From NCBI GenBank assembly GCA_947492745.1, contig CANLOE010000018.1:1-64000 (forward strand): 64,000 nt of DNA, given 5' to 3'. This stretch comes from an uncultured Cyclobacteriaceae bacterium (lineage in GTDB: Bacteria > Bacteroidota > Bacteroidia > Cytophagales > Cyclobacteriaceae). The notes under the pieces were generated by a model. The model was not told the origin of the DNA, did no database searches, and saw only the letters and a program-made list of their open reading frames with translations. The position numbers and the translations under genes are program-made. Below, piece after piece: positions 1-64,000 of this stretch. How positions within the stretch are numbered: position 1 is the first letter of the stretch; every line of letters starts with the position of its first letter.

Positions 1-75
1 GCTGAACCCAAGAAAACGCCCTGATGTATTGCCATTTAAGTCCTCATGACGAAGTTCCAACGAACATTTTGGGTT
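1..75 (+). repeat. Partial family B (B' variant) element at window edge
   Basis: The right part of a B' inverted-repeat element, ending in the arm CGAACATTTTGGGT, the same arm as the complete B' copy at 34333-34499. The left part lies outside the window. No coding potential seen. Confidence 0.7.
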
Positions 76-112
76 TATGAATACCTATGAAAATAACCCT
101 TCTATCATTTTA

Positions 113-280
113 TCCCGGATCATGCATTGGAAAATCTACTGCGGATCTAAATACCTGCAAATCGGTCGTTGTACTACGTTTATTGAATTCACCATAGCGG
201 TGTTATGCTAAACCCAATAAAAACCCCTGATTTATGGGTATGTAAACCCTCGTTACGAAGTTCTAACGCATAATCCGGGT
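113..280 (+). mobile_element. Family B element, 168 bp
   Basis: Starts TCCCGGATCATGCATTGG and ends in the complementary arm AATCCGGGT; the centre is the palindrome CCATAGCGGTGCTATG. The left flank is TTA but the right flank is TTC, so the target repeat is not intact. Its right end runs directly into a truncated family C element and shares GGGTTT with it, suggesting a deletion between the two. Confidence 0.85.
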
Positions 281-425
281 TTCACATGTCGTATAAGATT
301 GCGCGGTCATTTTAGTTTCGATCAAGGCGATAACCGCAGGGATAGCAGCGCTATCCCGAGGATTGTCCTCGCAGAATGAAGCAAAATGAACAGGAAGATA
401 GGCGATTTTAAAAGCTAAGTTTGTA
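281..425 (-). mobile_element. Family C element, truncated at its left end
   Basis: Matches complete C copies (for example 60024-60182) from the GTCGTATAAG segment through the core GATAGCAGCGCTATC to the terminal GCTAAGTTTGTA. The first bases of the left arm are replaced by the end of the neighbouring B element. The intact end lies 11 bp beyond the stop codon of the M14 peptidase gene. Confidence 0.8.
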
Positions 426-436
426 TAAGAATTACT

Positions 437-2206
437 TTAGGGTTTCGGGGACCATCGGTATACAGGATAGCTCAGGTGTGCTTTCTCATAGTGTGGCGAT
501 CGTTGATGTAAAAAAGCCAACTGGGCGCGACCATTCTTTGCAAACTCCGGATCTTCGGCCCTTTTTTTCTGCAATTCCGCCTTCAAATCCGGGTTCTTGG
601 CCAGTAGCTCTTCGGCGACTTCTTCAAAAACATAGGACGAAAAACCTTCTTTCTGTTGAAGTATGGTATCGAAAAAGTTCCAGTTGAAATAGGAATCAAT
701 AGCCTGTGGCTCTAGAGTGGCCACTAAAAAGAGACCTGCCTCCTGATCGGTACTGATGACAAGGTCACCTTTGCGAAAAAGTAACTCTTTGTTTTCTTTG
801 TCCAAGTTTGTTTCATAGTGAGGATAATGGCCTTCATAGGCCTGTGTATAAGTTTTATACCCCTTTATACGATAGCTTTCAATCATGATGGTAGTATCTT
901 TTTCCAAAGGCTGCATTTCCACGCCATTGGCTTTCAATCGGTCGATGACCTTTACCCAGCCCTGAGGTAGAATATAGGCCCAGGGAGCTTTTATAGAGAG
1001 AGCGGGTTTATAGTGGTTATAGTAGGGCACAGTTTTGCTATAGGGCTGTGAGCGGTCATAGTACATTCTTTCCAGTCCCGTTACCTGACTGACCTTCATC
1101 AGTGCCCTATAACCCTTGAAATCAAGGTCGCTTCGCTGCTGACGGTCTGCTTTCCAGAGTAGCGGCACTTTCTTACCGGGGATGGGTGCGGCCAGGGCCG
1201 CTCTGCGCATAGTCCTGATTTTGAGACCGTCCCGATGGCCTATGGTCAGTATCGATTCCAGAAAACGATAGCTCGCTCTTACCCGTTTCGCATAGGGCTT
1301 CAACATATGTGTTTCTATCATCATACCCAGTGTGTGAAAAAGGGTGGTATAACCCGTAGAATAGCGTGGATGGTCCATGAACTGCGGAAAACCCTGGTCA
1401 GGGCTGACTCCGTATACATTGACGAAAGGGGTGATGGGTTCTTCTTTTTCCATCATCATCTTTTCCAGCGTAGGTGTAAACTCATCTTCCGTATACTTGC
1501 CCAGTGCTCCTCCGAGTTTCTCATGTTGGGTAATCAGGTGCATGATACGGTATTGATAATCGGCGCCATTGCTCACGTGCGTATCGATGAAGATATCGGG
1601 ACGCAGGCGATGGAACAGCTCGGCAAAGGCATGAGCATTTCGACTATCCATCTTGATAAAGTCGCGGTTGAGATCGTAGTTCTGCGCATTACCACGAAAG
1701 CCATAGGTCTTGGGTCCATTCTGATTGGTACGGCTCGTGCTGTTGCGATTTAGCGCTCCGCCAATATTATAATAGGGTACGATAGCCAAAATCAGGCCTT
1801 GGGCCATTTTTCTCAATTCTTTTTTTAGCAGACAGTCCCGTAGAAACTGCATACTGGCATCGATACCATCGGACTCCCCGGCATGTATACCGTTATTGAT
1901 CAGAATAACGGGTTTCGCCCCTTCCTTTATGGCCGATAGGTCAAATTTCCTGTCAAAATCCAAGAGGACCAAGTGCAGTGCTTCTCCACTATCGGTAAGG
2001 CCCATGGTCATTATTTTCATTTCTTCATGCGCCTGCGCCAGAGAACGGTAATAGTCCATACCTTCCCAATACGTAGGTGTTTCCATACCGAAGGACCGTT
2101 CGAAAGGAGTAGTCCATTCCTTTTTCTGGGTATAGGACATGAAGGGCCATAATACAAAAAGGAAAAATGATAAGAGAACTATTCTTCTTTTAGCTATCGA
2201 TAACAT
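437..2206 (-). CDS. M14-family zinc carboxypeptidase, secreted
   Basis: Predicted 589-aa exported metallopeptidase of the M14 (carboxypeptidase A) superfamily, removing C-terminal residues from peptides outside the cytoplasm. A hydrophobic signal segment covers about residues 5-27. The first zinc motif is HAGES (about residue 108) and the third ligand lies in DTHVSNG (about residue 210); between them NRDF resembles the substrate-binding Arg region, and ETHMLKP lies further on. An in-frame TTG two codons upstream is possible, but ATG at 2206 gives a normal signal peptide. Single-gene unit: a family C remnant lies just past its stop and element-rich DNA lies upstream. The C-terminal ~200 residues are not recognised. 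Family call firm, substrate unknown. Confidence 0.85.
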   Translation of the reverse strand: MLSIAKRRIVLLSFFLFVLWPFMSYTQKKEWTTPFERSFGMETPTYWEGMDYYRSLAQAHEEMKIMTMGLTDSGEALHLVLLDFDRKFDLSAIKEGAKPVILINNGIHAGESDGIDASMQFLRDCLLKKELRKMAQGLILAIVPYYNIGGALNRNSTSRTNQNGPKTYGFRGNAQNYDLNRDFIKMDSRNAHAFAELFHRLRPDIFIDTHVSNGADYQYRIMHLITQHEKLGGALGKYTEDEFTPTLEKMMMEKEEPITPFVNVYGVSPDQGFPQFMDHPRYSTGYTTLFHTLGMMIETHMLKPYAKRVRASYRFLESILTIGHRDGLKIRTMRRAALAAPIPGKKVPLLWKADRQQRSDLDFKGYRALMKVSQVTGLERMYYDRSQPYSKTVPYYNHYKPALSIKAPWAYILPQGWVKVIDRLKANGVEMQPLEKDTTIMIESYRIKGYKTYTQAYEGHYPHYETNLDKENKELLFRKGDLVISTDQEAGLFLVATLEPQAIDSYFNWNFFDTILQQKEGFSSYVFEEVAEELLAKNPDLKAELQKKRAEDPEFAKNGRAQLAFLHQRSPHYEKAHLSYPVYRWSPKP

Positions 2207-2416
2207 GGGCAATGAATGTCGTGTAGGTACAAGGTGCCAATTTACTCATAGTAGGGTATTTCAGTAGGGTTCTCTCCCTATTTTATACCAATGGTGAAAA
2301 TGACCTGTACAATCGTATTGATCTTGGCATACCGGTAGATATGTTGGACCTAGATCACGCACAAGAGAATCGATCACAGTTTCAAGGACTTCACATCAGT
2401 GAAATGTATGTGTTTA

Positions 2417-2731
2417 ACCCCAAATGATCAATAGCCTTCCTATTACGAGTATAAATTACTTCAAGATCAGCGGTTTTATACAAACTTAGCTTTCAAATAT
2501 CGCCTATCTTCCTGTTCATTTTGCTTCACTCTGCGTTGACAACCCTCGGGATAGCGCTGCTATTCCTGCGGTTCTCGCCTTGATTGAAACAAAATGACCA
2601 GCGGAATCTTATACGACATTTAAAACCTAAATTTGTATTACACCTTAATGATGTAAAAGCCTTTTCACCTAAACCGTTGATTTTATTCCACTTTATGCCC
2701 TCATCACGAAATCCTATCGATCAATTTGGGT
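2417..2731 (+). mobile_element. Family D element split by a family C element
   Basis: The D arms (ACCCCAAATGATCAATAGCC left, GATCAATTTGGGT right) are flanked by TTA direct repeats at 2414-2416 and 2732-2734. A complete C element (2479-2637) sits inside. Without it the D copy is about 17 bp shorter than other D copies: the segment around TGCTGCGCAGGTTCG, present in D at 14396 and 38408, is missing at the insertion point. The right TTA is shared with the adjacent family A element. Confidence 0.85.
2479..2637 (+). mobile_element. Family C element, 159 bp, nested in family D
   Basis: Begins TACAAACTTAGCTTT and ends CCTAAATTTGTA (imperfect inverted repeats), flanked by TTA on both sides. The internal hairpin is around GGGATAGCGCTGCTATTCC. 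Insertion inside D shows that C moved after D was in place. Confidence 0.9.
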
Positions 2732-2734
2732 TTA

Positions 2735-2943
2735 GAGACTGTTTTAAAATGTATCTTTTTCTTTCTTATGTACATCTTGATTTCGTTGAAATTTCCGCTA
2801 GCTAGCGCGACAGGCTATCTTTGTCAATGGCTCACGCGGCAGACTGATCCCTTCACTAATAATGCCCTCGGGGCATTATTTTAACGCTCGGTCCTATCCA
2901 AAATAAGTGATAACAAATTCTAAAATAATTTTAAAACAGTCTC
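2735..2943 (+). mobile_element. Family A element, about 209 bp
   Basis: Terminal arms GAGACTGTTTTAAAAT and ATTTTAAAACAGTCTC are perfect inverted repeats, flanked by TTA direct repeats. Inside are the palindrome GCTAGCTAGC, a conserved GCGGCAGAC segment and a strong hairpin AATGCCCTCGGGGCATT followed by T residues. No transposase; too short to be autonomous. Confidence 0.9.
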
Positions 2944-3023
2944 TTAATTGTATCTTAAATTTTCATAATGATAGTCCTAAGGGATACTTCGTTTCATATA
3001 GTCACATTACCGGAGAAGCTAAC

Positions 3024-3293
3024 TTATACCCAAAAGCAATCGGTTCGGGACAGAGTTTGTAGTATCACCATAGCCACCGAAGGTGAATCATTAGTGACGA
3101 CCACTGCATCATAGGGTAACTTTATTGGTGCTGTACCTTTCCGATTCTTTTTGAAATTATTCTAAGAGTTTGCCATCCGCTTATTTCCGAGGCAGGATAG
3201 GACAAAATGAACAGGAAGGTAGGCGGCATTTGAAAGATAGGTCTGTAGAAATACACATGAACATAAAAGATGTATTTCAAAACAGGGCCTCTC
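3024..3293. repeat. Degenerate fragments of families F, C and A
   Basis: TTATACCCAAAAGCAATCGG at 3024 resembles the left end of family F; GACAAAATGAACAGGAAG near 3200 is a family C fragment; AGATGTATTTCAAAACAGGG near 3268 resembles the right end of family A. None has an intact partner arm. The rest of the 2944-3378 gap shows nothing else. Confidence 0.5.
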
Positions 3294-3378
3294 GGTCTTT
3301 GAATAGTATCCTTTTTCTTGAGTAGAAAAACCTATGTTTGCACTATTGAGGACAGACTTATACTAGAAGTAGGATGAT

Positions 3379-3837
3379 ATGACATTACAGGAAACAAAAG
3401 TACAACTACATGTATTGTGCGAAGCTTATGTAAATGAGCGACTCCATCGCACCCAGAGTGCCATGACCGATGCGCAGGCAGCGGCGAATAACGAGTCCAA
3501 GAGCAGTGCGGGTGATAAATACGAGACCGGTAGGGCCATGATGCACTTGGAGAAAGAAAAACTATCAACACAACTGGCCGAAATACTCAAATTGAAAAAG
3601 GTGGTGGACCAGCTGAAGCCCGATATCCTTTTCGAAAAGGTAGCACTGGGCAGTCTGGTAGAGACCGATCAGGGTTTTTTCTACCTGAGTATAGGAGCGG
3701 GAAAGCTTCATTTCATGGGGAAGGATTACTTTGCCATAGCACCGACGGCCCCTATCGGGCAGCGGCTCATCGGACTGACAATAGGAGAGAAAACTACCTT
3801 TAACGGAAGGACCTTTGTCGTAAAGGACCTAGCCTGA
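3379..3837 (+). CDS. GreA/GreB-like transcription factor family protein
   Basis: A 152-aa protein of the GreA/GreB-like type common in Bacteroidota and often mislabelled '3-oxoacyl-ACP synthase'. The N-terminal half (about 1-75) is helical and carries the conserved SSAGDKYETGRAMM segment followed by a Leu/Lys-rich helix, as in a Gre-type coiled coil. The C-terminal half (about 80-152) has the small beta domain seen in Gre C-terminal regions: GSLVETDQG, then APTAPIGQRLIG and a final NGRTFVVKDL strand. Gre factors bind the RNA polymerase secondary channel; whether this protein does so is inference. Convergent with the glycosylase gene, 27 bp between stops. Confidence 0.75.
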   Translation: MTLQETKVQLHVLCEAYVNERLHRTQSAMTDAQAAANNESKSSAGDKYETGRAMMHLEKEKLSTQLAEILKLKKVVDQLKPDILFEKVALGSLVETDQGFFYLSIGAGKLHFMGKDYFAIAPTAPIGQRLIGLTIGEKTTFNGRTFVVKDLA

Positions 3838-3864
3838 AAGTGTGGTCAAGGGTAGTATGCCGTA

Positions 3865-4770
3865 TCATGAAAGTGTTCGCCAAAGATAAAAGACCAGATA
3901 GGATTCCCAGCCGACAAAAGGAGCGAAGAAAGTATCTATTTCTTCTTTTTTGGGTTTCGGTCCTATGCCCGCAATACTTTTCAGGGCTTGGTTGAGACCG
4001 GTATCGCCATAGGTAATACAGCGCATTTCCGCAAAGGACTTCATCAATACGTAATTGGCCGTCCAGGCACCGATGCCCTTGATTTCCAGCAAGGCCTTCT
4101 TACGGTCCTCAAAAGTAGGAAGTGCTTCCAGCTGCTTGCGGCTGAGTTTGCCTTCTGCCATGAGTCTTGCGATGCCGATGATGTAGTCGGACTTCTGTCT
4201 GGAAAACTTCAGTGGCCATAAGTCCTCGCGGCTCAGCCCTGCCAGTACCTCCGCCGATGGAGATAGGTGATAGGTATAGTCATCGGTCTCTATGGGAGTG
4301 CCATAGGTAGTGACCAAGTTCCTCTTGACGCGATGGGCAAAGCTCAGGTTGATCTGCTGCCCGATGACGCACCAACATAGTGCCTCCAATAGGCTGCGGA
4401 TACCGATAAGGCGAAAGCCCGCATAACGCTCGGGCATGAAGTGCAGTAAGCGATGCTGTCCGAGCAGTTGGTAGAAAGGGGCTATATCCCTGTCCATGTC
4501 AAACCATTCTTTGACATAGTCTATGATTTCCTGCGTAGAGGATTCTATACGCTCCGAGTCTTGGCCCAACACTGCTACTTTTAAACTAGATCCTAGCTCA
4601 GAGACCTGTACGATGATGACCTCACCGTTCGCCAATACCAATGGCTTGGAGATACTCCCCTCGTGTATGCGATACAGGCAGTCATCATAGCCTCGGTCGA
4701 GAAACCACAGACATTCTTTGAAACTGAATAGGGGTGGCTGGGCCAGGGTCAAGGTCAGCAAGTGTCGCAT
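3865..4770 (-). CDS. alkA: DNA-3-methyladenine glycosylase II (AlkA-like)
   Basis: A 301-aa HhH-GPD superfamily glycosylase that excises alkylated purines in base-excision repair. The helix-hairpin-helix signature KGIGAWTANYV is at residues 231-241, and the catalytic aspartate is in ITYGDTGL (Asp256), equivalent to AlkA Asp238. VIGQQINLSFAHRVKR (135-150) is the conserved helix opening the HhH core. The N-terminal ~110 residues are the AlkA_N-like beta domain. Length and order match E. coli AlkA (282 aa). ATG at 4770 is the only good start. No adaptive-response partner (Ada) is adjacent. Confidence 0.88.
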   Translation of the reverse strand: MRHLLTLTLAQPPLFSFKECLWFLDRGYDDCLYRIHEGSISKPLVLANGEVIIVQVSELGSSLKVAVLGQDSERIESSTQEIIDYVKEWFDMDRDIAPFYQLLGQHRLLHFMPERYAGFRLIGIRSLLEALCWCVIGQQINLSFAHRVKRNLVTTYGTPIETDDYTYHLSPSAEVLAGLSREDLWPLKFSRQKSDYIIGIARLMAEGKLSRKQLEALPTFEDRKKALLEIKGIGAWTANYVLMKSFAEMRCITYGDTGLNQALKSIAGIGPKPKKEEIDTFFAPFVGWESYLVFYLWRTLS

Positions 4771-4894
4771 AAGGTTGTCGTCAGTATAAAGTTATAGTTC
4801 AAATGGAGTATATCTTGTGGCTCATTGGTCCATTGATCCTTTCGGTTCCGAATTAGATCGATTACGTCCGGTTATATAAGGGAGAGTACGGTAG

Positions 4895-5005
4895 GAAAAC
4901 ATGTTCCTTTTACCTGTAAATTTCACGTTGAGTACCCTGACTTTGTCTTTTTGAAGTTCCATAACTTCGGCGAGGCAACGGGAATAAATCTTCATCAGGG
5001 TACAA
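4895..5005. repeat. Possible family G repeat fragment
   Basis: CCTTTTACCTGTAAATTTCA followed by CTTTTTGAAGTTCC and AACTTCGGCGAGGCAACGGG parallels the G element at 47968-48244 (CTTTTACCTGCGAATTTTAC, TTTTTTAAGTTCC, TACGGCTATGTAACGG). Ends are not clear. The rest of the 4771-5079 gap shows nothing. Confidence 0.4.
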
Positions 5006-5079
5006 AAGCTAAATTTCTCGCTGCCAAACAGAAAGTCCAGATTACTTCATTTTCGGTCGATACCCATATTGCTTACGTC

Positions 5080-6072
5080 CTATATTTTTTTGATCGGCTC
5101 TTGCTTTGATTCCTCCTCCAGCAGGTCACCCTTTTTCTGGGGCAAGAGCAGTGAGATGACGATAGATCCTACTAAAGTCAGGATGATAATACCAAAGGAA
5201 ACCCCGATGGGAATGTCAATAGAGAAATACTCTAAGAGCATCTTTGCGCCGATAAAAACAAGGATAAAGGAAAGCCCTTTCTGTAAAAGATGAAATTTGT
5301 CGAGCATTCCCGCCAAGAGGAAAAATTTGGCCCTAAGACCGAGTACCGCAAAGATATTAGAGGTGTAGATCAGGAATTCGTTTTGGGTAATGGCAAAGGC
5401 AGCGGGAATGGAGTCGACCGCAAAAATGAGGTCAGTGGTCTCTATCAGTAGGATGACGAGAAAAATAGGTGTAAAGTACAGGCTAGCATTTCTTCTGACG
5501 ATGATTTTACCGCCAAAATCACTCTTCGTGATTTTCAGATACTTCCGACTGAACTTGAGTATGGGGTTTTTCTCGGGTTCAATCTGATCTTCTTCATCTT
5601 CAAAAAAAATCTTGATACCGGAGTATACCAGAAAGAAACCGAAGATATACAATATCCAATGGAACTGCCCTATCAGATAGGCTCCGATAAAGATGAAAAT
5701 CGCGCGAAAGACCAAAGCTCCCAAAATCCCCCAAAACAATATATTATGATAGTATTCCTCCTTTACCTTAAAATATCTCAGTATCAACAATATGACGAAT
5801 ATATTATCTACGGATAATGCATATTCCGTAAGGTAGGCGGAAAAAAATGTCAAGGAGGTTTTACTGCCCCCATCGTAGAAATAGATCAGACCTCCAAATA
5901 TGACAGATATGACTATCCAGAAGATGGATTGATAGAGGGCGGATCGGGTGGATACCTTACGGGCTTTCTTGTTGAGTATGCCCAAATCGATGATCAGGAA
6001 AAGCAAGATAACCAAGCCGAAAAGCAGAAAGAGATAAGTTTCTTCTACACTGAACAGTGAATAAACCAACAT
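5080..6072 (-). CDS. TerC family integral membrane protein
   Basis: A 330-aa polytopic membrane protein of the TerC/Alx family, linked to metal (notably manganese) export and tellurite resistance; in related bacteria some members help load metals onto secreted proteins. The diagnostic motifs are visible: EYALSVDNIFVI (about 83-94) and ETTDLIFAVDSIPA (about 210-223), whose acidic residues lie in membrane helices. About eight hydrophobic segments, a charged loop at 155-185 and a Lys/Glu-rich cytoplasmic tail. It lies 205 bp downstream of fur on the same strand, so metal-linked regulation is plausible but unproven. No yybP-ykoY-type riboswitch was recognised upstream. Confidence 0.9.
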   Translation of the reverse strand: MLVYSLFSVEETYLFLLFGLVILLFLIIDLGILNKKARKVSTRSALYQSIFWIVISVIFGGLIYFYDGGSKTSLTFFSAYLTEYALSVDNIFVILLILRYFKVKEEYYHNILFWGILGALVFRAIFIFIGAYLIGQFHWILYIFGFFLVYSGIKIFFEDEEDQIEPEKNPILKFSRKYLKITKSDFGGKIIVRRNASLYFTPIFLVILLIETTDLIFAVDSIPAAFAITQNEFLIYTSNIFAVLGLRAKFFLLAGMLDKFHLLQKGLSFILVFIGAKMLLEYFSIDIPIGVSFGIIILTLVGSIVISLLLPQKKGDLLEEESKQEPIKKI

Positions 6073-6277
6073 ATAGATTATTTGCTTTTAATCATCACCC
6101 ACAAAAAACGTTTGCAATATGCTTAATTCCAATAAGAGCGACATGTGAGCTTAGAACAAAAACCCCGACCAAGGAAAAGTGGGTTTTCTTACCGTTGTCC
6201 ATGAGTTCATAAAATCCAATAATCCCCAATGTATTCAAAACCCTTCAAGGGACCAAAAAGTAGTCAAGAAAATAGCA

Positions 6278-6709
6278 TCAAGTAAGTTCGGTACTGTTGC
6301 TACAGGCCTCGCATATACCTTGAATCAAAAAATTAGCCTCGATGAATTCAAAACCTTGCGGTAGTGCTATTTCCGGAATACTGATCGATTCCAAGCAGTT
6401 TGTTTGCTCACAGCGTACACATTTAAAATGAATGTGTTCGTGATGATGTCCTTTTTCTTTGCTGCACTTTTTACAGAGCGCGTATTTGGTAACACCATCA
6501 AAGTCCAGGACCTTATGCACTAAACCATTCTCCTCAAAGGTATTCAAAGTACGATAAATTGTTACCCTGTCAATATTATCTTTTAATTTTTTTTCCAGAT
6601 CGGCATGGGACAATGCAAAATCCTCCGCTATAAATACCGAGAGTATTTCTGCTCGCGGCTTAGTGAGCCTCAGTTCAAAATCTTTCAACAAATGTGTCGC
6701 GTGGTCCAT
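6278..6709 (-). CDS. Fur family transcriptional regulator
   Basis: A 143-aa winged-helix metalloregulator. The recognition-helix region VTIYRTLNTFEENGLVHK is at about 49-66. The metal-binding half has HHHEHIHF (88-95), CVRC (97-100) and CEAC (133-136), the structural zinc pair arrangement of Fur/Zur/PerR proteins. Sequence alone does not separate Fur, Zur and PerR. The ATG lies 13 bp after the stop of the ABC exporter gene, so both are probably co-transcribed; the TerC gene follows on the same strand. Confidence 0.9.
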   Translation of the reverse strand: MDHATHLLKDFELRLTKPRAEILSVFIAEDFALSHADLEKKLKDNIDRVTIYRTLNTFEENGLVHKVLDFDGVTKYALCKKCSKEKGHHHEHIHFKCVRCEQTNCLESISIPEIALPQGFEFIEANFLIQGICEACSNSTELT

Positions 6710-6722
6710 GCTCTACTACTGA

Positions 6723-8534
6723 TTATTCTTCTACTTCAAACTGAAGTTTCACTAAATTACTATATAAACCCTCCTCCTTATGGGATAGTTCTCTATGATT
6801 GCCCGCTTCCACGATTTCACCGGCCTTGATGACAAATATCCGATCTACTTCGCGGATAGTGGCCAAGCGATGCGCTATGATGATTGTGGTCCTATTCTCC
6901 ATAAGGGTATTCAGGGCGCTCTGCACCAATGCTTCCGATTCCGCATCCAGCGAGCTGGTCGCTTCATCCAGTATCAGTATTCTGGGGTCTTTCAGAATCG
7001 CTCTGGCGATAGCCAACCGTTGTCGTTGTCCTCCGGAGAGTTTAACGCCCCTTTCGCCTACTAAAGTATCGAAACCCTCGGGAAATTGAAGTATAAAATC
7101 CAGGGCATTGGCTTTTTTGGCAGCCTCCTTTATCTCTTCCATACTCGCCGAGGGCTTTCCGTAAGCGATATTCTCTTTGATAGAACCCCCAAATAGGATG
7201 ATTTCTTGGGGAACGATGCCGATATTGTTCCTATAGGCCCGAAGGTCCATTTGCCGTATATCCTTATCGTCTACCCATATCGACCCTTCGTTGAGTTCAT
7301 AGAAGCGCATGAGCAATTGGATAATAGTCGATTTGCCCGCCCCACTGGGGCCGACCAAAGCTATCTTCTCGCCTTGGGCTATATCGAAAGTTATTTTTTT
7401 CAAAACGTCCACATCGCTCCGCGTCGGATAGGCAAACCCTACATTTTCAAAACGGACATTTCCCTGAAGGGACAGTGTCCTCGTTTCGCTCTCATCGCCC
7501 AGAGGGGCCTCCATACCTTCTTCCAGAATTTCCATCGCGCGTTCTGAAGAGCCTATGGCTCTCTGTACTTGGGTATATATGCTACCTATACCCGCAATCG
7601 ACCCACCCATGAACATCGTATAGAACACAAAAGAGGTGAGTTCCCCTATGGTCATTTCATTGGCTTCGACCAAAGTGGCCCCATACCATATCACCGCTAT
7701 GATGCCTCCGAAGAGAAAGAGAATGATAAAGGAAATGAACAGCCCCGAATAAGTAGAAGTTTTAATGGCCAGACCTACGGTATTCTTTATCGCTTCATGA
7801 TAGCGGCCATATTCGAAATGCTCATTGACGAAAGACTTCACCGAGTGAATGGACTGCAAGGTCTCCTCTACGATGACATTGGTCTTAGCCAGTTCATCCT
7901 GCGTCTTTTTGGACATCTTTCGGATGAACTTACCAAAGAGCATCGCCCCTATCAGGATAATGGGAAAGGTCGATAACATGAACAGGCTCAGTTTTGTGGC
8001 CAGAACAAATATCAATACAATACCTCCTATCAGCGTGATGACCTGTCGAAATAATTCTGCCAAGGTCGTGGAGAAAACAGATTGCAATAAGGATACATCC
8101 GAGGTCATCCTACTGATCATTTCTCCTACGCGCCGATTGTCATAAAAAGTCAATGGTAAGGTCAAAAAACGCCGGTACAATTCCAAACGGATATCTGCCA
8201 TCCCCTTTTCACTGAACAGGGCAAACAAATAAACCCTGAAAAAGGAAAAAACACTTTGTACCAAAAGTATAGCGAAGAGCAGTAGGGCAATATTATCGAT
8301 ACCCTGAATGAACCATTCTGATTCTCCTTTGGCTTCGTCCACAATCTTCCCGACCACAAAAGGAAGGGATAACAGTACTGAACTGGAGACTACCAGGCAG
8401 GCCATTCCAAGAATGAAAGTGACCTTATAAGGCCAAACGAACCGGAATATGCTGAAAAGTTTTTTAAGGTTGGTCTTGTTGATCGCTCTTTTCTCTTCTT
8501 CTTCGAGCGCTTTGCTGCCACTTCTTTTTGCCAT
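6723..8534 (-). CDS. ABC exporter, MsbA/multidrug type (fused TMD-NBD)
   Basis: A 603-aa half-transporter that should homodimerise in the inner membrane and use ATP to export a hydrophobic substrate (lipid, drug or peptide). Six transmembrane helices span about residues 38-325. The nucleotide-binding domain has Walker A GPSGAGKST (395-403), Q-loop VPQEIILFGG, signature LSGGQRQR (499-506), Walker B ILILDEATSSLD (519-530) and H-loop His555. All catalytic residues are present. The N-terminus is a charged cytosolic segment. It is the first gene of a likely exporter-fur pair, with 13 bp between. The substrate cannot be read from sequence. Confidence 0.92.
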   Translation of the reverse strand: MAKRSGSKALEEEEKRAINKTNLKKLFSIFRFVWPYKVTFILGMACLVVSSSVLLSLPFVVGKIVDEAKGESEWFIQGIDNIALLLFAILLVQSVFSFFRVYLFALFSEKGMADIRLELYRRFLTLPLTFYDNRRVGEMISRMTSDVSLLQSVFSTTLAELFRQVITLIGGIVLIFVLATKLSLFMLSTFPIILIGAMLFGKFIRKMSKKTQDELAKTNVIVEETLQSIHSVKSFVNEHFEYGRYHEAIKNTVGLAIKTSTYSGLFISFIILFLFGGIIAVIWYGATLVEANEMTIGELTSFVFYTMFMGGSIAGIGSIYTQVQRAIGSSERAMEILEEGMEAPLGDESETRTLSLQGNVRFENVGFAYPTRSDVDVLKKITFDIAQGEKIALVGPSGAGKSTIIQLLMRFYELNEGSIWVDDKDIRQMDLRAYRNNIGIVPQEIILFGGSIKENIAYGKPSASMEEIKEAAKKANALDFILQFPEGFDTLVGERGVKLSGGQRQRLAIARAILKDPRILILDEATSSLDAESEALVQSALNTLMENRTTIIIAHRLATIREVDRIFVIKAGEIVEAGNHRELSHKEEGLYSNLVKLQFEVEE

Positions 8535-8676
8535 GTGCCTGAGTATCGATGTTGGACCTGATCTAGGTATTCAATAAGGTAAATATTTGCAAATTTATTG
8601 AGTAAATGGCTCAATTTCTAATTTTATCGTACATAATTGAGTGACAAGTGCCTACCGCTCAAACAACCTTTTCATA

Positions 8677-8710
8677 ATTGAGGTATTGCGTATTTTTCCA
8701 TTTATATTTG
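8677..8710 (+). promoter_or_regulatory. Bacteroidota-type promoter for the stress protein gene
   Basis: A -7 box TATATTTG (8703-8710, consensus TAnnTTTG) lies 14 bp upstream of the ATG at 8724. A weak -33 element ATTG (8677-8680) is 22 bp further upstream. The close spacing implies a very short leader. Pattern-based only. Confidence 0.5.
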
Positions 8711-8723
8711 ATTCAAATAAACG

Positions 8724-9638
8724 ATGCTTATGTATGCTTTCAAAAGAGTTCTGGTGGGCTTGGACCTGACCGAAATGGACTCGCTACTTATTGATTATAC
8801 GGCTCATATCTCTAAACTATTAGAGGTGGAGAAGGTTGTCTTTTTGCATGTGGCCAAGGACCTCGACCTGCCCAAGGAAATCACCGACAAGTACCCGGAC
8901 CTCTTGGCTCCTATCGATGAAAGCATAGAGGGAAATATCTCTGAAAAATTGAAGGGAATGGACTTCGGTTGCCCTCATGACATCGAGGTAAGAGAAGGAG
9001 ATGCTACGGAAAAGATCATGCGCCTCACCGAAACCAAAGAAATAGACCTTATCATCATGGGGCGGAAATTTGGTCTGAAGGGTAAAGGTGTGCTGCCAGG
9101 GAAAATCGCGAAACTGGCCTTGAGCTCGATATGGTTCGTTCCCGAGGGAGCTGCGCCCATTATTTCCAAAATAGTAGTCCCCACTGATTTTTCGAAGACC
9201 TCAAAAATGGCCCTTGAAAAGGCTGTGGAGATTGCCGAAGACCTTAACGCGGAAGTGGTCCTGCAGAATTCGTTCAGTGTCCCTTCGGTATATTACAAAA
9301 CAGGAAAAACCTTTGAACAGTTTTCCGAAATCATGAAAAAGAATGCAGAAAAGGACCTGACCGAGTTCATGGAGGGCCTTCCCGAATCCTATCGGAATAT
9401 TCCGTGCATCCATATACAGGACGAGGAGGAAGAACCCAGCGAACGTGCCTACGAGGTCGCCAGAAAAGAGGAGGCAGATCTTATCGTCATCGGTTCAAGG
9501 GGCAGGACGGGAATAGCCTCAATACTTCTGGGCAGTATCGCCGAAAAGATGACCTTGCATAAAAGCAACATCCCTCTGCTCATCATCAAGCAGAAAAAGG
9601 CCAATCTGGGGTTTGTGGAGGCATTATTTAGATTGTAG
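8724..9638 (+). CDS. Universal stress protein, tandem USP domains
   Basis: A 304-aa cytosolic protein with two UspA-like Rossmann domains, about 1-145 and 150-292. The second domain has the ATP-binding pattern G-x2-G-x9-G-S, visible as GSRGRTGIASILLGS (about 257-271). In the first domain the matching loop reads GRKFGLKGKGVLPG and does not fit the pattern, so probably only one domain binds nucleotide. Such proteins modulate survival under starvation or oxidative stress; the partner is unknown. Start ATG at 8724; a second ATG is two codons later. Single gene, divergent from the ABC exporter across 189 bp. Confidence 0.9.
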   Translation: MLMYAFKRVLVGLDLTEMDSLLIDYTAHISKLLEVEKVVFLHVAKDLDLPKEITDKYPDLLAPIDESIEGNISEKLKGMDFGCPHDIEVREGDATEKIMRLTETKEIDLIIMGRKFGLKGKGVLPGKIAKLALSSIWFVPEGAAPIISKIVVPTDFSKTSKMALEKAVEIAEDLNAEVVLQNSFSVPSVYYKTGKTFEQFSEIMKKNAEKDLTEFMEGLPESYRNIPCIHIQDEEEEPSERAYEVARKEEADLIVIGSRGRTGIASILLGSIAEKMTLHKSNIPLLIIKQKKANLGFVEALFRL

Positions 9639-9660
9639 TTTATAGCTTTATAAGAACGTC

Positions 9661-9771
9661 TTCGGAGGTGGACTACCCTATGGCCATAAGCTGGAAAACA
9701 ATGCCGTGAATGTCGGCCTGTTCTTCGGACATAAGGATATGCCACATTGGTCTTGTCCGTGGATAATATAA
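9661..9771 (+). pseudogene. Possible C-terminal remnant of an outer-membrane protein gene
   Basis: An open frame without a start codon encodes a stretch beginning FGGGLPYGHKLENN, then NVGLFFGHK, with a stop at 9769. The alternating Gly/aromatic pattern resembles a beta-barrel C-terminus. Weak evidence. Confidence 0.2.
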
Positions 9772-9808
9772 GCGCAGGAAATCAATCAAAGAGAAAGATG
9801 CTGTGTTA

Positions 9809-9967
9809 TACAAACTTAGCTTTCAAATATCGCCTATCTTCCTGTTCATTTAGCTTCACTCTGCGTTGACAATCCTCGGGATAGCGCTGCTATCCCTGCG
9901 GTTCTCGCCTTGATTGAAACAAAATGACCAGCGGAATCTTATACGACATTTAAAACCCAAATTTGTA
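9809..9967 (+). mobile_element. Family C element, 159 bp
   Basis: TACAAACTTAGCTTT and CCCAAATTTGTA arms, flanked by TTA at 9806-9808 and 9968-9970. The core GGGATAGCGCTGCTATCCC is a perfect 8-bp-stem hairpin. Nearly identical to the copy at 2479, so recently active. Confidence 0.9.
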
Positions 9968-10063
9968 TTACTATTGACTTGGATTTATGCATAAACTCAG
10001 CGTTATGTCCGTTTTTAAAGGTTTCGTGAATGCACTGTATCATTTGTCGATTTGATTATGAGA

Positions 10064-10541
10064 CTTTTTTAGACTAATGATTGAATTTTATCATCACTTA
10101 TTTTGAGTAGGACCGAGCGCTAAGAAAATGTCCTTGAAGATTTAACCCGGATCATGCATTGATAAAACCTACTGCGGATCTAACTATCTGCAAATCAGTC
10201 GTTGCACTAAGTTTATTGAATTCACCATAATGGTGCTATGCTAAAACCCAATAAAAACTCCCTGATTTATTGCTATTTAAACCCTCGTTGCGAAGTTTCA
10301 ACGCATGATCCGGGTTTAACCAGTGAGGGGGCCAGCCTGTCGCGTGAGCATCATTAACAATACTGGCTTACTGTCCGAGAGATTTCAATGAAATGATGCG
10401 TCAAATGATCATCTACAGCAATGGGTATGATGGCGAAAGTAGTTGACCTGAGATAAGCTTACACCTGAAAATTCCGTATATACAATGAAAATCAACATCT
10501 TATATGTGAGAAATAAAGGATGCATTTTCAAAATAGGCTCT
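10064..10541. repeat. Degenerate long A-like element split by a family B element
   Basis: Left part TCACTTATTTTGAGTAGGACCGAGCG and right part GGGGCCAGCCTGTCGCGTGAG are adjacent in other A copies but here are separated by B at 10145-10315. The outer arms are eroded (GAGACTTTTTTAGA left, TTTTCAAAATAGGCTCTAA right). The right half carries extra sequence also present at 21868-22328. Confidence 0.65.
10145..10315 (+). mobile_element. Family B element, 171 bp, nested in an A-like element
   Basis: ACCCGGATCATGCATTG and GCATGATCCGGGT arms, flanked by TTA at 10142-10144 and 10316-10318. Removing the element plus one TTA restores the A-like sequence GAAGATTTAnCCAG, so TTA is a target-site duplication. 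Confidence 0.9.
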
Positions 10542-10787
10542 AATTAGGAGGTGCCGCTCATAAAATTTCTTCTACGAATCCTTGACGTAATAGGGAATCA
10601 TGTGTGACTATGCTTAAATTTAAACTATACTTATAATTCACTAGGCATAAAACAATTGTATAATTGTTAATCGCTTGATAAACATCCATATAGTGTGCCT
10701 GTTATATATAAGTTTTAGTATATCGGCAATATCAAAACGCCGCACTGGATTTGGGTATGATTCGATGATCTTGGAGAATCGAATTTA

Positions 10788-11005
10788 GAGACTGTTTTAA
10801 AATGTATCTTTTTCTTTCTTATGTACTTCTTTTGGTGCCTGATTTCGTTGGAATTTCCGCTAGCTAGCGCGACATGCTATCTTTGTCAATGGCTCACGCG
10901 GCAGACCGGCCCCTTCACTGATAATGCCCTCGGGGCATTATTTTAACGCTCGGTCCTATCCAAAATAAGTGATGACAAATTCTAAAATAATTTCAAAACA
11001 GTCTC
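10788..11005 (+). mobile_element. Family A element, 218 bp, upstream of the M16 gene
   Basis: Arms GAGACTGTTTTAAAATG and TTTCAAAACAGTCTC, flanked by TTA at 10785-10787 and 11006-11008. The internal hairpin AATGCCCTCGGGGCATTATTTTAA resembles an intrinsic terminator on the + strand and lies about 120 bp before the M16 start, so it could insulate that gene from upstream transcription (inference). Confidence 0.9.
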
Positions 11006-11064
11006 TTAGACTACCCATAAAAAGTTATAAAGAGTCTCGATACCATCAGATTAAACTTAAAATA

Positions 11065-13911
11065 ATGACAAACTTAAGACCAATTATCTTTTCCGTACTT
11101 TACCTACTTGTATCAGTGGTAGGTAAGGCACAAACAAAACTCATCGAAAAGGTAACGAAAAAAGGAGATGAACTGGTCATCCCTTATCAGAAATATGTAC
11201 TGAAAAACGGATTGACACTGCTCATCCACGAAGACCACTCGGACCCTGTTGTCCATGTAGATGTGACCTATCATGTAGGCTCCGCTAGGGAAGAGCTGAA
11301 AAAATCGGGTTTTGCCCACTTTTTCGAGCACATGATGTTTCAGGGTTCGGACCATGTGGCGGATGAGGAACACTTCAAGATCGTTAACGAATCGGGAGGT
11401 ACGATGAACGGTTCCACGAACCGGGACAGGACCAATTACTTTCAGACCGTGCCGAGTAATCAGCTCGAAACCATGCTTTGGTTGGAGGCCGACCGCATGG
11501 GCTTTCTGCTAGATGCGGTCACACAGAAAAAATTCGAGGTACAACGAGCTACTGTCAAGAACGAGAAGGGCCAAAACTATGATAACAGGCCTTATGGAGG
11601 TTTTCGTGAACTGAATGCCAAAGCCCTGTATCCTTATGGACATCCCTACTCTTGGCTGACCATCGGTATTCTTGAAGACCTGGACAGGGTCGATGTCACT
11701 GACCTGAAGAAGTTCTTCCTCCGCTGGTATGGCCCCAACAATGCCACACTGACCATAGGTGGTGATGTAGCGCCCAAAGAGGTCATTAAAATGGCCGAAA
11801 AGTATTTCTCCCCTATTCCGAGAGGCCCTGAGGTAAAGGACATGTCATTGGAACCCGTGACACTGGATAACAACCGCTATGTATCCTACTATGATAAAAA
11901 TATCCGCTTTCCGGGATTGATCATCACCTTCCCTACCGTGCCCGCATTTCACTCCGATGCTGCGGCCTTGGACTGCCTCTCCGACATCCTTGGAAAAGGA
12001 AAGGGTTCTTACTTTTATAAGAGCTTTGTAGAGAGCCAAAAGGCCATTCAGGCCAGTACCTTTCACAATACCAGTGAGCTGGCAGGTGAAATGACCATGT
12101 TCGTGTTACCCTTCCCTAACCGACCTTTGGCCGATTTCGAAAAAGAGGTGAGGCAGGCACTGGCCGATTTCGAAAAGAACGGAGTGCAGGACAAGGATAT
12201 CCAAAAATTCAAGGCAAGTTATGAATCCAGGAGTATCAATGCTCTGGCATCTGTCAGTGGCAAAGTATCCCAGTTGGCATATTACGAGACTTTTGCGGGT
12301 AACCCCAATTACCTACAGACAGAACTCAAGCAGTACCTCAATGTGTCCAAAGAAGATGTTGTCAGGGTATACAATAAATACATCAAGGGTAAGCCCGCTA
12401 TTGTGCAGAGTGTTCTGGCAAAAGAGGATGGCAAGCCTGTCCGACCGGACAATTATACGACGGCCAGTTCCAGGGACAGTAAATTTCCTGTTGAAGACTA
12501 CTCCGGACTGACCTATACGAAGGCCAAGGACAATTTTGACAGGGCGCAACGCCCAACACCCGGAAAAAGCCCCTTGGTATCCATACCCGAACTATGGAAA
12601 ACAACCTTTCAAAACGGCATCAAGGTCATCGGCACGGAATCCACAGAGATACCTACCGTAGTACTTCAGCTGACCCTAAAAGGTGGACATCAACTGGACA
12701 GCTTCGATAAGGCCGGTCTTGCTGCCCTTACCGCTGCTATGATGAACGAGTCCACTGAGAACTATAGCGCACAGGAAATTGCAGAAAAACTGGAGCAGCT
12801 GGGAAGTAGTATTTCCTTTAGTGCCAGTACTTATGGCACCTCCTTGACAGTCAATACACTAAAGAAAAACCTCAATGCCACTTTGGGACTCTTGGAGGAG
12901 AAGTTATTGCGTCCAAAATTTGACACAAAAGATTTTGAGCGTTTGAAAAAACAGGCGTTGGAAGGAGCTAAGGCAGAGGCCAAGCAGCCTCGGGCCATCG
13001 CAGGAAACGTTTACCGCAAGTTGTTGTATGGAGAGGAGCATATCTTTTCCGCACCCGATAACGGCACAGTTACCTCCATTGAGGCCATTCAACTGGCAGA
13101 TGTAAAAGCGTTTTATGAGATGTATTATGCTCCCAATACAGCCGAACTGGTGGTGGTTGGTGATATCGAAGAAAAGCAATTGCTTGTGCAGCTGGGCTTT
13201 TTGAAAAAGTGGACACCAAAAGAAGTTGCCATTCCTGCCCTGCCGGAAGTTAGCCCTAATGAGAAAACCAAGATATACCTTGTGGATAAAAAAGGAGCGC
13301 CTCAGTCCGAAATCAGGATCGGTTACATGACCTCCATGCCCTACGATGCCACTGGAGAATATTTTAAGACCAATCTGATGAACTATGTACTTGGCGGTAA
13401 TTTCAACAGCCGTATCAATCTCAATCTCAGAGAAGACAAGGGTTTTACCTATGGCGCTTCTTCCCGCTTTAATAGCTGGGACAAGCCCGGCCCCTTTACG
13501 GCTTCCGCTGGAGTAAGAAGCAATGCTACGGACAGTGCTGTAGCGGAGTTTATGAAGGAAATCACGCTATATCATGAGAAAGGGATCTCTCCGGATGAAC
13601 TGAAGTACATGAAAAACTCCATCGGACAGGGCGATGCCCGAAAATATGAAACACCAAGCCAAAAGGCATTGTTTCTCAGTCGTATAGTGCATTTTGGACT
13701 CGATGGGAAGTACGTCGATGAGCAGAATAAAATCATCAATAAGATGACCATAGCTGATGTCAACGCATTGACAAAAAAGCACCTTCCCTACACTACGATG
13801 AACATTGTAGTGGTAGGCGATAAGGAAAGTATCCTTCCCGGACTACAAAAATTGGGTTACGATATCGTAGAGCTGGATGCCGAAGCAAATCCTGTTAAGA
13901 ATCCTGAATAG
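11065..13911 (+). CDS. M16 family zinc peptidase, two-domain, exported
   Basis: A 948-aa pitrilysin-type peptidase built from two M16 halves in one chain. The first half has the inverted zinc motif HFFEH (residues 85-89) and the downstream glutamate in VKNEKG (Glu168), so it is catalytic. The second half (about 510-930) lacks HxxEH and should be the inactive partner forming the degradation chamber. A signal peptide covers residues 1-22, ending KAQT. The frame stays open upstream to 10969, but that stretch is the end of a family A element; ATG at 11065 gives the signal peptide and is chosen. Followed by a hairpin terminator at 14020. Role: degradation of small peptides in the periplasm or at the surface. 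Confidence 0.92.
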   Translation: MTNLRPIIFSVLYLLVSVVGKAQTKLIEKVTKKGDELVIPYQKYVLKNGLTLLIHEDHSDPVVHVDVTYHVGSAREELKKSGFAHFFEHMMFQGSDHVADEEHFKIVNESGGTMNGSTNRDRTNYFQTVPSNQLETMLWLEADRMGFLLDAVTQKKFEVQRATVKNEKGQNYDNRPYGGFRELNAKALYPYGHPYSWLTIGILEDLDRVDVTDLKKFFLRWYGPNNATLTIGGDVAPKEVIKMAEKYFSPIPRGPEVKDMSLEPVTLDNNRYVSYYDKNIRFPGLIITFPTVPAFHSDAAALDCLSDILGKGKGSYFYKSFVESQKAIQASTFHNTSELAGEMTMFVLPFPNRPLADFEKEVRQALADFEKNGVQDKDIQKFKASYESRSINALASVSGKVSQLAYYETFAGNPNYLQTELKQYLNVSKEDVVRVYNKYIKGKPAIVQSVLAKEDGKPVRPDNYTTASSRDSKFPVEDYSGLTYTKAKDNFDRAQRPTPGKSPLVSIPELWKTTFQNGIKVIGTESTEIPTVVLQLTLKGGHQLDSFDKAGLAALTAAMMNESTENYSAQEIAEKLEQLGSSISFSASTYGTSLTVNTLKKNLNATLGLLEEKLLRPKFDTKDFERLKKQALEGAKAEAKQPRAIAGNVYRKLLYGEEHIFSAPDNGTVTSIEAIQLADVKAFYEMYYAPNTAELVVVGDIEEKQLLVQLGFLKKWTPKEVAIPALPEVSPNEKTKIYLVDKKGAPQSEIRIGYMTSMPYDATGEYFKTNLMNYVLGGNFNSRINLNLREDKGFTYGASSRFNSWDKPGPFTASAGVRSNATDSAVAEFMKEITLYHEKGISPDELKYMKNSIGQGDARKYETPSQKALFLSRIVHFGLDGKYVDEQNKIINKMTIADVNALTKKHLPYTTMNIVVVGDKESILPGLQKLGYDIVELDAEANPVKNPE

Positions 13912-14019
13912 CAAATAGAGATTTCTATTTTCATCAAAGTGCCACCATATCCAGGTGTTTTCCCAAATATAGAATCTGTAGCCATTGAGGGGAGCTCCAT
14001 AGTATAGAATGGCCAATAG

Positions 14020-14056
14020 AAAAGAGGCTGTATTAAAAGACAGCCTCTTCTTTTTT
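14020..14056 (+). terminator. Intrinsic terminator after the M16 gene
   Basis: AAAAGAGGCTGT and ACAGCCTCTT form a stem around an 8-base loop, followed by CTTTTTT. Confidence 0.75.
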
Positions 14057-14062
14057 ACTTCA

Positions 14063-14392
14063 ACCCGGATCATGCATTAGCCCTTCTATCACGGACTTAA
14101 ATAGCTGCAAATCAGTAAAGCAAATGCGTTTTATAGGATTCACCGTAGCGGTGCTACGCTGAATCCTATAAAACTCCCTGATGTATTGCCATTTATACAA
14201 ATTTGGGTTTTAAATGTCGTATAAGATTCCGCTGGTCATTTTGTTTCAATCAAGGCGAACACCGCAGGGATAGCAGCGCTATCCCGAGGATGGTCAACGC
14301 AGAGTGAAACAAAATGAACAGGAAGATATGCGATTTTAAAAGCTAAGTTTGTATTAAACCCTCGTTACGAAGTCCCGACGCATGATCTGGGT
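14063..14392 (+). mobile_element. Family B element split by a family C element
   Basis: B arms ACCCGGATCATGCATTAG and GCATGATCTGGGT; flanks TCA left and TAA right, so the target repeat has decayed. A complete C element (14196-14353) sits inside; removing it and one TTA gives a B element of 169 bp, the normal size. Confidence 0.88.
14196..14353 (-). mobile_element. Family C element, 158 bp, nested in family B
   Basis: TACAAATTTGGGTTTTAAA and GCTAAGTTTGTA arms, flanked by TTA at 14193-14195 and 14354-14356, inside B sequence at a site where intact B copies read ATTTAAACCC. Confidence 0.92.
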
Positions 14393-14395
14393 TAA

Positions 14396-14564
14396 ACCCA
14401 AAATGACCGATAGCCTTCCTATTCCGAACATAAATTGCTTCAAAATCAGCAGTTTTATGCTGCGCAGGTTCGTTACCTTAATGATGCACTAAGCCTTCTC
14501 ACCTAAACCACTGATTTTATTGCAATTATGCTCTCATGACGAAATCCTATTGATCAATTTGGGT
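14396..14564 (+). mobile_element. Family D element, 169 bp
   Basis: Arms ACCCAAAATGACCGATAGCC and TTGATCAATTTGGGT, flanked by TAA at 14393-14395 and 14565-14567. It abuts the preceding B element, sharing the TAA. Confidence 0.88.
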
Positions 14565-14598
14565 TAAAATTAAGTTGTACCATACAAAATTTGACATG

Positions 14599-14635
14599 AA
14601 AAGAGGCCGTACCACTTTTGATACAGCCTCTTTTC
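14599..14635 (-). terminator. Intrinsic terminator after the beta-helix gene
   Basis: AAAAGAGGC-GTA and TAC-GCCTCTTTT form a stem about 50 bp past the stop codon; on the - strand it is followed by a short T-containing tract. T runs at the other end mean it may work in both directions. Confidence 0.6.
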
Positions 14636-14681
14636 TACATTCTGAAATGGTCATTCATCCATAGCCATTGTCACGAACCGT

Positions 14682-16775
14682 CTACTTTACGATAAGCTTT
14701 TCGTGATGCCCGTTGCTGGTCTTTACCATGTACAAGCCTTTCTTGAGATCTGAAATATCAAAAGAAGTTTTTGCGTGAGCGAAAAGCTTTTCCACCTTCA
14801 TCACCTTTCCATTGATATCATAAATATAAAGATCTACGATAGCGTCTTCTTTATTTTCATAACGTACTGTCAGTATATCCATAGCAGGGTTGGGGCTAAG
14901 CGTAAATACACTTTCCTCCAATGTTTCTTCTTGAAGCAATCTTAAGTTGGAGTTTTTGACAAACTTCCACTTCGCATTGTCACTGAATTTGACGGGAAAC
15001 CGTAGACCTTTATCATTCATTGCTTTTCCAAAAGCCAGTTTGATGCCGGCTATATCATCATGGACCAGTGCAGCTTGTTTTTCATTACCTCCTACGAATA
15101 TTTCGAATTGAGAGGCTTTGCCCGTACCTACCAAGCTCCAGCGGGGCTTATAGCTCTGAGCAGCAAATAGGAAAGGAGCTTCGGTCTGTGGTAGGTTTTG
15201 TGCTATTTCGGCTTCTGTATATCCTTTGTGTGCTTCTAGAAATCCTCCATGATCTTTATTTTTGATATGATAATAGTAAGGAGGTACAAATTTTACTTCC
15301 CATTTTACAGTGGCATCTCCGACCCATTTGGGCTTAGTACTCAATCCGTTGTTATCGGCATTGGATGCCAGTTTACGGCCGGTCTCTTCGTTGATGATTT
15401 CATAAACACCGTCAGAAACCAAGGCTGTAGGGAAATCCGTCTTTTGTAGGTCCTGCTGTCCTTTGGGGATTCCATTGATACGTATATTTCCTCCTGATTT
15501 CGGTACGTGCATTCGGACATCGGGGATAAAGTTAGAGTTGGCTGAATCTATATTGGTGTTGTTAAGTATATCTACATTAAAGGAAACAAACTCAGATTTG
15601 GATTCGATGGGTTCTATACCCCTTGATTCGTAAAAATCAAAATCGATAACAAAATTGGTAGCGGTAGATCCAGTGAAGTCATTGTCATTGATATAAATGT
15701 TGTTCGGACAATAGGCACTGACAAAAAAGTTGAAGTCTCCGATTATCCTATTGTTATTGATATAGATGTAATTGACCGTTTGTAGCTCTCTGTCCAGTTG
15801 GATAATCCTGCTTCTGAAGTTGGGGTTTTCCACGCGGCAATCAAACAGGTTACCGTTGACCACGATATTGTAGGACCACTCTTCGATGTGCAATAGATCG
15901 ATGAGGCCATTGTGATCCTCAAAAGTATTATTGGTCACATCAATGCCATGAATGCGGGAAAATGCGACGCCCGTATTTCTAAAAAAACTATTCTTGACCG
16001 AGCTGCCATTTCCACCCCATACAATGGGAAACTCTGTATTGCCGGCATCAAAAGAAATGCCTCTATCATCAAAACCCACGTCCGTAGAGTCAGGAACAAA
16101 GCGGCAATAATCGATAGTCACTTTAGGCATGAAACCTCTTCTGGCACGACGATCATTGATGTATCCTATTCTTCTAAAATTAAGGAAAGATACATGCTCG
16201 AAAGTGGCGCCGATGCCATTACCCGCAAAACAACTGTAAAACCCTCCATTGAGCTCTACATTGTCAAAGCCAATACCCTTATAGGTCAACCCATCCTGCT
16301 TTCCGGGCCGACGAAAATTATCCTTATAATTCTGTGTCCTTCCATCCATCAGCACTGAATAGTCCTCCGTAGCAGGTTTGGGCTGAACAATCTTCAAATC
16401 TTTGAACTCGACATCATCCGAAGCGATGATAATGCTGAAGGCATTCAACAAAGTAGTCCTAATGCCTGATGAACCTTTGAAGTAAGGATCGAAACCTATG
16501 CTGCTCTTACCTTTCAAGACCAATGCCTTGTCAATTACGATATTCTTATGCTCTAGGTCATACTCCTCGTCTACGAAATTGATGATATCCCCGGCCTTCG
16601 CCTCATCGATGATTTCTTGTAGTTTCCCTGCGTGTTGGCTAGTCACATCAATCCTTTCTGCTCTTAGCTTACCGCTGGTCAATACCATCGAACAGGCTAA
16701 TAATAGCAAAGCCCAGTGGCCATTGTGTCTAGATCTTCCAATAAAACGCTGCTTTTTGTTGCTGTTCTTTTTCAT
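14682..16775 (-). CDS. T9SS-exported right-handed beta-helix protein with ricin-like domain
   Basis: A 697-aa secreted protein. The N-terminus is Lys/Arg-rich followed by a hydrophobic segment (about 22-37). Residues about 45-440 contain short repeating Asn/Asp/Ile-rich strands (such as IYINNNRIIGDF, IYINDNDFTG) typical of a pectate-lyase-like parallel beta-helix, in which polysaccharide lyases are found. Residues about 465-615 read like a beta-trefoil/ricin B-type lectin region (YEIINEETGRKLAS, HIKNKDHGGFLEA). The final ~75 residues are a type A T9SS sorting domain (FTLSPNPAMDILTVRY to KKGLYMVKT). No lyase active site was recognised, so enzymatic activity is uncertain. The frame begins at a TTG three codons earlier; ATG at 16775 is preferred. 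Confidence 0.8.
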   Translation of the reverse strand: MKKNSNKKQRFIGRSRHNGHWALLLLACSMVLTSGKLRAERIDVTSQHAGKLQEIIDEAKAGDIINFVDEEYDLEHKNIVIDKALVLKGKSSIGFDPYFKGSSGIRTTLLNAFSIIIASDDVEFKDLKIVQPKPATEDYSVLMDGRTQNYKDNFRRPGKQDGLTYKGIGFDNVELNGGFYSCFAGNGIGATFEHVSFLNFRRIGYINDRRARRGFMPKVTIDYCRFVPDSTDVGFDDRGISFDAGNTEFPIVWGGNGSSVKNSFFRNTGVAFSRIHGIDVTNNTFEDHNGLIDLLHIEEWSYNIVVNGNLFDCRVENPNFRSRIIQLDRELQTVNYIYINNNRIIGDFNFFVSAYCPNNIYINDNDFTGSTATNFVIDFDFYESRGIEPIESKSEFVSFNVDILNNTNIDSANSNFIPDVRMHVPKSGGNIRINGIPKGQQDLQKTDFPTALVSDGVYEIINEETGRKLASNADNNGLSTKPKWVGDATVKWEVKFVPPYYYHIKNKDHGGFLEAHKGYTEAEIAQNLPQTEAPFLFAAQSYKPRWSLVGTGKASQFEIFVGGNEKQAALVHDDIAGIKLAFGKAMNDKGLRFPVKFSDNAKWKFVKNSNLRLLQEETLEESVFTLSPNPAMDILTVRYENKEDAIVDLYIYDINGKVMKVEKLFAHAKTSFDISDLKKGLYMVKTSNGHHEKLIVK

Positions 16776-16999
16776 AAATTTCAACTGTTATGTGATTTTC
16801 ATCAAACCAAGAAAGCTTGTAGGGCATAGTTATTTTACAAGGCTCTTCAGTATGGAAAACCAAAAAAATCATATTTATATAGTAAAAAGTATTCTATTGA
16901 TATATGCTCAGCTGATTCGCCACTGGGATAGCAAAAAATTATGGAAACTACCCTTTGGCCTCAAAAAATGCGTGCATAAAATGATTTTAAAAACACTAA

Positions 17000-17217
17000 G
17001 AGACTGTTTTGAAATTATTTTAGAATTTGTTATCACTTATTTTGGATAGGACCGAACGTTAAAATAATGCCGCGAGGGCATTATCAGTGAAGGGGCCGGT
17101 CTGCCGCGTGAGCCATTGACAAAGATAGCCTGTCGCGCTAGCTAGCGGAAATTTCAACGAAATCAGGCACCAAAAGCAGTACATAAGAAAGAAAAAGATA
17201 CATTTTAAAACAGTCTC
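17000..17217 (-). mobile_element. Family A element, 218 bp
   Basis: GAGACTGTTTTGAAAT and ATTTTAAAACAGTCTC arms, flanked by TAA at 16997-16999 and 17218-17220; reverse orientation to the copy at 10788, so the TAA repeat is the same TTA target read on the other strand. The stretch from 17221 to the terminator at 17527 is AT-rich with nothing recognised. Confidence 0.92.
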
Positions 17218-17526
17218 TAACTGGTAGGTTAATACATTTGCGAAAGCTCAGGTAACCATTTGTTCTCTAAAAAATGCATTTTTTGAAAACAAAAAGAAAT
17301 AAAATGTCTTATATATTACTTGATTTTGATTGGTTTTCTGATAGCGAAAAGAAGGTTAAATACGCATTAAAGCTTATTTATCTATATTTACATGTTTTTT
17401 TAATCTTGAAGTAATTAAAAAAAAGGAAATTATTTTTACGGAAAGCACATTAGTAACTTATAAAGACTGAAATGCTCTTTTTTGAATCACCTTTTGATGA
17501 GATTCCCGATTCAAAAAAAATAAAAA

Positions 17527-17555
17527 AGCGCGTCCGGCATTTTGCCGGACGCGCT
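17527..17555 (-). terminator. Strong intrinsic terminator after the M43 protease gene
   Basis: A perfect 13-bp stem AGCGCGTCCGGCA / TGCCGGACGCGCT with a 3-base loop; on the - strand it runs into TTTTTTATTTTTTTT. Confidence 0.92.
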
Positions 17556-17595
17556 GAATCAAGCACAGATGGTCTTACCGTATGACTCTAAAAAA

Positions 17596-19026
17596 TCAAC
17601 GGTCTACAAGTATTCTTTTTCTGAAGTTTAGGTCTGCTCCCGTTACGTGTATTATATACACACCCACGTTCATAAGTTCTAGCTCTATGCGATAGCTGGT
17701 TTCCTCATTATGCACTTCTTTTCGCAGGAATTCCGCGCCTTCTATCGAAAGGATGGATAGCGTATAGTCGCCCTTGGGCAGTCCGTTGATGAAGAGTACA
17801 TCATTGGCAGGATTGGGACTGATAGTGATGTCTTCAGACGGTAGAGCTGTACCAGTGGTCTTGGCCATTGAGAGCGAGGAAGTACGTGAATAAGCCATAC
17901 TGGCCACTGTCGAACTTGCTAAAATAGCCCTTCTTGGAGAGCCATTTCCGGTATCACCCATGACAATACGCATTCTATCCTTTTGGCAGGCCGTAAAGCG
18001 GTCCATACAATCATCATTGGTGAAATTCATATAGTTTTCCAATGGATCGAGTCCTGGTTCCGGACAGCTGTCTCTTCCGAAAGAGCAGCCGAACTGATTG
18101 CCCTGTGCGGTGGGAGTATCAGCACAGAAATCGTCCGCGCTACAGTCACCGTCACCACCGGTATGCCGTAGTCCCAACCAATGTCCTATTTCATGGGTAA
18201 GTGTACGTCCCAGGCGCGACGGGCCTGCTCTGAAAGATGGGTTCGGCATACTTGTACTGCCTATGCTAAAGAAATTGACGACGCACCCATCCGTGTTGGC
18301 GCCGCCGTTTCCGGTACCTATACCCAGTAGGTCGGGCGCTTCCGGAAGCTGGGCAAAACCCAAAAGGATACCCCTCGGTGCGGACACGCCCCCGGTCCAT
18401 ATGTTCAAATAACGCTCAGGGTCGAATTGTGTAGCTGGCTTTATCGTGGAGTTGTACAATGTCCTGCTGTAGGGTTCCGTTCCTGCACCGGTAATGGTCC
18501 TTCCGTCTATCCGGTGGATGCCCGGTTCCGGGAGTAGCTGACCGCTTTCGTCGACCAATGCCATAGTGAACTGAATTTCGGTATCTACCCCTCCTCCGTC
18601 ACCGGAGCTACCTGCTATTTTTCTGAAATCATTGTTCAACTGCTCCAGTTGTGCATTGATAAGGTCCGCTGACAAGTTGGAGCTTGTCCCCAAGTCTTGT
18701 CCATTGTGGATGATATGAAAGATGATAGGAATCTCAAGGACCGCGGCACGGGCCAGTTGTTTATTCTCCATGATAGAACGTTGACCCCCGATGTATTGCT
18801 CAAAGGAGTGCTCCCGGGACTCATAGTCTTTAGAGTGCATCAGCATCTCAGAGGGGCTTGTCGCACAATGGATGTATCCGTCGGGAGCTTGAGCATTTTT
18901 ATACAATTGGTCAATGAGTTTTTTAGTTTGCTTATCCATGGTCTCTTGCTGGGCCAGTGAGGGGAAGTAGGAAAGTACAAGAAGGAATAAAAGTAACAGT
19001 TGGCGGGTATTAATTATAGTTATCAT
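17596..19026 (-). CDS. M43 pappalysin-like metalloprotease, T9SS-exported
   Basis: A 476-aa secreted zinc endopeptidase of the M43 family. A signal peptide covers residues 1-26. The metzincin signature HEIGHWLGLRH is at 278-288, with the Met-turn in NYMNF (Met333). Cysteines around 295-340 fit the disulfide-rich region of cytophagalysin/ulilysin-type enzymes. The final ~75 residues (ITISPNPANDVLFING to the end) are a T9SS type A sorting domain, so the enzyme should cross the outer membrane and be anchored or released. Typical substrates are extracellular proteins; specificity is unknown. Monocistronic, with a strong terminator immediately downstream. Confidence 0.92.
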   Translation of the reverse strand: MITIINTRQLLLLFLLVLSYFPSLAQQETMDKQTKKLIDQLYKNAQAPDGYIHCATSPSEMLMHSKDYESREHSFEQYIGGQRSIMENKQLARAAVLEIPIIFHIIHNGQDLGTSSNLSADLINAQLEQLNNDFRKIAGSSGDGGGVDTEIQFTMALVDESGQLLPEPGIHRIDGRTITGAGTEPYSRTLYNSTIKPATQFDPERYLNIWTGGVSAPRGILLGFAQLPEAPDLLGIGTGNGGANTDGCVVNFFSIGSTSMPNPSFRAGPSRLGRTLTHEIGHWLGLRHTGGDGDCSADDFCADTPTAQGNQFGCSFGRDSCPEPGLDPLENYMNFTNDDCMDRFTACQKDRMRIVMGDTGNGSPRRAILASSTVASMAYSRTSSLSMAKTTGTALPSEDITISPNPANDVLFINGLPKGDYTLSILSIEGAEFLRKEVHNEETSYRIELELMNVGVYIIHVTGADLNFRKRILVDR

Positions 19027-19329
19027 AATAAAGGGTTGATGGTTAGTGAAATATTAGCTGTATATGCTTTCCTTTGGTCTGTTAGGTGTTTTTGGAAATG
19101 CCAGCGTAAACGAATAGTTTGGTAAAACCTTCCTAATTTAAGTATTTACGCTTGTTATTCAAAAAAAATACATCGGCGTCAAGAAATAAAAGTCTATGAC
19201 CTATCGGGAAGGCAACACTATTGTCAAACCCTTACGTTTGATCATCGGATTGAAATTGTGTTTTTCCAGTGATTCCATTCCATCTCATAAGAGAATGATC
19301 AAATCCCCGACTTTCAAAATAAATCATAT

Positions 19330-19520
19330 TAAAAGACGGTTTTGAAGGAAATTATTTTGAAGAGGACCGAGCGTGAAAATAATGTCCTGAGTATTTGGCC
19401 GCTAAAGGGGCCGTCTGCCGCGTGAGCTATTGACTCAGATAGCTGGCGCTATCTGAGGTTTTTTTAACGGAATTGCATACCAAAGAAGCTCCTACAGTAA
19501 TGAGTATGGTCAGGGAAGCA
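19330..19520 (-). repeat. Degenerate family A-like element
   Basis: TTTTGAAGGAAATTATTTTGAA, AGGACCGAGCG, GGGGCCGTCTGCCGCGTGAG and GATAGCTGGCGCTATC match the order of elements in intact A copies, but the outer arms are eroded. The rest of the 19027-19857 gap shows nothing convincing. Confidence 0.6.
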
Positions 19521-19857
19521 AAAGCTTGAGGTAGGTATCGTCCTACTGTGAATCCCATGTGACTATTGGAAACAAGGGGTATACATTTGAAAATAAGAGA
19601 GATGTAGTTCAATGTAGTTTCTAAGAAAGCATAGAGTAAAATCAATAATTGCCCAAGTATGGTGACGATTATAGCATGAAGATTTGTAATCAGCCTTACG
19701 CTCGTCATGCTTCAATATAGCACTGCTAAAATCAAATACCGGCCGAGTGCGATAGGCTAAAGGCTTCATGGTAAGGTTTGGGCAAAAACTACTTCTTTAT
19801 CAAATACTAAGCCTGTCTCTATTGTATTCCATGATATTTTACTTAAATTTTATAAAT

Positions 19858-21102
19858 ATGCGAGTTAGAGCTAGTCTTTTTGTGGTTTTGATTTTTTTTT
19901 ACTTCCTGTCACAGTATGGCATGGGGCAGCAACTGGGCTTTAATTTGGTAGGTGATGCCAAAAGGGTGGACATACCTTTTGAATCATACAATAACCTGAT
20001 AGTGATTCCTGTGGTCATCAATAATAGTATACCGCTCAAATTCGTGCTCGACACGGGTGTTCGGAATGCTATCCTGACCGAAAAAGTGTTTGCCGACATC
20101 CTGAACTTGAGCTATAAGCGTAAAATATCCATCGCAGGGGCAGGAGGGGAGAATATCATAGAAGCCTATGTGACGAACAATATCTCCTTGGATCTTCCCG
20201 GTGTGGAAGGACAGGGCCACGCCATGCTGGTTCTGGAGCAAGACTACCTACAACTGACAAGTAGCTTGGGGGCCTATGTCCATGGGATTATCGGTTATGA
20301 GGTATTCAGTAGATTCGTGGTGCGTATCGACTATAGCAGACAGGTGGTTTCGCTGATAGAGCCGGATAGCTTCAAACCTAAAAAGAAATACACCCGAGTA
20401 CCTATCGTTGTAGAGGATACAAAACCCTATATCCATGCAGATGTACAGTTCGAAAACCTTGAAAGGATAAAGGCCAAATTGCTTGTGGATACGGGAGCAA
20501 GTCATAGCCTATTACTTGAAAAAGACTCCGATGATAAAATAAACATCCCTCAGCTGAACATGAAAACCTATCTGGGGAGGGGGCTTGCGGGTAATATCAA
20601 AGGAAAGGTAGGCCGTGTCAGGTCCTTAAAGATATCGAATAGATATCAGCTTAAAAACGTCATCACTTCTTTTCCCGACAAAGATAGCTACGCAGATAGC
20701 CTTGCCTTTGGTGATATCGACCGAAACGGAACTATCGGTGGAGGGATACTATCACGTTTTACGACTTACATCGATTTTTCCAGAGAGTGCATTTACATAA
20801 AAAAGAACAGTACCTATAAAAAACCTTTTACCTATAACCTTAGTGGTATGTCTGTCATCGTCACAGGAAATAATCTGGAAAACTACGTTATCTCCGATAT
20901 TAGGGAAGGTTCACCTGCTGCACAAGCAGGCTTTTTATCAGGAGATGAAATCCTGAAAATCAACTTCACGAAAGTGAATTCCATGGAGTTGAAGCATGTC
21001 TACAATTTTTTGAACAGAAAGGCCAATAAGAAACTGAGGATTCTCATCCGACGTGACAACGGGAAATTATTGAAGGAACTCCATCTAAAACACCAGATTT
21101 GA
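19858..21102 (+). CDS. Retropepsin-like aspartyl protease with PDZ domain
   Basis: A 414-aa exported protein. A signal peptide covers about 1-24 (ending GMGQQ). Two aspartyl-protease motifs occur in one chain: VLDTGVRNAIL (Asp65) and LVDTGASHSLLL (Asp211), each followed by a hydrophobic-Gly region (GIIGYEVFSRF; TIGGGILSRF). This is the arrangement of Bacteroidota 'aspartyl protease family' proteins with two retropepsin-like lobes. A PDZ domain follows at about 330-410 (REGSPAAQAGFLSGDEIL), probably for binding C-terminal tails. The frame is open 30 codons upstream, but ATG at 19858 starts the signal peptide. Convergent with the receiver-like gene, 34 bp between stops. Confidence 0.85.
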   Translation: MRVRASLFVVLIFFYFLSQYGMGQQLGFNLVGDAKRVDIPFESYNNLIVIPVVINNSIPLKFVLDTGVRNAILTEKVFADILNLSYKRKISIAGAGGENIIEAYVTNNISLDLPGVEGQGHAMLVLEQDYLQLTSSLGAYVHGIIGYEVFSRFVVRIDYSRQVVSLIEPDSFKPKKKYTRVPIVVEDTKPYIHADVQFENLERIKAKLLVDTGASHSLLLEKDSDDKINIPQLNMKTYLGRGLAGNIKGKVGRVRSLKISNRYQLKNVITSFPDKDSYADSLAFGDIDRNGTIGGGILSRFTTYIDFSRECIYIKKNSTYKKPFTYNLSGMSVIVTGNNLENYVISDIREGSPAAQAGFLSGDEILKINFTKVNSMELKHVYNFLNRKANKKLRILIRRDNGKLLKELHLKHQI

Positions 21103-21136
21103 AAAAGCACTATAGACTTCTCAATATTGGCTGAAT

Positions 21137-21628
21137 TTATAACTGCCCTTTGAGGCCTTCAAGCAGTTGTGATACCTTGCTTGTATTCTTTCGGTATAAA
21201 CGATGTAGATACAATTGAGTCCTCTTCATTCTTCTGGAATTGATGAGGGATTTGTAAAATGCATCCGCAGAAAAGTTGTCCTTCAAGATATAGTCCTGTA
21301 CACCGTCAAGTATAATGCCCTTGAAATTGGAGTTCTTCAGAATAGTGATAGGGATGTTCTTGGTTTTATGACTGTTCATCAAAGAACGGATCAACTTTTT
21401 GATGTGTACATTATCCAAGTTATCGTCGATAAGTATACAGGTAGGGTTGGTCTTGACTATTTTTGAGAAAATATTCTTGAGATCAAAAGCAATCTCTGCG
21501 ATATACTTTCTCCCTTTGACATTCTTCAGACTGTGATAGACCGAACTCAATTCTGTAGGATTGTTGCCCACAAGGAGCACATTTATAGGTGCTTGGGCGA
21601 TATTTTCTTTCAGGGCGGCAGATTCCAT
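21137..21628 (-). CDS. Degenerate receiver (CheY-like) domain protein
   Basis: A 163-aa single-domain protein resembling a response-regulator receiver. Beta-1 reads INVLLVGNNP, where the usual acidic pair is replaced by Asn residues; beta-3 carries ILIDDN (Asp68/Asp69) at the phospho-acceptor site; the switch-Thr strand reads ITILKNS; the conserved Lys is in DYILKDN (Lys116). A basic helical tail (130-163) follows with no output domain. Loss of the Mg-binding acidic pair suggests a pseudo-receiver that acts through protein contact rather than phosphotransfer (inference). No kinase is adjacent. Confidence 0.6.
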   Translation of the reverse strand: MESAALKENIAQAPINVLLVGNNPTELSSVYHSLKNVKGRKYIAEIAFDLKNIFSKIVKTNPTCILIDDNLDNVHIKKLIRSLMNSHKTKNIPITILKNSNFKGIILDGVQDYILKDNFSADAFYKSLINSRRMKRTQLYLHRLYRKNTSKVSQLLEGLKGQL

Positions 21629-21867
21629 AGGCTTATTTCAAGAGATAATCAATAAATAGGTAATGCATATCACGGCTCAATAGTTCTGTCTCCATCAAAA
21701 TTTATAGTAATTGGCTTAAAATCAAGTCATATAAATTCAACCATCACGATTCATCACTTTACCATGAGGAGTAGGACCATTCTGTACAGCTGTACAGCAG
21801 AAATCCCACGTATCCGGTCAATCCTCAAGATAAACGGAATCTTAATTAAAAAATTGTCATTAGTTTT

Positions 21868-22328
21868 AGATACTGTTTTGAAATTATTTTAGAATTTGTT
21901 GTTACCTATTTTGAGCAGGGTTGAGCGTGAGGGTAATATTTTGGGGACAGTAAGCCAGCGATAGGGTCCATCTACTCCATGAGGAATTGAAAAAAACAGC
22001 AGCGCTATCTTCGGAAACATTCAACGGAATGATGCGCCGAAAGATTACATGTGCCAGTGGACATGAGGGAGAAAGTTAAAAGCTTGATATGAATGCCGTT
22101 GAAGTGAATATGAAGTGATTTGGACTTTTTGTTTTGAAGCGAAAATAAAGGATTTTTTGCCCCGGTGAAGCCTTTTTTGAGTGGCGTAGCCAAGGTTACG
22201 TCAGGAGAAAAAGTCAAGATCAGGGTAAAACAAGACTTATTTGCAGCCAGAAGAAAAAGTCTGAATCACTTCTATCATAGGACCGTTGGAAATCAATAAA
22301 TGTACAGATAATAAAGGGCACATTTTAA
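21868..22328. repeat. Degenerate long A-like element split by family E
   Basis: The left end GATACTGTTTTGAAATTATT resembles the A arm; GGAATGATGCG and flanking sequence match the long A-like element at 10064-10541; the right end AATAAAGGGCACATTTTAAA matches its right end. A complete E element (22112-22272) lies inside. The stretch 21629-21867 shows nothing recognised. Confidence 0.6.
22112..22272 (+). mobile_element. Family E element, 161 bp
   Basis: Arms GAAGTGATTTGGACTTTTT and AAAAAGTCTGAATCACTTC are imperfect inverted repeats, flanked by TAT at 22109-22111 and 22273-22275. The internal hairpin region is around GTGGCGTAGCCAAGG. Confidence 0.85.
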
Positions 22329-22498
22329 ACCCAAATTGATCAATAAGATTGCGTGACGAGAGTATGAAGTGCAATAAAATCAGCGATTTAGGTGAGGAGG
22401 CTTAGTTTATCACTAAGGTGACGAGCCTGCGCAGCGTAAAACCGCTGATTTTGAAGTGATTTATGCTCACAATAGGAAGGCTATTGATTATTTTGGGT
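22329..22498 (-). mobile_element. Family D element, 170 bp
   Basis: Arms ACCCAAATTGATCAATA and ATTGATTATTTTGGGT, flanked by TAA at 22326-22328 and 22499-22501. It ends 49 bp before the FAD oxidoreductase start. Confidence 0.88.
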
Positions 22499-22547
22499 TA
22501 AAACGGTCTCTAGGGAACTGTTATAGGTTTGTTTTGTTTAAGAAAGT

Positions 22548-23708
22548 ATGAGGGATGTCATCATTATAGGAGGAGGTCTGGCAGGGTTGATCAATGCTAT
22601 TCAGTTGAGCAAGTCAGGCTTGAATGTATTATTGATAGAGCGGCATGAGTACCCGTTTCATCGTGTCTGTGGCGAGTACATTTCCCAGGAAACCCTGCCC
22701 TTTCTGGCAGATATTGGGATAAGACCGCTGGAGCTGGGTGCTGTGGCCATTGACCGGTTCCAACTGACCTCCATAAGCGGGAGAAGTGTACAAGTGTCCT
22801 TGGATATGGGTGGCTTCGGGTTTAGCCGTTATGCTTTCGATCATCTGCTGTACGAAAAAGCCCTGTCCCATGACTGTTCCTTTGCTCTTGGCACAAGAGT
22901 GGAAAAGGTGGCCTACAGGGCAGGTACATCCACGTTCCAAGTACATACGGACAAGGGCGCGGTATGGGAGGCGAAGATTGTTATCGGTGCCTATGGCAAA
23001 AGATCGAAACTGGACAAGACACTGGAGCGCTCGTTCATCACCGAGCGCTCCCCCTATATCGGTGTCAAGTACCATGTGAAAATGAAGCACGATGATGACC
23101 TGGTGGCCCTGCACAATTTCGAGGGAGGGTACTGCGGGGTCAGCAATATCGAAGGGGGCAGGACCAATGTATGCTACCTCAGTCATCGGGACAATCTTCG
23201 TAAATATGGTAATGTTCCCGATATGGAAAGGACAGTGGTCCGCAGGAACCCCTTTTTGAGGAAAATCTTCGATGAGGCCGAGTTCCTTTTTGAAAAACCG
23301 CTGGTCATCAATGAGATTTCCTTTGCTCCGAAAAGTCCTGTGGAACAGCACTTATTGATGTGCGGTGACGCAGCGGGCATGATCACGCCGCTGTGCGGCA
23401 ATGGGATGGCCATGGCCATCCATAGTGCCAAGTTGCTCTCCGAGCAGGTGCTCCGTTTCTTCAGGGACCCGGCCTTTGACCGTAATGCCCTGGAGGAGGC
23501 CCATAGAAGTCAGCTGACGCGCAAGTTTGCCACACGCCTATCAACAGGCAGAAGGATACAGTCGCTCTTCGGTAGCCGGTGGCTATCCGATACTGTGGTC
23601 AATGTTGCCAAGATGAGCAAGCCCATGGCCAGGTACCTTATCGGCAGGACACACGGCGAGGCGTTCAGGGAAAACGGAAGCTATCACGGTGCCGAAAACC
23701 TTCGATGA
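22548..23708 (+). CDS. FAD-dependent oxidoreductase, geranylgeranyl-reductase-like
   Basis: A 386-aa flavoprotein of the GR2/PHBH-like class. The dinucleotide-binding motif GGGLAG is at 8-13, with the acidic end of beta-2 in LLIERHE; the CGE motif (41-43) is typical of geranylgeranyl-reductase-like members; the second FAD motif reads MCGDAAGMITPLCGNGMAMA (271-290). Members hydroxylate phenolic rings or reduce prenyl chains with NAD(P)H. It is AGAAAGT-preceded with ATG at 22548. Three genes of a probable type III polyketide pathway (UbiA, PKS, methyltransferase) lie 2.4 kb away, separated by an AT-rich ImmA/PIN insert, so a tailoring role on the PKS product is inferred. Confidence 0.85.
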   Translation: MRDVIIIGGGLAGLINAIQLSKSGLNVLLIERHEYPFHRVCGEYISQETLPFLADIGIRPLELGAVAIDRFQLTSISGRSVQVSLDMGGFGFSRYAFDHLLYEKALSHDCSFALGTRVEKVAYRAGTSTFQVHTDKGAVWEAKIVIGAYGKRSKLDKTLERSFITERSPYIGVKYHVKMKHDDDLVALHNFEGGYCGVSNIEGGRTNVCYLSHRDNLRKYGNVPDMERTVVRRNPFLRKIFDEAEFLFEKPLVINEISFAPKSPVEQHLLMCGDAAGMITPLCGNGMAMAIHSAKLLSEQVLRFFRDPAFDRNALEEAHRSQLTRKFATRLSTGRRIQSLFGSRWLSDTVVNVAKMSKPMARYLIGRTHGEAFRENGSYHGAENLR

Positions 23709-23885
23709 GCCCGAAGCCGGTACCTTAGGGCCCGGATCTTATGGTCGTGGTCCGGTTCATAGTGTCAATTGATTATAAGGCATTCACCGAGTCTTCGATT
23801 TAGTTCACTGGCATGTTTGTTTTCAATAAAAGTTCATGGATCTTCGTTAGGTGCAATTGCATAAAATAAATGAGTTGTTAATTTG

Positions 23886-23893
23886 TACCTTTG
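23886..23893 (+). promoter_or_regulatory. Candidate -7 box of the ImmA-PIN operon
   Basis: TACCTTTG fits TAnnTTTG, 22 bp upstream of the TTG start at 23915. No well-placed -33 box was found. Confidence 0.35.
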
Positions 23894-23914
23894 TAAATAA
23901 ATACTAAACATTTC

Positions 23915-25072
23915 TTGAAAGTAGAACAAAACATATCAAGGCTTAACCATCTACTTGGATTATATAATCTTCAAGTAGAAGAGCTGTGCAATATGATAAG
24001 TGAAGGATTGAAAACTCCTATTAATAAAGAAGATATACTGACATCTGAAATAAAAATAAGTCACTTAAAGAGAATAGATAAAGTATTTAATAAGGGACTT
24101 CATTTTTATCTGGACCCTAAATCACCTGAAACATCTAAAGAAGCTAGTATTTTCTTTCGAAAAGAAAATTTCAATTCAGAATTAAATTTAGGTGCAAAAA
24201 AAATAGTTAATCATTTCGAAGAATTCAAAATTTCACTTTCTGCAATATCAAAATTAGCTGAATTAAATGTCGGCAGGGCTTTCCCTGTATATAAAATTAC
24301 TGATGACCCTACGTTAGTCGCTAAAGAAATCAGAAAACAACTATATCCTGTTTTTACACCTGATTTAAAAAGTTTTTTAAAAGCTTTGATATCCAAATTT
24401 GCAGAACATACTATTTTAGTATTTGAATTTGTAGAAACTTGGAATAAAAAAGAAAAAGCAAACATAGATGGCTTCTTTCTAAATCCAAACGTAATTGTAC
24501 TGAAGAGGCAACAATTATCTTTTAGACGTGAAATATTTACTTTAATTCACGAATTGGGTCATTTCCTTCTAAATGAAGAAGAGATTGAAAAATTAGACTA
24601 TGAAAGTTTAGCTCAGAATAATCTATCTGCTATTGAACGATGGTGTAATGATTTTTCTTTTAGTTTTTTAGCTGGAGATTATGCAGATTTTTTTAAAGGA
24701 CTTGAAAAAGCTGAACCAAAAAACGATTATCATTTTGAACTAATTGAGGGTATTTCAAAGCATACACATTTAAGTAAAATTGCTTTGTTTACGAGATTAT
24801 TATATCAAAATAAAATCTCTAAAATAAACTACAATAAAATAAAAACTGATTTTGATTCTCAATTTAAAACCAGACAGGAAGAAATTAAAAAAAATAGAGG
24901 ATTAGAAAAAGAAAGAGGTATTAAACAAAGAGGAAGTTCCCCTCAGCCAATAAAATCTCCATTGTTAATATCAACTATTCAAACTGCTTTTTATGAAGGG
25001 GTATTAAATGAATATGAAGTTTGTAAACGGCTAAATATTAAACCTGAAAAATTAGACAAATATATTCAATGA
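23915..25072 (+). CDS. ImmA/IrrE family metallo-endopeptidase
   Basis: A 385-aa cytosolic protein with the COG2856 metalloprotease motif HELGHFLLNEEE (HExxH at 212-216). The first ~120 residues are helical and may be a degenerate XRE-type HTH, as found in XRE-ImmA fusions; the C-terminal ~60 residues (after a Lys/Glu-rich linker) resemble the small helical tail of this type. The start is uncertain: no ATG lies between the upstream stop and residue 27, so TTG at 23915 is chosen. The stop overlaps the ATG of the PIN-like gene (ATGA), a tightly coupled pair seen in toxin-antitoxin-like modules. Base composition is visibly far more AT-rich than both flanks, suggesting horizontal acquisition. Confidence 0.8.
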   Translation: MKVEQNISRLNHLLGLYNLQVEELCNMISEGLKTPINKEDILTSEIKISHLKRIDKVFNKGLHFYLDPKSPETSKEASIFFRKENFNSELNLGAKKIVNHFEEFKISLSAISKLAELNVGRAFPVYKITDDPTLVAKEIRKQLYPVFTPDLKSFLKALISKFAEHTILVFEFVETWNKKEKANIDGFFLNPNVIVLKRQQLSFRREIFTLIHELGHFLLNEEEIEKLDYESLAQNNLSAIERWCNDFSFSFLAGDYADFFKGLEKAEPKNDYHFELIEGISKHTHLSKIALFTRLLYQNKISKINYNKIKTDFDSQFKTRQEEIKKNRGLEKERGIKQRGSSPQPIKSPLLISTIQTAFYEGVLNEYEVCKRLNIKPEKLDKYIQ

Positions 25073-25615
25073 TAGTAGTAATCGATACAAGTTCCCTTTT
25101 GTCCTTGGTTCGTTATTACTTACCATTTGATAAACAAAACATACTTTATGATTTTATTCAAGAAAAAATTAAATCAAATGAGATAATAATCTTAGATAAA
25201 GTTTACGATGAATGTAAATTCACTTCTAAAGGAATTGTCGTAGAAAAACTCGAATACATAAAGGATAAAAAAAATCAAGTAAAAACTACTGACTTACTAC
25301 CTTCTCAAAAGTTTTTTAATCAGTTGGAAAACCAATTCATTAATGGTTCTGTTAAAAATAGACTTACTGATGTTGAATTTGAAAATAGGAAAAATTCTTT
25401 TATGGAGTCTGCGGATGCTAAGCTTAATACTCTATGGTCTTAAGAACAGAGAGTCAAATAACAGACTAGTAATTGTCTCGGAGGAAACTGAATCTAGCAA
25501 CGACAATAAATCTTTTAAAAAGATTCCCGCTATTTGTAAAATACTCCATCTTGAAATCAATTCGTTACCTCAATTAATGGAAAATTATGAAGGTATAGAG
25601 TTTGAATTTAAATAA
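25069..25615 (+). pseudogene. DUF4411/PIN-like ribonuclease, frameshifted
   Basis: Begins VVIDTSSLLSLVRYY, the first acidic strand of a PIN-type nuclease, continues with DKVYDECK, and reaches ESADAKL (third acidic site), after which frame 1 stops at 25441-25443 (124 aa). Reading one base later from about 25426 continues ILYGLKNRES, then LVIVSEETES and KKIPAICKILHLEI, the expected end of DUF4411 proteins, up to a stop at 25613-25615. A single extra base near 25426 therefore splits the gene. It overlaps the ImmA gene by four bases. Either a decayed toxin, a sequencing error, or (less likely) programmed frameshifting. Confidence 0.75.
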
Positions 25616-26081
25616 AAAAGCACCCAACAATTTGTATAATACATATACCCTGCAGAATGCAAACGCACCATATAAGAGACACTATGGCCCTTTTCATCCA
25701 TTCGCCGGTATTATTGTACTTTATATCCCCGGAATGAAACCCTATTGAGGTTTTGGGGTTAAGATGTAGTGGTGGAGTGCAGTTACAGGAAGGCCATTCC
25801 TCCAGAAAAAAGACCAACATCCGGACAAAATACCGCACAACAGGATACTAAGTAACTTGTATTAAGTTGCTTTAGGTTGCTATGCATTTTGGACCCAAAA
25901 GACAGGTAAAAATTTTGGATGGAAAAAACGTACATTTGTTCCCGATGAAAGAAATGGGGGTAATTTGATTATTTAATATTCCCCTACTTCCCTAGCTTCG
26001 GGGGAAAGTAGGGTGGGGATGACACACTACTGTGGTATTGAAATCGGCGGGATATATTCTCGGTTCGGGTAGAACAGGACT
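25616..26081. other. Intergenic stretch without a recognised gene
   Basis: A 466-bp gap. On the - strand a 76-codon frame (25608-25838) ends in a hydrophobic helix but has no recognised family and could be a gene remnant. A GC-rich imperfect hairpin CCCCTACTTCCC/GGGGGAAAGTAGGG at 25981-26016 lies past the UbiA stop and may terminate that gene. TACATTTG at 25931 fits a -7 box, but no gene follows it. Confidence 0.35.
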
Positions 26082-26972
26082 TTAGACGTAAAGCTTCCAT
26101 AGTTGACTTTGCTTCAAAAACAGGAATAAAAAGAACGCATTGAGGCAAAGCGCCGACAAGGAACTCAACCACATCGTATGCTGATAGTCGGCAGTGCTAC
26201 TGTTCCGATGTACCCGTAAGTACCAGTACCCAAAAAAGAGAAGTACGGGAGATAGGAACAGCAAAAACAAATAGGAGTAATATATGGAAAAGTAATACTC
26301 GAAATAACAGAAAAACCCGGCCGTGGATAAAGTAAAGACAATGGCCGTAAAATGAAGTGTTCCCTTGATGCCCAATACTCGACTCAAGGTATTGTCCCTG
26401 CGACGGGCATCTTCTTCATGCTGATAGATTTGCGTCGTGGGGTAGGAGCCCCAGAGCAGCAGGGAGCTGAGCAGAGCGGGCAGATAGACATGGGTCCTGT
26501 TGAGGTTTTCGAGCGCATAGTCATTCACCCCGATATAGACCATAACAAAGGTAAAGGCCCCTTGGAAAAGACCAACAATGAACCAACTCGACCATGGATA
26601 TTTCTTCAGTCTGATGATGGGATGGCTATAGGCCTTGGAGACGAGACCATAGACGAGCAGCATGAGCACGAACAGTCCATTGATAGTGGACCCCAGTGCC
26701 AGTGCGATGATGTCAAAAGCAAGGGAGAGTCCGTACAGTCCCCGGTGGACGGGAGGAGGGTTCTTCAACCCACCGATACTGCCCTCATCCCGGTCGAAGT
26801 AGCTGTTGTAGCCATTACTGGCCGGATAGAGGAAAATATGTAGACATACAAAGACGACGAAGAGCCTCAACCCGTTGATATTCGGAGAGATGCATAGTGA
26901 AAACAGAAATATGGGAAGCAAAAAGAAAGAAAACGGGATGCGAAGGTGCAACCAAGTAGATTTTTGAAACAT
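26082..26972 (-). CDS. UbiA-family prenyltransferase
   Basis: A 296-aa integral membrane protein of the UbiA superfamily, which transfers a polyprenyl chain to an aromatic or other acceptor. The first Asp-rich motif is NGYNSYFDRDEG (53-64), holding the N-x3-D core; the second acidic motif reads YQHEEDARRRDNT (about 185-197). Eight or nine hydrophobic helices fill the rest. The frame starts at TTG; ATG at 26972 is preferred. Divergently arranged with the type III PKS, only 48 bp between starts, so they probably share a regulatory region. With the PKS this suggests prenylation of a polyketide (inference). Confidence 0.85.
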   Translation of the reverse strand: MFQKSTWLHLRIPFSFFLLPIFLFSLCISPNINGLRLFVVFVCLHIFLYPASNGYNSYFDRDEGSIGGLKNPPPVHRGLYGLSLAFDIIALALGSTINGLFVLMLLVYGLVSKAYSHPIIRLKKYPWSSWFIVGLFQGAFTFVMVYIGVNDYALENLNRTHVYLPALLSSLLLWGSYPTTQIYQHEEDARRRDNTLSRVLGIKGTLHFTAIVFTLSTAGFFCYFEYYFSIYYSYLFLLFLSPVLLFFGYWYLRVHRNSSTADYQHTMWLSSLSALCLNAFFLFLFLKQSQLWKLYV

Positions 26973-27020
26973 AAACAATTACTATTTCAGGCAAGTTATA
27001 AAAATTAATCAAATAGATCA

Positions 27021-28130
27021 ATGAAAGCCTACATCAATGCCATCGGTACTTCCATACCGGCACACAGAATTCCCCAAAGGGAAATCGCCAACTTTATGGT
27101 GAAAGCCCATAAGATGAACAACGGTGAAGAACAGCGGCTGCATGCCCTGTACCGTGCCACGGGTATCGAACACCGCCACTCGGTCATCGACGATTACGCA
27201 CGCTCCTCGGACTATGAGTTCTATCCCAACAGCGAACACCTGGAACCTTTTCCCGGCACGGCAAAGCGAATGGAACTGTACCGCGACTCGGCACTGGACC
27301 TGAGTGTAGAGTCTGTCCGGAACTGCCTGTCGCAGGTCCCCGATTTCGACCCCCGTACCCTGACCCATCTGATTACGGTCAGCTGCACGGGCATGTATGC
27401 CCCGGGACTGGATATCGAGCTGGTCACCGCCCTGGACCTGGACCTGACCATCAAGAGGACCTGCATCAATTTCATGGGCTGCTATGCTGCTTTCAACGCC
27501 ATCAAAACAGCGGCGGCGTTCTGCAATGCACAGCCCAATGCCAATGTGCTGGTCGTCTGTACCGAACTGTGCAGCATCCATTTCCAGAAAGAACATACGG
27601 ACGATAACCTTCTGTCCAATGCCATCTTCGGTGACGGCTCGGCCGCACTTCTGGTACGGCCCGAGCCGCTCTCGGGGTTCAATCTGGAGACTTCCGCCTT
27701 CCAGTGCGCACTCTATCCCGAAGGCACCCAGGAAATGGCCTGGGCCGTGGGTGACCTGGGCTTTGAAATGAAGCTTTCCGCCTATGTACCCGGTATTATC
27801 GAAAGAGGTATCACCGACCTGAGCAAGGACCTATTGCAACAGCTCGATATGGTCAAAGAAGATATCGACTACTTCGCCATACACCCCGGTGGAAAGCGCA
27901 TACTCGAAGTCATCGAAAAGGAGCTGAACCTATCGAAGCATGATAACCGCTTTGCCTATCAGGTACTGAAAACCTATGGGAACATGTCCTCCCCCACAGT
28001 ACTGTTCGTACTCAAGGCCCTGCTCGAAGAGCTTACCGAGGCGGACTCCGAAAAACATGTGCTCAGTTTTGCCTTTGGACCGGGGCTGACACTTGAAAGT
28101 ATGCTTTTAAAAACCTATTTTAAGGCATGA
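27021..28130 (+). CDS. Type III polyketide synthase (chalcone/stilbene synthase family)
   Basis: A 369-aa thiolase-fold homodimeric enzyme that condenses malonyl-CoA units onto a starter acyl-CoA. The Cys-His-Asn triad is visible: Cys154 in NFMGCYAAFNA, His288 in FAIHPGGKRI, Asn321 in YGNMSSPTV. The loop FGPGLTLES near the C-terminus is the conserved CHS-family GFGPG equivalent. Length is normal. Its stop overlaps the ATG of the methyltransferase gene (translational coupling). Starter and chain length cannot be read from sequence; bacterial relatives make alkylresorcinols, alkylpyrones or tetrahydroxynaphthalene. This stretch looks more GC-rich than surrounding genes. Confidence 0.93.
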   Translation: MKAYINAIGTSIPAHRIPQREIANFMVKAHKMNNGEEQRLHALYRATGIEHRHSVIDDYARSSDYEFYPNSEHLEPFPGTAKRMELYRDSALDLSVESVRNCLSQVPDFDPRTLTHLITVSCTGMYAPGLDIELVTALDLDLTIKRTCINFMGCYAAFNAIKTAAAFCNAQPNANVLVVCTELCSIHFQKEHTDDNLLSNAIFGDGSAALLVRPEPLSGFNLETSAFQCALYPEGTQEMAWAVGDLGFEMKLSAYVPGIIERGITDLSKDLLQQLDMVKEDIDYFAIHPGGKRILEVIEKELNLSKHDNRFAYQVLKTYGNMSSPTVLFVLKALLEELTEADSEKHVLSFAFGPGLTLESMLLKTYFKA

Positions 28131-28864
28131 ACCCAAGATTTGACCGTCGCTCCGACGAAACCGAACTCATGGATGACCTCTCTTCCTCCGGGGAGGTCAT
28201 CCACCAGACACTGAAGGAACTGGAAACCATCAACAAATGGCTTGGAGGAAACTCCGTAACCCTCAGCGGTCTTGACCGACTCCTTTCCAAGGGCAGCTTT
28301 GACAACAGGCCCATCAGTATTGCCGACCTCGGCTGCGGTAGTGGCGACATGCTCCTGCATATCGCCAGATGGGCCCGAAAGAAGGGTGTAAAGGTCCGAC
28401 TCATCGGAGTAGATGCCAATCCCCACATCATCGACTATGCCAAAAGGAATACGGAGCAGTTTGAGGAGATCAGCTATGAGGTCAGCGATATTTTCTCGGA
28501 AACCTTTAGGGAAAAGCACTTCGATATCATGACCACCACACTGTTTACCCATCATTTTGGTGATGAGGCACTCACCGCACTACTACGCCAGATGCAACAG
28601 CAGTCCCGCATCGGTATCGTCATCAACGACCTGCACCGCCACTGGTTTGCCTACTACTCCATCAAATGGCTGACGCAGCTCTTTTCGAAATCGGCCATGG
28701 TCAAGAACGATGCCGCCGTATCGGTACTGCGGTCCTTCCGAAAGTCGGATTGGGAGGGTATCGCCCGGTCCTCGGGCATGCAGCAGTTCAGCCTGAAATG
28801 GAGGTGGGCCTTCCGCTGGCAATTGGTCGCCCCACGCTTCGAATCCGGTCAGACCACGGGATAA
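28127..28864 (+). CDS. SAM-dependent methyltransferase of the PKS operon
   Basis: A 245-aa class I methyltransferase. Motif I is IADLGCGSGDML (about 65-76), the acidic end of beta-2 is in LIGVDANPH, and TLFTHHF corresponds to the post-motif region. Helical N-terminus and a C-terminal cap. It overlaps the type III PKS stop by four bases (ATGA), so it is almost certainly a tailoring enzyme for that product, probably methylating a hydroxyl or ring carbon. Compare the Streptomyces srsABC operon, where a type III PKS is coupled with a methyltransferase and a flavin enzyme (established precedent). Confidence 0.88.
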   Translation: MNPRFDRRSDETELMDDLSSSGEVIHQTLKELETINKWLGGNSVTLSGLDRLLSKGSFDNRPISIADLGCGSGDMLLHIARWARKKGVKVRLIGVDANPHIIDYAKRNTEQFEEISYEVSDIFSETFREKHFDIMTTTLFTHHFGDEALTALLRQMQQQSRIGIVINDLHRHWFAYYSIKWLTQLFSKSAMVKNDAAVSVLRSFRKSDWEGIARSSGMQQFSLKWRWAFRWQLVAPRFESGQTTG

Positions 28865-29040
28865 GTACCATAAGAGAGCGTAGGGCGGGACAAGGCGAAA
28901 GCAATGCTCACGATAGTATGACCGCTTTCTCAGAGGAAACCGATCTATTCCAATCCCTATTGATGCGAGAAGAAAATCCTTCACGGAGAAATTGGCATAG
29001 TTTTTAGTATAAGCTATAGCATAACATAAAATATAGATCG

Positions 29041-29598
29041 ATGATAAAGCTGATGCTCCACTATGCCCCCACGCTATTGTTAATGACCGTAGTAGGCCTG
29101 TTTTCCTGTAAAACCAGTAACCCCTATGGTACAAAGGTCAAGGAACCTTTTCAGGGCAGTCCATACGAATCGAACAACCGTTTCTTCCGGGCTACGGGCA
29201 AGGGTGTCAGTGCCAAAGACAATATCGCCCGGGGCAAGGCCGATATCGCGGCCAAGAACCAGCTGGCGGGGCAGGTGAACACCAACATGAGGGCCGTAGC
29301 TGACCAATATCTCGGGCAGACCGAAAACGAGAATGCGGCCGAAGTGGCCGATAAGTTCCAGAGCCTCGTGCGGGAAGTCATGAATACCAACCTGGCCGAC
29401 CTCCGGAAAATAGGCGAGGAAAAATTCATCAAAGACACGCAGTATACCGTATTCATTGCCTACGAAATCAAAAAGAGCGCTATGCTGCGCTTTATGAAAA
29501 AACAGGCCCGGACCGATAAGAAAATCAATCAAAAACAAAGAGCGCTCATCGAAAAGATCATCGATAAAGAGTTGGAAGAGATGGAAAAAGGAGAGTAG
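29041..29598 (+). CDS. Small lipoprotein, LPP20-like
   Basis: A 185-aa predicted lipoprotein: a hydrophobic signal ends in the lipobox GLFSC (Cys23). The mature part is polar and helical; the stretch GKGVSAKDNIARGKADIAAK followed by later DTQYTVFIAYEI resembles the LPP20/DUF4384-type fold in which a short beta-alpha-beta motif is followed by long helices. A charged coiled-coil tail rich in Lys/Glu closes the protein. Function unknown. Convergent with the ABC gene, 25 bp between stops. Confidence 0.6.
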   Translation: MIKLMLHYAPTLLLMTVVGLFSCKTSNPYGTKVKEPFQGSPYESNNRFFRATGKGVSAKDNIARGKADIAAKNQLAGQVNTNMRAVADQYLGQTENENAAEVADKFQSLVREVMNTNLADLRKIGEEKFIKDTQYTVFIAYEIKKSAMLRFMKKQARTDKKINQKQRALIEKIIDKELEEMEKGE

Positions 29599-29623
29599 TG
29601 CTTCCTGTGGATGGTGATCGGGT

Positions 29624-30217
29624 TCATTCCTTTATCACAAGAATGTCATCCGATACCCGCTCCAGTAGCGCAAGTTGAGCAGAAGCAATGATAATGCCCC
29701 TATCCTGCTTTTGATAAGTAACATGCTCCATGAGCGTTTCCACAAACAAGGGTGAAAGACCCGCAAACGGATCGTCCAACAGTATATATTGAGCCTTGGA
29801 ATACAGTGTCACCATGATCTGCAGGAACTTTTGGAGACCCTGGGACAGGGTACCGAACTTTCGATCATGGTTTTCGGATAGCGGCGCCAGGCGCATCAAA
29901 GCTTCCAGGGAAGGTCCTTCAATACCGTACATGGCCATCAGCTCGGAGGGTTTCAGATAAGGAAAAACATAACCTTCTCTGGGTACATATCGGATGAAGC
30001 TCCTGAGGCTATAGGGCCTATGGAGGTATTTTTCCCGATAACGGATGGATTTGTTGCGGGGTTCGACAGCACCGAAAAGCACCTTGAGCAAACTCGACTT
30101 GCCCGCTCCGTTCTTGCCCGTCACCCCCAGGACCTGTCCTATATCACAGCGGAGGTACACATCCCTGAGCAGGGTTCGGTGACCGTAAACGAGTTCCATG
30201 CCATCTGCTTCCAACAT
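29624..30217 (-). CDS. Small ABC transporter ATP-binding protein
   Basis: A 197-aa stand-alone nucleotide-binding domain. Walker A GKNGAGKSS (about 34-42), signature-like LSQGLQ (about 123-128; the usual LSGGQ is altered), Walker B YILLDDP (about 144-150), and a degenerate switch region ASAQ in place of the usual His. Short for the family (usually 220-260 aa). Its start lies four bases from the stop of a small membrane protein, which is probably its partner. The altered signature and H-loop suggest weak or specialised ATPase activity. Substrate unknown. Confidence 0.8.
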   Translation of the reverse strand: MLEADGMELVYGHRTLLRDVYLRCDIGQVLGVTGKNGAGKSSLLKVLFGAVEPRNKSIRYREKYLHRPYSLRSFIRYVPREGYVFPYLKPSELMAMYGIEGPSLEALMRLAPLSENHDRKFGTLSQGLQKFLQIMVTLYSKAQYILLDDPFAGLSPLFVETLMEHVTYQKQDRGIIIASAQLALLERVSDDILVIKE

Positions 30218-30221
30218 AGCG

Positions 30222-30527
30222 TTACATCACTTTTATGGTGAACAATAAAATCGGCAGGTAAATACCGAAGTCCAGAACAAGATAGATCAACAGTAGGTGA
30301 AGGCCCGAGAGACTGAAATTATGGGAAAAATACCTATAGCGGGAGCGGTACCTACAGGATAGCACGGCGATGAAAACGGTACCCAGTATCTTCATGAAGA
30401 TTATCAGCAGATAAGTCGTGGGCCGGTATTTCACAAGATAGAAAATGGAAATAACCGTAAAGACCTGTGAAGGCAATACGGCTTCGCGAAGAATAATGGA
30501 AATAAGTTCATGAAATATTTTATACAA
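30222..30527 (-). CDS. Small membrane protein, probably 5'-disrupted by a C element
   Basis: An open frame of up to 101 residues with three hydrophobic segments (about 19-33, 39-57, 74-97) and a basic loop RYRSRYRY. The apparent start, TTG at 30527, lies inside the terminal repeat of the family C element at 30523-30682; the next in-frame ATG is codon 45, inside the second hydrophobic segment. The native start was therefore probably removed or separated by the insertion. It directly precedes the small ABC ATPase gene and may be (or have been) its membrane partner. No family recognised. Confidence 0.5.
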   Translation of the reverse strand: MYKIFHELISIILREAVLPSQVFTVISIFYLVKYRPTTYLLIIFMKILGTVFIAVLSCRYRSRYRYFSHNFSLSGLHLLLIYLVLDFGIYLPILLFTIKVM

Positions 30528-30682
30528 ACTTAGCTTTTAACTATCGCATATCTTCCTGTTCATTTTGTTTCACTCTGCGTTGACCATCCTCGGGATAGCG
30601 CTGCTATCCCTGCGGTGTTCGCCTTGATTGAAAAAAAATGACCCGCGCTAATCCTATACGACATTTAAAACCCAAATTTGTA
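30523..30682 (+). mobile_element. Family C element, 160 bp
   Basis: TACAAACTTAGCTTTTAA and CCCAAATTTGTA arms, flanked by TTA at 30520-30522 and 30683-30685. The core GGGATAGCGCTGCTATCCC is a perfect hairpin. The left end overlaps the apparent start of the small membrane protein gene on the other strand. Confidence 0.92.
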
Positions 30683-30722
30683 TTACCCATATTCTACTGT
30701 GACCAATGTGCGATTTTGAAAA

Positions 30723-30823
30723 GAAGTAATCTGGACTTTTTGTTTTGAAGCGAAAATAAAAGATTTTTTGTCCCCGGTGAAGCCTTTTTTGAGTGGCATG
30801 GACAAGGTTACTTCAGAATCTTC
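30723..30823 (+). repeat. Family E element truncated at the right
   Basis: GAAGTAATCTGGACTTTTTG at the left and GCCTTTTTTGAGTGGCATGG inside match E at 22112-22272; the right arm after GTTACTTCAG is missing. Confidence 0.75.
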
Positions 30824-30849
30824 AGTCTCTCTCAAAACAATTGTATTTA

Positions 30850-31017
30850 TCCCGGATCATGCGTTGGAACTTCGTTACGAGGGTTTAAATAGCAATAAAT
30901 CAGAGGGTTTTATTGGATTTGGCATAGCACCGCTATGGTGAATCCAAAAAACGTAGTGCAACAACTGATTTGCAGCTATTTAGATCCGCAGTAGATTTTC
31001 CAATGCATGATCCGGGT
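30850..31017 (-). mobile_element. Family B element, 168 bp
   Basis: TCCCGGATCATGCGTTGGAA and CCAATGCATGATCCGGGT arms, flanked by TTA at 30847-30849 and 31018-31020. The right TTA also forms the start of the adjacent F element. Confidence 0.9.
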
Positions 31018-31184
31018 TTATACTCAAGAAAAAATGAAATGGAAAATTTGGGGTCCGGCAAAAAGGGAAAAATCCTGCATTGGTACAATTTCATTAGTGG
31101 ATTGATCATTGGGGTCGTCCCAAGTGGAACAGTGCTTTCGCAATGATTTTCAGTCTGTCCCAAAACAATTGCGTTCGGGTATAA
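31018..31184 (-). mobile_element. Family F element, 167 bp
   Basis: Ends TTATACTCAAG and CGGGTATAA (8-bp matching termini TTATACyC). Internal ATTGGTACAATTTCATT and GTCCCAAGTGGAACAGTG match the F copy at 40831-40997 in reverse. Both ends abut other repeat or IS remnants. Confidence 0.82.
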
Positions 31185-31204
31185 CTATAAAAAGAGAGAA
31201 ATAA

Positions 31205-31357
31205 CCCTTCCACACAGAGTTCAAGATGATGGTTTTGAAACTATGCATTACAGGTAAGCCTCCACGAGAAGTAGCGGAAGAACCGGGAATGAGTACGGAG
31301 TCGGTCAGATGCCGGAAAAGAGAGCATGCACAGCCCCCTACCATAATGGCCAAGATT
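31205..31357 (+). pseudogene. IS3-type transposase OrfA fragment
   Basis: An open frame without its own start encodes TEFKMMVLKLCITGKPP, REVAEEPGMSTESVR and KREHA, the N-terminal helix-turn-helix of IS3-family OrfA proteins (compare the usual 'GKSPREVAEELGMS...RRWKRE'). It runs into the family B element at 31361 and has no downstream part. Distinct in sequence from the IS3 remnant at 34787. Confidence 0.7.
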
Positions 31358-31360
31358 TCA

Positions 31361-31528
31361 ACCCGGATGATGTATTAGAGCTTAGTTATGAGGGTTTAGA
31401 AAGCAATAAATCGGGGTGTTTTATCGGATTCAGCGTAGCACCGCTACGGTGAATTCGAAAAACGCATTCACTTTACCGATCTGCAGCTATTTAAGTCCGT
31501 GATAGAAGGGCTAATGCATGATTCGGGT
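31361..31528 (-). mobile_element. Family B element, 168 bp
   Basis: ACCCGGATGATGTATTAGA and TAATGCATGATTCGGGT arms; flanks TCA left, TTA right (one mismatch). It truncates the OrfA fragment on its left. Confidence 0.85.
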
Positions 31529-31842
31529 TTAAACAGTTGGTACAGAAGTAATTTATGTGGAAACAAAAACCAGTGATATATTTGGATTGAAGGTTCAGGA
31601 TGTTTTTGGTAGATCCTGCCCTCCCTCCCTGTCCGCTTTTATCCCAAATCCTGAACGAAATCGGACACTTTCTTCTTGTTGCCACAGATTATCAGCCACT
31701 TACACCTATTTAAATCCGATTGTACCTTTATATTGCCGATTAAAAATACACTTCTCATTCGGTACAATGCTTGTACGTCTTAAGGCTGAATACGAACACC
31801 CACGAACGATACAACAAACACAGCACACACAACAAATCAACT

Positions 31843-34275
31843 ATGAAAAAAAACCTACTTTTCCTATTGGGCATATTGTTTCTATCCTCCATGGTCCATG
31901 CCCAAGAAGACAAGGGCAGTATCTCCGGCACGGTACAGGAGGGGGACAATACTATTGCCTTTGCTACGGTCATTCTGCTGGATAAGGATTCTGCCCTGGT
32001 CAAGGCCGATTACTCCAAGGACGATGGCAGCTTTACTTTTGTGCACATAGCCCCGGGAAAGTACAGGGTCAATGTGCGGGGCATACAGTACGAGTCCTAT
32101 TTTTCGGATTTCTTCGATCTGAAGGCCGGTCAGGCCCTGAAACTGCCCACTTTCCAGATCAAAACGGCCGCACAGCAACTGGACGATGTACAGGTAACGG
32201 CACTGAAACCCCTAGTGGACGTGCAGCCCGACAAGACCGTGTTCAATGTGGAGAACAGTGTCAATGCCTCGGGCAATGACGGCATGGAACTCCTGCGCAA
32301 GGCACCGGGCATCATCATCGACAACAATGACAACATCACGCTACAGGGCAAGGCGGGACTGCAGATCTATATCGATGGCAAGCTCTCCCAACTGAGGGGG
32401 GAAGACCTCACGGCCTACTTGAGGAGCCTCCAGTCGGAAAATATCGAGGCCATAGAAATCGTCACCAACCCCTCTTCCAAATACGATGCGGCAGGCAATG
32501 CGGGCATTATCAATATCAAACTGAAGCGGGACAAGAACCTGGGGACCAATGGTACCCTGTTTGCCAACTACGGTTACGGACAGCGCAGCCGTGCACAGGC
32601 GGGAGGTAATTTCAACTACCGTAACAAAAAGACCAACCTTTTCGGCAGCTATACCTATTATGACAATGGGGGCACCAATTTCAACAATTTCGACAAGGAA
32701 CTGATGCTGAACAACCTGTTTTTCGAACAGCGCAGCAACAATGAGTGGCGGGCCAAGGGACATAATTTCCGGGTGGGAACCGACTATTTTCTTCATAAGA
32801 AACACACCATTGGATTCATTTTCAATGGTAATCTGGGCCAGAACAATGGCGAGAGCATGTCCCGTACACCCATCAGCAACCTGGATACGCGAGTGGTCAG
32901 TCAGATATTGGATTCGGACAATATCAGCGAATCTGAAAATGACAACTTCAACTTCAATTTCAACTACCAGTTTACTGGGGGAGAAGGAGAGAGTTTCACA
33001 CTCGATGCGGATATAGGACGCTATACGCGGATGGAAAATACCAACCAGCCCAATATCTACATGGATGCCCAAGAGGAAAGGATCGAGTCTGTCAATATCC
33101 TTGCCAATAATCAGGATACCCAGATTGACATTCTGACCTTAAAGGGCGACTATGAGCGCAAACTAGCGCAGGGCAAACTGGGTGCGGGCATCAAATTGGC
33201 CAGTGTGGAAACGCAGAACTTCTTCGATTTCTTCTCCGTGGTGAACAGTGTAGAGGTACTGGACACGGACAGGAGCAATGACTTTGACTATACCGAAAGG
33301 GTAACGGCAGCCTATATCAATTACTCCCGTGCTTTTGGTGAAAAAATATCCTTTAGCGGAGGATTGCGCATGGAGCATACCGAGTCCGAAGGGGTACTGA
33401 CCAGTCACAAAACAACGGACAACAACGCCCCGGTAAAACGCTCCTACACAGATCTGTTTCCCAGTGGTGGCTTTACCTATCAGCTGAACAAGTTCAATAA
33501 GTTCGGCCTCAACTACAGCCGGCGCATCGACCGCCCCAACTATCAGGACCTCAATCCCTTTCGAGACGTACTGGATGAGCTGACCTTTCAGGAGGGCAAC
33601 CCCTTTCTGAACCCACAGTATACCCACAGCCTTCAGCTGACGCATACCTTTCACTACAAGTTGAACACCCAGCTGAGCTATAGTGTGACAGAGGACTTCT
33701 TCGCCGAAGTGATAGAGCCTACCGAAGAGCGTGGCGTGCTTCTCAAGAAAAGAAACCTTGCGACCTCCAAAAATATCGGCCTGAACATCAGTTACCCTTT
33801 CGAGGTGGCCAAGTGGTGGGGGGTCTATGCCAATTTCAGCCTGTTCAACCAGCAGTTCGATGCCAAGGGCAGGGTGGCGCAGCTCAATATCGATGCCACT
33901 ACCTATAACCTCTTTGTACAGAACAACTTCAACCTGCCCAAAGGCTTCAAGGCCGAGGTGTCGGGCTGGTACAACTCCCCTTCGGTATGGGGAGGGACCT
34001 TTGAGATCGATCGCATGTGGAGTATGAACCTGGGGCTGAAAAAATCGGTGCTCAAGGACAAGGGACAGTTGCGGGTATCGCTCAGCGATGTGTTCAGGAC
34101 ACAGGTATGGACGGGCAGCAGTGATTACAACAATGTCCGCTTTACAGGTCGTGGAGGCAATGATTCCCGACGTATCAAAGTGGGCTTTACCTATCGCTTC
34201 GGTAACAATCAGGTCAAAGCTGCCCGTAACAGAAAGACAGGACTGGAAGACGAAAAAAGTAGGATCAAAGACTGA
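31843..34275 (+). CDS. TonB-dependent receptor-like outer-membrane beta-barrel protein
   Basis: An 810-aa outer-membrane protein. A signal peptide covers 1-21 (ending VHAQ). Residues about 25-105 are a carboxypeptidase-regulatory-like beta-sandwich (GSISGTVQEGDNTIAFATV), then LDDVQVTALKPLVDV and a plug-like domain with LLRKAPGIIIDNNDNITLQG and the Ala/Gly-rich SSKYDAAGNAGIINIKLKR segment. The rest (about 220-790) alternates aromatic strands of a large beta-barrel (outer membrane beta-barrel family 3). The C-terminus ends in a basic tail rather than an aromatic residue. The frame is open 24 codons upstream, but ATG at 31843 starts the signal. Not paired with a SusD gene; substrate unknown. Confidence 0.88.
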   Translation: MKKNLLFLLGILFLSSMVHAQEDKGSISGTVQEGDNTIAFATVILLDKDSALVKADYSKDDGSFTFVHIAPGKYRVNVRGIQYESYFSDFFDLKAGQALKLPTFQIKTAAQQLDDVQVTALKPLVDVQPDKTVFNVENSVNASGNDGMELLRKAPGIIIDNNDNITLQGKAGLQIYIDGKLSQLRGEDLTAYLRSLQSENIEAIEIVTNPSSKYDAAGNAGIINIKLKRDKNLGTNGTLFANYGYGQRSRAQAGGNFNYRNKKTNLFGSYTYYDNGGTNFNNFDKELMLNNLFFEQRSNNEWRAKGHNFRVGTDYFLHKKHTIGFIFNGNLGQNNGESMSRTPISNLDTRVVSQILDSDNISESENDNFNFNFNYQFTGGEGESFTLDADIGRYTRMENTNQPNIYMDAQEERIESVNILANNQDTQIDILTLKGDYERKLAQGKLGAGIKLASVETQNFFDFFSVVNSVEVLDTDRSNDFDYTERVTAAYINYSRAFGEKISFSGGLRMEHTESEGVLTSHKTTDNNAPVKRSYTDLFPSGGFTYQLNKFNKFGLNYSRRIDRPNYQDLNPFRDVLDELTFQEGNPFLNPQYTHSLQLTHTFHYKLNTQLSYSVTEDFFAEVIEPTEERGVLLKKRNLATSKNIGLNISYPFEVAKWWGVYANFSLFNQQFDAKGRVAQLNIDATTYNLFVQNNFNLPKGFKAEVSGWYNSPSVWGGTFEIDRMWSMNLGLKKSVLKDKGQLRVSLSDVFRTQVWTGSSDYNNVRFTGRGGNDSRRIKVGFTYRFGNNQVKAARNRKTGLEDEKSRIKD

Positions 34276-34332
34276 TTGCAAAGCTCTTGACCTTCCTGTT
34301 GTAAGGCTGCCCACCGAGGCGGCCTTTTTTTA

Positions 34333-34499
34333 TCCCAAAATGTTCGTTGGAACTTCGTCATGAGGACTTAACTGGCAATAAATCAGAGCGTTTTCTTGGA
34401 TTCAGCGTAGCACCGCTGCGGTTAATTCAAAAAACGCATTCAGTTACTGATTTGAAGCCAGTTAAGTCCGGAATAGATTTTCTAATGGACATTTTGGGT
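34333..34499 (-). mobile_element. Family B element, B' variant, 167 bp
   Basis: TCCCAAAATGTTCGTTGGAA and CTAATGGACATTTTGGGT arms; the core AGCGTAGCACCGCTGCGG matches B. Flanks TTA left, TCA right. It lies about 60 bp after the outer-membrane protein gene and truncates the IS66 fragment on its right. Confidence 0.85.
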
Positions 34500-34502
34500 T
34501 CA

Positions 34503-34638
34503 AGGGCTTTCCTGAAAACTTCTTCATCCAGTACTGCACCTTGCCCTCCGTCAGGCCATGGGCCTTGATGAACTCCTTCCGGCTCTGTCCGGAACCCGCC
34601 AGCTCCTTCATCTTTTGCGATTTTGGTATGCGTGCCAT
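34503..34638 (-). pseudogene. IS66 accessory protein (TnpA) fragment
   Basis: Starts ATG at 34638 and encodes MARIPKSQKMKELAGSGQSR followed by EFIKAHGLTEGKVQYWMKKF, the N-terminal HTH of IS66-family TnpA. It then runs out of homology into the B' element, so about two thirds of the gene is gone. The next 110 bp (34639-34751) may hold the eroded IS end. Confidence 0.75.
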
Positions 34639-34751
34639 ATACTTTTTTGACAAAAATACCGCCAGAGAAGAATCAGCTCAAGATGTACTTGCTTGGATGC
34701 TTACTTTACACTCTAGAGTTTTAGTGTTACATGCACATCACAGTTATTTTA

Positions 34752-34786
34752 ACCCAGAATGTTCGTTGGAACTTCGTCATGAGGAC
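34752..34786 (-). repeat. Left stub of a B' element interrupted by IS3
   Basis: ACCCAGAATGTTCGTTGGAA and ACTTCGTCATGAGGAC match the start of B' at 34333; TTA precedes it. The B' sequence stops exactly where TGATGATACCCC, the IS3-like end, begins. Confidence 0.75.
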
Positions 34787-35372
34787 TGATGATACCCCAA
34801 AAATTAGGGCAGTAAGTTAAGTTCCATAATAATAGCTGTCATTACTGTAATGACACGAAAAAAATACACCACTAAATTCAAGACAAAAGTAATGCTTGAA
34901 GCACTCAAAGAACGCTCTACAGTGCTAAAAGTACGAACTCGCGCTACAACAGATCAACCAGTGGAAACGGGACTTTCTATCCAGGGCCGAAGATGTCCTC
35001 GACACAGGTTCCAATAGCCAAAAGAAGAAAGAGAAGGACCGGTTGCTGAAAACGATCGGCCAATTGAAAGTAGAGGTTGATTTTTTAAGGAACGCCTTGC
35101 GCTGAAACCTCTGAAAGAACATAGATCGATGGCAAGGGTCAATTGAGCATCGTAAGGCAGTGCGAACTGCTCTCGGTGCACCGTTCGGGTTTTTATTACC
35201 GCTCAAGGGAAGAGTCCGCGCTGAACCTTGAGTTGATGTACGAAATGGATGCGCACTACATGGAACATCCCGAAAAAGGGGCCAAGCGGGTGTACACTTG
35301 GCTGAAACACGTCATCGTCAACATCAAGGGCCATCAGGTCAACAGACTCCACGAACTGCTGCCCTACAATAT
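34787..35372 (+). pseudogene. IS3-family insertion sequence remnant
   Basis: Begins TGATGATACCCCAAAAATTA. OrfA starts at ATG 34850 (TRKKYTTKFKTKVMLEALKE) but loses frame near 34930; the correct frame then reads LQQINQWKRDFLSRAEDVL and a Lys-rich coiled coil to TGA at 35103. OrfB survives as IVRQCELLSVHRSGFYYRS, then MEHPEKGAKRVYTWLKHV, and breaks off by about 35345, before the DDE core is complete. A family B element (35376-35543) follows. Not functional. Confidence 0.82.
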
Positions 35373-35375
35373 TGA

Positions 35376-35543
35376 ACCCGGATCATGCATTGGAAAATCT
35401 ACTGCGGATCTAAATAGCTGCAAACCGGTCGTTGCACTAAATTTTTTGAATTCACCATAGCGGTGCTATGCTAAATCCGATAAAACTCCCTGATTTATGG
35501 ATATGTAAACCCTCGTTACGAAATTCCAGTGCATGATTCGGGT
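35376..35543 (+). mobile_element. Family B element, 168 bp, with TGA target repeats
   Basis: ACCCGGATCATGCATTGGAA and CCAGTGCATGATTCGGGT arms, flanked by TGA at 35373-35375 and 35544-35546. The TGA repeat, unlike TTA elsewhere, shows that the middle base of the target can vary (TNA). Confidence 0.92.
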
Positions 35544-35647
35544 TGAAAGGTAAGTTTGTAGAGTGCATGCCATGCATTGAAAATAATCTGCAAAGCGGAA
35601 CAGAGGGACGGATGGCGTTCTTTGAGGCCATACCAAAAGTACATAAC

Positions 35648-35679
35648 AAAGTCCCCTCTACCGCTGTAGAGGGGACTTT
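35648..35679 (-). terminator. Intrinsic terminator of the TonB-C/MORN gene
   Basis: A perfect 14-bp stem AAAGTCCCCTCTAC / GTAGAGGGGACTTT with loop CGCT, 45 bp past the stop. Confidence 0.85.
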
Positions 35680-35723
35680 ATCTGATTTTGTTCGCATAAC
35701 TTATGCTGTGCGCTAGACTCCGT

Positions 35724-36689
35724 TCAGAGGTCGAAAGGTATGGGTACTAGGATTTTTTCCGTCTTTTGCTGGCCACGTTCCATTCCGGCTTTCCAGTTGG
35801 GACCATTGGCGACTAGGGCCATGGCTTCTTCATCACAGCCATTGCCTATACCTTTGATGACTTTCGTACTTTTTACTTCTCCTTTCTCATCCACGGTAAA
35901 CTGTACAAGCACTTCTCCATGTACTCCTTTGTTCTTAGCTTCGGTAGGATACTTCATTTTACGCTTTACATAGGCGTAGAAAGCATCCATGCCCTTTTTT
36001 GCCTGAGGACCGACATAATATCGATCATAGTCAAAGCGTTTGCCTTTGGTATCGTAGCTGATGCCCTTGATCAGTTTCCCTCCTTGAAAGTTTTCCACAT
36101 AGTAGGGCTTTCCATCAGGATAAAAACCTCTCCAGATACCGATTTTTGTTCCTTTCCTTACTTTTCCCTTGACGGCAATCTGTCCATTGGGATGGTACTG
36201 TTCGTAATTACCTTCACCGTCCTCGACTAAAACGGCGCCTTCTTTATCAAAGGCCTTGAGGACATGGTACTCTTGATAGACTCCATGTTCTTCATCGCTG
36301 ACATATTTTCTCTCTTCTTGGAGTTTTCCTTTATCATCCCAGAACTTCCAGATGCCGTAGTGCCGGTCGTTACGGAATATTCCGCGCTTTTTTTCCCGAC
36401 CATTGGGATGATAAAATACGAAGGGACCATCTTTTACCAATGCTTTTTCGCTCAGAAACGAGCCTATCATCTCCATTCTGCCCGAGAGATAGTAGTCCAT
36501 GATCATAAAGTGCTTATTGCCTTTGACCGTGTCTTCTTTTACCTTATACTGATTGGTGATGCGGTAGTACAGCGCGTTTTCTTTCTCGGTAGTCTGTCTT
36601 TCCTGGTCCAAGTATACCTTTTCTTGGGCTGAGACTGCTCCTACCAATGTCAGCAATAAACTGACAAGGGCCATGCTGATTCTTCTCAT
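35724..36689 (-). CDS. TonB C-terminal domain protein with MORN/YwqK-type repeats
   Basis: A 321-aa exported protein. A signal peptide covers 1-22 (ending VSAQ). Residues about 65-230 hold repeats of the toxin-antitoxin YwqK/MORN type (YHPNGREKKRGIF, FWDDKGKLQEERKY, YHPNGQIAVKGKV, FYPDGKPYYVENF). Residues about 240-321 are a TonB_C domain (MKYPTEAKNKGVHGEVLVQF, then VDEKGEVKSTKVIKG). Canonical TonB has an inner-membrane anchor and a Pro-rich linker; this protein has neither, so it is probably a periplasmic or surface protein using the TonB_C fold for binding rather than energy transfer (inference). Strong terminator downstream. Confidence 0.82.
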   Translation of the reverse strand: MRRISMALVSLLLTLVGAVSAQEKVYLDQERQTTEKENALYYRITNQYKVKEDTVKGNKHFMIMDYYLSGRMEMIGSFLSEKALVKDGPFVFYHPNGREKKRGIFRNDRHYGIWKFWDDKGKLQEERKYVSDEEHGVYQEYHVLKAFDKEGAVLVEDGEGNYEQYHPNGQIAVKGKVRKGTKIGIWRGFYPDGKPYYVENFQGGKLIKGISYDTKGKRFDYDRYYVGPQAKKGMDAFYAYVKRKMKYPTEAKNKGVHGEVLVQFTVDEKGEVKSTKVIKGIGNGCDEEAMALVANGPNWKAGMERGQQKTEKILVPIPFDL

Positions 36690-36815
36690 TTTCTTCTGTT
36701 TTTTCCTCGACTCTCTTTTATCAATAGATTTACTCCCGCCCTATAACCAACAAAAATAATCAAATTTCTGAATAAATCATTGCACTACAGCAAATTACGA
36801 TAAAGATACATGTTA

Positions 36816-37607
36816 TCAGTATATGGCCATATCGAAAAGAGGTCTGTATTTTAAGCTGACGGGATGTTGCTTCCCCAGTATTTGGAAAAGTGCGAGAGCG
36901 GCTTTTTTGGGAAGGGCTTGGTTGTAGTTTTTGTCTATGGATATGGCCTCGATGAGTTTTTGAGCACCTGATTTTATGTTATTATCGGCAAAAGCGGATT
37001 TCGCCTCCATCAGGACCTGATAGACGCTGGGCTGCCCATCTTCTTCCAGTAGCATCAAGCGGGACAGTTCTCGAACGGCCTCGGCCTTCTCGAATTCTTT
37101 ATGTCCTTCTTGGATGGTTCCGATGAGTTCTACGGCCTGTTGCGGAGAACTCCAGACCTTCTCCATAGCGAGCAGTACCTTAGCTGTTTTGAAGTCCTGG
37201 TGCTGGTCTATGAAACCTTCCAGTGCCGTAGAGAAAGCTTGAGGTTGATTCGTATAGGTTCGCTGTAGCTCCTGTAAGTGCTGTAGGTTATCATCGGGCA
37301 GGTTGTTTTCCAGCCAGGTCATGACTTTCTCTTTGGACAAAGCTCCCGTAAAACCTGCGATGGAGGAGGCCCTATGAAAAATCCTTACATCGGGAATACC
37401 TCGCACGGTATACTGCTCCACGATATCGGGATGCTCATCGATGTTCAGACTGACCAGAGACCAGTGTCCGTCGGAGGTTTTCGATAGGTCTTCCAGCAGG
37501 GTACTCAAAGACTGACAGGGGCCACACCAAGGCGCCCAGAAGTCTACAACGACGGGTCTGCGTCGGCTTTCTTCTAAAACTGTTTTTTGAAAATCAACTG
37601 ATGGCAT
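36816..37607 (-). CDS. Thioredoxin-domain protein with TPR-like tail (CnoX/YbbN-like)
   Basis: A 263-aa cytosolic protein. The thioredoxin domain (1-105) has the complete active site WCGPC (27-31) and the cis-proline in RGIPDVRIF. The remaining ~155 residues are helical and contain tetratricopeptide-like pairs, as in E. coli CnoX (YbbN), a chaperone-thioredoxin that protects clients from overoxidation. E. coli CnoX lacks the second active-site cysteine, while this protein retains both, so it may be redox-active. A family A element begins 21 bp upstream of the start (TSD included), so its promoter lies in or beyond the element. Confidence 0.88.
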   Translation of the reverse strand: MPSVDFQKTVLEESRRRPVVVDFWAPWCGPCQSLSTLLEDLSKTSDGHWSLVSLNIDEHPDIVEQYTVRGIPDVRIFHRASSIAGFTGALSKEKVMTWLENNLPDDNLQHLQELQRTYTNQPQAFSTALEGFIDQHQDFKTAKVLLAMEKVWSSPQQAVELIGTIQEGHKEFEKAEAVRELSRLMLLEEDGQPSVYQVLMEAKSAFADNNIKSGAQKLIEAISIDKNYNQALPKKAALALFQILGKQHPVSLKYRPLFDMAIY

Positions 37608-37628
37608 AAAATATTCTTTTTTTTCTAA

Positions 37629-37847
37629 GAGACTGTTTTGAAGATATTATTTTAGAATCTGTTATCACTTATTTTGGAGAGGACCGAGCGTTAAAATAAT
37701 GCCCTTAGGGCATTATCAGTGAAGGGGCCAATCTGCCGTGAGCCATTGACAAAGATAGCCTGTCGCGCTAGCTAGCAGAAATTTCAACGAAATCAGGCAC
37801 CAAAAGAAGTACATAAGAAAGAAAAAGATACATTTCAAAACAGTCTC
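37629..37847 (-). mobile_element. Family A element, 219 bp
   Basis: GAGACTGTTTTGAAG and CATTTCAAAACAGTCTC arms, flanked by TAA at 37626-37628 and 37848-37850. It sits between the 56-aa CxxC protein gene and the thioredoxin gene, both on the - strand, so it splits what could have been a two-gene unit. Confidence 0.92.
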
Positions 37848-37864
37848 TAAAACTCTTTTATCAC

Positions 37865-38035
37865 TCAACTGCCACAGCCGATACAGTCAATTTCCATATC
37901 TATGGGCTTTACTCCTTTGAGCTGCATTTTCAAATTATGTATCTTATCGCGAAGGGCCATATCCTTCATCATATCTCCAGTGAGCTGGGCTTGTAATGTG
38001 CCAATATCGGTTTCGATTTTTTTTCTATCTCCCAT
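37865..38035 (-). CDS. 56-aa conserved-looking protein with C-terminal CIGCGS
   Basis: A short - strand gene: MGDRKKIETDIGTLQAQL, then TGDMMKDMALRDKIHNLKMQL and a tail IDMEIDCIGCGS before TGA at 37865-37867. The helical, coiled-coil-like body and the terminal CxxCG are typical of small uncharacterised Bacteroidota proteins; the cysteine pair at the very end could bind metal or take part in redox chemistry. It lies upstream of the thioredoxin gene on the same strand, with only a family A element between, which makes a redox link worth testing (inference). Coding character is good: ATG start, no rare breaks, clear amphipathic pattern. Confidence 0.7.
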   Translation of the reverse strand: MGDRKKIETDIGTLQAQLTGDMMKDMALRDKIHNLKMQLKGVKPIDMEIDCIGCGS

Positions 38036-38407
38036 GAGTAGCGATGATTTTGTTCTGCTTAAATTGTTAAAGGGTCACAGGCTTGTTTTTTCTGTTTCAA
38101 AATTAGAATGTTTCATGCTGATTTTGCCTTTATCCCGATGTAACCTTGACCACGATACTCAAAAAAAAGCTTTATCAGGGCAAAAAATCTTTAATTTTCA
38201 CTTCAAAACAAAAGTTTAGGCCACTTCATTGGACTAATAATCAATAGATTCTCTCTTTATTACTAATTTAATATAAAGCTTCCCACTAACCTAAAAAATG
38301 AACATAGTATCCGATGATTTGTTTTGTAAAAATCAAGTTTTCAAAACGGTCACTCTTAAATTCTCATTGGAATCAATGAACTTACGTTTCATAAACGCAT
38401 TAGAATA

Positions 38408-38577
38408 AACCCGAAATGATCAATAGCCTTCCTATTACGAGCATAAACTGCTTCAAAATCAGCGGTTTTACGCTGCGCAGGTTCCTCACCTTAACATACG
38501 CTGGACTCCCTCACCTAAACCGCTGATTTTATTGTACTTTACGCCCTCATCACGAAATCCTATTGATCAATTTGGGA
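38408..38577 (+). mobile_element. Family D element, 170 bp
   Basis: ACCCGAAATGATCAATAGCC and CCTATTGATCAATTTGGGA arms, flanked by TAA at 38405-38407 and 38578-38580. The region 38036-38404 otherwise shows nothing recognised. Confidence 0.9.
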
Positions 38578-38711
38578 TAAAAGCAAATAGAGAAAAAATA
38601 GAATATTGAACTTATTCTTGAGACGGTATCATAGCAAGTAATCGGTGCCGGTAATTTGGAAAGTCGCTATTTTATAAGGTAAAGACAATTGTACTGGCGA
38701 AATAAAAAGCA

Positions 38712-38730
38712 AGTGATACCTAGGTATCGC
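38712..38730 (-). terminator. Probable terminator of the phosphofructokinase gene
   Basis: The palindrome AGTGATACCTAGGTATCGC, followed on the - strand by TTGCTTTTTATTT, 35 bp past the stop codon. Confidence 0.5.
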
Positions 38731-38764
38731 CTTTTGGTCAAAACAAAGCGTTCAAAGCAACTTT

Positions 38765-39865
38765 TTAGTTGCCAAAGGATATCCCTAGGCCTTTGGCTGC
38801 TTTCACGATATACGCATCTTTATCAATAAAATTATAGGTGCTGATGGCTTCGCTAAGTGGTATGGAGCAGATGTCATTGTTCTTATAGGAGACCATCTGA
38901 CCGTATTTTTTTTCGAGGACCATTTCAAAAGCCTTTACCCCGAACATAGAACCCAGTATCCTGTCAAAGGCTATCGGTGTTCCGCCACGCTGGGTGTGCC
39001 CCAGTACGGTCTCCCGAATATCGGCCATACAACCGGCTTCTTTCAGTTGTTGGGACAGACGATAGGCTACACCTCCCAGACGCTTATGGGCATAGCCTTC
39101 CTCACCGCTTTCGTTTTCGTAAGCCTCCCCTCCGAAAGGCTTGGCACCCTCGGCAATCACGATATTGGCAAAGCCCTTTCCTTTCGTATAACGGCTATTG
39201 ATACGTTTGACCACTTTGTCGATATCATAAGGGATCTCGGGAATCAAACACACTTCTGCACCGCCGGCGATGGCCGTATGCAAAGCTATCCATCCGGCAT
39301 CCCTTCCCATGACCTCCATGATCATCACCCTATGATGGCTCTCAGCCGTAGTGACCAGCTTATCGAAGCTATCCGTAGCTATCTGTACCGCTGTACGAAA
39401 CCCAAAGGTGAAATCAGTGCCCGAGAGATCATTGTCGATGGTCTTGGGTACACCGATGATATTCAGGCCTTTTTCGTGAAGATGCTGGGATATCTTTTGA
39501 GAACCGTCCCCTCCGATATTGATAACGGCATGCACACCGAAGTCCTGTAGTTTTTCAATCAATTGTTCGGAGTAGTCGACCGTGACGATAGAACCGTCCT
39601 TCTGCGTTATGGGATAATCAAGCGGATTTCCCTTGTTGGTGGTCTTTAATATGGTCCCTCCTTTCACATGGATGCCCGCTGTATTCTTTTTGTTCAGCTT
39701 GATTACCTCCATAGGTTCCTTCAAGACCCCATTAAAGGCTTCTATGCTTCCATAAACCTGCCAATCCTTCTCTTTTCGGGCTCTCCTGACGATGCCACGG
39801 ATTACCGCATTCAGACCGGGACAGTCACCACCACCCGTCAGTACCAATACCTTCTTTTTTTCCAT
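38765..39865 (-). CDS. pfkA: 6-phosphofructokinase
   Basis: A 366-aa glycolytic enzyme phosphorylating fructose 6-phosphate. Motifs in order: TGGGDCPGLNAVIRG (nucleotide loop), NIGGDGSQ, VPKTIDNDLSGTDFTFG with catalytic Asp in TIDND, MEVMGRDAGWIALH and ETVLGHTQRGGTPIAFDR (sugar binding). The residue equivalent to E. coli Gly104 is Gly (GGDGS), which favours ATP, while the residue equivalent to Gly124 is Lys (PKTIDND), usual in pyrophosphate-type enzymes. This Gly/Lys combination is known in ATP-dependent actinobacterial PFKs, so ATP use is likely but should be tested. The frame begins at TTG; ATG at 39865 is preferred. Confidence 0.92.
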   Translation of the reverse strand: MEKKKVLVLTGGGDCPGLNAVIRGIVRRARKEKDWQVYGSIEAFNGVLKEPMEVIKLNKKNTAGIHVKGGTILKTTNKGNPLDYPITQKDGSIVTVDYSEQLIEKLQDFGVHAVINIGGDGSQKISQHLHEKGLNIIGVPKTIDNDLSGTDFTFGFRTAVQIATDSFDKLVTTAESHHRVMIMEVMGRDAGWIALHTAIAGGAEVCLIPEIPYDIDKVVKRINSRYTKGKGFANIVIAEGAKPFGGEAYENESGEEGYAHKRLGGVAYRLSQQLKEAGCMADIRETVLGHTQRGGTPIAFDRILGSMFGVKAFEMVLEKKYGQMVSYKNNDICSIPLSEAISTYNFIDKDAYIVKAAKGLGISFGN

Positions 39866-40057
39866 ATAGCACAAGCCCTCACGGGCATATATCGTTTAAG
39901 CAAAAAAACCTTTGATCGACAAAGGCTTACCTATTTGCCAAGATATGGATATTTTTGGAAGGAAACGAAGTGAATCCGGAAAGAAAAAACAACATAACCC
40001 TTCTTATCAAAAGACGCATCGCTTGGTCACTTCGACTTGAATGGGGCGTACTGGAAG

Positions 40058-40366
40058 CTATAGTTCCATAACAGAGTTTTCCTCCATCGATATACCGTTG
40101 GCGATATACTTATCTGCCGACCAGTCGTTCTCCCACTTATTACCGTCGATGAGGTACCTGAACTGGTACTCCTGACCACAGGGTAGGTCTATAGTGGCCT
40201 TAAAGGTACCGTCTTTCAATTTTTTCATGGGAGTGGCCTTTTCGTTCCAGGAATTGAACTCTCCGACAAGCGCAACGGAATCTGCTCCGTTGGCAGCCTC
40301 TTTTGGCAGGGATAGAGTGACCTTACAAACTGGCTTTGATTTCAAATACTGTTTCTTGATACTCAT
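40058..40366 (-). CDS. Isoamylase early-set / CBM48-like domain protein
   Basis: A 102-aa single-domain protein of the E-set type (AMPK1_CBM/isoamylase N-terminal domain). Core motifs: VALVGEFNSWNEKATPM, then FKATIDLPCGQEYQFRYLID and WENDWSADKY. The Trp/Tyr residues match the glycogen-binding face of CBM48. Usually this fold is joined to a catalytic or kinase domain; here it stands alone, a form common in Bacteroidota. Probably binds alpha-glucan; next to phosphofructokinase, a link to glycogen metabolism is possible but unsupported by an operon (192 bp gap, same strand). Confidence 0.85.
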   Translation of the reverse strand: MSIKKQYLKSKPVCKVTLSLPKEAANGADSVALVGEFNSWNEKATPMKKLKDGTFKATIDLPCGQEYQFRYLIDGNKWENDWSADKYIANGISMEENSVMEL

Positions 40367-40830
40367 TTGTTCTTAATTAAATAGGTGATGTAAAAATGAT
40401 TTATCAATACATATACAATTTATAATGATTTATCGACAAAATAAAATCGTATCTATTGTCACATTTTTAAGTTCAGCTCATTTTTACTGAACAGTCAAGT
40501 CTTCATGTTCTTTTTTGACTGAAAAACAGAACTTTGCCCTTCTCTCTGCTTGGACAAAATCTTTACCGGTCATGGGTTTTTATGCAATTTTTTTGGCTCA
40601 TATACATGATTTTGAGCCAGTTGTTCGGGATGGCCCGGAAGAGCAGTTAGGACGCCCTTCACAATCCCAACATGTTATCGACCCATCATTGGAAGTGACC
40701 CGAAAAACACCTCGACCTTAGCTCTTTACTACAAACTTTTTGAGTGCGCTACCATGGACCGTCGATTAATGCACTATGCATAACACCTTATTTCATCAGG
40801 ATTTTCACTTTTCCAATTTACCAGGTTGTT

Positions 40831-40997
40831 TTATACCCAAATGAAATTGTTCCGGGACAGACTGAAAACGATTGCGAAAGCACTTTACCAATCAGAACAG
40901 TCCCAAAGACCAATCAACCAATGAAATTGTACCAATGCATGATTTTTCCATTTTCGTTGAAACACGAATTTCCCATTTCACTTTTTCTTGAGTATAA
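40831..40997 (+). mobile_element. Family F element, 167 bp
   Basis: TTATACCCAAATG and CTTGAGTATAA ends; internal GTTCCGGGACAGACTG and TGAAATTGTACCAATGCATG match the F copy at 31018-31184. The outer three bases are TTA left and TAA right in all three F copies, so they belong to the terminal repeat and no target repeat is resolved. The rest of the 40367-41185 gap shows nothing recognised. Confidence 0.82.
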
Positions 40998-41185
40998 CTA
41001 AAACGAAAGTTGCTGTAAGGAGCTGCGGCTACTACAGCCCCTGCTCACAAATCCTGCCGATAGTAAAGGCGGATTTTCAAAATAATTTTTTATTATTGTG
41101 TTTGATAGTACAGCAGCGATGATATCCACATAAGGGCATGCATCGCTCAGTGATAGTAGAAACATAACGTCGAATAGCGAATATC

Positions 41186-42172
41186 ATGGAAGAGACCGTA
41201 TCCGAAATCAATAACGTGCATCAGGAAAAAATCAAGCAAGTGTTTGAAGAAGTGGGCAAGGTAGTGGTCGGTCAGAATTATATGCTGAACCGCTTACTGA
41301 TCGGTCTGTTTACCAATGGGCACATTCTTTTGGAGGGTGTCCCTGGTTTGGCCAAGACGCTCACGGTCAGTACGCTGTCCCAGGTGCTGCACCTCGACTT
41401 CCAGCGTATACAGTTTACACCTGACCTGCTTCCTGCCGATTTGGTCGGCACCATGATCTACAATCAGAGGCAAGGGAGTTTTGAGGTAAAAAAAGGACCT
41501 ATTTTCGCTAATTTGATACTGGCAGACGAAATCAACCGCTCTCCCGCTAAGGTACAGTCGGCTTTACTGGAGTCCATGCAGGAAAAGCAGGTGACTATCG
41601 GAGAAGAAACTTTCCCACTCGATCGCCCTTTTTTGGTGCTGGCGACGCAGAATCCTGTTGACCAAGAGGGTACCTACCCACTACCCGAAGCGCAGGTCGA
41701 TCGATTTATGATGAAAGTGCATGTCGACTATCCCAGCAAAGAAGATGAACTGGAAGTAATGCGCCGCATGTCCAATCTCGGGTTTGATAACACCGTCAGT
41801 ACCGTACTGACCAAGGAAGATATCTTTGCCATCAGGGATCAGGTCAATCGGGTGCGGATATCTCCTGCACTGGAGCAGTACATCATCGAAATCGTATTTG
41901 CCACCCGCGAGCCTCTGAACTATGGCCTCCAGGACTTGGCCGAGTACATCCAGTTCGGCGTATCGCCCCGGGCCAGTATCAACCTCAACTTGGCCGCCAA
42001 GGCCATGGCCTTTTTCGAAGGTAGGGATTATGTACTGCCCGAGGATATCAAAGAGATAGCCCCCGATGTACTCAATCACCGCATCATACTCAATTATGAA
42101 GCCGAGGCCGATGAAGTCAAGGTCAAGGACATCATCGCCCAAATACTGAACAAGATCCCTATCAATCAATAA
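41186..42172 (+). CDS. MoxR-type AAA+ ATPase
   Basis: A 328-aa cytosolic AAA+ ATPase of the MoxR family, acting as a chaperone for metal insertion or complex maturation, usually with von Willebrand A (VWA/DUF58) proteins. Walker A GVPGLAKT (51-58), Walker B LILADEIN (110-117), sensor 1 ATQNP (about 153-157), and a C-terminal lid region with VSPRASINL. All catalytic residues are present. Family members normally start operons with DUF58 and VWA genes; here the next 800 bp contains only a fragment and then an unrelated lipoprotein gene, so the partner genes are lost or elsewhere. Confidence 0.92.
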   Translation: MEETVSEINNVHQEKIKQVFEEVGKVVVGQNYMLNRLLIGLFTNGHILLEGVPGLAKTLTVSTLSQVLHLDFQRIQFTPDLLPADLVGTMIYNQRQGSFEVKKGPIFANLILADEINRSPAKVQSALLESMQEKQVTIGEETFPLDRPFLVLATQNPVDQEGTYPLPEAQVDRFMMKVHVDYPSKEDELEVMRRMSNLGFDNTVSTVLTKEDIFAIRDQVNRVRISPALEQYIIEIVFATREPLNYGLQDLAEYIQFGVSPRASINLNLAAKAMAFFEGRDYVLPEDIKEIAPDVLNHRIILNYEAEADEVKVKDIIAQILNKIPINQ

Positions 42173-42202
42173 ATACCATAGGTAATGAGCAATTGCCCGT
42201 GA

Positions 42203-42349
42203 ACGAAGAACAATGAACTGTTCTATGGTTCTATCTCCTATTTCAGCCAGCCGTCGGAGCCAGGTACGTATCCCTATGATTTCAGAGAACCGGTCTCTGT
42301 CGATATCCTAGTGGACTTTTATTGGTATCAACGGATTGTCACTCCCTGA
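42203..42349 (+). pseudogene. Possible gene remnant downstream of moxR
   Basis: A start-less open frame encodes NNELFYGSISYFSQPSEPG, then REPVSVDILVDFYWYQR and a stop at 42347. The residue pattern looks coding, but no family is recognised. The following 42350-42900 is AT-rich with nothing else seen. Confidence 0.25.
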
Positions 42350-42908
42350 ATCCTACAGAAAGTGGATCAGTCCGCATCAAACAGCTGGCTATTCGAGTTT
42401 TTTTTCGGTTATACAGGTTTATACCTTACAGATGTAATGAATTTCTTTTTTTTATTGCCAACTACTTTCATCGTATCACGATTGCCGGTACCGTAAGAAA
42501 CCGCATATCTATACCTGTAAGTATATCACTAAGAGCGTGTTGATGTCCTTAACCAACTACTTTATCCACTGCTATGATAATACCATCAGTAGTTAATGCT
42601 CCCCCCCATTTTCCTACAGTGTTTTGTATTAATGGGTTGCAATAGTTTGATAATGAGTAAGTTTTGATGAAAATGGCAGCAGGGTGATTTTGTGCAACAT
42701 CGCTTAGCAGTTAACATACCGTTAATATCGGTAAATTACGATTAACAATTGAAAAACATGCCTAGGTCTTCGATGGCTTCTTTTTGTAGGTATGACTTTA
42801 CCGGGACTGCTTTTGGTGTTAACCTAATATTACCTAAAGTGGGTTTAGGATGTGAAAGTTTAAACTTTAATTAAACGTGATTTTTAGATTAAGCGCCGAC
42901 AAGCCTTG

Positions 42909-42916
42909 TACTTTTG
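42909..42916 (+). promoter_or_regulatory. -7 box upstream of the lipoprotein-receptor operon
   Basis: TACTTTTG fits TAnnTTTG and lies 55 bp upstream of the ATG at 42972. The preceding AT-rich stretch includes palindromic TTTAAACTTTAATTAAAC, which could be a regulator site (weak). Confidence 0.45.
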
Positions 42917-42971
42917 TGACCATAAAGTTTTTATATCTCAAAAAGTAACAAGAACAAAATTCGAAATCTGA

Positions 42972-44315
42972 ATGAAAAAGTTATTTTCAATTTTCGCTAT
43001 AGTAGGATTAATGCTATCACTGGCATCCTGTGGGGACGATGATGATACTCCTATAGTCGTCCCCCCCGTCGACGAAGGTAATGTGGTGAAGTCCGGTTTT
43101 ATCAAAGCCGATGAGACTTGGTCCAGCGATAAAATCTACGAACTGGCCGGTAGGGTTATCGTAACCGATGGAGCGACGCTGACCATCGAGGCCGGTACGA
43201 TTGTCAAAGCAAGAGAAGGTGAAGGAGCGGCATCCTCGGCATTGGTCATTGCTCGTGGAGCTAAAATCGATGCACAGGGCACTGGTGCTGCGCCGATTAT
43301 ATTTACTTCGGTTCTGGATGATATCGAACTAGGACAGAAAGCAGGTACTAATCTGGATGAGACGCGTATTGGCCTCTGGGGAGGAGTTTTGATTCTAGGA
43401 AATGCCCCTATCTCTGCGGGTCAGGAGTCCGTACAGATAGAGGGAATTCCACCATCGGTTACCGAAGGTCTATATGGTGGTACCACGGAAGATGATGATT
43501 CAGGAATCTTCAAATATGTATCTATCCGCCATGGAGGTACCTTATTAGGTGGTAATAATGAAATCAATGGTTTGACGTTAGGCGGTGTTGGCTCAAAAAC
43601 CGAGATAGAGTTTGTAGAAGTGGTCGCCAATAAAGATGATGGTATCGAACTTTTTGGAGGTACTGTAAATGTAACGAATGCTTTGGTATGGGCGCAAGGC
43701 GATGATGCCTACGACATCGACCAAGCCTACAAAGGAACGATAGATAATTTCATCTATATCGCAGGTGTCAATTCCGATCATGGTCTAGAGATCGATGGAC
43801 CTGAAGGACTTACTACAGGTAGCTTTACTATGAAGAACGGTTCCTTGAAGGGGATTGCAGGTGCAGAAAAAGGTGAGTTTGCTGATTTTAGGGATGGGGC
43901 TACAGGCACTGTGATGAACTCCTATTTTTTCGGCGGTAAGTCAGGAGCGGATGTAGAGCTGGATGCTGATGGTAGTGTTGATCCTGATGATGATGATAAG
44001 AAACTTTCCGATAACCCTAAGACTTCGGATAAGTTCAAAAGCGGCGAATTGAAGATGACCGACTTGGAGTTCAGCGATAAAGATGCCGACGGAGGAGATA
44101 TAACGATAGACGATATTTTTACCGATAAGTGGAGCTTGGCTTCTTCTACGCCCGGTGACAGTCGTGATGCCGATGCTGCTGTTCTGCAAGCTACTGAGAA
44201 CAAAGCAACATTCAATGCAGATAACAGTGTCGTGAGTACAGCTACCGTAGGTGCGGACAAATCGAAATTTGAATGGACCTATGCTGCTTCGAAAGGTGCA
44301 TTGACTGATTTTTAG
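42972..44315 (+). CDS. Surface lipoprotein with beta-helix-like repeats
   Basis: A 447-aa predicted lipoprotein. The signal ends in LSLASCGDDDD (Cys20); the acidic run after Cys is compatible with a lipoprotein export signal. Residues about 55-330 have short Gly/Asp-rich strands such as IVTDGATLTIEAGTIV, then GGVGSKTEIEFVEVVAN and DGIELFGGTVNV, characteristic of a parallel beta-helix, and the Asp-rich segment VDPDDDDKK near 335 could bind calcium. The TonB-dependent receptor gene follows 125 bp downstream, so this probably forms a receptor-lipoprotein pair, analogous in layout (not sequence) to SusC-SusD. Ligand unknown. Confidence 0.75.
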   Translation: MKKLFSIFAIVGLMLSLASCGDDDDTPIVVPPVDEGNVVKSGFIKADETWSSDKIYELAGRVIVTDGATLTIEAGTIVKAREGEGAASSALVIARGAKIDAQGTGAAPIIFTSVLDDIELGQKAGTNLDETRIGLWGGVLILGNAPISAGQESVQIEGIPPSVTEGLYGGTTEDDDSGIFKYVSIRHGGTLLGGNNEINGLTLGGVGSKTEIEFVEVVANKDDGIELFGGTVNVTNALVWAQGDDAYDIDQAYKGTIDNFIYIAGVNSDHGLEIDGPEGLTTGSFTMKNGSLKGIAGAEKGEFADFRDGATGTVMNSYFFGGKSGADVELDADGSVDPDDDDKKLSDNPKTSDKFKSGELKMTDLEFSDKDADGGDITIDDIFTDKWSLASSTPGDSRDADAAVLQATENKATFNADNSVVSTATVGADKSKFEWTYAASKGALTDF

Positions 44316-44440
44316 CCCTATTCATCTTTCAAAGAAGGCTTAGCACATACTAGCTATAATCATAGCCCGTACTTTGTTACGGGCTATGAACATTTTAAAA
44401 TAATAAAAAATTACCCTTGCTATAATTTTAAACCACGATA

Positions 44441-47281
44441 ATGTACAATATTAAAATTTTATCAACTTTGTTTTTCGCTTTTGGCTTGAGCCTCTGTGCT
44501 TTTGCTCAAAAGGGGACAATCCGGGGCAAGATCATTGAAGACGAAACTGGCGAAGGCCTTTATGGTGCCACGGCGGTTATAGCGGGAACTTCGACGGGCG
44601 GTGCTGCTGATTTCGACGGTAACTACTCCATTAATAATGTGGATGCTGGTACCTACAAGATTCAGTTCTCCTCTATATCTTACCAGACAAAGACTGTAAC
44701 GGATATTGTGGTTAAACCAGGTGAGGTTACCGTAATCGATATCCGTTTGTCCACGGATACGCAACAGTTGGATGAAGTTGTGGTAACTGCAGAAATAATC
44801 CGGGACTCGGAGACTGCCCTGGCCACAGTTCAGCGCAAATCAGTAAACCTCTTGGACGGGATTTCGGCCCAGTCCTTCAAGAGAATAGGAGATAGCGATG
44901 CGGGTTCTGCCATAAAAAGAGTTCCGGGCGTGTCCTTGCAAGGAGGAAAGTACGTCTATATTCGAGGGCTTGGAGACCGTTATACAAAGTCTATCCTCAA
45001 TAGCGTGGATATTCCCGGGTTGGACCCGGATAGAAATACCGTACAGATCGATATCTTTCCCACCAACCTGATCAACAACATTATCGTATTAAAATCCTTT
45101 ACCCCCGAATTATCCGCAGATTTTACAGGGGGTATCGTCAATATCGAAACCAAGGGCTTTCCCGATGAGAAGACAATCAATGTATCGGCAAGTTTAGGAT
45201 ACAATCCCAGTATGCACTTCAACAATAATTATTTAACCTATGATGGGGGCGGTACTGATTTCTTGGGTTTTGATGATGGGACTAGGGATATACCTTTTCC
45301 GCGTAACTCAACTACACGTAATCCTGTCGTTGCGGGTACGGAACTGACGGAGTTAACACAGTCTTTGAACAAATCTTTGGCTGCTATGCGTCAGCAAAAC
45401 GGGATGGATGTGAGTTTGGGTATATCTGCCGGAAATCAAATCAACAAGGAGAATGTAACCTTAGGTTATAACGCTGCACTGTCCTATCGAAACACCACTA
45501 AATATTATGAGGACGTTGAGCTAGGTGCTTGGGTCAAATCAGAAGATAACAATCAGACGGGCCTAGTTACCAATCGAATCCAAAAAGGTAGTAGAGGAGA
45601 AAACAACGTCTTGGTAAGTGCTCTTTTAGGCGGAGCGTTGAAGACTGCTTCCTCAAAGTTCAAACTAAACGCCCTGCACCTACAGAATGGTGAAAATCGA
45701 GCAGCCGACTATGTTACTCAAAATGTATTATTTGCCTCCAACACCTTATTTTTTGATAATCTTGATTATAGCCAACGTGCTATAACCAATATACTTCTAT
45801 CAGGTGATCATTTTTTCGATGATGGAAGCTGGGAAGTTGACTGGAAAATATCGCCTACTTGGTCCAGTATCAATGACAAGGATGTGAAACAGACTCCCTA
45901 TCGTTTTGAGGAGGGCAGTTTTTCTATCGACCCCAGTGAAGGTGGAGACCCTATACGAATCTGGCGTTTTCTTGATGAAGTGAATTACGTGGGCAAGGCC
46001 GATGTTGTTCACAAATATGATATGAAAGAGCAAGAAGGAAAATTTAGGTTCGGTCTCAGTGAAACTTTCAAGCGAAGGGATTTTTCAATTGATAATTATC
46101 GATTGAATGTTAGGGATCCTTTGGGCAACTTCGAGTTTACAGGAGATCCGAACGAACTGCTTAGAGACGAAAACATCTGGACACCTGAAAATGACAGAGG
46201 AACATTTATCAATAATACTTTCGAAGCAAACAATACTTATGAAGCTACCCAAAATGTATTTGGGATGTATGTCTCCAACGAGATGCCCCTCGGAGAAAAG
46301 TTCAAGACGATTTATGGTGTTCGCGCAGAACAGTTCGATCATATATACACTGGTCAAGACCAGACATTTTTTAACACGAGAGGTGTAGCGGGAGAAAGCT
46401 TCAACAATAAAAATTTGTTGAGTTCCTTTAACCTTTTCCCTTCTTTGAACCTTATTTATACTCTTAGTGAAAACACTAACTTCAAAGGGCATTATACCCG
46501 TACGGTAGCTAGGCCTTCTTTTAAGGAAAAATCCATTACAGAGATTTTTGACCCGCTCACAGATATAACCTTTGTTGGAAATATTGATTTGGTAGAAACC
46601 CTTATCAATAATTTTGACTTTCGTTGGGAAACCTTTTTGCCCCGCGCACAGCGATTATCCATAAGTGTATTTTACAAAGACTTTACCAATCCTATCGAAA
46701 TTGTTTCTTTTGCTCAAGACCCGAGAAGCGTACAACCTCAGAACGTGAACAGTGCACAGGTCTATGGTATAGAACTTGAAGCTAAAAAGAGCTTGGGCTT
46801 TATCTCAGGTTCTTTGGAAGACCTCAACCTCGTGGTGAATGCTTCTTTGATTGAATCCGTCGTAAAACTTTCTGAACAAGAGTTTAAAGGCAGAACTCAA
46901 TTTTTAAAACCGGGCCAGACTTTGGACGATAGCAGACAGCTACAAGGCCAGTCTCCCTATCTGGTAAATGTAGGTTTGAACTATGGCAATGATAAAGGAC
47001 TTGAAACAGCACTTTTCTATAACGTACAAGGAGAAAAATTGGCTTTGGTAGGAATCAATCGAAATGTTGATGTTTTCGACCATCCTTTCCATAGTTTGAA
47101 CTTGAATGTCAACCAACGTCTGGGAGGTATGGACGGAAAGATGAAAATCGGAGTGGGCATCAATAATATCTTAGATGATGACCAAGAAAGCTTTTACAAG
47201 AATTTTGGTAGTCCACAAAAAGTATTTTCAAAACTAAGTCCTGGTAGAAGATTCACGCTTAGGTTTAACTATACGTTCTGA
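44441..47281 (+). CDS. TonB-dependent receptor
   Basis: A 946-aa outer-membrane active transporter. A signal peptide covers 1-22 (ending AFAQ). A carboxypeptidase-regulatory-like domain spans 25-105 (TIRGKIIEDETGEGLYGATA), a TonB-box-like segment LDEVVVTAE follows, then the plug (about 125-240) with VPGVSLQGGKYVYIRGLGDR and a 22-strand-type barrel to the C-terminus, ending in RFNYTF with the terminal aromatic residue needed for assembly. Placed 125 bp after the beta-helix lipoprotein, and closed by a strong terminator, so the two form an operon. Substrate not predictable; no SusD-like partner. Confidence 0.92.
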   Translation: MYNIKILSTLFFAFGLSLCAFAQKGTIRGKIIEDETGEGLYGATAVIAGTSTGGAADFDGNYSINNVDAGTYKIQFSSISYQTKTVTDIVVKPGEVTVIDIRLSTDTQQLDEVVVTAEIIRDSETALATVQRKSVNLLDGISAQSFKRIGDSDAGSAIKRVPGVSLQGGKYVYIRGLGDRYTKSILNSVDIPGLDPDRNTVQIDIFPTNLINNIIVLKSFTPELSADFTGGIVNIETKGFPDEKTINVSASLGYNPSMHFNNNYLTYDGGGTDFLGFDDGTRDIPFPRNSTTRNPVVAGTELTELTQSLNKSLAAMRQQNGMDVSLGISAGNQINKENVTLGYNAALSYRNTTKYYEDVELGAWVKSEDNNQTGLVTNRIQKGSRGENNVLVSALLGGALKTASSKFKLNALHLQNGENRAADYVTQNVLFASNTLFFDNLDYSQRAITNILLSGDHFFDDGSWEVDWKISPTWSSINDKDVKQTPYRFEEGSFSIDPSEGGDPIRIWRFLDEVNYVGKADVVHKYDMKEQEGKFRFGLSETFKRRDFSIDNYRLNVRDPLGNFEFTGDPNELLRDENIWTPENDRGTFINNTFEANNTYEATQNVFGMYVSNEMPLGEKFKTIYGVRAEQFDHIYTGQDQTFFNTRGVAGESFNNKNLLSSFNLFPSLNLIYTLSENTNFKGHYTRTVARPSFKEKSITEIFDPLTDITFVGNIDLVETLINNFDFRWETFLPRAQRLSISVFYKDFTNPIEIVSFAQDPRSVQPQNVNSAQVYGIELEAKKSLGFISGSLEDLNLVVNASLIESVVKLSEQEFKGRTQFLKPGQTLDDSRQLQGQSPYLVNVGLNYGNDKGLETALFYNVQGEKLALVGINRNVDVFDHPFHSLNLNVNQRLGGMDGKMKIGVGINNILDDDQESFYKNFGSPQKVFSKLSPGRRFTLRFNYTF

Positions 47282-47321
47282 TGGTCAGTGTATAGACAAA
47301 TTGATGTCAACGACTTGCAAA

Positions 47322-47362
47322 GAAAAGCACCTTTCACTAATTCATAGTGAAAGGTGCTTTTC
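47322..47362 (+). terminator. Strong terminator after the TonB-dependent receptor
   Basis: A perfect 18-bp stem starting GAAAAGCACCTTTCACTA with a 5-base loop; T-rich at its 3' side. Confidence 0.88.
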
Positions 47363-47455
47363 ACATATTTTACCTATAAAAAGAGTATCGATGTCCAGTT
47401 GCCCACTTATATCCATAAATATTTTTGGCCTTGGAGTCATTAGAATAGGTTTTAC

Positions 47456-47888
47456 AGACTTATATACTTAGCTATACTACTGATTTTAACAGTCGGCCAA
47501 CCTATACCCCGTTTTTGAGGAAAGTATTTTGGACGTGTTGCGTTTTCATCGTTCAAATCGAGGTCAAGATATTCTCTATCCACCCTGAACTCCGTTTTTG
47601 CCTAAAGCCGGCCGGGCGCTTACTCTTGCGCGGCAGACCGGCCCCTTCGCTGAAAGGGTTGGGTTCCCCGAACCCTTTCTTTACGCTCGGTCCTATCGAT
47701 AAAAAACTAAGCAGGACGAAACCCATAGGGATTTCGGGCCAGCCTGTGGGATGTGGAAAATTTTGAAAACGCTGTGTCCGGACAGAAAATTTTTCAAATG
47801 AACTACCGAAATTCGGATTTCGCTCAACGGTATACCGGATTCAATGAGGTGAATGAAACACAGTCAACATAACTAAGTATATAAGTCT
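47456..47888 (+). mobile_element. Family H element, 433 bp, 8-bp direct repeats
   Basis: Terminal repeats AGACTTATATACTTAGCTAT and ATAACTAAGTATATAAGTCT are inverted with one mismatch. An 8-bp direct repeat AGGTTTTA lies one base outside each end (47447-47454 and 47890-47897). Inside, GCGGCAGACCGGCCCCTTC, a hairpin AAAGGGTTGGG/CCCGAACCCTTT and ACGCTCGGTCCTATC parallel family A, with a different hairpin stem. A short open frame here has no recognised family. Confidence 0.75.
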
Positions 47889-47967
47889 AAGGTTTTATTC
47901 TATTCCTTTCATGGATAGAATTATAATTTCTTTTGCAATCAGTGTCTTTTTTTCAAAAGAAAGTACA

Positions 47968-48244
47968 GAAGTGATCTAGACCTTTTCTTTTACCTGCGAA
48001 TTTTACATTTATACCTAAACGGAATTGATCTGGGACAAGATGATTTGTTGACTTAGGTGCTACTATTTTCTAAAGATCCTGATGATAAGTCTACCGGTAA
48101 CGGTTCGACACTATACGGATTTTTCCCGTGGCCATTGCCTATAAGGTTTTCCATTTCATTTTTTCTTGGAGTATAACACTCAGATTTTGTTTTTTTAAGT
48201 TCCGTAGCTTACGGCTATGTAACGGAAAAAGCCTAAATCACTTC
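47968..48244 (+). mobile_element. Family G (E-like) element split by family F
   Basis: Arms GAAGTGATCTAGACCTTTT and AAAAAGCCTAAATCACTTC are close to those of family E. An F element lies inside (48009-48176). Outside flanks show no clear direct repeat. Confidence 0.65.
48009..48176 (+). mobile_element. Family F element, about 168 bp, nested in G
   Basis: TTATACCTAAACGGAATTG and TTTTTTCTTGGAGTATAA ends, as in F at 40831. The middle has diverged more than in the other two copies. Confidence 0.75.
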
Positions 48245-48307
48245 TTTAAGTGTTGTGTAAAATGAGCAGCGAGGGATGCGATATATAAAATGTAAATTTT
48301 ATAGAAC

Positions 48308-48871
48308 TCAAAAAACCCGTGTCAGCCGATAATAATCGGAGACCGTTATCCGAAAAGCTTCTCGATCCTCTGGCTCGGAAAGAAAGTCAAAGGGCTCCTC
48401 TAATAGGATGATCCGGAAGGTATGCCCTGCTCGTATACCTTCATACACCTGAGTGGCAAACTCCAGCATGCCTTCCCTGCTGCGCTCTTCCAAGTAGATT
48501 TTACCCTCTTGACCATCGGGTGCCGTCCAGGCCAGGGTCAAAGGCTCCTCATCCAACAGCAATTCGTCCAGTTCGGTCACGATATAAGCCATGTCCTCGC
48601 GCCAGTTCATGACAATGGCAATCTTTATCCAGCTCCCTTCTGACGTTCGGTCAAAGCGGTATACCTGAAGCTTCGCGCTGCTGACCTCCTCCATGCTATA
48701 ATAGGAGGCCCGCATGTTCTTAAAAAATATCTCGGTATCGTCGTAGGTTCTGAAGGTGAACTTGCTGCGGTCTATCAGCTTATCACGGTCCATTTGACAG
48801 GAATAGGCGACTACGGTGATCATTACTATCCATGTAGGAGTGAAAAATCTTGGTCCGGGCATACAATTCAT
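48308..48871 (-). CDS. Hypothetical lipoprotein
   Basis: A 187-aa predicted lipoprotein: a hydrophobic segment (12-24) ends VVAYSC (Cys25). The mature part is mixed alpha/beta and acidic, with no recognised domain (segments FRTYDDTEIFFKN and VTELDELLLDEEPLTLAW). An in-frame ATG three codons later is also possible. Divergent from lemA across 125 bp. No function proposed. Confidence 0.6.
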   Translation of the reverse strand: MNCMPGPRFFTPTWIVMITVVAYSCQMDRDKLIDRSKFTFRTYDDTEIFFKNMRASYYSMEEVSSAKLQVYRFDRTSEGSWIKIAIVMNWREDMAYIVTELDELLLDEEPLTLAWTAPDGQEGKIYLEERSREGMLEFATQVYEGIRAGHTFRIILLEEPFDFLSEPEDREAFRITVSDYYRLTRVF

Positions 48872-48965
48872 GAGAAACCTTCGAGTTAAACTACGTTTAT
48901 TCTAACACTATCTTTACAAATAGGTTAAAACTGATATAAAATAATGCCGAAAGGCAAATAATTTT

Positions 48966-48973
48966 TAAATTTG
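48966..48973 (+). promoter_or_regulatory. -7 box upstream of lemA
   Basis: TAAATTTG fits TAnnTTTG, 23 bp before the ATG at 48997; no clear -33 box. Confidence 0.4.
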
Positions 48974-48996
48974 AAGGTATTTAAAAAGTAGAGCAA

Positions 48997-49584
48997 ATGA
49001 GCAAAAAATTAATAGTCTTTATCGTCCTCGGTATTTTCTTTGGCTTTTTCATAGTGTTGGGTATCGGTTTTTTCATGTGGGGCACGGGTGTTTATGATAA
49101 AGCTGTTGTCGCTCAGGAAGAGGTCAATGAGAGCTGGGCCAATGTACAGGCGGCCTACCAACGCCGTGCCGATTTGGTGCCGAATCTGGTCAATACGGTG
49201 AAAGGAGCTGCCGAAAGCGAGGAAAGGATTCTCACGAAAGTGACCCAGGCTAGAGCAGGCATCGTTAATGCCAAGACCCCGGAAGATATGGAGATGTTCG
49301 GAAAGGAAATCAATACCGCCATCAACCTCGCCTTTGAGGCCTACCCTGAAATTCGCTCTACGGCCCGGTTCGGTGAGCTACAGGCACAACTAGAGGGTAC
49401 TGAAAACCGGATAAACGTAGCTAGGGTGAGGTACAACAGAACCATAAAAGAGTATAACGCCCTGGTAAGAGGATACTTCAGGGAGTGGGCCTTGAACTTC
49501 TTCGGAGATGGAGAGGAGTTTGACAAAAGGAAAGGTTTCACTGCTCAAGAAGGTGCGGATATAGCTCCCGAAGTACAGTTTTAA
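48997..49584 (+). CDS. lemA: LemA family protein
   Basis: A 195-aa LemA protein: one N-terminal transmembrane helix (about 5-28) and a long helical bundle. Conserved family segments are present: WANVQAAYQRRADLVPNLV (about 47-65), GELQAQLEGTENRINVAR and NRTIKEYNALVRGY. Function in the envelope is poorly defined. LemA genes are usually followed by TPM-domain (TLP18.3) genes; none is present here. The stop codon TAA (49582-49584) straddles the junction with a family B element: its first two bases belong to the TTA target repeat and its last base is the first base of the element. The sequence after the element would also give TAA, so the protein end is unchanged. Confidence 0.92.
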   Translation: MSKKLIVFIVLGIFFGFFIVLGIGFFMWGTGVYDKAVVAQEEVNESWANVQAAYQRRADLVPNLVNTVKGAAESEERILTKVTQARAGIVNAKTPEDMEMFGKEINTAINLAFEAYPEIRSTARFGELQAQLEGTENRINVARVRYNRTIKEYNALVRGYFREWALNFFGDGEEFDKRKGFTAQEGADIAPEVQF

Positions 49585-49751
49585 CCCGGATCATGCGTTA
49601 GGACTTCATAACTAGGGTTTACATATCCATAAATCAGTGCGTTTTATTGGATTTAGCAGGGTACCGCTATGGTGAATTCAAAAAACGTAGTGCAACGACC
49701 GGTTTGCAGCTATTTAGATCCGTAGTAGATTTTTCAGTGCATGATCTGGGT
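49584..49751 (-). mobile_element. Family B element, 168 bp, at the lemA stop codon
   Basis: ACCCGGATCATGCGTTAGGA and TCAGTGCATGATCTGGGT arms, flanked by TTA at 49581-49583 and 49752-49754. It separates the lemA stop from a terminator hairpin at 49781. Confidence 0.92.
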
Positions 49752-49780
49752 TTAACCTGGTCGGGACCATTTCGAAAGAA

Positions 49781-49812
49781 GCCTCTGCAAACCTTGCAGG
49801 GGCCTATTTTTT
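49781..49812 (+). terminator. Terminator originally serving lemA
   Basis: GCCTCTGCAA / TTGCAGGGGC stem (one G-T pair), loop ACC, then CTATTTTTTAT. It overlaps the last bases of the convergent methyltransferase gene. Confidence 0.65.
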
Positions 49813-50403
49813 ATACAAGACCAGTGTCAGCATACTTCTTTGATCATTGACATTGACAGCCTTGATAGGTTCGGCCAGGGCCAATCCATATTTTTCCAGA
49901 CAGAGGTCGATTTTTTCTTGGTCGAGCAAATAGCGCTCCGACCCGTCCTCTAGCGCATAGCGCCCGTCCCCTAAAGCCAAGGGCTCGTGACAGAGTCCCA
50001 TTTTACCACAACTACGTATAAATAACAAACCTCCCGGTTTCAAAGCGCCACAGAGGGCCGCGAACATGCTATCAAAGTGTGCATGGCCATCTGCGAAGTG
50101 GAGGACAGCATTGCAGAGAATAGCATCGAAAGAAGGCACTACGAAGGGCATGTCCTCCACACTGCTCCGAATGAAGCAGTCCTGACGTGCTTTGTTCATC
50201 ATACGGAGCATCTGGATGGCCGTAGCTTCCCTGTCCACACCGTAGACCTCATAGCCCTGCTGTATAAAGTAGTGCAGGTTACGCCCCTCACCACAACCGG
50301 CATCCAATATCTTCATGGAAGGCTCAAAGCGCCCTTTGAGCAATTGGTCCAGTAAATAGAGGTCGATATTTCCTACCGATCGGTTGATGTCCTGAATAGT
50401 CAT
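49804..50403 (-). CDS. SAM-dependent methyltransferase
   Basis: A 199-aa class I methyltransferase. Motif I MKILDAGCGEGRNLHYF (about 30-46), acidic beta-2 end in YGVDREATA, post-motif SVEDMPFVVPSFDAILCN and ALKPGGLLFIRSCGK. Similar to small UbiE/Tellurite-resistance-TehB-like proteins; the substrate is unknown. Monocistronic and convergent with lemA. Confidence 0.85.
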   Translation of the reverse strand: MTIQDINRSVGNIDLYLLDQLLKGRFEPSMKILDAGCGEGRNLHYFIQQGYEVYGVDREATAIQMLRMMNKARQDCFIRSSVEDMPFVVPSFDAILCNAVLHFADGHAHFDSMFAALCGALKPGGLLFIRSCGKMGLCHEPLALGDGRYALEDGSERYLLDQEKIDLCLEKYGLALAEPIKAVNVNDQRSMLTLVLYKK

Positions 50404-50686
50404 AGTGGGTGTTTGATGACTAAAATAATGAGAATATTGGATAAAGATGTTTTATACTCAAAATTGTCATTTAAAGAATTTTCAGGAATGTGCAATGTGC
50501 ATTAAACTGAGTCGGTTGGGCAAGAACGCGATATTCATTTCCTACGTAATCTTTTGGTGTATCGTGTTATTGAAATATACATAAATAGTACTGCTATTAT
50601 TGTCAATGATGCTCACACGACAGGCTGGCCCCTTCGCTGGCTAAATCTTCAAGGACATTTTCTTGACGCTCGGCCCTACTCGAAAT

Positions 50687-51008
50687 GAAGTGATTTAGAC
50701 TTTTTGTTTTATACAAATTTGCTTTTTAAATGTCGTGTAAGATTTCGCAGATCATTTTGGGCTAAACAAGGCGAAAACCACAGGGATAGCAGCGCTATCG
50801 TGAGGATTTTCAACGCAGGGTAGCGCAAAATGAACAGGAAGATAGGCGACATTTGAAATGTAAGTTTGTATTAAAGCGAAAATAAAGGATTTTTTGCCCC
50901 GGTGAAGCCTTTTTTGAGTGGCGTAGCCAAGGTTACGTCAGGAGAAAAGTCAAGATCAGGGTAAAACAAGACTTATTTGCAGCCAGAAGAAAAAGTCTGA
51001 ATCACTTC
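50687..51008 (+). mobile_element. Family E element split by family C
   Basis: GAAGTGATTTAGACTTTTTG and AAAAAGTCTGAATCACTTC arms, flanked by AAT at 50684-50686 and 51009-51011. Removing C and one TTA leaves 160 bp, the size of E at 22112. Confidence 0.9.
50712..50870 (-). mobile_element. Family C element, 159 bp, innermost of a triple nest
   Basis: TACAAATTTGCTTTTTAAAT and TGTAAGTTTGTA arms, flanked by TTA at 50709-50711 and 50871-50873. Intact E copies read GTTTTGAAGCG at this point. Confidence 0.92.
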
Positions 51009-51096
51009 AATAAGCGATAACAAGTTTCTAGAATAATTTCAAAAAAAGTATCCAAAGATCAATTTGTTGAATATCAATATTTAGCGGAGCCAACGC

Positions 51097-51204
51097 TCAT
51101 TTTTTTACAGACGGACAATGTACTTCTTTATATTCAGGACAGAACCATTTTCCGCAATCCACTGTGATAGGGTCTGAAAAAGTGACGATTACGAATGTCT
51201 CCAT
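51097..51204 (-). CDS. Possible 35-aa Cys-rich small ORF or gene remnant
   Basis: ATG at 51204 starts METFVIVTFSDPITVDCGK, then WFCPEYKEVHCPSVKK and TGA. Three cysteines and a natural-looking end suggest coding, but length is small and no family is recognised. The stretch 51205-52028 otherwise shows nothing convincing apart from AT-rich DNA. Confidence 0.25.
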   Translation of the reverse strand: METFVIVTFSDPITVDCGKWFCPEYKEVHCPSVKK

Positions 51205-52028
51205 TGTTACTATAACTGATACTATTGTTACGAATCTTTGTCTCAGACCTAAGTTATTCTATCACTGCCCTGAAAACACCTTGACAGACTCATTATGGAG
51301 AAGGAAGTTCAATCAGGCAGATGCGATTTGACTGTTCACTAGTATTTTGAGTGATTTATTTGGCTATTGACCCTGTCAAATTTGCTTTGACAGACCTAAA
51401 AAAGGAGCTTTTTTTTAAATAATCCGGCTTTAGGGACGTTTTGGATAACATACCCCAAAAGTGATTCTTATCTGCGCGTATTTTTTTGATTTATCGCAAC
51501 GACCTTAATATAAAAAAACAATAATAAAAATGATTTTAATCATCGGTCTTGATGATTTATGTCATCGCAGACGCCTGCCGAATTCATTTATTTTAGGGAT
51601 ACTTTATGGTTGATAAGAATAAGAATGATAAAATTAATATACTGTTTACGTTGTCTTTTCCAAAAGACAAATAAGAGTTTGCTTTAATTCTTAACCCCTT
51701 ATTTAATACTAGTTTCCGAGAGTGACCTACTCGGTTGTACCTTATAAAAACCGAATATCCATATAAAATACCTGCACTCATAGTAAAGATAGTCTCGACA
51801 GTTTGGCAAATACCCATATCATTATGCAACTATTATTATAATTATTAATAGATACTTAATGCTTGCCCACCACTGAAGTGCTGTTGTATTCTCCACTTGA
51901 CTCTAAGATGCGGATGATTTGAATTTGTCGAGAGGTCTTCTCTATCCTCTGACCGATTATATATGACCAAACAGGTATCCTAAACACTGCCTGATTATTA
52001 ACCAATATCTCTAATTAAACCCTAAAAC

Positions 52029-55000
52029 ATGAATGTACATCTATTTTACCGCAAACTATTTGGTTTGGTAGGCTTATGCATGATGCTCTTTCTCTGTGCC
52101 CCATTACAGGCACAAGTGGAAAATGGTATCGAGCAGGGCATTTTCAGGATAAAAGTCAGTCCTGAGATGGCAAGGCAAATCGAAAGCACTACACTGTTCA
52201 AAGATTCGAATGGAATCGCCAGAACGGGCCTTTCAAGATTGGACCGCCTGAATCAAGAGTTCAGGACTTCGGATATGAAGCGTACTTTCCGGCACGCAGG
52301 GAAATTTGAAAACAAACATAGAGCACATGGGCTACATCTATGGTACGATGTTATCATTGACAAAGACCAAAACGAAGAAGTCGCTGTCCGTTCTTATTCG
52401 GAGCTTCCCGACGTACAGATTGCAGAACCCTGCTTAAAGGTATCTCTGGGAGTAGAGCGCAATGATGACCAGAGCCTGTTAGTGGAAGACCCACTGGGGG
52501 AGGCTCCTAACGATCCTTCGTTTCCTATTCAGTGGCATTATAACAACACAGGCCAGGGGGGAGGTAAACCCGGTGCGGACATCAGTTTATTGAAGGCCTG
52601 GGAGGACCAAACAGGTAGCCCCGATATTATTGTATCGGTAGTCGATGGCGGTATAGATGTCGATCACGAAGACCTAGCGGCAAATATGTGGATAAATGCC
52701 GATGAAATTCCCGGCAACGGTATCGATGATGATAATAATGGTTATATCGACGATATCAATGGGTATGGTTTTGCAACAAACACTCCTGATTTTCCCGGTG
52801 ACTCACATGGAACTCATGTTGGAGGTACAGTGGCAGCTGTTACCAATAATGGTATAGGCATGTCCGGTGTAGCCGGTGGCTCGGGTAGTGGTACGGACGG
52901 AGTTCGAATGATGTCATGCGCTACTTTTATTGAGGGAAACGTCGGTGGTTTTCCCGAAGCGGTTGCTTATGGAGCGGATAATGGGGCAGTTATTTCTCAG
53001 AATAGCTGGGGTTATACCCAAGAGGGGGATTTTGAACAGGCATTATTGGATGCAATTGATTACTTCACTACCGAGGCCGGATACGATGCTGATGGCAATC
53101 CTTTCGGCCCCATGCAGGGAGGTATTGTTATTTTTGCAGCCGGCAATAGTGGTGCTTTTGGAGAATGGTATCCAGGGTACTACGAGCCGACCTTTGCGGT
53201 ATCGGGTTCGGATAGAAATGATGAAATCTATATATCCTCCAATAGAGGCGACTGGGTGGAAATCGCCGCCCCCGCTGTACAGGTACAAAGTACACTACCG
53301 GGTAACCGTTATGGTTCGATTACAGGTACTTCCATGGCCTGTCCTCACGTATCCGGTGTAGCAGCACTCATTGTGAGTAAATATGCAGGGAGTATCACTC
53401 CCGAAGAGGTACGCCATAGATTGATCAGTACTGTGGATAAAGTAGCCACTCTACCCGATAGCTTCGGAGCCGGTCGATTGAATGCCTTCAGGGCATTGCA
53501 GGATGATGATGGCATAAGTCCTGATTCGGTGACCGACCTCAGTGTGGTCGAATCAGGCCAAAATACGATAAGCCTGACATGGACCGCACCTAGAGATGAG
53601 GGAAATGGTTCTGCTAGTATCTACGATATTCGCTACTCCAAAGCACCCATTAGTTCGGTTAACTTTGACGGTGCCATCCAGGTAGTCCCTACAAAACCGG
53701 CACAAGGAGCAGGTACCATAGAAGAGTTGACCGTTGCGGACCTCGACCCTTCCACTACATATTATTTCGCATTGAAAGCTATCGATGTGTTCGGTAATGT
53801 ATCTGCGATTTCCAATGTCGTCATGGGAACTACCGAGGCTGCTCCCATCATTGCTATAACTCCTACATCACTGGACATGACCATTGATGTTACAGTAAAT
53901 CCGATAAGGAGCGAATCACTATCTATCAGTAATAGTGGAGAAGGTGCAGACCTCGATTTTATAGGCAGTGTATTATCCTTTGATGCTGCTACAAGCTCAA
54001 AATTACTCTATCCTGGTAAGGGCCTGACTACTATCGACCAGAGAGTATACGGACAGGGAAATGCCTCTGATCAACCAGAGAAATCAGTTGCAGGTACATC
54101 AAAACAAGTCTTTGGGAGCCGCTTTGCCAGTAATATAGATGCCATCGATTCTGTCTATTATGACTCCGGTGATGAAACGGCCGAAAATTTCGCTGGTCTG
54201 AATGGAGGTCCTTATACTACTGCGATTCGCTATGAAGTAGGCCAACCTACTTTTACCTTTACGCATTATAAAAATTTCTTGAGAACGGAAACACTCACTT
54301 CTGCCTTAATGATTTTTGAGGTATACAAGGGGGATGATATCGCCACGGCCCAACTATTAACGGCTCAAGAAGAAAATCTCATAAGTGAGGAAGGGGAATT
54401 TTTTGTGGTAGAATTGGCCAGTCCTCAGACTTTTATGGAGGGGGATGTTTTCTGGGTAGTAACAAAATACCCTGACGGCATTTCATTTCCTCAAGGAGTT
54501 GATGAGGGCTTCTCTCAAAGACCGGATACATTTTTCTTCAGTAGTGATGGAGGAGCATCTTTTGGGGCCTCCGGTTTTGTGTTCAAACAAAGGGCTCTGA
54601 ATGCAGACAACAGTGGAAATATAGTCAACTGGGTAAGTCTTGACCCCGCGATAGGCACTGTAGTACCTGGCGCCACGGAAATCGTAGAAGCGACCTTCGA
54701 TGCTACTTCTGTTATCAATGGTACATACGATTTGATTCTGAGGTTCAGCAGCAATGATATAGAAAACCCCACAGTAGACATCCCCACTACGGTTACCGTA
54801 TCGGGTCAGCCTTCCAAGCTTGCCTTGGGAACTACCTTGTTGGAGTTTGGAAGTGTGTTCGTGGGAGCTGAAAAAACGCTTGATATGGACATTATCAATG
54901 AGGGGCTTGGAGACTTGGTGGTCGACAGTATCTATACCACCTTATCCAGTTTCAGTGTCGATAGTGAGGCTTCTACTATCGAACCCGGCAAGGAAGGGAG

Positions 55001-58000
55001 CATCTCAGTTACTTTCAATGCCGATATCGCCGGAAATAGTAATGGCAAACTGATCATTGTCACTAATGGAGGTACTTTGGAAGTGCTTTTAGTCGGTATA
55101 GGGGTGTTACCTCCCGTATTGGAAGTGGACAGCGATGTTGTTATCGATACCTTAGATGCAGGCGACATCCGTACCCGTACCATGATTATTGGTAATTCGG
55201 GTGACTATCCGCTTACTTTTTCTTTTCCCGAGCTGGCAGCGAAAAACCTCCTTGCTCGTCAAGATATCCAAAAAAACGATGTTTCCATTATCAAAAAACT
55301 GGACACCAATCATCAAAAAGGGTCTGAAATAGCCGCTAATGGCCATTCTGTAGTGTTGGGTGCAGGTGAAGACCTGGACTATGGCTATACTTGGATTGAC
55401 AGCGAAGAAATAGGAGGCCCCGTATTTGTCTGGAACGATATCAAAGAGACAGGTACGGAGATACTAGAAAATGTCGACGACGGATTCGAGGAGATAGATC
55501 TACCTTTTACCTTTGTTTTTTATGGCGATAACAAAAGGAGTGTAAAGATATCCAGCAACGGTTACTTGACCTTTGGTGATGATGGTGGAGACTTTTCCAA
55601 TGATCAGATTCCAACGGACCTAGATCCCAATGATATGATAGCCCCTTTCTGGGACGATCTACGACCTTCGGAAAGAAGGGGACGTATATTCTATCAGAAT
55701 CTGAACGATAACTTTGTGGTACAATATGACAGTATCGGTACTTATTCCGGAGAAGGCCATGCTACTTTTCAGGTAATGATCACTAGGCATGGAGGTATCA
55801 CTTTCTATTATAAGGAGATGAGCGGATTGAGTGTCAGTACCAGTGCAACGGTAGGTATTGAGAACAGTGATGGAAGTGATGGGGCCCAAGTAGTGTTCAA
55901 CAGTGAGTTGGTCAAAGATGACTATGCGGTAACGATCACTCCTCCGCAGCCCGACTTTATTTCTACTGTTTCGCCACTCAGTGGTGTTATCCCTGTAGGT
56001 GGAGAAAAGGAAATCGAGGTCACTTTGGATGCTACCAGTATCAACGACGGTACCTACTTCAACGAATTACTGATTTCAAGCAATGACCCCACGAATTCGC
56101 CGGCCATAGTGCCGTTTAACCTGACGGTACTGGGACAGGCAGGGATCATCGTTTCTCCGGATACCTTGTCTTTCGACAGTTTGCTGCTGAGCTTGGACCA
56201 GAAGAAGTCCTTTTATATAAAGAACTCGGGGACCAAAGTAATGATGGTAAGCAATATTTCCGGTAGTAATTCTGATTTTATATATAATTTCGAAGGGCCG
56301 GCAGTACTATCCCCGGGCGACTCCGTAGTGGTAGAGGTCTTCTTTGCACCTAGTGTAGCGGGACTCATAGAAGGAATCCTGAGTATCGAGAGCGATGCTA
56401 CTGATGATGAGGTTACTTTGTTCCTTTCCGGTGTAGGTTTGGAGCCCCCTGTAATAGCGGTAGCTCCCGACAGTATTGTAGCAACAGCTATGGCCAATAC
56501 CATCGTTATGGATACTTTGGAAATCACCAACAACGGTTTTTCGGAACTGACCTATAGCATCGCTGCCCCCTACTGGTTTGATGTAAATGCTCCAAGGACA
56601 GCATCCAACACCGATCATATCATCAGTTATGAACCCTTGTTGAATAAAATGGATAAGGACACACGTTCAGGGCATCCTGTATTGTTCGGCGGAGGTAATG
56701 ATGGTAGCTTTGGCTATACTTGGGAAGATAACAAGGACGGAGCCGGACCTGTATATGACTTTGAGGACATACAAACCTCAGGAACGAATATCACCTCCAT
56801 TCTGACCAATGGTACGTTTGCAGACGGAAGTGTCAAGGTACCATTAGGTTTTGGGTTTGACTTTTATGGTAATAACTACGATAGTGTCAATATCTCTGCT
56901 AATGGAGTCCTTTTCTTCGGAAATCAGACCAACACTACTTTCAGCAATAAACAGATTCCGGAAGATTCCGATCTCAATAACCTGATTGCAGGTTTCTGGA
57001 ATGACCTCGAACCCGGTCTACCATCGGGTACGGTACATTTTGCGAATACACCCGAATATTTTGTGGTTCAGTATACCGATGTCCCGGCTTTTAATGTGAC
57101 AGGAGCAGGGATAACCTTTCAGGTACTACTCTTTCCTGACGGGAAAATCAAGATGATGTACGAAGATGTATCCAAGGCATTGTTTTTAGAGAGTGGTACG
57201 GTAGGTATCGAAGGAGAAGACGGGACTGATGGTATTCAAGTAGTATTCAACAATACCTATTTGGAGGACAAACTGGCCATACTGTTTCAGGGACCTCCTA
57301 CCGGCACTATAGCTTCCGGGACCACAGCCTTGATTCCCATTGAGCTGAACGCCACAGGACTTATCGATGGTGTATATAAAGGAGAGATCAATGTCAATAG
57401 CAATGACCCGGTAACCCCCACGGTAAGCATACCGACCACTTTTACGGTAATCGGTGTCCCTGAAGTGGTTGTGGATAAGGAGGGAATTGACTTTGGAAAA
57501 GTCTTTGTAGCTCCTGACTCTTCATTTACTATGAGTGAGGTCATCACTATTTCCAATGAAGGTAGCCTATCGGCAACCATCGATTCGGTGTATGTCAGTG
57601 GCGATGCTTTTACTATAGAAAGCTTTTCTGCGCCCTTGGTCTTGGCACCGAAACAGGATACCACCTTTACCTTGACTTTTAGTCCCGACAGTCCCGATAA
57701 ATTTGTAGAGGAGCTGGTTATAGAAACTGTGGGTAGTGAGTCTTTTGTGTTAAGTCTTGTCGGAGAAGGTATCACTCCACCAAAATTTTCCATCGAGACG
57801 GAGAGCGATACTATCTATGCAAAAGTAAGGCTGAACGGTAATATAAGGGGAAATACCATCAAAGTACTCAATGCAGGAGGAGCCGATTTGATATTCGACA
57901 CTGAAGTCATCCCGCTGAGCAAGCGACAAAGTGCTGCACTGAATGAGAATACTCCCGCTTTTGGGGAGGCGCTACCAGGACAGAAAATAACCAGATCTAA

Positions 58001-59840
58001 TGCGACTGTCCGTCAGGCTGTCCACTTGTTCAATGAGGATGTAGAATTCGCGGATTCTATTGCCTATGAAGATGAATCTATAGCAGACGACTTTGTCGGC
58101 ATACAGGCAACAGACCTTGCCCTCGTATCCGCTACCAAATTTGTAGCTCCTGTGAATGGGTTCTCATTGTCCTATGTGAGAAACTTTGTCAAAACAGAAG
58201 GCAGTACAGATGCCATTACCATGAAAGTCTATGTAGGTGGTACTGTGCCTACGCAAGGAGAACTGGTTCTAGAACAGTCTTACACTGGGTCATCGAGTAC
58301 AGGTGCATTTGACCTGATCGAGCTGGAAGAACTGAAAGTCTTTGGACCCGGAGAGACTTTCTGGGTGGTGTTCAAATATCCGACCAGTATTGTATTCCCT
58401 CAAGGCTTTCAGGAAAATATGTCGGATGTAGAAGGGCTTTACTATTATAGTAATGATGATGAAGCTTCTTGGATACCTATAGAGAATGACCTGCCCAATA
58501 TCGCATTTAAAGTGAGGGCGATGTCAATCGGTGGAGCTGGTTGGATAGAACTTACTCCTGAAAGTGGAGAAGTAGCTGCGGGTAGTGATGGGACTATTGA
58601 TGTATTGCTAGATGCGGAAGGTCTGGCCCCTGGTGAGTACTTGGCAAGTATCAATGTCAATAGCAATGACCCCTTTAACCCAAAAGCCTCTGTACCCGTA
58701 AAACTTCAGGTCAATGCACCTCCTGTCTTTGTTGAAGTACCTGGAGATACTGTTGAGATCGATGAGAACGAATTGCTGGAACTGCGCTTTCAAGCTGAGG
58801 ATAGTGATGGTAAGGTCGTCAGTTATGCTATCGAAGAAGAGTATGAAAACTCCTTTTTCTCGGCCTTTGCGAGACCTCCATTCTTGAGATTCAGACCGGA
58901 TTATGAGCAAAGTGGCTTTTACAACTTCACCATATTTGCCGTAGACGACTTCGGAGACGAAACAGCACTTGATTTTGTGGTCAAAGTAAACGACGTAAAT
59001 CGCGATCCTATTATCACCAAACAACTACAGTGGGATAGGGTAACCGAAACTTCGGGTACCAAATTCATCGACCTGTCAGAGTTTTTGACAGACCCTGATG
59101 GAGATGAGCTGACCTATACCGTATCTGCTAGCGATCCTGAAGTACTGGATATGGTAGTGATGGGGAGTACCCTTGAATACACACCTCTGAAAAGTGGTTT
59201 TGTTTTCGTCAGTATTGTTGCAGAGGATGGTAAGGGCGGTATCGCCGGTACCTCTACGGCAGTGTTGGTCAGGGAGGCAAATCGCTCTCCTGAAGTCATC
59301 AGGACCGAGAGTGATAAAGTACTGGAGAGTCAGAGCAATACGATAGTTGTAGACTTGAGTACCTATTTCAGCGATCCCGATGAGGGCGATGTACTTAGCT
59401 ATAGCGTTACCACTACTGACGGAGAGATCGCCATTGCCAAAATCCATGGAAACATGCTCGAAATCACGCATGTTGACGTGGGCAATGCTGATTTTATGGT
59501 CACTGCCAGTGATATAGAAGGAGCGAAAGTAAGTACTACGTTCACTTCAAAAGTGGCTACCCTTATCGAAGATACAGGGGATGACAGGACCAAGCTGATG
59601 AACTATCCTAATCCTTACACTTCTGAAACGACCATTGGTTATCAGGTGGAAGCCGAAGGCCACGTACTGTTACAGGTACTTGGTAGCAACGGTCAACTTC
59701 TGGAAACTTTAGTGGACGAAAAACAGAGCGAAGGCGCGAAAGAAGTGACTTTCTACAATAGAAGTCTTCCCGTCGGAACTTATTTGTACCGATTGGAAAT
59801 CGATGGAAAGGTAAGCTTGAAGCGCATGATTCGAGAGTAG
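52029..59840 (+). CDS. Giant S8 subtilase with multidomain tail, T9SS-exported
   Basis: A 2603-aa surface or secreted serine protease. A signal peptide covers 1-28. The subtilisin domain (about 165-490) has the full triad: Asp206 (SVVDGGID), His260 (DSHGTHVGG), Ser435 (GTSMACPHVSG), with oxyanion Asn373 (AAGNSGA); residues 30-145 are a probable propeptide. Next a fibronectin type III domain (about 495-605), then a long tail of repeated modules: choice-of-anchor-like beta-sandwiches with 'SNDPTNSPA/NSNDPVTPT' ends, and two related blocks (about 1115-1310 and 1540-1760) with the pattern YGYTW, SSNGYLTFGD or SANGVLFFGN, IAPFWDDL or IAGFWNDL. Cadherin-like domains (about 2225-2520) precede a C-terminal sorting domain (NYPNPYTSETTIGY to the end). 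Likely an adhesive or matrix-degrading surface enzyme. Single gene with a strong terminator. Confidence 0.9.
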   Translation: MNVHLFYRKLFGLVGLCMMLFLCAPLQAQVENGIEQGIFRIKVSPEMARQIESTTLFKDSNGIARTGLSRLDRLNQEFRTSDMKRTFRHAGKFENKHRAHGLHLWYDVIIDKDQNEEVAVRSYSELPDVQIAEPCLKVSLGVERNDDQSLLVEDPLGEAPNDPSFPIQWHYNNTGQGGGKPGADISLLKAWEDQTGSPDIIVSVVDGGIDVDHEDLAANMWINADEIPGNGIDDDNNGYIDDINGYGFATNTPDFPGDSHGTHVGGTVAAVTNNGIGMSGVAGGSGSGTDGVRMMSCATFIEGNVGGFPEAVAYGADNGAVISQNSWGYTQEGDFEQALLDAIDYFTTEAGYDADGNPFGPMQGGIVIFAAGNSGAFGEWYPGYYEPTFAVSGSDRNDEIYISSNRGDWVEIAAPAVQVQSTLPGNRYGSITGTSMACPHVSGVAALIVSKYAGSITPEEVRHRLISTVDKVATLPDSFGAGRLNAFRALQDDDGISPDSVTDLSVVESGQNTISLTWTAPRDEGNGSASIYDIRYSKAPISSVNFDGAIQVVPTKPAQGAGTIEELTVADLDPSTTYYFALKAIDVFGNVSAISNVVMGTTEAAPIIAITPTSLDMTIDVTVNPIRSESLSISNSGEGADLDFIGSVLSFDAATSSKLLYPGKGLTTIDQRVYGQGNASDQPEKSVAGTSKQVFGSRFASNIDAIDSVYYDSGDETAENFAGLNGGPYTTAIRYEVGQPTFTFTHYKNFLRTETLTSALMIFEVYKGDDIATAQLLTAQEENLISEEGEFFVVELASPQTFMEGDVFWVVTKYPDGISFPQGVDEGFSQRPDTFFFSSDGGASFGASGFVFKQRALNADNSGNIVNWVSLDPAIGTVVPGATEIVEATFDATSVINGTYDLILRFSSNDIENPTVDIPTTVTVSGQPSKLALGTTLLEFGSVFVGAEKTLDMDIINEGLGDLVVDSIYTTLSSFSVDSEASTIEPGKEGSISVTFNADIAGNSNGKLIIVTNGGTLEVLLVGIGVLPPVLEVDSDVVIDTLDAGDIRTRTMIIGNSGDYPLTFSFPELAAKNLLARQDIQKNDVSIIKKLDTNHQKGSEIAANGHSVVLGAGEDLDYGYTWIDSEEIGGPVFVWNDIKETGTEILENVDDGFEEIDLPFTFVFYGDNKRSVKISSNGYLTFGDDGGDFSNDQIPTDLDPNDMIAPFWDDLRPSERRGRIFYQNLNDNFVVQYDSIGTYSGEGHATFQVMITRHGGITFYYKEMSGLSVSTSATVGIENSDGSDGAQVVFNSELVKDDYAVTITPPQPDFISTVSPLSGVIPVGGEKEIEVTLDATSINDGTYFNELLISSNDPTNSPAIVPFNLTVLGQAGIIVSPDTLSFDSLLLSLDQKKSFYIKNSGTKVMMVSNISGSNSDFIYNFEGPAVLSPGDSVVVEVFFAPSVAGLIEGILSIESDATDDEVTLFLSGVGLEPPVIAVAPDSIVATAMANTIVMDTLEITNNGFSELTYSIAAPYWFDVNAPRTASNTDHIISYEPLLNKMDKDTRSGHPVLFGGGNDGSFGYTWEDNKDGAGPVYDFEDIQTSGTNITSILTNGTFADGSVKVPLGFGFDFYGNNYDSVNISANGVLFFGNQTNTTFSNKQIPEDSDLNNLIAGFWNDLEPGLPSGTVHFANTPEYFVVQYTDVPAFNVTGAGITFQVLLFPDGKIKMMYEDVSKALFLESGTVGIEGEDGTDGIQVVFNNTYLEDKLAILFQGPPTGTIASGTTALIPIELNATGLIDGVYKGEINVNSNDPVTPTVSIPTTFTVIGVPEVVVDKEGIDFGKVFVAPDSSFTMSEVITISNEGSLSATIDSVYVSGDAFTIESFSAPLVLAPKQDTTFTLTFSPDSPDKFVEELVIETVGSESFVLSLVGEGITPPKFSIETESDTIYAKVRLNGNIRGNTIKVLNAGGADLIFDTEVIPLSKRQSAALNENTPAFGEALPGQKITRSNATVRQAVHLFNEDVEFADSIAYEDESIADDFVGIQATDLALVSATKFVAPVNGFSLSYVRNFVKTEGSTDAITMKVYVGGTVPTQGELVLEQSYTGSSSTGAFDLIELEELKVFGPGETFWVVFKYPTSIVFPQGFQENMSDVEGLYYYSNDDEASWIPIENDLPNIAFKVRAMSIGGAGWIELTPESGEVAAGSDGTIDVLLDAEGLAPGEYLASINVNSNDPFNPKASVPVKLQVNAPPVFVEVPGDTVEIDENELLELRFQAEDSDGKVVSYAIEEEYENSFFSAFARPPFLRFRPDYEQSGFYNFTIFAVDDFGDETALDFVVKVNDVNRDPIITKQLQWDRVTETSGTKFIDLSEFLTDPDGDELTYTVSASDPEVLDMVVMGSTLEYTPLKSGFVFVSIVAEDGKGGIAGTSTAVLVREANRSPEVIRTESDKVLESQSNTIVVDLSTYFSDPDEGDVLSYSVTTTDGEIAIAKIHGNMLEITHVDVGNADFMVTASDIEGAKVSTTFTSKVATLIEDTGDDRTKLMNYPNPYTSETTIGYQVEAEGHVLLQVLGSNGQLLETLVDEKQSEGAKEVTFYNRSLPVGTYLYRLEIDGKVSLKRMIRE

Positions 59841-59908
59841 AACGATTATGTGATGTAGGAATTTGACATTTATTCCTATAGTGAGGGACCATCTTGAAAT
59901 TCCCGAAA

Positions 59909-59941
59909 AGAAAGGGCCGACGAATATCGTCGGCCCTTTCT
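59909..59941 (+). terminator. Strong terminator after the subtilase gene
   Basis: A perfect 15-bp stem AGAAAGGGCCGACGA / TCGTCGGCCCTTTCT with a 3-base loop, followed by GGTTTCTTTCT. Confidence 0.88.
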
Positions 59942-60023
59942 GGTTTCTTTCTCAGTAGCACACCTGATGTAGAAACACTCGAAAGCGAAAATGAGCAAAG
60001 ATATAGGTGGCGTTCAGAGCTTA

Positions 60024-60182
60024 TACAAATTTGGGTTTCAACTGTCGTATAAGATTGCGCGGGTCATATTAGTTTCAATCAAGGCGAGAACCGCAGTGAT
60101 AGCAGCGCTATCCCGAGGATTGTCAACACAGAGTGAAGCAAAATGAACAGGAAGATAGGCGATTTTAAAAGCTAAGTTTGTA
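60024..60182 (-). mobile_element. Family C element, 159 bp
   Basis: TACAAATTTGGGTTTCAAC and GCTAAGTTTGTA arms, flanked by TTA at 60021-60023 and 60183-60185. The following 60186-60514 is AT-rich leader DNA of the GAF gene with nothing else recognised. Confidence 0.92.
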
Positions 60183-60514
60183 TTACTTTTGTAATGTATC
60201 AATTTGAATATAGCATGAACCTATAGATATTGTAGTATAGATTGAATCAGAAGAACCTACGGTCGTAAAGAAAACAATGTTTATTGTTACACTATTTATT
60301 TATAAAATAAACATCTGAAAATCAGATTTTTATATCCTTGCTGTTAGCAAAATTCTCTTCTCGGAAAACCCCTCTTTGACTCAGAGTTGCTTTCCATTAC
60401 AAGAAATTGTTTTCTATTGAAAAAATTTCTGTTATTTTTAAACACATATATTTTATAAGCACTTACCTTTTTCGAGGCACGTGCCTAAGGAACAATATTT
60501 TTTAAAACGATTGT

Positions 60515-61936
60515 ATGAAATTTTTTTTTACTCGTTTGTGGATGTTAGGAGTCTATGAAGATCAGCTGGACTATATCCAAGCGAAAGTAAAAATATCCAA
60601 TCAGCTTGGGTTTGCTGCGATTACTCTGGTAGGCATACCATTTTTGATACTTACTTATTTGGTTTTGGAGGAGAGGCTTGCCCTAAAGCTCATTCCTACC
60701 ATTGGGACTTTCATCGTCTGCTTAATGTTCTTTTTCAATTATCTCAACTGGAACATTATGGCTCGATCAATGATATCCATAACATTGCCTTTTGTAGTGT
60801 TAATGTTTCATTCTTATGTTCTGCCTGAAGGGGAAAGGCCCCTTGCAGATTTTTCTATGCTTCAGTTATCATTTGCTATAATACTCTTCATCGTTTTTGA
60901 CTTTAGAGAGTGGCCCTATATGCTTCTGATAGGTATATTTAACAGTCTTGGTTTTGTGCTGTTTCCGATAATGAATGCATGGCTGGAATTGGATACCGCA
61001 GTTTCCTTGGAGGATATTAGGATTTTGAGCTTTACAGGAATGTTTTCAAGTCTGGTTGTTATCAATGCTATCATTTTGTTGCTGGTCTATTTTAATTTTA
61101 TGTCAGGAAAGTACAACCAAAAGCTGATGCAGGAAGCTGATCAAAGCAAGCAGGATTTGAAGGCTTCCGAAGATATGCTGAAGAATAACATTGATATGCT
61201 CCAAGCTACGCAGGAAGAGGAGAAAAAAAGGAGCTGGGCCAACGAAGGTCTGGCCAAGTTTGGAGAAATCCTAAGGAACAATGACGACAATCTGGAAACC
61301 GTCTCCTATGAGATACTTTCCAAGATGATCGACTATCTTGGTTTCAATCAAGGAGGCATATTTGTTGTCGTGGAGGAATATGGTGAAGTAAGTTTGAGAA
61401 TGACAGCTTGTTATGCCTATGACCGAAAGAAATTCAATGAAAAGAAATTGTCCATAGGACAAGGGCTAATAGGGCAGTGCATTAAGGAAAAAGAAAGTAT
61501 CCTTCTCAGGGAGATTCCGGAAAACTATGTGCATATCACTTCCGGTCTTGGAGAAGCGACACCTCGTTCGATATTGATATCGCCCATCAAAAACAATGAG
61601 GAGATATTCGGTGCCATAGAATTGGCCTCTTTCAGTGACATAGAACCTCATCACATCGATTTTATAGAACGGCTTTCGGAAAGCATCGCCTCGACCATAT
61701 CCTCGGTAAAGGTCAAGGAAAATACCAAAAGCCTGCTGGACGATGCGCAGCTTATGGCGGAACAGATGACGTCACAGGAAGAAGAGATGCGACAGAACAT
61801 GGAAGAATTGCAAGCGACACAGGAGGAGATGGACCGTAGAAATATAGAGATGAACAGTATTATAGAAAAGCAGAAAAAAATAGAGACAGAACTGAGAAAA
61901 GAAGTGGAACAACTGAAAAAAGGTCGCGTCTCTTAG
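60515..61936 (+). CDS. Membrane GAF-domain sensor protein
   Basis: A 473-aa protein: about six transmembrane helices (20-200), a coiled coil (205-240), a GAF domain (about 245-395; WANEGLAKFGEILRN, MIDYLGFNQGGIFVV, IGQGLIGQCIKEKES, GAIELASFS) and a C-terminal coiled coil with MRQNMEELQATQEEM. No kinase, cyclase or HTH output domain. The coiled-coil segment QEEEMRQNMEELQATQEEM recurs in Bacteroidota GAF/PAS signalling proteins. Probably a membrane sensor acting through partner proteins. The stop TAG (61934-61936) straddles the junction with a family A element, its G being the first base of that element. Paralogue of the next gene. Confidence 0.82.
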   Translation: MKFFFTRLWMLGVYEDQLDYIQAKVKISNQLGFAAITLVGIPFLILTYLVLEERLALKLIPTIGTFIVCLMFFFNYLNWNIMARSMISITLPFVVLMFHSYVLPEGERPLADFSMLQLSFAIILFIVFDFREWPYMLLIGIFNSLGFVLFPIMNAWLELDTAVSLEDIRILSFTGMFSSLVVINAIILLLVYFNFMSGKYNQKLMQEADQSKQDLKASEDMLKNNIDMLQATQEEEKKRSWANEGLAKFGEILRNNDDNLETVSYEILSKMIDYLGFNQGGIFVVVEEYGEVSLRMTACYAYDRKKFNEKKLSIGQGLIGQCIKEKESILLREIPENYVHITSGLGEATPRSILISPIKNNEEIFGAIELASFSDIEPHHIDFIERLSESIASTISSVKVKENTKSLLDDAQLMAEQMTSQEEEMRQNMEELQATQEEMDRRNIEMNSIIEKQKKIETELRKEVEQLKKGRVS

Positions 61937-62153
61937 AGACTGTTTCAAAATGTGTCTTTCACTTTCTTAAATACTTCTTTTGGCACATCATTTTGTTGAA
62001 ATGTTCGCAGATAGCGTTGCTATCTTTGTCAATAATGCTCACGCGGCAGACCGACTCCTTCGTTGGCTAAATCCTCAGGGAGATTTTCTTAATGCTCGGT
62101 CCTATTCAAGATAAGCGATAACAAATCTGAAATAATTTCTTTCAAAACAGTTT
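61936..62153 (+). mobile_element. Family A element, 218 bp, between the GAF paralogues
   Basis: Left arm GAGACTGTTTCAAAATGTG intact with TTA before it; right arm TTTCAAAACAGTTTC has one change and the right flank AAG no longer matches. Internal GATAGCGTTGCTATC and AAATCCTCAGGGAGATTT hairpins are the A' type. It supplies the last base of the upstream stop codon. Confidence 0.82.
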
Positions 62154-62235
62154 CAAGGTCGATTTCGATAGTAAATAAATAGATTTAAAATACATGAGGC
62201 CAGCTAGATTGGCAAATTCTAAATCAGCATATACC

Positions 62236-63675
62236 ATGAACGAAGTGTTGGAAAAATTGTGGAAAATCGGTGTGCTGCCCGAGCATGAAGATTACATCAA
62301 GAGCAAAATACGGATAACCAATCAAATCAATAGTTTGTTGATTGTCGTTGTCGATATTCCATTTATAATTATAGGAATACTTTTTTTTTGGGAATACAAC
62401 TTGCTGTTGATGATACCGTCGTTCGGCATACTGATCTGTATCGGTATCTTCGTACTCAATTATATCAATGGGCATAAACTTGCTAGGGTCATCCTGTCGA
62501 TAGCACCTTCGGGTTTGGCTTTGATATACCACGCGGCCGTAGTAGAGGGGTATTCCGAGCCTATTGCCACCACTTTCATGGTACAGATGAGTTTTTCACT
62601 GATACCCTTTCTCATCTTTGACCTTAGAGAACTGCCCTACTTACTAGCAGCAGTTCTTTTTGTTACGGCTTGTTTTTTCCTGTTTGATATTTTCAATGTT
62701 ATGTTGGATGTAGGGGCAGATGATTACCTTTTTCGTTATGGAATACTCTCTTATTCGAACATGTGCATCGCCCTGCTGATGGGTTTTGTGATTATCTCCA
62801 CATTACTGAACAATAATGGCCGGATTCTCAAAAGAACCCAATCACTGCTGTATGATATGAATCTGGGTAAGACCAGACTGGAACAATCGGAAACCGAACT
62901 CAAAGCGAACATAAACCAATTGGAGAAAGCACAAGAAGAGGAGCGAAAGAGAAACTGGGCCAATGAAGGTCTGACACGATTCGGTAAGTTACTGCGAAAC
63001 AATAACGACAGTATAGAATTGCTTTCAGAACGGATCATCGGCAACCTTGTCAAATACCTTAATTTCAGTCAGGGAGCGCTATATACCGTCAAAGCACAGG
63101 AAGAAAATCCCTGCTTGGAGTTAAAATCCTGCTATGCCTACGATAGACAAAAATACTTGGATAAATTCAGGCCGTTGAACGAAGGTGTTCTGGGACAGGC
63201 CGTAAAAGAAAAGAACATAATAAAGATATACGCGGAAATCCCTAATAACCAAATACCTATCAGTTCGGGGCTGGGAGAATCGAAACCTAGATCGCTATTG
63301 GTTGTTCCGCTAAAGCTCAATGATGAGGTTCTCGGAGTTATGGAACTGGCCTCTTTTAGTGAAGTGTTTGATTATCAGGTAGAATTCGCCGAAAAACTGT
63401 CCGAAAGTATCACTGCGGCACTGTCGGTAGTGAATACGAATGCCAGAACCAAAAAGCTACTGAATGATGCCCAGTATATGACCGAACAGATGAAGGAGCA
63501 GGAAGAAGAGATGCGCCAGAACATGGAGGAGCTACAGGCGACACAGGAGGAGATGGAAAGAAAACAACGGGAGTTGGACAGGAAAACCAAAGAGGAGAAA
63601 AGGCACTATAAAGAACAACTGCTCGCTAAGAAGGAAAAAATCGAAACCTTGCGAAAGGAGTTAAGGGACTTATGA
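62236..63675 (+). CDS. Membrane GAF-domain sensor protein, paralogue
   Basis: A 479-aa homologue of the preceding gene with the same order: N-terminal helix MNEVLEKLWKIGVLPEHEDY (matching LWMLGVYEDQLDY in the paralogue), about six transmembrane helices (25-205), coiled coil, GAF domain (WANEGLTRFGKLLRN, YLNFSQGALYTV, LNEGVLGQAVKEKN, GVMELASFS), and a coiled coil with the same MRQNMEELQATQEEM block plus a longer Lys/Glu-rich tail. The frame is open 14 codons upstream, but alignment with the paralogue sets ATG at 62236. A tandem duplication separated by a family A element. Output domain absent; partner unknown. Confidence 0.82.
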   Translation: MNEVLEKLWKIGVLPEHEDYIKSKIRITNQINSLLIVVVDIPFIIIGILFFWEYNLLLMIPSFGILICIGIFVLNYINGHKLARVILSIAPSGLALIYHAAVVEGYSEPIATTFMVQMSFSLIPFLIFDLRELPYLLAAVLFVTACFFLFDIFNVMLDVGADDYLFRYGILSYSNMCIALLMGFVIISTLLNNNGRILKRTQSLLYDMNLGKTRLEQSETELKANINQLEKAQEEERKRNWANEGLTRFGKLLRNNNDSIELLSERIIGNLVKYLNFSQGALYTVKAQEENPCLELKSCYAYDRQKYLDKFRPLNEGVLGQAVKEKNIIKIYAEIPNNQIPISSGLGESKPRSLLVVPLKLNDEVLGVMELASFSEVFDYQVEFAEKLSESITAALSVVNTNARTKKLLNDAQYMTEQMKEQEEEMRQNMEELQATQEEMERKQRELDRKTKEEKRHYKEQLLAKKEKIETLRKELRDL

Positions 63676-64000
63676 TTTTTCGAATAGGGTATTAGACGTT
63701 TTCCATCGTAGTATTCGCTATTGATTTTTATGTTTTATGCTTATATTGAACAATAGTTTTGCGGTGCTGAACAATACTTATTTAAGATCTCAGCCATGAA
63801 AAGAGATACTTTAACAAAAATGGAATAAACCCTGACAAAAGAAAAAAACAATTCTTAAAGCTCAATAGACCAGCTAAGTACTACAAGTACATCAATAGAT
63901 ACATATAAAAATAACGGACACATTTAAAAACAGTATCTAACATGCCATTGCTCAAAGGCCATTTTTTCACAAAACACCCCTATTCTCTATTATGAAACTA
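63676..64000. other. Window-edge intergenic stretch
   Basis: AT-rich and without a recognised gene. ACATTTAAAAACAGTATCTAA near 63922-63941 resembles an eroded right arm of family A, followed by further non-coding sequence to the end. Confidence 0.35.

Follow-up and report, generated by a model that had tools for sequence, protein, structure and literature searches.

Three elements nested between divergent genes

How did three short repeated elements come to lie one inside another in a single intergenic gap, and how far does their order tell when their families moved? The window (the whole stretch of DNA analysed, 64,000 nucleotides) lies on contig C18 of a 7.1 Mb genome in 458 contigs, and the proteins it encodes resemble Bacteroidota proteins. 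A stack of three short elements, here called A, E and C, occupies its 1.6-kb gap between the divergent open reading frames listed at 49804-50403 (minus strand) and 52029-59840 (plus strand). The explanation in which we have high confidence is that three MITEs without transposases, A, E and C, inserted one after another in that order, each of which would have been moved in trans. A would have inserted first, in the intergenic gap; E would then have inserted in A, duplicating AAT; and C would have inserted in E, duplicating TTA. The element boundaries were read from the sequence and then checked by script, and they and the target repeats of E and C are directly observed:

50509..50686, plus strand: A element, left part, outermost and decayed; supported by the A profile from 50535, outer end placed by visual comparison with the A family end GAGACTGTTTT
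50684..50686, no strand: target repeat AAT of E, left copy (script check)
50687..50711, plus strand: E, left part, carrying the left target repeat of C (E copies read and aligned; E profile)
50709..50711, no strand: target repeat TTA of C, left copy (script check)
50712..50870, plus strand: C element, 159 bp, with 24-bp inverted ends, an imperfect palindrome over its full length
50785..50799, no strand: small central hairpin of C
50871..50873, no strand: target repeat TTA of C, right copy (script check)
50874..51008, plus strand: E, right part (E copies read and aligned; E profile)
51009..51011, no strand: target repeat AAT of E, right copy (script check)
51012..51052, plus strand: A element, right part; alignment continuous after splicing, profile support to 51044, end set by eye

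The interrupted E runs from 50687 to 51008 with C included, and has the ends GAAGTGATTTAGAC and GAAGTGATTCAGAC. C compared with its own reverse strand gives a 68% match, and the right part of A matches other A copies within the window (blastn). The initial annotation described an A-like element broken at 50686/51012 by an E with AAT repeats, and a C within that E with TTA repeats; the repeats and the restored hosts (below) both agree with this. It also gave the composite as 50545-51055, where the nest itself stands but A starts further out, at about 50509, and ends at about 51052. That A is an insertion at all is read from its alignment to the family, since the outer ends of this copy have decayed and its own target repeat was not found at the nest.

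Restoring the empty sites

Excision of C together with one TTA leaves an E of 160 bp. Its alignments to the eight intact E copies at L020-L025, L027 and L028 show 96.9-99.4% identity; matches number 155-159, mismatches 1-5 and gaps 1-2. The restored E scores 187.0 bits against the E profile, as against 164.6 + 7.4 bits for the filled sequence. Excision of E with one AAT similarly restores A: the joined sequence scores 119.2 bits against the A profile in one alignment that spans the junction (filled sequence, 92.3 + 9.4 bits), and shares 69.0-77.6% identity with the listed A copies when gaps are disregarded. The earlier statement that every removal restores uninterrupted sequence is borne out by the profiles and the E alignments, except that a single base differs at the C site and one A is missing from E. 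The sequence at the C site is TTTTA on both flanks of C in the nest's E, and TTTTG in all eight intact E copies read; the missing A lies beyond the C site. The simplest account, we infer, would be a G-to-A change in this copy of E that created a usable target prior to the insertion of C.

Two other explanations were weighed. The composite might be a single larger element that moves as a unit, and C does lie between two outer halves, placed as a larger element's ends would be. The initial annotation had itself named the composite occurring elsewhere as one unit, without uninterrupted E or A copies, as evidence against nesting. A search of the genome with the 511-bp composite instead returns one full-length match, the composite itself, among the 67 matches listed (best 40 of 962 candidates scored), and the remaining listed matches are partial, being pieces of C, E or A. 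Moreover, C, E and A each occur alone elsewhere with their own target repeats, as for intact E and young C copies, so movement as a unit is very improbable. The same very low probability attaches to an assembly artefact, in which the 458-contig assembly joined unrelated copies by way of the repeated C. Young C copies are near-identical and some contigs do terminate inside C-type copies; against this, a single E, with matching TTA repeats, is split between the two flanks of C, and a single A, with matching AAT repeats, between those of E. A misjoin is disfavoured because a chance join would not restore both E and A. Three successive insertions therefore remain the preferred reading, and the local order A, then E, then C is sound, since E and A are both known in uninterrupted form and the listed matches include the full-length composite once.

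Copy numbers and divergence of the three families

All three families have the properties of MITEs. C is 159 bp long with 24-bp inverted ends, has no transposase gene, carries target repeats and is present in many copies; its flanks are equal in 49 of 56 distinct complete copies (TTA in 34, TAA in 15) and unequal in the other 7. E is 160-161 bp long, and 7 of its 8 copies have equal repeats of 3 bp. The A family measures 200-222 bp (rows were retained at 200-226 bp), with equal repeats, TTA or TAA, on 10 of 16 rows representing 15 copies; the nest's own copy belongs here despite its decayed ends. Copy numbers were observed as matches to the end repeats, which count ends and not elements: 593 + 560 = 1153 genome-wide for C (at most 3 mismatches; control 0 + 1), 112 + 126 = 238 for E (at most 3 mismatches; control 8 + 8) and 303 + 322 = 625 for A (at most 2 mismatches; control 26 + 8). 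The 511-bp query matched none of 38 relatives from the same family or order at E<=0.001, with the best 16 or fewer candidates scored per genome.

Pairwise identity, gaps aside, has a median of 81.6% (69.5-97.2) among 15 A copies, 98.1% (95.6-100) among 8 E copies and 100% (99.4-100) among 17 young C copies. For 39 older C copies the median is 94.3% (77.8-100); the divide between young and old C, at 97% identity to the window copy, is the analyst's choice. Divergence falls from A to E to young C, in agreement with the order in the nest. The clear relative chronology claimed earlier for this locus holds up on both counts, the restored empty sites and the divergence of the families. The further claim that C moved most recently fits the locus and the identity range of young C; it does not carry over to whole families, in which C also acts as host.

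Guests and hosts across the genome

A matrix of guests and hosts was built from 168 complete copies of six families at the fetched loci, an insertion being called when joining the flanks restored the host; it is biased towards C, E and A, because the loci were picked by likeness to those families. C is a guest in 22 of its 70 copies: the host is D in 10 of these, C in 4, G in 4, E in 2 (one of them the window copy) and F in 2. As for the rest, D (n = 31) is found in A (6), C (1) and E (1); F (n = 11) in C, D and E (1 each); G (n = 13) in D (2) and A (1); and A (n = 27) once in C, a weak call at L083 (57.9 vs 51.7 bits). None of 16 complete E copies was called a guest, and E in A is known from the nest locus only; the nest's own E falls outside those 16 because it is interrupted. 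In this set the two target repeats are equal for C in 59 of 70 copies, for A in 16 of 27, for D in 13 of 31, for E in 12 of 16, for G in 11 of 13 and for F in 6 of 11.

Ten interrupted elements came out of a search for split copies. Within the window, a D-type element interrupts an A element at 10060-10409, and a C (2479-2637, with TTA repeats) sits in a G-type element at 2414-2737. Elsewhere, a second stack of three elements, old C in D in A, was read by eye at L189:1501-1987, as was a stack of F in D in E at L064:1501-2173, where D has two differing target repeats. Since such nests and stacks occur in the same genome, the nest studied here is one case of a recurring pattern.

How much the local order says about whole families is a separate matter. 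We see an even chance that the order is right at the locus while the activity of the families overlapped, so that the nest does not date them. C-type elements serve as hosts in 7 cases, some of them weak calls, with younger C (4), A (1), D (1) and F (1) as guests, and at L154 an A occupies what seems to be an insertion site within an old fragment of C. Reciprocal insertions are strong evidence of simultaneous activity, according to an authors' response printed with PMC3072357. On the other side, C is commoner as guest than as host in this sample biased to C, E and A, and divergence yields the same family order. Returning to the order A, E, C, a broader proposal is that successive waves of MITE families can be read in this genome, beginning with A, followed by D and E, next by F and G, and closing with C; the families differ in their ends and target repeats, and each would have been moved by a different transposase. 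The waves would comprise about a thousand elements or more (a total estimated from end counts), in a burst private to the lineage (relatives having been searched with the A/E/C query). We judge this proposal equally apt to hold or to fail. If it holds, nesting order alone could date bursts of mobile elements within one bacterial genome.

Candidate mobilisers

Mobilisation in trans would require the transposase of a full-length relative to recognise the same ends and to duplicate a 3-bp target. Matches to transposase profiles in the genome number 14 for PF01609, 2 for PF13359 and 3 for PF13340, at loci partly shared. Locus L145 is a 917-bp element with an IS5-type transposase frame and AAT on both sides, whose ends agree with those of E at 15 of 16 bases on the left and 14 of 16 on the right. 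Its frame scores 42.1 bits against PF01609 (above the cut-off of 23) and 100.7 bits against NF033580 (below the cut-off of 110). Further inward, the left end of E resembles the 5' end of L145 (fraction of 2000 shuffles, 0.009), and the other three interior end comparisons give 0.26-0.39 of shuffles. Because of its AAT repeat and near-E ends, L145 likely represents the type of E's mobiliser, as a relative and a candidate only; a prokaryotic MITE and its partner need common borders only, often under 20 nt (PMC3852290), so L145 is a fair candidate type and no proof. An IS5-type enzyme like that of L145 would thus have moved E. A decayed relative of L145, with stop codons, is present on contig C50.

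From the appearance of its ends, A too would have been moved by an IS5-type enzyme; over its first nine bases the end of A is identical to the ends of ISPg4 and MITEPgRS (table in PMC4596501). At 28 loci (24 partly overlapping ones plus L208-L211), no A ends were found 0.5-3 kb apart around a transposase. The sole pair of A ends among them, at L208, belongs to two separate A copies that flank other genes.

The mover of C would be some enzyme that inserts at TTA/TAA. C ends lie 0.5-3 kb apart at L142, L153 and L177. At L142 they are 1.68 kb apart and enclose an IS4-family element (882-2561; NF033592, 159.9 bits), which has entered a C-type MITE at the hairpin in its centre. The ends of the IS4 element itself, CATAGCC.TCAGGCTAA, agree at 16 of 17 bases, and a 10-bp near-repeat (9 of 10) lies within C. 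With its own ends and this near-repeat at the centre of C, the IS4 element is a guest of C and was rejected as its autonomous parent. C likewise does not qualify as IS4-derived, and a contig search across other genomes confirmed no relatives of the L142 transposase. L153 was also rejected, because its left end is part of a complete C copy that lies next to the remains of a transposase. No full-length parent element of A or C was found in this fragmented assembly, which may conceal the parent of C; alternatively, that parent may have been lost. The C-end pattern occurs elsewhere in at least two stretches of genome contigs and in four stretches of viral contigs.

Relation to known systems

Nesting of MITE-like elements is commonplace in plants. 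The available portions of the open-licence literature examined on nested bacterial MITEs describe no MITE-in-MITE stack in a bacterium; they do describe high-copy MITEs, MITEs in mobile elements and IS in MITE (PMC9769881, PMC10969869, PMC4853749, PMC4596501, PMC9208149, PMC3852290, PMC5306136, PMC3072357). The IS5-family MITEs of Porphyromonas gingivalis (MITEPgRS/MITE464 and BrickBuilt) are also from Bacteroidota, short and transposase-less, and nesting of ISPg elements within other mobile DNA is described as possible (PMC4596501). Ends of MITEPgRS and ISPg4 such as GAGACTGTTGCA share their first nine bases with A, which diverges afterwards, and the ends of C and E differ from those of the P. 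gingivalis MITEs; BrickBuilt has 19 copies, as compared with hundreds of end matches here (PMC4596501). MITECca01 of Cardinium cOegib is likewise a lineage-specific burst of an IS-derived MITE, with 169 copies mostly intergenic or within mobile elements. However, it is a single, IS982-derived family very seldom interrupted by other elements (PMC9769881), whereas several families inter-insert here. ERIC elements, as described, resemble the present ones in being short and in hundreds of copies (711 in Photorhabdus), and QMITE2 as a target of IS1111 parallels L142 in having an IS in the palindrome of a MITE; as far as the consulted part of that review goes, IS in MITE is described and stacks of three MITEs are not (PMC10969869).

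The kind of element is thus already known, and the distinction of this genome is its genome-wide load and the scope for ordering bursts by nesting. Nested insertions are a relative clock that needs no outgroup, and a genome with so many inter-inserted miniatures would be well suited to measuring the order of bursts and the choice of targets.

Folding, the hairpin core and family D

As DNA, the element parts fold with z scores of -2.79 for C, -0.50 for E and -0.68 for A. Rfam returns nothing at E<=0.1 within 49500-52100, and promoter-like sites (5 vs 5.9 in shuffles) and terminator-like sites (1 vs 1.0) show no excess. The core of the hairpin occurs 10 times in the window, where 0.02 are expected:

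342, 2551, 9881, 14270, 30595, 30924, 35457, 50786, 60099 and 62011: hairpin core ATAGCNNNGCTAT

Genome-wide the core has 1094 sites vs 15 in the control, and 0-24 per genome in 38 genomes of relatives. It is centrally placed in C (55 of 56 complete copies), in D (16 of 23 copies) and in F/G (12 of 28 copies); the exact core is present off centre in 2 of 15 complete A copies and in none of 8 complete E copies. In comparisons of consensus sequences, F is related to D and also to G (0 of 500 shuffles as good). Kinship of C with D or F is unconvincing, as 45 and 19 of 500 shuffles scored equally, and A shows no convincing kinship with any other family. Family D has four copies listed in the window:

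30846-31020, 31357-31531, 34329-34503 and 49580-49754: D repeat family, with ends near CCCGGATCATGC

Equal 5-bp repeats flank D in 20 of 38 rows, TTTAA being the commonest.
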